21,418 bases of DNA from a virus, in the IMG/VR virus record IMGVR_UViG_3300042503_002640, positions 1-21,418 of that record, one strand, 5' to 3'. Each line of letters starts with the position of its first letter. The first letter of the stretch is position 1. This document shows positions 1-21,418 of this stretch, piece by piece. Under the pieces are notes generated by a model that was not told the origin of the DNA, ran no database searches, and saw only the letters and a program-made list of their open reading frames with translations. A program made the position numbers and the translations under genes.

Positions 1-1467
1 GATTGAGTTCTTAACAGTTTCTGGTGCCATTGGAAAAGCTGAGCTTCTCTGTCCAGGGTGATATGCAACCATCATACATGGTGCATCATACTTTCCTTTG
101 ATATTTGCTGCAATCTTTTCATGTTCCTTGCTCAATGGCTGGAACTTATCGAGATAGATTACTACTTCAATATCTTTTTTTTTATTTTGGTCTGCTTGAA
201 ATTGACTGAAAAAATCAGTTGCATCTTCATCTGTTCCAAAAAATTGATTAAAGGTAGGGAAGAAAGCTTCATTTAATTTATCCTCTGCTGCAAGTTGAAC
301 TTTAGCAATTTGAGACTTTAGAGTTTCTTTCATAGTTTTATTAAAAAATGTTGAGCTAACTCTAATATTCTTTTTTCTAAAAGTATTTAAGAAAACTCGA
401 TATAGTTCTTTAAGAGTTTTATCGGAATCAATTAGGTTGATAACAATATCATCATTAATTAGTGCTCGATTAACGTCAAATTCTGGTTTATTTAGAAACT
501 CTGGCGTTGTAATTTCAAGTCCGCGATATTTACTACCATACTCTTGAACAAAATCTTTAAAGATTGCATTGATAATTTGAATATAACGTCTTTCAAATGT
601 AGTACCATTTGGTTTAATTGCATCAAGATCTGCTTGTGAATAAGTTTCAATGAAATTCATTAAGTCCGCAGTCATGATCCAAATATAATCATCTGTCTTT
701 GGGGCTTCAACTCTAGCTTGAGCTTTTTCTTTTGCTCTTGCTTGGAAAACTGGGTCCACTAACTTTGCCAAAAATACCGAATCTTCTCCGCCTGGCTCAT
801 AAAATCTAAATACAATTCCTTCAATATCCTTATCTGCAGTATCTCTTAAAAAAGAGGTTTTGAGTTCAGGATTTAGGACATTAATAATGTATTTGGTAAA
901 TGATGCAGTCTTAAATTTTCCAACTAATTCATCAAGTGGAGTATAGACAAAATCTAAAATTTTCTCTTTTTGATCGTCTGTTAGTTTTCCTTGAAAAATA
1001 ATTGGAGGGCGCTCAATATCTAAAATATCTGCCCACTTGTCCAAATCTGCTTTATCTTGAATAGTTTCAGCCTGTTCGCCAGCTTCGTCCAATATATGGA
1101 TATAGCTTAAGATTAAGTGATTTTTTGGTAGTCTATCATATTGGATTGATTGAGCAGTTGGGGAACTGAAATATTCCATTCCAAAGTGATAGTTACATGG
1201 AAGTTTTTCAGTTACTTCTGATGATAACTCATCAAAATGTTTAAGTGCTGGATTATAGTATGAACTTAGGACACGATCAACTCCAGTTAATTTAGTATTA
1301 CGTTTAAAAAAGTCAAATGGTTCTTCTGAGTTTCCGCAGTTTCTTTGTGCACCAAAAAATGCACCGTCCATTTTTTCGTTAACGATAACTTCTTTATTAA
1401 GAAGAGCTTCTAAAAATTCTTTGCCCTTCTTTTCGTAAATGTCTTTTAAGTGGTTTAATCCTGCCAT
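1..1467 (-). CDS. Ligase-type nucleotidyltransferase fused to a degenerate cytidylyltransferase-like domain (partial, 3' end outside window)
   Basis: An open frame of 489 codons runs from the ATG at 1467 to the window edge without a stop, so the C-terminus is missing. The N-terminal part shows the covalent nucleotidyltransferase motifs of RNA/DNA ligases: motif I EKMDG (K32 is the predicted AMP-accepting lysine), motif III FGMEY (95-99), motif IV IEGIVFR (215-221) and motif V FLAKLVDP (232-239). After a helical linker (about 240-430), a strand IEVVIYLDKFQPLSKEHEKI begins near 433. It resembles the start of HIGH-superfamily cytidylyl/NMN-adenylyl transferases, but the HxGH motif reads SKEH. 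The family reaction would be ATP-dependent joining of nucleic-acid ends; RNA versus DNA cannot be decided here. It is the last visible gene of a minus-strand run with a HAD phosphatase and a P-loop kinase, which suggests end repair. The ligase fold is well supported; the second domain is tentative. Confidence 0.75.
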   Translation of the reverse strand, partial: MAGLNHLKDIYEKKGKEFLEALLNKEVIVNEKMDGAFFGAQRNCGNSEEPFDFFKRNTKLTGVDRVLSSYYNPALKHFDELSSEVTEKLPCNYHFGMEYFSSPTAQSIQYDRLPKNHLILSYIHILDEAGEQAETIQDKADLDKWADILDIERPPIIFQGKLTDDQKEKILDFVYTPLDELVGKFKTASFTKYIINVLNPELKTSFLRDTADKDIEGIVFRFYEPGGEDSVFLAKLVDPVFQARAKEKAQARVEAPKTDDYIWIMTADLMNFIETYSQADLDAIKPNGTTFERRYIQIINAIFKDFVQEYGSKYRGLEITTPEFLNKPEFDVNRALINDDIVINLIDSDKTLKELYRVFLNTFRKKNIRVSSTFFNKTMKETLKSQIAKVQLAAEDKLNEAFFPTFNQFFGTDEDATDFFSQFQADQNKKKDIEVVIYLDKFQPLSKEHEKIAANIKGKYDAPCMMVAYHPGQRSSAFPMAPETVKNSI

Positions 1468-1483
1468 AAAATTTAAATTGTTA

Positions 1484-1984
1484 TTAGTCTAAAGATCCGT
1501 ATTTTCCTGCTCCCATATCTTTCGCAAACTCTTGTCCAGCTTTTGAAGAAACGCTAAGGTTAATTCCTTTTAACAAACCAGCATCTTCTGGATTTTCTTC
1601 AAAATAGGTAATAAGTTTTGCTAAATCGATATTTTGATATGCCTGGATAGTTCCTTCAGGAAGCTTCTTTTCAAGCTCTCTACCTGAAGAGTAATCTTTC
1701 CAATTGATATTCCAACAAAAGAATCTAACTTCTTGCTTCATTTTTGTTGCATAGTAGTGGTCAACATCAGCTAATCTAGCTTGAACCTCAGAAAGATCTG
1801 TTTTATATGAAGTTGAGTGACCATAGATATCAGCTGGGGTTCCGATGCTTAAACTATCTGATGTAAGATCTGTTAATTTAACCAACTGATCCATAAGCTC
1901 TTGAAAAGGTAATCCTTTAAGTGGTGCTGATTCTTCTGCCTCGTTTAGGAACTGGCTAAAGTCTCCAATAATACGTTTTGTCAT
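1484..1984 (-). CDS. Uncharacterised 166-aa protein with capsid-targeting-like N-terminus
   Basis: I do not recognise this family. The N-terminus IIGDFSQFLNEAEES (5-19) resembles the T4 capsid-targeting peptide (MKTYQEFIAEA type), with a LxE tripeptide (LNE, 13-15) of the kind cut by T4 prohead protease. No membrane segment or metal site is seen. The rest is soluble and mixed alpha/beta, ending in a glycine-containing tail. It lies 21 nt downstream of the kinase gene and 16 nt upstream of the ligase gene on the same strand, so it is probably co-transcribed with them. A GATAAATAA element sits just upstream of its ATG. The function is unknown; packaging into the capsid is an inference from the N-terminal resemblance alone. 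Confidence 0.7.
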   Translation of the reverse strand: MTKRIIGDFSQFLNEAEESAPLKGLPFQELMDQLVKLTDLTSDSLSIGTPADIYGHSTSYKTDLSEVQARLADVDHYYATKMKQEVRFFCWNINWKDYSSGRELEKKLPEGTIQAYQNIDLAKLITYFEENPEDAGLLKGINLSVSSKAGQEFAKDMGAGKYGSLD

Positions 1985-2005
1985 TTTATAGTTGCCTATT
2001 TCTGA

Positions 2006-2014
2006 TTATTTATC
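2006..2014 (-). promoter_or_regulatory. Late-promoter-like element GATAAATAA
   Basis: On the minus strand the sequence is GATAAATAA, close to the T4 late promoter TATAAATA. It also encodes the last two codons and stop (Asp-Lys-stop) of the kinase gene and lies 21 nt before the ATG at 1984. The same element and spacing recur before the genes starting at 14302 and 17020. Promoter activity is an inference. Confidence 0.4.
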
Positions 2015-2605
2015 CCGAACCAATTTTTGTATTAGATCACAGAACTCATCAACTGAGTCTGGCGTAAAATTATTTGTAAATTGATCAAATGAATTACCTT
2101 CGCGACCATCTTTGAATCTAAATGGAGCAGATTCAATAAGTTTAGTCATAAGTAGCTTTTCTTCTTTTGCTGAAACTAGACCATCCCATAAATCTTTTTT
2201 ACGAGCCTGGTCCTGTTTAAATTCATCTGGTGCATCAATCATGACAGTTTTGCAATTTTGATAGCCTGGGCGTTTAATTAAACCATATAATTCAGATTGG
2301 GCTTGATTAAATTCTAATCGATTCCAAATGGTTGCCCAAGTAGCAGCTGTAATATGAGCTCGATCAAATACAAAAATCTTTTCTGGAAAATGTTCGTGTA
2401 GATCTAAGATTGTCATAATATTACCCATACTAAAATAGTGAATGCCTGAATCGGATTTATCCCATTCTTTAACAATTGCTGAATATTCATCAGCTAGGTA
2501 AAATTTATAATAAAATAGATTTAATTCAGCACCGTGTTTTTTAATTAATTGATTTAGCAAATAGGTTTTGCCAGAGTGACGTGTGCCTTCAATAAAGATT
2601 ATCAT
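2006..2605 (-). CDS. P-loop nucleoside/polynucleotide kinase-like protein
   Basis: The 199-aa protein opens with a beta strand and a Walker A loop, GTRHSGKT (7-14), and has FVFDRAH (78-84), the DRxH/DRY-type strand typical of thymidylate, nucleoside and polynucleotide kinases. The basic stretch QARKKDLWDG further on could be a lid. It should phosphorylate a nucleotide or a 5' end with ATP; the substrate cannot be read from the sequence. Its ATG overlaps the stop of the upstream HAD phosphatase gene (ATGA), implying translational coupling. T4 Pnkp carries 5'-kinase and 3'-phosphatase in one chain, so this pair could be a two-gene equivalent. A (d)NMP kinase for nucleotide supply is the main alternative. 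Confidence 0.65.
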   Translation of the reverse strand: MIIFIEGTRHSGKTYLLNQLIKKHGAELNLFYYKFYLADEYSAIVKEWDKSDSGIHYFSMGNIMTILDLHEHFPEKIFVFDRAHITAATWATIWNRLEFNQAQSELYGLIKRPGYQNCKTVMIDAPDEFKQDQARKKDLWDGLVSAKEEKLLMTKLIESAPFRFKDGREGNSFDQFTNNFTPDSVDEFCDLIQKLVRDK

Positions 2606-3132
2606 GAGTATTTAAGTTGTATTCTTTCTCTTGTTAATATACCAATATTTCCGTCAATTTGGAGTAATTCGGTCTTATCAACAAACCAATATTCAATTGA
2701 ATTGGTGATCTTACTTAAATAGGGATTTTTAACATATCGGTCTATTTGAACAAGAGAGTCTTCAAATATTCTGATTTTATCAAAATTAGGACCAACTTTA
2801 TCCAAATATTCAAGTAACATTTGTGGTTTATCTGTATTACGCTCGCAAAGGATAATTTGATCAAATGTTTTGGTAATTCCAAACTTATCTAAAACTGCAG
2901 CCATTGCTTTTCTGGTTGCCTCAACCCGGTGACTTAAGATAATAGTCGTATGGTTTTTGTCAAGTTTATTAAAAACAGACTCAATTAGCTGTAATCTGTA
3001 TAAATTGGTGTTTAGAGACTTTGGATTATCAAACCACTCGTAAGGTTTTGTAAACTCAGTACCGGCGTGGGTAAATGGGGGAACCCTAAATAAGGTTTCA
3101 TCAAAATCTACGACATTTAAAACTTGCTCCAT
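2602..3132 (-). CDS. HAD-superfamily phosphatase, Swiss-army-knife RNA-repair (HAD_SAK)-like
   Basis: The 176-aa protein has HAD motif I VVDFDETLF (7-15, nucleophile D9 and acid/base D11), motif II LSHR (66-69) and an acidic motif IV-like FEDS (123-126). The segment YEWFDNPKSL (31-40) resembles the WW-D-P-x-x-L signature that follows motif I in HAD domains of Swiss-army-knife RNA-repair proteins. The family removes phosphate from phosphoesters, plausibly 3'-phosphate ends. It is the first gene of a minus-strand run and its stop overlaps the kinase start by 4 bp. A TAGTATAATA element lies 25 nt upstream. The HAD fold is firm; a repair role is inferred from the motif and the kinase and ligase neighbours. 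Confidence 0.7.
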   Translation of the reverse strand: MEQVLNVVDFDETLFRVPPFTHAGTEFTKPYEWFDNPKSLNTNLYRLQLIESVFNKLDKNHTTIILSHRVEATRKAMAAVLDKFGITKTFDQIILCERNTDKPQMLLEYLDKVGPNFDKIRIFEDSLVQIDRYVKNPYLSKITNSIEYWFVDKTELLQIDGNIGILTRERIQLKYS

Positions 3133-3156
3133 ATGAAATAAATAACTTTGAAATAT

Positions 3157-3166
3157 TATTATACTA
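3157..3166 (-). promoter_or_regulatory. TAGTATAATA element between divergent genes
   Basis: The minus strand reads TAGTATAATA in the 37-bp gap between the HAD gene (minus) and the gene at 3170 (plus). The same decamer occurs at 7374-7383 and 20032-20041, with a near copy at 20703-20713. Its position where transcription units begin suggests a promoter. Polarity is uncertain because it faces genes on both sides. Confidence 0.4.
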
Positions 3167-3169
3167 AAA

Positions 3170-3631
3170 TTGAACTTAGAGTTTATAAAAGGAGAATACG
3201 AGGGTAACAGAGTTAATCTGGTTAGAGAAACTGTCCAGAGAAAGCAGCCCTTTGCCGTCTTTACTTTCAGTAACCCAAAGATTTACCGCCAATTCTTAAC
3301 CGATCTTTCTAAATTCGGAGCCTTACCTTATGTACGTCAAACATTTATGACAAATCATATGATGGGAGGCTATCCATTAATATACCCAAGTATCTTTGTT
3401 ACAAATGTTGGATCTGACGTTCCTGATTCAGATTTTAAACATATGATAATTGGTAGTTTAAAACAGTACCATATTGATTCAATTATTTGCCTCTATGCGG
3501 GTCAAATTAGCTCATATTATAAAAATGGCGACCACCATTCAATCGGAACTGATATTTACACAACGCTAGATCCCAAAGAATTTGAAAGTTATTACTTTAA
3601 AGTTGAGAGTACTTGTTACACTTTTGTCTAA
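3170..3631 (+). CDS. Uncharacterised 153-aa protein
   Basis: I do not recognise this protein. The start is TTG at 3170: an in-frame TGA lies at 3149 and the next in-frame ATG is near residue 60. It is soluble, mixed alpha/beta and rich in aromatic residues (many Tyr and Phe), with two His clusters (TNHMMGG and GDHHSIG) but no complete metal-binding signature. No signal peptide or membrane segment is visible. It lies 31 nt upstream of the UvsY-like gene on the plus strand, so it may be co-expressed with the recombination genes. An AAATAAATAA stretch at 3136-3145 lies 24 nt before the start. Confidence 0.6.
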   Translation: MNLEFIKGEYEGNRVNLVRETVQRKQPFAVFTFSNPKIYRQFLTDLSKFGALPYVRQTFMTNHMMGGYPLIYPSIFVTNVGSDVPDSDFKHMIIGSLKQYHIDSIICLYAGQISSYYKNGDHHSIGTDIYTTLDPKEFESYYFKVESTCYTFV

Positions 3632-3662
3632 ACCTTAGGTCCAGTACCAAGTAAAAGAAGGT

Positions 3663-4112
3663 ATGGAATTCGAACAACAATCACCAGAAGTTAAAAAGAG
3701 TTTGTCTGACGTTTTTTCGGCAAAGCGTAAAGCTGTGTCTGAAGAGGTACAGGAAGGAGTTGGTTATATGAATAATATAAAGCGCCTTGCTGATGCTCAG
3801 GTTTACTTTTTAAGCTTACGCCAAAGATTGCTTGAGGAAAACCATACCCTAATTGAACACTACAATCGCTATAAAAAGAAATATAGAGAACAAAAAGGAG
3901 ACGAGTGGGAAGCAGTCTCCAGAACATCCCAGCTAAGATACAACTCTAACGAAAAGACTACTATCGTCGACGGAAAAACGTCTAACATCAAAGAAACGAT
4001 CGATCAGATCGAAAGCCAAACTCAATTTTATCAAGACACAATCAAGACAGTAGACGCCGCTCTTTTCGGAATTAAAACTAGACTTGATATTGAAAAGATG
4101 CTGGGTGTGTAA
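3663..4112 (+). CDS. uvsY: UvsY-like recombination mediator
   Basis: The 149-aa, highly charged, mostly helical protein has the size and layout of T4 UvsY (137 aa). A long helical N-terminal half is followed by a RY-x-x-(N/S)-E-K-T segment (about 92-99) and a C-terminal helical region containing ALFGIKTR (134-141), matching the ALDAIKSR-type end of UvsY as I recall it. UvsY loads the UvsX recombinase onto gp32-coated single-stranded DNA. It is followed 15 nt later by UvsW, and in T4 uvsY and uvsW are also neighbours, which is the strongest support. An AAGAAGG sequence just before the ATG at 3663 could serve as a ribosome binding site. The identification rests on remembered family similarity plus gene order and is moderate. 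Confidence 0.6.
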   Translation: MEFEQQSPEVKKSLSDVFSAKRKAVSEEVQEGVGYMNNIKRLADAQVYFLSLRQRLLEENHTLIEHYNRYKKKYREQKGDEWEAVSRTSQLRYNSNEKTTIVDGKTSNIKETIDQIESQTQFYQDTIKTVDAALFGIKTRLDIEKMLGV

Positions 4113-4127
4113 AAACATCCAAAGAGT

Positions 4128-5690
4128 TTGCTAAAGTTTAAGTTAACACCAGATAAAAGATATTTTCAATTAATACATAATGATCTTAAGAAAGAGGTAG
4201 TCGATCTTAAGAACTTCTTTAAGAAAAGAGCCAAGGGCTATCACTTTAGTCCACTATTTCAGCGTCGTCTTTGGGATGGCTATGATAAGTTTATAGATCG
4301 CGAAAATCGAATCGGAGTCGGTTTATGGTATCAAATCAAACAGTTTAGTCAAATCTACGGTCATGAGATTGAATTAGATGGATTAGATTCTCTACTTAAT
4401 CTTGAATTTACAAAGGATCAACTTGATAAATTTGCAAGTGTCCTATTAGATGGAGTCGATCTTACTCCATATGATTATCAAATGGAAGCTGCATACCGTG
4501 CTCTTAAATTTAAGTTTAGTGCACAGGAATTGGCAACCTCTGCTGGTAAAACTCTAATCCTATTTTTATATTTAAGCTTTCTTAAGCGTAAGGGAATTAT
4601 CAATGGTAAAGATAAAAAAGCCCTTATTGTAGTTCCTAATATTTCATTAGTTGGTCAAACTGCAGAAAAATTTGTAAAGGACTATCATACTGGCCTAATT
4701 AACTGGAATATTTTAGAAGTTGGCGGTAAGAACAAATATTCAGACAAGAAATTTGAAGAGGCGGATCTAGTTATCTCAACTTATCAAAGTTTAGCTAAAC
4801 GCGATGGAGACTTCTTTAAAAAATTTACTGTGCTTTGTGTAGATGAGTGTCATACTTCAAGAGGTGATACTATTAAAGATATTCTCTTAGCTTCAACTAA
4901 TGTTGAATATAAGTTAGGACTTTCTGGTACAATTCAAGTCGATGAGGATTTTTCTGATTTCTATAAAATCCAAGAGTACATTGGCCCTCTAAGCATGACT
5001 CTTAAATCTAGTTTCTTAATTGAAAACAAACACTCGCCAGACGTGTTTATTAAGATACTTTCCCTAAAATATCCAGAGAACGAGCCTTTTATTCAAAACT
5101 ACAAATATATGCAGGAACACGGTAAAAGTCAATTCCATCGTATTGAAGACTATGGAAAGAATATGTTCCAAATGGAAAAGGATTTTATTATTTCATACGA
5201 ACCTCGTGTAGATTTTATTTCATCACTAGTTAAAAAGCTAGGTGGAAATACCCTAATTCTTTTTATTAATGTGAAAGACAAATACGGTCAACGAATTAAA
5301 GAGAGAATTTCTGAGTGGAATCCAAACTCATTCTATATTGATGGTGAAGTAAGCGGAGATGACCGAGCTGAATATAAAGATGCAATGGAAGCAGGTTCTA
5401 ACGTAACTCTAGTTGCAAGCTATGCAACCTTTGCAACTGGTATTGACTTAAAAAATGTGCAGAGCATTATTTTTGCAGAAAGTTATAAGTCTGAAATTAC
5501 TATTCGCCAAGCAGTAGGTCGTGGCATGCGTAAATTGGCTGGAAAAAGCAAAGTAACGATTTATGATCTAATTGACGATCTAAATGGTTATATTGTAAAA
5601 CACGGTAAGGTTCGTGAGAAAATTTATGAAAAGGAAAAATGGATTGTGTCTAAGCACAATTATGATTTAAGTAAGTTTATTAAAGGCTAA
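4128..5690 (+). CDS. uvsW: UvsW-type superfamily 2 DNA helicase
   Basis: The 520-aa protein has an N-terminal domain (1-110) that includes FQRRLWDGYDKF (44-55), as in T4 UvsW. It is followed by SF2 motifs: Q-like YDYQMEAA (115-122), Walker A ATSAGKT (136-142), Walker B VDECH (238-242, a DExH variant), motif III LSGT (265-268) and motif VI QAVGRGMR near 470. T4 UvsW unwinds branched DNA and R-loops, promotes strand exchange and fork regression, and switches origin-dependent to recombination-dependent replication. The start is TTG at 4128 because an in-frame TAA lies at 4110 with no ATG between. The length is close to that of T4 UvsW. Its stop overlaps the stop of the convergent gene at 5687 by 4 bp, with no terminator visible. 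Confidence 0.9.
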   Translation: MLKFKLTPDKRYFQLIHNDLKKEVVDLKNFFKKRAKGYHFSPLFQRRLWDGYDKFIDRENRIGVGLWYQIKQFSQIYGHEIELDGLDSLLNLEFTKDQLDKFASVLLDGVDLTPYDYQMEAAYRALKFKFSAQELATSAGKTLILFLYLSFLKRKGIINGKDKKALIVVPNISLVGQTAEKFVKDYHTGLINWNILEVGGKNKYSDKKFEEADLVISTYQSLAKRDGDFFKKFTVLCVDECHTSRGDTIKDILLASTNVEYKLGLSGTIQVDEDFSDFYKIQEYIGPLSMTLKSSFLIENKHSPDVFIKILSLKYPENEPFIQNYKYMQEHGKSQFHRIEDYGKNMFQMEKDFIISYEPRVDFISSLVKKLGGNTLILFINVKDKYGQRIKERISEWNPNSFYIDGEVSGDDRAEYKDAMEAGSNVTLVASYATFATGIDLKNVQSIIFAESYKSEITIRQAVGRGMRKLAGKSKVTIYDLIDDLNGYIVKHGKVREKIYEKEKWIVSKHNYDLSKFIKG

Positions 5691-6469
5691 CCTAAGTGGC
5701 CATCTGCAATCTCTTCTTCTAAGAATTCTAGAAAATATTTCTTTGCATTTTGTTCAAATGATCTGTGTTGACGCTGAATATCTTTAAGATCTTCTTCGAT
5801 TTGATTGAGTTTAGCAAGTTCAGCCTTAAACCAATTAATAGATTCAGTTAATTTATCAGTAATTTCTTTTACTGCATCTTCGTCTTCAACCAAACCAAGT
5901 TCAGCAAGGCGTTTCCATTCAGGACTATTGATTGCCTTTGCTACATCAGCAATAACATCTTCTTCATACCATTCTTTAGTATCTAAATACATTTGAATAG
6001 TCTCTTCAGCATATTCTAATAATCTATCTGCGCCATTGTCTGGTGAAAGGTGTAGCCATCCGCCGCTATTTCCGCCCCAACCAACATGACCAACCCAATC
6101 GTAAGACTGTTCAATATCTTCTTGAAACATTTCAGCTTGATCTTGCAACCATCTATACCAAATATCAGAAAGTCGTTCCTCATCAAGTTCAATGCCAACC
6201 TTTGCCTGAACTTCATCTTCATCTGGGTAATTATAAACTTTTACATTTAGGGCAAAGAAGTCTCCATTGTAGTGATTACGGCCTCTATTTAGATTCCAGT
6301 CATTTGAAAAAAGCGAATCTACTCTTGCTTCAAACTGTTCTAGTTTTTCAAGTAATTCTTTTTCTAACCAAAAATCTCCAAGCTTATCTGCATAAAAGGA
6401 AACTAAAGAATTATTATTAGTCTTTAGATATTCTCTGCTAAAATTTTCAAATAGTTTAATATGCTTCAT
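5687..6469 (-). CDS. Uncharacterised acidic 260-aa protein
   Basis: I do not recognise this family. The protein begins MKHIKLFENFSREY, which resembles the short targeting-like N-termini seen on other proteins of this window. It is strongly acidic and rich in Trp and Glu, with a Gly-rich segment VGHVGWGGNSGGWLHLSP (about 126-143) between two helical regions. The C-terminal 70 residues look like a coiled coil (EEDLKDIQRQHRSFEQ). There is no signal peptide or membrane span. It is the last gene of a three-gene minus-strand run: its ATG overlaps the upstream TAA by one base (TAATG), and its stop overlaps the uvsW stop on the other strand. A capsid-internal role is only a guess. Confidence 0.65.
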   Translation of the reverse strand: MKHIKLFENFSREYLKTNNNSLVSFYADKLGDFWLEKELLEKLEQFEARVDSLFSNDWNLNRGRNHYNGDFFALNVKVYNYPDEDEVQAKVGIELDEERLSDIWYRWLQDQAEMFQEDIEQSYDWVGHVGWGGNSGGWLHLSPDNGADRLLEYAEETIQMYLDTKEWYEEDVIADVAKAINSPEWKRLAELGLVEDEDAVKEITDKLTESINWFKAELAKLNQIEEDLKDIQRQHRSFEQNAKKYFLEFLEEEIADGHLG

Positions 6470-6735
6470 TAGTTAGTAGGCTTGCGTAAATTAGAATATT
6501 CTTCAAATTGAAGAACACCAGACTCATTCATTTTTTGATATATTGAAACCTTTTTAGTTTCCTTTATTTGAGTTGAGGTACCATGTATGATAGTTTGGCT
6601 TTGAGATACCTTAACCGCTAGTTCAGTAACCTTATCTCTAATCGCACAAATTTTTTGGTAGTCCTGTTTGGTCAATTGAATCGTTGATTCGTTAATCGTG
6701 GACAGGTAATTTAAAAACTGGTCGATTTGCGACAT
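6469..6735 (-). CDS. Uncharacterised small helical protein
   Basis: This 88-aa (ATG start) protein is not recognised. It is mostly helical and polar, with an N-terminal stretch SQIDQFLNYLSTINES. I chose ATG at 6735 because it follows the upstream gene's stop directly (TAATATG), the same junction seen at 13319. A TTG at 6759 would add eight residues and overlap the upstream gene. Its stop overlaps the start of the 260-aa gene (TAATG). The three genes between 5687 and 7351 therefore form one translationally coupled unit. Confidence 0.55.
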   Translation of the reverse strand: MSQIDQFLNYLSTINESTIQLTKQDYQKICAIRDKVTELAVKVSQSQTIIHGTSTQIKETKKVSIYQKMNESGVLQFEEYSNLRKPTN

Positions 6736-6736
6736 A

Positions 6737-7351
6737 TTAAAGCGATATTTTTGCTGCAATAATTATCCCAAGCACCAATTTGCAATAAATCATTTGGAAA
6801 TCATAATACGTCATAATAATATCGTATTGCTTTTTATCCATTTTTATTACATTTGCACCAGAGGATAGCTTATTAATATTATTTATCAATTGAACAGTCT
6901 CCTTGAGCTGTGTTACGCCGATCAAGCGCATCAAAATATCATTAAATGTACTATAATTTAGGGTGGCACGATCGTCTGCGATCTTTTTGAGCCAATGTTC
7001 AATCACAAGTACAGCATCCCTCTTCTTAATAATATCTCCAGATGGCAAGGACTCATTTATAATATGAACAATATCATCTAGTTCAGTAATTAGATCAGCT
7101 CTAGTGCTCAACCAGTCCAATTCTCTATCAAAAACTGAAATTGCAGTCTTTTGTTTCTCTCTTGTATAGACAAAGTTAATAACAAATGGGTTTGTGATAG
7201 AAGAAGGTGCCGAAGCAAACTCCCCGTCATCAGATTGGGGTCTTTTTAGCTCCTCTGCCTCAATTTGAAAGTCCTGGAATGGAAAATTTCGCAAAAAGGG
7301 ATAATTTGCGTAAACTTTAGATAGGGTTCTGTCTTGTGCTACCAATGCCAT
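6737..7351 (-). CDS. Uncharacterised 204-aa protein
   Basis: I do not recognise this protein. The N-terminal 30 residues are aromatic-rich (YPFLRNFPFQDF), followed by an acidic Ser/Asp loop (about 37-50) and a mainly helical C-terminal part. The last 20 residues are hydrophobic (YCKLVLGIIIAAKISL), which could be a C-terminal membrane anchor or a buried helix. It is the first gene of a three-gene coupled run on the minus strand, reading away from the DNA polymerase gene. Upstream of the ATG are ATAAATAA (11 nt away) and TAGTATAATA. Confidence 0.6.
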   Translation of the reverse strand: MALVAQDRTLSKVYANYPFLRNFPFQDFQIEAEELKRPQSDDGEFASAPSSITNPFVINFVYTREKQKTAISVFDRELDWLSTRADLITELDDIVHIINESLPSGDIIKKRDAVLVIEHWLKKIADDRATLNYSTFNDILMRLIGVTQLKETVQLINNINKLSSGANVIKMDKKQYDIIMTYYDFQMIYCKLVLGIIIAAKISL

Positions 7352-7362
7352 GCTAATTTTTA

Positions 7363-7383
7363 TTATTTATTAGTATTATACTA
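7363..7383. promoter_or_regulatory. Divergent promoter region with inverted repeat TAGTAT-T-ATACTA
   Basis: The 74-bp gap between divergent genes contains a perfect 6-bp inverted repeat (TAGTAT, one T, ATACTA, 7371-7383). On the minus strand it reads as the recurrent TAGTATAATA motif. Next to it, 7363-7370 reads ATAAATAA on the minus strand. The symmetry and placement suit a bidirectional promoter or operator serving the 204-aa gene and the polymerase gene. This is an inference from position and recurrence. Confidence 0.45.
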
Positions 7384-7425
7384 GTAGGTTAAACTAAGAA
7401 CACCAACCGAGTAAAACACTTATGT

Positions 7426-8856
7426 ATGCAAACTAAAGAACAATTAGACAAAGAGATCAAACGTCTTAATCTTGAGCAAAATGCTCTAAAAATCTTGATT
7501 AACTCGTTTTATGGAGCCTTCGGTAACAAATATTTCTATTTTCACGATACAGATATTGCACAGTCGATTACTCTTCAAGGCCAAGACCTTATCAAGTTTT
7601 CAATTAAAGCCGTAAATCACTACTTTACAGAAAAGTGGCATCTTGATACAGAATTACATGAAAAGCTTGGTATATCCAATCTAAAAATTAATCAAGTTAA
7701 AGAAGATGCTGCAATTTATACTGACACAGACTCATGTTATGTTAGTTTTCATCCAGCAATTAAATCAATTGAAGGTTTTTCCTTAACTGATACAGAAGCT
7801 CTTAAGTTTTGTTTGGCAATTAATCGCGAAAGACTAAGCGGTTATTTTAGAGCAGCCTTTCAAAAATATGCAACTGCATTTAATACTGATAATCGTCAAG
7901 AGTTTGAAATGGAGAATCTTTCAAGAGCTGCAATTTGGTGTGCTAAAAAGAAATACGTCCTTAAGGTAAGTTATGAAGACAATCCAGCTGAAGAATTAGC
8001 AGAAAAAGAAAGTCAAATTGTAAAAGGTCTTGAAAAGGTTCAATCTTCTTATCCAATCTGGGCAAGAGCTCACCTTGAAAAACTATATGACTTTTTCTTA
8101 GATCGTGGTTATGACTTAGATCTTGAAGATGAGCTTATTCCTAAATTACAAGCTTTACGAGCTGAGATGGAAACTCTTTCACCCGATGATATTTGTTTCT
8201 CGTTTTCTGTTCGTACATATGATAAGTATGTTAAGAGCGAGCATCCTTTAAAATTAGATAAGGGTGTTCCAATCTATACACGAGCTGCATCATATCATAA
8301 TTTTATGCTAAAAGAAACAGGTAATAAGAAATACAATCGTGTAATAAGCGGTAAAGTTAAATTCTATTATGCTGCACCTAATCCATATGAATTTGATATT
8401 TTTGCATTTTCTCCAGGAGTTTATCCAACTGAATTTGCCCTACCGATGGATAAAGATCAACAATTCTTTCGCTTGATTTGTGAACCTTTAAATAAACTAC
8501 TTCTTGCAATGGGATTACCTCAAATTAATCCACAATTACGTCGTGCAATCGAAGTAGTTAAGCATAAACCTAAAAAGGGTCAAGAAATCCAAGATTTCCC
8601 TATCCATATTGTAGATTCTGAAACATTTGAAAATACATTAGTCCCAGAAGCTCTTCAAGATTTTATTGCAAATCCAGATCTAGCAATTCCGCCCCAATTG
8701 ATGCCACAATATTTAAGTATTGTTTCTAAATATGGCCTAAATACAGTGGTTGTTCCAGAAGCAGAGCTTACTAAATATATTGATAAAATTAAGAAAAAGA
8801 AAGCTTCTAAAGCAGTTGTAGTCGAAGAGGACGAGCTAGAAGAAGTAGAAGATTAA
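7426..8856 (+). CDS. 43: DNA polymerase family B, C-terminal (catalytic) part; split gp43-like
   Basis: The 476-aa protein starts about 20 residues before motif B, KILINSFYGAFGN (22-34, K22/N26/Y29/G30), then carries motif C YTDTDS (98-103, catalytic D100 and D102) and the KKKY DNA-binding motif (174-177). These match the second half of T4 gp43. The 3'-5' exonuclease domain and motif A (D-x-x-SLYPS), which supplies the other catalytic aspartate, are absent. An in-frame TAA at 7390 shows that the frame does not continue upstream, and no N-terminal partner is seen in this window. Activity would require assembly with a separate subunit. The C-terminus is longer than in T4 and ends in Lys-rich then Glu-rich sequence rather than an obvious clamp-binding peptide. 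Primase follows after 5 nt. Confidence 0.9.
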   Translation: MQTKEQLDKEIKRLNLEQNALKILINSFYGAFGNKYFYFHDTDIAQSITLQGQDLIKFSIKAVNHYFTEKWHLDTELHEKLGISNLKINQVKEDAAIYTDTDSCYVSFHPAIKSIEGFSLTDTEALKFCLAINRERLSGYFRAAFQKYATAFNTDNRQEFEMENLSRAAIWCAKKKYVLKVSYEDNPAEELAEKESQIVKGLEKVQSSYPIWARAHLEKLYDFFLDRGYDLDLEDELIPKLQALRAEMETLSPDDICFSFSVRTYDKYVKSEHPLKLDKGVPIYTRAASYHNFMLKETGNKKYNRVISGKVKFYYAAPNPYEFDIFAFSPGVYPTEFALPMDKDQQFFRLICEPLNKLLLAMGLPQINPQLRRAIEVVKHKPKKGQEIQDFPIHIVDSETFENTLVPEALQDFIANPDLAIPPQLMPQYLSIVSKYGLNTVVVPEAELTKYIDKIKKKKASKAVVVEEDELEEVED

Positions 8857-8861
8857 TCTAG

Positions 8862-9968
8862 ATGGAAATAAATGAGGTTTCAAAGTTTGTAAAAAGTGTC
8901 ATGAGCGCCAGATTTCCTGGCATTCATGATAAGCAGACTATTGAAGAGAGCGATGGCAAATTAAATTTTGCATGCCCATTCTGTGGAGACTCTAAAGTTA
9001 AAGCTTCCAAAAAAAGAGGTCACCTCTACATGGAAACAAAAACTTATAAGTGCTTTAACGATGGTTGCATGGCATGGATGAGCCTTGCTGAGTTTGTTGC
9101 AAGTTTAAGTAATCAATATGGAATTATCTCTTCTCTATTCTTAGAAGAAAAGGATCTTGAGGTTAATTATAAAAAAACTACTGAAAATCATCTTGTTAGA
9201 TTCTTAACATCTAACCGAAAGGGTATGATTTCAATTAGTGATGTAATTAACCGTTTTTCGCTAAGAAGATTAGATCAAATTTCAGAAAATTCTGCTGCAT
9301 ATAAGTTTGCTCAATCCAGAGGATTAACTAAAGTTCAAAACTTTGGCGATATTATGTATGCAGATGCAATGGATAATAAAGTTTATATTTTTAACTTTGA
9401 CCATCGCTCTGGTAAAATCCTAGGTCTTGCCACTAGAAGTTTAGATCCATTTACTGATCGAAAATACTTAATTAAATCCTATAATGAGGTTTCTAAAATC
9501 TTTACTAATAAAGATACACCAGAAATTATTGATGATGCAAACTATCTCAATAACTATTTTAATATCTTAAATGTAGACTTTACTCAGCCCCTAATGGTAG
9601 CCGAAGGTCAAATTGACTCAATGTTTTTAAAGAATGGTTTGGCAACCTCTGGAGTTTCCAAAGCTAAATCTATTCTAAAGTCAATGGGCGCCGTTGATAT
9701 TAAGATCATATTTGACCGTGATAAAGCTGGTAAAGATTCAATGCTGGCTTTTATTAAAGATGGATATTCAGTGTTTTTATGGAATAGTTTAATGGAAGAG
9801 TTAAAGAAAAGATTTCCAACTCAAATTATTAAATTATCAAAAATTAAAGATATTAACGACCTATTTCTTTTCTTAAATAAACAGGATCCGTCTCTTACAA
9901 TTACACAATTTCAGGAATTAATAGGTAAGCACTTTAGTAATTCAGTATACGATATCGTTTATCTATAA
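8862..9968 (+). CDS. 61: DNA primase, DnaG/gp61 type
   Basis: The 368-aa protein has an N-terminal zinc-binding region with CPFC (38-41) and CFNDGC (64-69), preceded by a short helix. A TOPRIM catalytic domain follows, with the glutamate in VAEGQID (E249) and the metal-binding FDRD (D286, D288). It makes RNA primers for lagging-strand synthesis, normally with a DnaB/gp41-type helicase, which is not in this window. It lies 5 nt after the polymerase fragment and 7 nt before the head-completion nuclease gene, all on the plus strand. The TAA stop lies within a TATAAATA octamer (9964-9971). The length is close to T4 gp61 (342 aa). Confidence 0.85.
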   Translation: MEINEVSKFVKSVMSARFPGIHDKQTIEESDGKLNFACPFCGDSKVKASKKRGHLYMETKTYKCFNDGCMAWMSLAEFVASLSNQYGIISSLFLEEKDLEVNYKKTTENHLVRFLTSNRKGMISISDVINRFSLRRLDQISENSAAYKFAQSRGLTKVQNFGDIMYADAMDNKVYIFNFDHRSGKILGLATRSLDPFTDRKYLIKSYNEVSKIFTNKDTPEIIDDANYLNNYFNILNVDFTQPLMVAEGQIDSMFLKNGLATSGVSKAKSILKSMGAVDIKIIFDRDKAGKDSMLAFIKDGYSVFLWNSLMEELKKRFPTQIIKLSKIKDINDLFLFLNKQDPSLTITQFQELIGKHFSNSVYDIVYL

Positions 9969-9971
9969 ATA
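9964..9971 (+). promoter_or_regulatory. TATAAATA octamer at the replication/virion gene boundary
   Basis: This is an exact match to the T4 late promoter core, overlapping the primase stop codon and ending 4 nt before the ATG of the gp4-like gene. It falls where the operon changes from replication to head genes. The spacing is too short for a normal leader, so it might be chance in AT-rich DNA or give a near-leaderless transcript. Confidence 0.3.
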
Positions 9972-9975
9972 TTAT

Positions 9976-10488
9976 ATGAAGGATCCTAATCAAAAGAAGA
10001 ATATAAAAACATTTCTTAAGCCAAGAGTCGGAGGATCTGTTAAGCAAGGTTATTTTAGACCTCAACAACCTGATCGCTATATGGGCGATCCAAGTCAAAT
10101 CATCTATAGATCCAGTTGGGAATACAAATTCCTAAAATGGTTAGATTCAAGTCCATCCGTTCTTAAATATTCGTCTGAACCGTTTGGTATTCCATACTAT
10201 AATCCAATGGACAAACGCGGACATATTTACTATATTGACTTTTTTGTTAAATTGGTTGGGCCTGGAGAAACTGAAGAAAATTGGTTAATTGAAATTAAAC
10301 CAAACAAATATGTGTCACCTCCAACCAAACCAAAGCGAATGACTGATAAACAAACTGCAAATTATGTTTATGCTGCAAAGCAGTTTATTATGAATCAAGC
10401 TAAGTTTGAAGCAGCTAGGGACTATGCTGCGCAAAAGGGCATTAAGTTCGGTATTATTACCGAAAACTTCTTATTCAAAAGTTTGTAG
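9976..10488 (+). CDS. 4: Head completion nuclease, T4 gp4-like
   Basis: The 170-aa protein contains GYFRPQQPDRYMGDP (25-39) followed by IIYRSSWEYKFLKWLD (42-57), the hallmark of T4 gp4-type head completion proteins. It has a restriction-endonuclease-like active-site pattern: E49, D88 (YYIDFF) and E106-x-K108 (LIEIKP). In T4 gp4 acts after DNA packaging to finish the head before tail joining. The first 20 residues are a basic extension. It sits between primase and an unknown virion-cluster gene, two genes upstream of the portal. The family is confidently assigned; nuclease activity is known for relatives and not shown here. Confidence 0.85.
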   Translation: MKDPNQKKNIKTFLKPRVGGSVKQGYFRPQQPDRYMGDPSQIIYRSSWEYKFLKWLDSSPSVLKYSSEPFGIPYYNPMDKRGHIYYIDFFVKLVGPGETEENWLIEIKPNKYVSPPTKPKRMTDKQTANYVYAAKQFIMNQAKFEAARDYAAQKGIKFGIITENFLFKSL

Positions 10489-10497
10489 AATATAAAG

Positions 10498-11163
10498 ATG
10501 ATCAAGCCAACATTTAGTGACCAAATAGATTTTTTTAGAAATAAAGGCGAAAAGATGGATGACCCATTTTTTGGTAGCATCCAGCCTTTACCTGAATCTA
10601 TCTTTATTCCAGGTCATATCTATACATTTTTTGCACAACCAGTAGATGACTCGCAAATTCCAACTGCAGATCAATATCTTGATGCTAGGGAAATGGCCAA
10701 TTATCCAATTAAACGCCCGTACTACGATCAGCGCCCAATTGGTATCTGTCTATCTAATGATTTAGCAGATGTTACTATACTAAACCTTAAAGTAATGCCC
10801 GTAGGGTCGACCCAGGTTATCCTGAATATACTCTGGCAGACCTTTAATAATATTATAAGTAAATCATATAGTGATAAAGGTGAGTTTATAAGTGATACCA
10901 GGAAGCTGTATCAATTACCTGAATATACTCCACTTATGAGATTCAATGCAGAACCATTTATGATGGCTGACCTTTTTCAAAAGGCGAGCGGAGGTAGATT
11001 TAACATTCGTTACGCAGTAAATAAATATCAAAAAGCAAATATTACAAATCCTACGCTTATTCCGTTCCATCTGGCCCCTAGAATTGCTCAAACCAATATC
11101 TTTGATGGAATTCAGACAAGATCTTTAAGCATGGACTCAGTAATATCACAATTTAACGCATAA
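10498..11163 (+). CDS. Uncharacterised protein of the head gene cluster
   Basis: I do not recognise the 221-aa protein with certainty. It has FIPGHIYTFFAQP (36-48), then KRPYYDQRPIGICLS (about 73-87). This Tyr-Tyr-Asp-x-x-Pro arrangement resembles hypothetical proteins in T4-like phages, where a PG-x-I/L-Y-x-F strand is followed by PYYD-x-x-P. There is no signal peptide or membrane segment. It starts 9 nt after the gp4-like gene and ends 2 nt before the portal gene, so it is translated with head-assembly genes and is probably structural or an assembly factor. Confidence 0.6.
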   Translation: MIKPTFSDQIDFFRNKGEKMDDPFFGSIQPLPESIFIPGHIYTFFAQPVDDSQIPTADQYLDAREMANYPIKRPYYDQRPIGICLSNDLADVTILNLKVMPVGSTQVILNILWQTFNNIISKSYSDKGEFISDTRKLYQLPEYTPLMRFNAEPFMMADLFQKASGGRFNIRYAVNKYQKANITNPTLIPFHLAPRIAQTNIFDGIQTRSLSMDSVISQFNA

Positions 11164-11165
11164 TT

Positions 11166-12875
11166 ATGGCAGGATTTCTAGACAATATCGGCTTAGGCGG
11201 AATTAAATCAAGACTATCAGATTTAAGCCGAGTTGGTATGAAGTACGAGGATCTTTTAATTAAGAACTCACAATCAATTGGATTTATTGAAAGTCAACTA
11301 ATGCAAGCTAGAGGTAGTGCTTTACCTGGAGGTCAAACTGACTCTTTAGCAAGAGCAACTATGGCAATTTCAGATACGACTTCTGCCCTTAGGACTAAAG
11401 CTATTGCATTTTTTCAATTAGACTATGCAACCAAAAGAGAAAGATTAAGAGATCTTGCATCTAATGGTGAAATAGAATTTGTTATTGAATCTATTACAGA
11501 TGATGTTATTGTTTTTGACGAAGATAACCGTTTTGCATATCCCAATGATTTAGTTGGAGAAATGCTTTATAAAGGTAAAAACAAAGAACAGCGTCTTAAG
11601 TATCAAGAGAAAGTTATTGAAAAATATAATGAAAATTTTGAGAAAATTTACAATGCATGGGGTTTCAACGAAGGAATTTCTGCATGGCAGTATTTTTATC
11701 AATGGTTAATTGAAGGTCACTTGGCCTTTGAAATTCTCTATGATGATTTACAAAACCCAAGAGAAATTATTGGATTTAAAGAAATTGATCCATCTACTCT
11801 ATATCCACAAATCAAAAAGGATTCTCTTGGAAAGATATTTTTAGAATGGGCACAAAAAGTTCCAGGCGAATCTAAAGTAAGAACCCTTACTGATTCTCAA
11901 GTTCTATACTTATCTTATTCAAATCACTTTAGAACAAAGCGTATTTCGTTTGTAGAAAGAATGGTTAGATCATTTAACTTAATGCGTGTTATTGAACACT
12001 CTAAAGTTATTTGGCATACAATGAATGCTCCAATTCGTTTAACTACTAAAGTTCCTATTGGAAGTAAGTCTCTAAATAAAGCAAAAGAAGATGTTAGAGA
12101 ATTTGCAAACCAATTAAAAGAGGATATTTTCTTTGATACTAATACTGGAGAAATTCAAGTAGACGGTCGTCCTAACCTATTATTCTATAAGAATTACATT
12201 TTACCAGTTAATGACCAAAACCAGGCAATTGAAATTGCTCCATTGGAATATGCAGGTCCTAACATGTCAGGATCTGAACTTCTTAACTATTTTAAAGAGA
12301 AGTTGAAAATGGACTCTAAAATCCCTTATTCAAGATGGGATTCAGCAAATGGTGCAGGTCAATATACAATGAATGCTGAAGGTATTCGTCGTGAAGAGAT
12401 TCGTTATAATAAATTTGTAACTCGTCTTCGTTCAGCCTTTAAAGAGCTTTTAACTAAGCCTTTATATCTTCAAATGTGCCTTGATTTTAAAGACTTAAAA
12501 GACGATTATCGTTTTAAAAATGCAGTTGGTATTAACTGGCATGATGATAACGTATTTGAAGAAATCAAGCAACAGGATCTACTTAACAAACGTCTTGCTA
12601 CACTTAACGCTCTTAAAGGAGTTGTTGATGATGAAGGTAAGCCTTACTTCTCTACTGAATACTTGGTTAAAGAGTATTTAAAAATGAGTGATGAAGATCT
12701 TTTGAAAAACAAGGACTATATGAACCAAACTCCAACTGGAGAGGGTGAAGCTGGAGAAGCCGCTGCAGCCGGCGCTGCCCCTGAAGCAGGTTCTGCCCCA
12801 GAAGGTGGAGCAGGTGCTGAAGCCGCAGCTGGAAAAGAAACTGCATCTGAAGTAGGTGCACCAGGCGCTCTATAA
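11166..12875 (+). CDS. 20: Portal vertex protein, T4 gp20-like
   Basis: The 569-aa protein matches the T4-type portal in length (gp20 is 524 aa) and in motifs: YPNDLVGEML near 125, AWQYFYQWLIEGHLAFEILY (about 178-197), IDPSTLYP, VLYLSYSN, and RWDSANG followed by GIRREEIRYNKFVTRLR (about 405-421). The ring-forming portal is the gate for packaging by terminase and the site of neck attachment. An Ala/Gly/Glu/Pro-rich tail (about 522-569) is an extra low-complexity extension with GC-richer codons than the rest of the gene. A terminator hairpin follows 21 nt after the stop, closing the plus-strand unit. Confidence 0.85.
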   Translation: MAGFLDNIGLGGIKSRLSDLSRVGMKYEDLLIKNSQSIGFIESQLMQARGSALPGGQTDSLARATMAISDTTSALRTKAIAFFQLDYATKRERLRDLASNGEIEFVIESITDDVIVFDEDNRFAYPNDLVGEMLYKGKNKEQRLKYQEKVIEKYNENFEKIYNAWGFNEGISAWQYFYQWLIEGHLAFEILYDDLQNPREIIGFKEIDPSTLYPQIKKDSLGKIFLEWAQKVPGESKVRTLTDSQVLYLSYSNHFRTKRISFVERMVRSFNLMRVIEHSKVIWHTMNAPIRLTTKVPIGSKSLNKAKEDVREFANQLKEDIFFDTNTGEIQVDGRPNLLFYKNYILPVNDQNQAIEIAPLEYAGPNMSGSELLNYFKEKLKMDSKIPYSRWDSANGAGQYTMNAEGIRREEIRYNKFVTRLRSAFKELLTKPLYLQMCLDFKDLKDDYRFKNAVGINWHDDNVFEEIKQQDLLNKRLATLNALKGVVDDEGKPYFSTEYLVKEYLKMSDEDLLKNKDYMNQTPTGEGEAGEAAAAGAAPEAGSAPEGGAGAEAAAGKETASEVGAPGAL

Positions 12876-12896
12876 TTAATCCATCATTTACTACAT

Positions 12897-12928
12897 AAAA
12901 AAAGCCGCTAATGCGGCTTTTTCTTTTT
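12897..12928. terminator. Rho-independent terminator, probably bidirectional
   Basis: A perfect 10-bp stem AAAAAGCCGC / GCGGCTTTTT with a TAAT loop spans 12899-12922. It is flanked by A-rich sequence to the left and T-rich sequence to the right, so it can act in both directions. It separates the end of the portal gene (plus) from the end of the convergent gp25-like gene (minus). Confidence 0.9.
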
Positions 12929-12941
12929 ATAATAGTTTTAA

Positions 12942-13319
12942 TTATGAATATGCAATAACAAACCTAACACTTTCGTCAATTGTTAGCATAATATGAATCG
13001 CATCTCTATTTTGGTCAATTCCATCTGGCATAATATAAGCCTTTGCTGTCCAGTTTCTATTTTTTAGAAGAGTACAGTGATCTTGTAATTGAGTTCTAAT
13101 TGTATTTTCGATTCCAATCGTATCAAATGAGTTTGAAAATGTAAACAAAAATTTATCTTCATCTACTCCATATTGATTTTCTCCCAATACTGAATTTTTT
13201 GGCGTCATTAAGGTCATTTTAATTTGAGCAAGTAGAATCTGAATTTCTTCCTGTTCAACTATTGACTCAGCATTATATCCAGGATCATTTTCGTGTTTTA
13301 TGTAGATATCAGTAATCAT
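12942..13319 (-). CDS. 25: Baseplate wedge protein, gp25-like (GPW/gp25 family)
   Basis: The 125-aa protein has the size and layout of gp25-type baseplate proteins. A helical segment EIQILLAQIKMTLMTPKNSV (about 25-44) sits where gp25 proteins have their helix and following loop, then KFLFTFSNSFD and a helix IENTIRTQLQDHC. A C-terminal beta pair follows, DAIHIMLTIDESVRFVI. The exact E-P-R loop of typical family members is not conserved (VLGENQYG here). In T4, gp25 helps start sheath assembly at the baseplate. The ATG follows the upstream stop as TAATATG, so it is coupled to the neck-like gene. Assignment is moderate and based on pattern and neighbours. Confidence 0.5.
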   Translation of the reverse strand: MITDIYIKHENDPGYNAESIVEQEEIQILLAQIKMTLMTPKNSVLGENQYGVDEDKFLFTFSNSFDTIGIENTIRTQLQDHCTLLKNRNWTAKAYIMPDGIDQNRDAIHIMLTIDESVRFVIAYS

Positions 13320-13320
13320 A

Positions 13321-14055
13321 TTAGAATCTCATTGTATACATCCAACCTGCAGAGTTTTCTCCTTTAATTGCTTCTAAAACTGCTGTCATTTCAGTATCAG
13401 CTTTTGTTACTAAGTTGGTGTAATTTATTTTAACATCTCCAGGTAAAACATAATCAAATGTAGTAATCATTTCACCAAGGCGTTGTTTAGACTTTGCTCT
13501 ACAATAACGCTGAAACATTTCATCTTCATATAGATTAGATGGATCAATCTTTTTTGCAACTTCTAGAACAGCTCCTCTTTTTGGAGTTCTACCAAGAACT
13601 GTTAATTGTTTAGTGTTTTTATTATAATCGTATGCAATAGTATCTAACAGAAATGCTCTGGTTAAATCTAGGAATGAAAACATTACAGTTCTATACATTA
13701 ATGATTCTCCAACAAATGGCGTTAAAAACATTTCTGCTCCAACAAATTTGTTTTCACCAAAGTCTCTATCCATTGTTGAGAATACAGAAGCTCCAGTTGG
13801 TTCAACTGCTTTATGTACAAACTGTACGCAATCTGGTAAAGTAATAGTACGACTATCTTTAAATTGTGCTGCACTAAATACCTCGATTGGGATTTGCAAA
13901 TACGCTTTATCTAGAGCATATTGCCAATTATCATAGAAAAATGCTTCGGCATTTTTTATAACCCTTTCTACCTCTTTAGTTGGAAGTTGATATGGAAGGG
14001 ATCCCGAAAACGTTACTTCATCGATAATATCTGATATTAATTCTTGTCTAGTCAC
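13321..14055 (-). CDS. Virion structural protein, possibly neck or tail completion
   Basis: The 244-aa protein begins with a helical N-terminus (MTRQELISDIIDEV), followed by a beta-rich middle. Its C-terminal helical region has MFQRYCRAKSKQRLGEMITT (about 181-200) and then LPGDVKINY. That layout, with a basic A-K-x-x-LG helix, a GD/GG-x-x-INY strand and a Glu-rich helix, recalls neck-type structural proteins of large myoviruses. I cannot name the T4 counterpart. The start is GTG at 14055, with no ATG nearby. It is coupled to the gp25-like gene downstream, supporting a virion role. No signal peptide or membrane span is seen. Confidence 0.5.
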   Translation of the reverse strand: MTRQELISDIIDEVTFSGSLPYQLPTKEVERVIKNAEAFFYDNWQYALDKAYLQIPIEVFSAAQFKDSRTITLPDCVQFVHKAVEPTGASVFSTMDRDFGENKFVGAEMFLTPFVGESLMYRTVMFSFLDLTRAFLLDTIAYDYNKNTKQLTVLGRTPKRGAVLEVAKKIDPSNLYEDEMFQRYCRAKSKQRLGEMITTFDYVLPGDVKINYTNLVTKADTEMTAVLEAIKGENSAGWMYTMRF

Positions 14056-14074
14056 GCGTTTTGCGTTATTTTAG

Positions 14075-14302
14075 TTAGGCAACTGGTGCCTGAGCTGCTG
14101 TAAGTTTAGCGGCTTCTGCTTTCTTTTTGTCCTCTTCAGTCTTAAGTTTATTAGCCTCAGCAATCTTTAATCTAATTGCATCAAGTTCTTTTTGAGAATC
14201 TAATACTTTTTGCATTGCAGTTGCTTCTTGTTGATTTAAGGCAACTAAATCTGCTGCTGCATCTTCATTTAGACCAAAGTAGTTTTGAAATGACTTAACC
14301 AT
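14075..14302 (-). CDS. Small coiled-coil protein with capsid-targeting-like N-terminus
   Basis: The 75-aa protein starts MVKSFQNYFGLNEDAA, similar in pattern to the T4 capsid-targeting peptide (KTYQEFIAE type). It continues as a single predicted coiled-coil helix, rich in Ala, Lys and Glu (about 22-68), ending TAAQAPVA. Small, charged helical proteins of this kind serve as prohead core or internal proteins in T4-like phages, so a scaffold or core role is possible. A GATAAATAA element lies 20 nt upstream, consistent with late expression. It lies between the neck-like gene and the HAD-nucleotidyltransferase gene. Confidence 0.6.
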   Translation of the reverse strand: MVKSFQNYFGLNEDAAADLVALNQQEATAMQKVLDSQKELDAIRLKIAEANKLKTEEDKKKAEAAKLTAAQAPVA

Positions 14303-14322
14303 TTTTAATTTAGTTCTTTTTA

Positions 14323-14331
14323 TTATTTATC
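14323..14331 (-). promoter_or_regulatory. Late-promoter-like element GATAAATAA
   Basis: GATAAATAA on the minus strand encodes the terminal Asp-Lys-stop of the HAD-nucleotidyltransferase gene and lies 20 nt before the ATG at 14302. It shares ATAAATAATAAAAA with the region upstream of the gene starting at 7351. Confidence 0.4.
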
Positions 14332-15648
14332 GGAAAGATAGTCCGAAAAACTTTTTACGTGGGTTGTTCCAGAACCAGGATTTGCTCCAAGTTCTTGACG
14401 ACTTCCTCTATATGCACCCCATTGAGATGGTACTCTCATAGTTCCGGCAACTCTTTGTGGAGCTCTTTCCGGTGGCATATCATCCATATCTGGATTGCTT
14501 TTCTTGCGGTCTCTGAGTAACTCTGGGGTTAGCAGGTCCTCTTCAATCTTTCCACCTAATATCATCCATACCTTTTTAGGATCCTTTCCTTCAGGGATCC
14601 CCTGTGCAAAACTATCAAAATCTTGAGCTAACCAAAACTCTCTCATTAAGGTTCCAGAAACTCCATCGTCATCTCCTTCTGCTCCAGAGTTTCCACCAAA
14701 TTCTGGTCTTTCTGTTGTAATTCGGTTAATTTTAGAAATAGATCCTCTCCACTTCTCCATGGCAGCCCATCTAGGCATATCTTGTTCAGTTGCATAAAGA
14801 TTTACAACTGTATTTGGAGCATATTGAGTTTGGCCTAGAGCTTCAACAAATTCATATCCGCTTCTAACTGGCGTAACTTCTGATAGGTGTAATTCAACGT
14901 TATCAAAATCTTCTAAGTAATAATCAAGTACATCCATTGCAGCTTTGCCAGTAATTCCAGCCATTTCTGTCTTGGAAATAAACACATGTACCTCGTCATT
15001 TTCTTCTGCAATTTTTGCAATTGCTTCATAGTGACCGGCATGAGGTGGTTTGAATTTACCACTAAATATACCTACAGTTTTAATATCTAATTTTGGAACT
15101 TGAGTACGACCAATTTTTCTGGTCTTCATTGTAATTTCGCTAAACTCGTCTTCTAGACTTTTTGCAAGTTCTAGGTTTTTACGATCATCATCATAAAATG
15201 TAAAATGAGTAAAGCCTTTTGCCATTAATTTACGAAATGCTTCTTTTTTCTTTTCTGCAATAGTTCCATCAAATCCAAAGTCTGGATCGCTTACTGCGTA
15301 AATTAAATTAGGGTGAATATCGATACCATGGGACAATAGGAATTCTCTGACTAATTTCTTATTATCTCTAGCTGTAATAATCCCGACAGCGGTCCCAGAT
15401 TCATACGCAGTACGTAATATATTAAGTACCCATTCAACCAATCGACCAGCCTTTAAGATATTAGCATCATTAAATTGGTTGTAGTCAACCTCATGATGAG
15501 GTTCCTTTTCATATTCATTAAACTCCTGTGGAGTAAGATCAAATGTTTTGCCAGTCAAGGCGTCCTTAACTATAATCTTTGCATTAGTGACAACTAGCGT
15601 ATCATCTAAATCGAATATAATAATTGAATTATCTCTAGAAAATGCCAT
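14323..15648 (-). CDS. HAD phosphatase - cytidylyltransferase-type nucleotidyltransferase fusion
   Basis: The 441-aa protein (ATG start) has two catalytic domains. Residues 1-185 form a HAD phosphatase with IFDLDDTL (motif I, D13 and D15), ITAR (motif II, T92) and YDDDRKN (D153/D154), similar in layout to the 3'-phosphatase half of T4 Pnkp. Residues 190-340 form a HIGH-superfamily nucleotidyltransferase with GIFSGKFKPPHAGH (193-206; intact H203-x-G-H206) and VSGTLMREF (330-338), matching the (I/V)S-G-T-x-x-R motif. The tail (341-441) is Pro/Gly/Arg-rich and ends VKSFSDYLSDK, resembling the N-terminus of the next gene product. It may process and adenylylate or cytidylylate a phosphorylated nucleotide or sugar, but the substrate is unknown. 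GTG at 15666 is an alternative start adding six residues. Confidence 0.8.
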   Translation of the reverse strand: MAFSRDNSIIIFDLDDTLVVTNAKIIVKDALTGKTFDLTPQEFNEYEKEPHHEVDYNQFNDANILKAGRLVEWVLNILRTAYESGTAVGIITARDNKKLVREFLLSHGIDIHPNLIYAVSDPDFGFDGTIAEKKKEAFRKLMAKGFTHFTFYDDDRKNLELAKSLEDEFSEITMKTRKIGRTQVPKLDIKTVGIFSGKFKPPHAGHYEAIAKIAEENDEVHVFISKTEMAGITGKAAMDVLDYYLEDFDNVELHLSEVTPVRSGYEFVEALGQTQYAPNTVVNLYATEQDMPRWAAMEKWRGSISKINRITTERPEFGGNSGAEGDDDGVSGTLMREFWLAQDFDSFAQGIPEGKDPKKVWMILGGKIEEDLLTPELLRDRKKSNPDMDDMPPERAPQRVAGTMRVPSQWGAYRGSRQELGANPGSGTTHVKSFSDYLSDK

Positions 15649-15683
15649 TTCGTTTACTCTTTGCACTGGCCTACTATTTTTTG

Positions 15684-15720
15684 TTATTTATTTAGCCAGT
15701 TATTCAATGTAAATATACTA
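15684..15720 (-). promoter_or_regulatory. Putative promoter region of the HAD-nucleotidyltransferase gene
   Basis: The minus strand contains TTAGTATATTT (about 15710-15720), related to the TAGTATAATA motif, and AAATAAATAA (15684-15693), related to the late-like motif. It follows a terminator and precedes the HAD-nucleotidyltransferase gene, so it probably starts a new unit. Confidence 0.35.
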
Positions 15721-15738
15721 ATTCTGGACTAATAAAAG

Positions 15739-15773
15739 CAAAAAACGCAAAGCTTAGGGCCTTGCGTTTTTCG
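15739..15773. terminator. Rho-independent terminator
   Basis: A 10-bp stem AAAAACGCAA / TTGCGTTTTT with an 11-nt loop spans 15741-15771, with A-rich and T-rich flanks. It lies about 30 nt after the stop of the cysteine-rich gene on the minus strand and separates that gene from the HAD-nucleotidyltransferase gene. The remaining bases of this 136-bp intergenic stretch hold only AT-rich promoter-like sequence. Confidence 0.85.
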
Positions 15774-15802
15774 ATCAGGTTCTTCCGACTGGTAAGATCT
15801 GC

Positions 15803-17020
15803 TTATATTGAGGTTTTAAGTTGAGAAACAGCTTTTTCATATTGTTCTGGTGTAATACCAATCATATCAGCCTGGTCTTCCTTTGACATTTTTAAAGTAA
15901 GCTCTTGGTTTTTTGGATCAGCTAACCATTGTGTAACTTTTGCATATACTGCTTTATGTGATTCTTCAGCCTCATACATTCCCATGTTTCCAGACCAACC
16001 TGAACCACATTCCATTAGACCATTTTTATAACAACCAATTGCTTCAGCAACATACTCGTTATATTCAACTGGAGTTTCATCATTATGAATTTCTAAAGCT
16101 TCGCTACAAAGTTTTTCGCAAACTTCTTTAACCATTTCGCAAGTTGATTCATAACAAGCTGATTCGTTATTCCAACCTTCATTAATTGTCATACCATCAT
16201 CAACCATTTCATACATACACTTTTCCATATATGCACAAGCTTCATTAATATAACCTTCAAATTTATGTTCAGGATCTTCATCGTCTTCGTACATTGAAGC
16301 ATCTGAACAAGTAGATTCACAAATTGACTCAATTAAGTGGTGAGCAGCTTCAGATATCATCATTTTCTTACCATCATGGCAAGTATGACCTTCATTTCTT
16401 GGTCCAAATGTTTCTGGCTCTTCGCCATCTCCTTCTTCATCCCAATATTCAGCTTCGCAGTGTTCGCCACAGTCTGAACAAATATCACCCATCATAACTG
16501 AAGCTCCGCAACAGTTTGAAGTAGCTCCATATTCATAAGCATCTCTAGGATCCCATGATTCATTTACTTTTGCTGCATCGTATACAGATTTTAACCAACC
16601 TTCTAGCTCTTTATTATCACCAGAATTTAGGTTACTGTATTCTTTTTTAAATGCTCTAACAAAACTCTTGAAAGTTTTAGATTCTTTTGCTAAAATATCA
16701 AGTTCAGACATTACGCCTTCTTTAATAGCAACAGGCTTTTTCTTTTTGATAGCATCAGTTTTAAATGCTTTGTAATCTTCAAAGTCATTATCGCCATCAC
16801 CATCTTTATCGTATTTAGGATTGTATTTCTTCTTTTCAGTTAAGAAATCTGCAAATCTTAATACTTTATTTTCAACAACCTGAGGTTCTTGACCACAAGT
16901 TTCACAGTCTTCTGTTACTTCTGGATTTCTGCCAGTTTCTCCATCAAACTGCTCATCTTCTGAGTAGTAGTTTGCCTTCTTTAAGAAAGAAGGTAGGTCT
17001 TTATTAGAAAATTTTCCCAT
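15803..17020 (-). CDS. Cysteine-rich acidic protein with EF-hand-like loop and internal duplication
   Basis: I do not recognise this 405-aa protein. It has 18 cysteines. A C-x-x-C pair sits at 39-42, a targeting-like segment VLRFADFLTE at 53-62 and an EF-hand/dockerin-like calcium loop DKDGDGDNDFED at 71-82. A zinc-ribbon-like CC (170-171), CSDCGEHC (181-188) and C214 follow. About 234-271 and 301-338 are diverged repeats sharing C-E-x-x-C-S-(D/E)-A, an acidic-Pro turn and Y-(I/V)-x-EA, which looks like a duplicated cysteine-rich helical module. The C-terminal 50 residues look like a small helical domain. Strong acidity and metal motifs suggest a virion core or metal-binding protein, but the function is unknown. 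Its gene lies downstream of the ClpC-like gene. Confidence 0.7.
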   Translation of the reverse strand: MGKFSNKDLPSFLKKANYYSEDEQFDGETGRNPEVTEDCETCGQEPQVVENKVLRFADFLTEKKKYNPKYDKDGDGDNDFEDYKAFKTDAIKKKKPVAIKEGVMSELDILAKESKTFKSFVRAFKKEYSNLNSGDNKELEGWLKSVYDAAKVNESWDPRDAYEYGATSNCCGASVMMGDICSDCGEHCEAEYWDEEGDGEEPETFGPRNEGHTCHDGKKMMISEAAHHLIESICESTCSDASMYEDDEDPEHKFEGYINEACAYMEKCMYEMVDDGMTINEGWNNESACYESTCEMVKEVCEKLCSEALEIHNDETPVEYNEYVAEAIGCYKNGLMECGSGWSGNMGMYEAEESHKAVYAKVTQWLADPKNQELTLKMSKEDQADMIGITPEQYEKAVSQLKTSI

Positions 17021-17040
17021 TTTAAATAGTTATTTCATGG

Positions 17041-17049
17041 TTATTTATC
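17041..17049 (-). promoter_or_regulatory. Late-promoter-like element GATAAATAA
   Basis: GATAAATAA on the minus strand overlaps the TAA stop of the ClpC-like gene and lies 20 nt before the ATG at 17020. The spacing equals that at 14323-14331. Confidence 0.4.
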
Positions 17050-19036
17050 TAGATCGGTCCTCTATACTTGACTCTTTTAGTCCATTACTGTCCTCTGAGA
17101 CAGTAATCTTAACATGACCATTGTCTTTTAGCTTACCATCTATCCAAAGTTCAGCTAGGAGATCTTCGATATGATTTTGAACCATTCTTTTAATAGGACG
17201 TGCTCCATATTTCTCATCATATCCATGCTCAATAATAAAATCTTTAGCCGCTTGATCTAATTCAAAAGTATAACCATTTTCTAGTGATCTTGCTAACAAA
17301 TCTTTAATTTCAATTTCTAAAATTTGACCAATTTCAGCTTTTTCTAGAGAATCAAAGATAATAATATCATCTACACGGTTTAGAAACTCTGGTTGGAACT
17401 TATTTTTAAGAGCTTTGTCTAAAATACTCTTTGCAAGTGCCTTTTCCTTTTCAATATTGTTTGCGGTTGCAAATCCAATACCAACTCCACGATCTTGCAT
17501 GTCTTTTACACCAACATTAGACGTCATAATAATAACCGTGTTTCTAAAGTTGATTTTTCGGCCTCTTCCATCAACAGCATAGCCTTCATCAAGGATTTGG
17601 AGTAGATTATTGAAAATATCTGGATGGGCTTTTTCAATTTCGTCTAATAGAACTACTGAATATGGCTTTCTACGAACTTTTTCAGTTAATTGACCACCCT
17701 CTTCGTAACCAACATAGCCTGGAGGCGCTCCCATCATTTTAGAAGCTGTAAATTTCTCTCCATACTCATTCATATCGACCCTAATAATATTTTCTTCAGA
17801 ATCAAACATTTCATGAGCTAGAGCTTTAGCTAATTCGGTTTTTCCAACTCCAGTTGGGCCCAAAAACATAAATGTTCCAATTGGTTTTTTGCGAGATGCA
17901 ATATTTGCTCTACTACGTTTAATTGCTCTAGCCAATTTTTTAATTGCCTCTTCTTGACCAATAACTCTTTTAGTTAAGTCTGCTTCAAGCGATGCAATTT
18001 TTTCAAGATCAGTTTGTGTAAGCTTTGATACAGGAATACCTGTCATTGTTGCAACAACTTCAGCAATTTTACGATCATCTACTTCAAGACGATTATCCTT
18101 TAGGGTTTTTTCCCACTCAACTTTAGCTTCATCAATTTTAGCAAGTTGATCACGCTCAGCATCTCTTAATTTAGCAGCAGCTTCGTATTTTTGTGACTCA
18201 ACTGCACTACGTTTATTTTTTGAAATTTCTCCAAGCTCTTCTTCTAATTCTCTAATTTTTTGTGGAACTACAATGCCATCAATATGTACATTTGCGCCAG
18301 CTTCGTCTAATAAATCGATTGCCTTATCTGGAAAAAATCTTTCTGTTAAGTAACGATCGGCTAATTTTACACATGAGTCTAGTGCAGAATCGCTATACTT
18401 AACTGAGTGGTGGCTTTCATAATATTCTTTAATATTTTCAAGAATTTGACGAGTCTGTTCTGGCGTAGATTGCTCAACCAGTACTTGTTGAAAACGACGA
18501 TTTAGCGCTCCATCCTTTTCAATTGATTCTCTATATTCATCTAGAGTAGTTGCGCCGATGCACTGAATTTCTCCACGAGAAAGTGCAGGTTTTAGGATAT
18601 TAGCTGCATCAAGGGAACCGCTTGCTGAACCAGCTCCAACCATTGTATGAATTTCATCAATGAATAGAATAATATTTGGATTGGCACTTACTTCATTAAT
18701 AATTGCCTCCATTCTCTCCTCAAATTGACCACGATATTTTGTACCTGCAACCAATGTGCTAATTTCAAGTGCAATAATCTTTTTGTCAAAAAGAACTCTA
18801 GGGCAGGTTTTTTCAACAATCATCTTTGCGATACCTTCAACAATTGCAGTTTTACCAACACCAGGTTCTCCAATTAGAATCGGATTATTCTTTTTACGTC
18901 TAGATAAGATTTGACTGCATCTTTTAACTTCAGCAAGACGGCCAATTACTGGATCCATTCTTCCTTCAAGCGCAAGTTGGGTAAGGTCCTTTCCGAAATT
19001 ATCTAGGACTGGTGTTCGTGTGTCTCTTTTTGACAT
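17045..19036 (-). CDS. clpC-like: ClpC-like AAA+ protein unfoldase lacking the N-domain
   Basis: The 663-aa protein has two AAA+ modules. D1 has Walker A GEPGVGKT (56-63), Walker B ILFIDE (123-128) and arginine-finger region GALNRRFQ (176-183). D2 has GPTGVGKT (393-400) and VVLLDE (461-466). Between them is a short middle domain with a UVR-like helix (about 275-298), as in ClpC, much shorter than the ClpB coiled coil. The tripeptide IGF (520-522) sits at the position of the ClpP-binding loop of ClpA/ClpC/ClpX, which ClpB lacks. The usual 150-residue N-terminal substrate/adaptor domain is missing; about 20 residues precede D1. It should form an ATP-driven hexamer that unfolds proteins, perhaps feeding host ClpP. 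No clpP is in this window. Confidence 0.9.
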   Translation of the reverse strand: MSKRDTRTPVLDNFGKDLTQLALEGRMDPVIGRLAEVKRCSQILSRRKKNNPILIGEPGVGKTAIVEGIAKMIVEKTCPRVLFDKKIIALEISTLVAGTKYRGQFEERMEAIINEVSANPNIILFIDEIHTMVGAGSASGSLDAANILKPALSRGEIQCIGATTLDEYRESIEKDGALNRRFQQVLVEQSTPEQTRQILENIKEYYESHHSVKYSDSALDSCVKLADRYLTERFFPDKAIDLLDEAGANVHIDGIVVPQKIRELEEELGEISKNKRSAVESQKYEAAAKLRDAERDQLAKIDEAKVEWEKTLKDNRLEVDDRKIAEVVATMTGIPVSKLTQTDLEKIASLEADLTKRVIGQEEAIKKLARAIKRSRANIASRKKPIGTFMFLGPTGVGKTELAKALAHEMFDSEENIIRVDMNEYGEKFTASKMMGAPPGYVGYEEGGQLTEKVRRKPYSVVLLDEIEKAHPDIFNNLLQILDEGYAVDGRGRKINFRNTVIIMTSNVGVKDMQDRGVGIGFATANNIEKEKALAKSILDKALKNKFQPEFLNRVDDIIIFDSLEKAEIGQILEIEIKDLLARSLENGYTFELDQAAKDFIIEHGYDEKYGARPIKRMVQNHIEDLLAELWIDGKLKDNGHVKITVSEDSNGLKESSIEDRSR

Positions 19037-19042
19037 AGTATA

Positions 19043-19672
19043 TTATCGTGGATTTTTATTAGTATGTTTAAGCATTTTGCCTTCTAAACTTGCAACAGCT
19101 TGTTCTAGTGTTGTCTTTGAATTATGGAGCATTTTTTTCTCCATTTGTCTGCGACGACTTTCGATCATTCTATCAAATCTATCAAGTAGATAATCAAATA
19201 CCGTTTGTGAAATTGCAATTTCATAATAGTATTGGTGATTTGATAAAATTATAGTCTGATATTTAAGAATAATAAAGACATGTGCGTTTGGGGTTTGTAC
19301 ATATCGTGCACCGCTTGTTGGTGCAATTAACAGAGTATTCTTTGGGTCCTTAAGCGAAACATCAAGGGCTTTTATTGCAAGAGCAGCTCTATCATCAATT
19401 GCAACTCCAGATCGAGTTGAATAAAACTTTTTTAGTTTTTGATTAACTAAATATCGTTTAAACTTAAATGCAAGACGATTAACGAACCTTTTAATAAAGC
19501 CTGGAGTTTTCACAAGTTTGGGTGGGGTTAAAATAGAATTAAATGCAACCTCACTAAGAATTTCATATGATTCATAGTTTGGTTTTACGGTATCTTCCTC
19601 ATGTTTTGGCTTGGCCGAAAAGCTTTTGGGAGTTCGTTTAAGAACAATATCAAGAGTTGAGGAATTTCGCAT
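19043..19672 (-). CDS. Uncharacterised basic 209-aa protein
   Basis: I do not recognise this protein. The N-terminal 70 residues are basic and partly disordered, followed by a very basic helix (FIKRFVNRLAFKFKRY, about 59-74). A beta-rich central part (HVFIILKYQTIILSN) and a charged C-terminal helix with RRRQMEKK complete it. The basic surface suggests nucleic-acid or membrane-surface contact, but this is a guess. It is coupled to the upstream 75-aa gene by TAATG and ends 6 nt before the ClpC-like gene, so it is probably expressed with it. Confidence 0.6.
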   Translation of the reverse strand: MRNSSTLDIVLKRTPKSFSAKPKHEEDTVKPNYESYEILSEVAFNSILTPPKLVKTPGFIKRFVNRLAFKFKRYLVNQKLKKFYSTRSGVAIDDRAALAIKALDVSLKDPKNTLLIAPTSGARYVQTPNAHVFIILKYQTIILSNHQYYYEIAISQTVFDYLLDRFDRMIESRRRQMEKKMLHNSKTTLEQAVASLEGKMLKHTNKNPR

Positions 19673-19899
19673 TATAGAATAATTTTAGATTCAGTACCCT
19701 CCTCTGGTTCTTCCATTCTTTCAATTAATATAGTAAATGCTTCTTCCATGCCAACTGCCATAAGATCTAGCATATCATCATCGGTTTTTAGTAAACCCAT
19801 TAATTTAGCTTGACCCATTGCCTGCATCATGGCTTGAGCAGTCTCTTTTGCAAACTCTGTAATATCGCCACTAGGCAATTTCTTTAATTTCGATTCCAT
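19672..19899 (-). CDS. Uncharacterised small acidic helical protein
   Basis: The 75-aa protein is not recognised. It is helical and unusually rich in Met (MMQAMGQAKLMG in the middle) with an acidic C-terminus (ERMEEPEEGTES). It overlaps the 51-aa gene upstream by 29 bp and the 209-aa gene downstream by one base (TAATG), so four genes including the ClpC-like one form a compact minus-strand unit. A chaperone-adaptor or regulator role is conceivable from this context alone. Confidence 0.55.
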   Translation of the reverse strand: MESKLKKLPSGDITEFAKETAQAMMQAMGQAKLMGLLKTDDDMLDLMAVGMEEAFTILIERMEEPEEGTESKIIL

Positions 19900-20026
19900 A
19901 TGTTGTGTTATAAATTTTTCTGATTTTAGTTGCCAATTTTCTATCTAGGATAAGTTTAGATAGAGGAATGCTGTTTCGCTTACAGTATTCTCTTACAAAT
20001 ATTTTAAAAGTAGGTTGCTTTTCCAT
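19871..20026 (-). CDS. Small basic 51-aa protein
   Basis: A 52-codon frame (ATG at 20026, TAG at 19871) encodes a basic helical peptide starting MEKQPTFKIFVREYCKRN and ending YGIEIKEIA. It fills an otherwise empty 146-bp gap and is preceded by the TAGTATAATA element. It overlaps the next gene by 29 bp in another frame. The layout of alternating basic and hydrophobic residues (SKLILDRKLATKIRKIY) resembles a small DNA-binding helix pair, but no family is recognised. Confidence 0.5.
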   Translation of the reverse strand: MEKQPTFKIFVREYCKRNSIPLSKLILDRKLATKIRKIYNTTYGIEIKEIA

Positions 20027-20031
20027 AATAA

Positions 20032-20041
20032 TATTATACTA
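20032..20041 (-). promoter_or_regulatory. TAGTATAATA element
   Basis: This is an exact copy of the decamer at 3157 and 7374, in the 19-bp gap before the 51-aa gene. Its 3' end is only 5 nt from the ATG. If it is a -10 box the transcript would be leaderless or nearly so. Confidence 0.35.
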
Positions 20042-20045
20042 AATT

Positions 20046-20684
20046 TTAGTCCCACCAGCCTTTTAAACCACTACCGTCAAACCAATTATTCCAAAGATCG
20101 CGATCATCACGCATACCCTCTTTTCTGGCCTTTTTGAATATTGTGTTAAACTTTTTATAGTCTTGACCTTCTAAGATTGTAAATAATTCTTTCCACTCCT
20201 GCTCTTCAATTTGGCGAGCTCTATCGTAAACTTTACGATTGTGTTTACGTTCAGATGGCGTATCTTTATCTACCAATTGAAAATATTCCGGTTTGTCTGG
20301 AACTGGTTCGAATTCCCACTCATGATGATAAATTGGGCCTAACTCAGCTTCAGCCATTTCAATATAATTACTTTCATTGTAGTTTTTGATAATCTCAATT
20401 GCTCGGCGCATTTTAGAAACCTTCTTTAGCCTAGATTCATCCACTTCCATTCCTCGTTTTTCTAGATTATCTGCCATGTGGGTCAAGGCAGTTTCCATAA
20501 ACATTAAGGTACCATGATGATCCCACCAATAGTGGTTGCTTAGGGCTTTTCTAAACCGCCAAACATTTTTAATAAAACGGGAAATATCGTAACGAAAAAA
20601 TGCCCAAAATTTATAGACACGACTTTCGTGCCAAATCAGTTTTTTTAAGCTTTTAGTAAAGCTATCTGCAAATTTAATATCCAT
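20046..20684 (-). CDS. Uncharacterised charged protein of about 212 aa
   Basis: I do not recognise a named family. The protein is rich in Trp, Arg and Lys: a basic N-terminal helix region (KLIWHESRVYKFWAFFRYD) is followed by FIKNVWRFRKALSNHYWWDH, a long helix with RLKKVSKMRRAIEIIKNY, and a C-terminal DRDLWNNWFDGSGLKGWWD. The look is that of a conserved phage protein of unknown role, possibly nucleic-acid binding. I chose ATG at 20684; a TTG nine bases upstream is possible. TAGGTATAATA lies about 18 nt upstream of the ATG. Confidence 0.65.
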   Translation of the reverse strand: MDIKFADSFTKSLKKLIWHESRVYKFWAFFRYDISRFIKNVWRFRKALSNHYWWDHHGTLMFMETALTHMADNLEKRGMEVDESRLKKVSKMRRAIEIIKNYNESNYIEMAEAELGPIYHHEWEFEPVPDKPEYFQLVDKDTPSERKHNRKVYDRARQIEEQEWKELFTILEGQDYKKFNTIFKKARKEGMRDDRDLWNNWFDGSGLKGWWD

Positions 20685-20702
20685 AACAGTCAATGTTTAG
20701 GA

Positions 20703-20713
20703 TATTATACCTA
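20703..20713 (-). promoter_or_regulatory. TAGGTATAATA promoter-like element
   Basis: The minus strand reads TAGGTATAATA, a near copy of the recurrent TAGTATAATA motif, in the 31-bp gap between the nuclease stop and the ATG at 20684. It ends 18 nt before that ATG, a plausible leader length. Confidence 0.35.
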
Positions 20714-20715
20714 AT

Positions 20716-21381
20716 TTAATTAACTTTGAACTTAAATCCAGTGATCTTTTCGATTTGAGCTACAGGGACTTCGTTATTTTGCATACCATCTGGTTTATTT
20801 GTGGTATTTGCAAAAAGATAAGCGTGCCATTCATTTTTAGATTTAATATAGATGACTTTCCAGCAATGTGTAGGAACTGCTGTACCTTTACCAATAGTTT
20901 TAGCAACTCCAATATTGCCACACCATACTTTAACTGAATCTGCAACGGCTGCAGTTTGACGAGTATAAGTCTCTAATGACTTCCAGTCTCCAGCATTTAG
21001 CGAATGATATTGAGCTGACATATTTGAAAAATAGAAACATTCGTCCTGTACCAATTGAGTTTGGCAAAGATTGTCTGCAGCTGGCATCATATGACCTCTA
21101 TCAGTACCTGAACCAACATAATCTGCAGCAATATTAGTTTCATTTGGAAGAAGTGGATCTGGTTTAAATGCGTCCTTTCTCTTAAGTGGAGCTGGACAAG
21201 TTACCATTGCTTTAGTCGTCCACCATTCAACAAGAATAGGGTACTTTAGTGATTTTGAAAAAACTGCTGTGTAGTTTGTATGCTTTAGTCTAACTGTATC
21301 AGTTGTAGCAAATTTGGTTTGGGTCTGTGCTGATGCTACCACCGGTAACAAAAATAGCAAAATGTAAAATATACGTTTCAT
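20716..21381 (-). CDS. Secreted DNA/RNA non-specific endonuclease (NUC family)
   Basis: The 221-aa protein has a Sec signal peptide (1-18, MKRIF, hydrophobic core, ASA|Q), so the mature enzyme acts outside the cytoplasm. The beta-beta-alpha-Me nuclease motif is complete: DRGHM (94-98, general base H97), metal ligand N120 in YFSNMSAQ, and N129/W133/E137 in NAGDWKSLE. Relatives such as Serratia nuclease cut single- and double-stranded DNA and RNA with Mg2+. Cys62, Cys106, Cys115, Cys154 and Cys173 may allow disulfides. A palindrome GGAATATTTATTCC lies just upstream of the ATG. In a lytic phage it could scavenge nucleotides, clear extracellular DNA or block superinfecting DNA; it could also be a host-derived acquisition. 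Confidence 0.9.
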   Translation of the reverse strand: MKRIFYILLFLLPVVASAQTQTKFATTDTVRLKHTNYTAVFSKSLKYPILVEWWTTKAMVTCPAPLKRKDAFKPDPLLPNETNIAADYVGSGTDRGHMMPAADNLCQTQLVQDECFYFSNMSAQYHSLNAGDWKSLETYTRQTAAVADSVKVWCGNIGVAKTIGKGTAVPTHCWKVIYIKSKNEWHAYLFANTTNKPDGMQNNEVPVAQIEKITGFKFKVN

Positions 21382-21418
21382 AGGAATATTTATTCCCCTG
21401 TTTTTGCTATTTGAATTA

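Follow-up and report, generated by a model that had tools for sequence, protein, structure and literature searches.

A conserved HAD phosphatase, P-loop kinase and ligase gene trio in phages as a candidate polynucleotide end-healing and sealing module

Results

Organization of the gene cluster

At one end of the window, by which we mean the whole 21.4-kb virus record analysed here, four genes follow one another head to tail on the minus strand in the order HAD, kinase, 166-aa protein and ligase. These genes and the neighbouring helicase gene are:

2602..3132, minus strand: putative HAD phosphatase, HAD_SAK_1-like; 176 aa, first of the cluster; PF10307 matched by 18/23 family members
2006..2605, minus strand: predicted P-loop kinase of the thymidylate/deoxynucleoside kinase group; 199 aa; PDB profile match 4.4e-6, AF2/Foldseek
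1484..1984, minus strand: small protein, 166 aa
1..1467, minus strand: putative ligase, N-terminal 489 aa of 964; PF09414 match, motif tables
4128..5690, plus strand: UvsW-like helicase, outside the trio; a homologue adjoins the cluster in nearly all relatives

The stop codon of the HAD gene and the start codon of the kinase gene share 4 bp (ATGA) and the remaining gaps are 21 and 16 bp, which bears out the co-directional, close-packed arrangement given in a preliminary description of this DNA. The ligase open reading frame runs off the first base of the window. In a near-identical relative (L027, IMGVR_UViG_3300042352_001190), whose ligase is 97% identical over the common part, the full-length protein has 964 aa (L027:10001-12895), so that the gene and motifs first described stand but the extent does not: past the window, the protein goes on through a HIGH-type domain and then a C-terminal extension. 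Furthermore, all four genes were confirmed to be real and under strong purifying selection in the window clade, with dN/dS far below 1 (most values 0.02–0.17); it was lowest in the ligase domain (about 0.01–0.04), with 0.04–0.10 for the HAD and 0.04–0.17 for the kinase.

Elsewhere in the window, 7426-8856 (plus strand) encodes a family B DNA polymerase of which the C-terminal half alone is present. Polymerase pieces likewise lie in separate open reading frames in L041, suggesting a split enzyme in these phages. The product of the minus-strand gene at 20716-21381 is predicted to be a nuclease; it has a DRGH motif, and its N-terminus resembles a signal peptide.

The trio is a conserved and exclusive unit

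A search of IMG/VR with the ligase profile found at least 389 related stretches in viral contigs, and the family extends to the 462–735 kb phages LR756500-LR756504 and LR745206. It has two main branches. In the first, the HAD, kinase and ligase genes occur in this order and adjoin uvsW; in the second, the ligase is fused to an intact HIGH-type domain and the HAD and kinase are undetectable alongside. The kinase profile was then scanned independently, so that the choice of the ligase as query would not bias the outcome. Counted as loci and not as independent events (IMG/VR contigs are fragmentary and partly redundant), 81 loci were found, containing 58 different kinase open reading frames in about 48 clusters at 90% identity. 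The ligase lay directly downstream of the kinase in 79 of them, both exceptions being truncated by the end of the contig, and the HAD lay directly upstream in 77, one of the four exceptions being too close to a contig end to judge. A scan with the HAD profile gave 39 loci, with the kinase present in 37 and the remaining two again cut by contig ends. The kinase family was found only with the HAD and/or the ligase. Because both scans find the partners adjacent, we conclude that the trio is an obligate unit; chance neighbourhood was rejected on the kinase–ligase adjacency, and the conservation of the trio in related phages, proposed earlier as a check, was confirmed. Scanning genome contigs with the kinase profile gave a single locus, on a contig of a Bacteroidetes MAG that is possibly of phage origin itself. 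Searches of annotated phages at the DNA level and with the kinase and HAD proteins gave no match, and we found no published description of the trio among open-licence papers.

The small protein is an optional member of the cluster, present in 52 of the 81 trio loci and undetected in 29. Its N-terminus resembles T4-type capsid-targeting peptides (MTKRIIGDFSQFLNEAEE). Similar N-termini were seen at window positions 5687-6469 and 14075-14302 and in several L027 genes; the pattern, which was chosen after seeing examples, occurs in 6/35 genes and in 16/391 internal stretches (Fisher p 0.006).

The HAD and ligase belong to RNA-repair families

Close relatives show little or no variation in the catalytic motifs of the HAD, kinase and ligase. 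In the window HAD these are D9-x-D11-x-T13, S67, K102 and E124-D125-S126; across the family alignment D9, D11, T13, K102, D125 and S126 are invariant, E124 nearly so, and residue 67 is Ser or Thr. HAD_SAK_1 (PF10307), a name that reportedly originated in an RNA-repair survey, was matched by 18 of the 23 family members (E up to 0.5; best 1.4e-9). The window protein is absent from these 18 and by itself gives weak HAD matches only. At the level of the family, these data support membership of the 'Swiss-army-knife' RNA-repair HADs and uphold the early assignment as a HAD_SAK-like phosphatase.

The window ligase matched PF09414 (RNA_ligase) at 1.1e-7, with 32.6 bits against a cut-off of 27. Motifs I (EKMDG), III (FGMEYF), IV (IEGIVF) and V (FLAKLV) are intact in the window and its clade, as had been reported. 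The protein matches none of the DNA-ligase families, whereas it does match RNA_ligase; assignment as a DNA ligase was rejected on this ground, and the matches support an RNA_ligase-family nucleotidyltransferase. Beyond the RNA_ligase domain (residues ~25-235) lie a helical part (~265-430), a degenerate HIGH-type nucleotidyltransferase domain (~435-600), of which the window holds the start, and, in L027:10001-12895, a C-terminal extension (~601-964) with a GE...IL...GD...IE(V/I)K pattern resembling PD-(D/E)xK nucleases.

This C-terminal pattern is common to the window clade, L058-L060, L178 and L181. Together with the constant neighbour uvsW and the location of the phages' tRNA-repair genes elsewhere, it would fit a role in joining DNA ends, in which the cluster would be tied to recombination or replication beside UvsW as a phage counterpart of PNKP and ligase, some members adding a PD-(D/E)xK-like nuclease domain. 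We consider this unlikely: the ligase matches RNA_ligase and no DNA-ligase family, the HAD matches RNA-repair HADs, and neighbours in late phage regions need not have a common function.

The HIGH signature (HxGH, (S/T)xxR) is degenerate in the window clade (KFQPLSKEH, ELESDLIN) and throughout the trio branch; the sister branch L095-L125, apart from L098, keeps it intact (GRFQPFHxGH ... SGTEVR). Such a domain is not known from canonical sealing enzymes, and its fusion to the ligase counts against the sealing model. It gave weak matches to NMN/phosphopantetheine adenylyltransferases, and in sister-branch members it is matched by the phage 'cytidyltransferase' families phrog_3041 and phrog_395; these matches span only the HIGH-domain part of the proteins, and the window clade gave none. 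A separate minus-strand gene of the window (14323-15666) encodes a HAD joined to a HIGH-type nucleotidyltransferase whose signatures are intact (GKFKPPHAGH, SGTLMR), suggesting that, besides the degenerate HIGH domain of the ligase, an apparently active HIGH enzyme is maintained in the genome.

We also compared retention of the motif I lysine with the presence of the HAD. It is kept in 57 of 58 trio-branch ligases from loci with HAD and kinase; in the exception, L094, the lysine is lost although the HAD is present. Loci certainly lacking the HAD form a single clade (support 99/98). Five of its six ligases have Asn or His at the lysine position, and the sixth is without the preceding Glu. The lysine loss thus accompanies HAD loss as one evolutionary event, these rows being one clade, and is suggestive of a HAD that serves the ligase reaction. 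Several distant relatives, megaphage homologues included, also lack this lysine. The ligase-fold homologues of L042-L045 (634-735 kb phages) have neither the motif I nor the motif V lysine and are probably inactive as ligases, suggesting that the fold can persist without sealing.

Some further features were seen around the ligase homologues. A Pol-beta-like nucleotidyltransferase gene adjoins that of L042. In the branch without HAD and kinase, L120:7060-7980 and L099:6633-7544, near upstream of the ligase fusion, carry a Pol-beta-like nucleotidyltransferase motif, GSIGKK...SGD(L/I)D(L/I)G, and these open reading frames had no Pfam match. In L026/L057 (IMGVR_UViG_3300046805_000650) the ligase open reading frame stops at 344 aa, by a true frameshift or an assembly error.

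The kinase groups with thymidylate and deoxynucleoside kinases

The window kinase contains the P-loop GTRHSGKT and the pair D81-R82. In the preliminary description it was a P-loop kinase with a DRxH strand; the P-loop and the Asp-Arg pair hold, with Asp-Arg alone invariant, but the histidine is confined to the window clade, distant relatives having DRSI, DRCI or DRAI. A PDB profile search with 28 relatives gave deoxynucleoside kinases at 4.4e-6 and yeast thymidylate kinase at 0.034, and a PHROG thymidylate-kinase family was matched by up to 22 of the 28 members. An initial fold from six close sequences was discarded (pLDDT 53). The AlphaFold (AF2) model retained had a pLDDT of 86, and thymidylate kinases made up 49 of its best 50 Foldseek matches (E 4e-6, TM mostly ~0.6-0.7). 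AAA_33 was matched by only 4 of the 28 members (best E 0.14), and hhalign of the kinase against the AAA_33 kinases of the same phages reached only 61% probability, across the first ~129 residues. Profile, PHROG and Foldseek preference together led us to reject a Pnkp-type or AAA_33 polynucleotide kinase, and place the enzyme, by profile and predicted fold, in the thymidylate/deoxynucleoside kinase group. The kinase part of the earlier proposal is therefore not supported, this grouping being one of the outcomes that had been named as refuting that proposal.

The family shares fold, P-loop and DR motif with these kinases and differs from them in two invariant features, the P-loop arginine (EGxRxxGK) and a YYK on strand 2. 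In thymidylate kinases, the P-loop position of this arginine is an Asp at the acceptor site, and the trio family lacks this Asp. Because of the invariant Arg and YYK, the enzyme is probably not a plain TMP kinase.

The fold group also bears on a nucleotide or cofactor pathway, in which the kinase and HAD would interconvert a (modified) nucleoside and its phosphates, the HIGH domain would make, or once have made, an NAD-like dinucleotide, and the ligase-fold domain would transfer a nucleotide to a small molecule, a protein or a nucleic-acid end. The weak resemblance of the HIGH domain to NMN/phosphopantetheine adenylyltransferases and its intactness in the sister branch without HAD and kinase are consistent with such a pathway, as is a canonical thymidylate kinase above cut-off in 0 of the 12 records searched. 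We nevertheless regard it as rather unlikely, since the P-loop Arg makes TMP an unlikely substrate, no trio phage keeps an intact HIGH signature, and the HAD_SAK and RNA_ligase families point to nucleic-acid ends.

The same phages keep a separate tRNA-repair set

Relatives of the window phage have clustered tRNA genes, and their tRNA cluster holds an AAA_33 kinase beside an OB-fold RNA ligase, plus a cREC domain; in one relative it also holds HAD_SAK_2 and a T4 Rnl1-type ligase. These genes correspond to the jumbo-phage RNA-repair set of cREC, HAD_SAK, polynucleotide kinase and Rnl1/Rnl2 (Iyer et al. 2021, PMC7824862). The trio shares the Swiss-army-knife HAD and RNA ligase families with that set but differs from it in locus, in its kinase and in its fused ligase, the repair set being separate genes within the tRNA cluster and the trio sitting away from it, beside uvsW and structural genes. 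Since the same phages keep the canonical set within the tRNA-gene cluster, the trio is a second, distinct system.

This separation weakens the earlier proposal that the cluster counters host anticodon nucleases such as PrrC, and a simple role of that kind is not our first choice. A form of it in which the trio repairs tRNA redundantly with the tRNA-cluster set, yet acts on other cleavage products, would agree with the HAD and ligase families and with the view that multiple RNA ligases in one jumbo phage are specialised and not redundant (PMC7824862). We judge it improbable because relatives carry a canonical kinase, ligase, cREC and HAD_SAK_2 within their tRNA cluster and because the trio persists in G004, a 176-kb contig, possibly incomplete, with no tRNA gene found. 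The target is probably not simply cleaved tRNA anticodon loops.

Discussion

The trio is conserved in order, exclusive and under purifying selection. Its HAD and ligase families favour end healing and sealing, and we give an even chance to the reading, the best supported of those considered, that the cluster is a phage module for healing and sealing polynucleotide ends. We infer three activities, their order and their substrate as follows. The HAD would remove a terminal phosphate, most likely 3'; the P-loop kinase would add the 5'-end phosphate needed by the ligase; and the ligase, charged with AMP on the lysine of EKMDG, would then join the ends. RNA would be a likelier substrate than DNA because the HAD and ligase fall in RNA-repair families. 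The idea of end repair by three cistrons thus survives in its HAD, its ligase and the conserved trio, and not in its kinase or an anti-PrrC role.

These proposed activities parallel the phosphatase, 5' kinase and ATP-dependent ligase of T4 Pnkp and Rnl1. Unlike the T4 system, the trio consists of three cistrons with a SAK_1-like HAD, a TMPK/dNK-like kinase and a ligase that is a HIGH-domain fusion encoded beside uvsW. The kinase family is the weak link of the healing and sealing model: either a TMPK-type enzyme was recruited to polynucleotide ends, or its substrate is a nucleotide and the module serves another purpose. More tentatively, the trio may represent a second end-repair pathway in which a TMPK-type end kinase is obligately linked to a Swiss-army-knife HAD and a ligase-HIGH fusion, the two catalytic domains of the fusion degenerating in different lineages.

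The trio comprises three small proteins open to direct assay, and the HAD-less lineage is a natural experiment on the dependence among the partners. If the end-repair model holds, two separate systems for end repair coexist in jumbo phages, nucleic-acid ends would be substrates of a kinase family hitherto associated with nucleosides and nucleotides, and the ligase/HIGH fusion family, with its at least 389 matching stretches in viral contigs, would gain a function.
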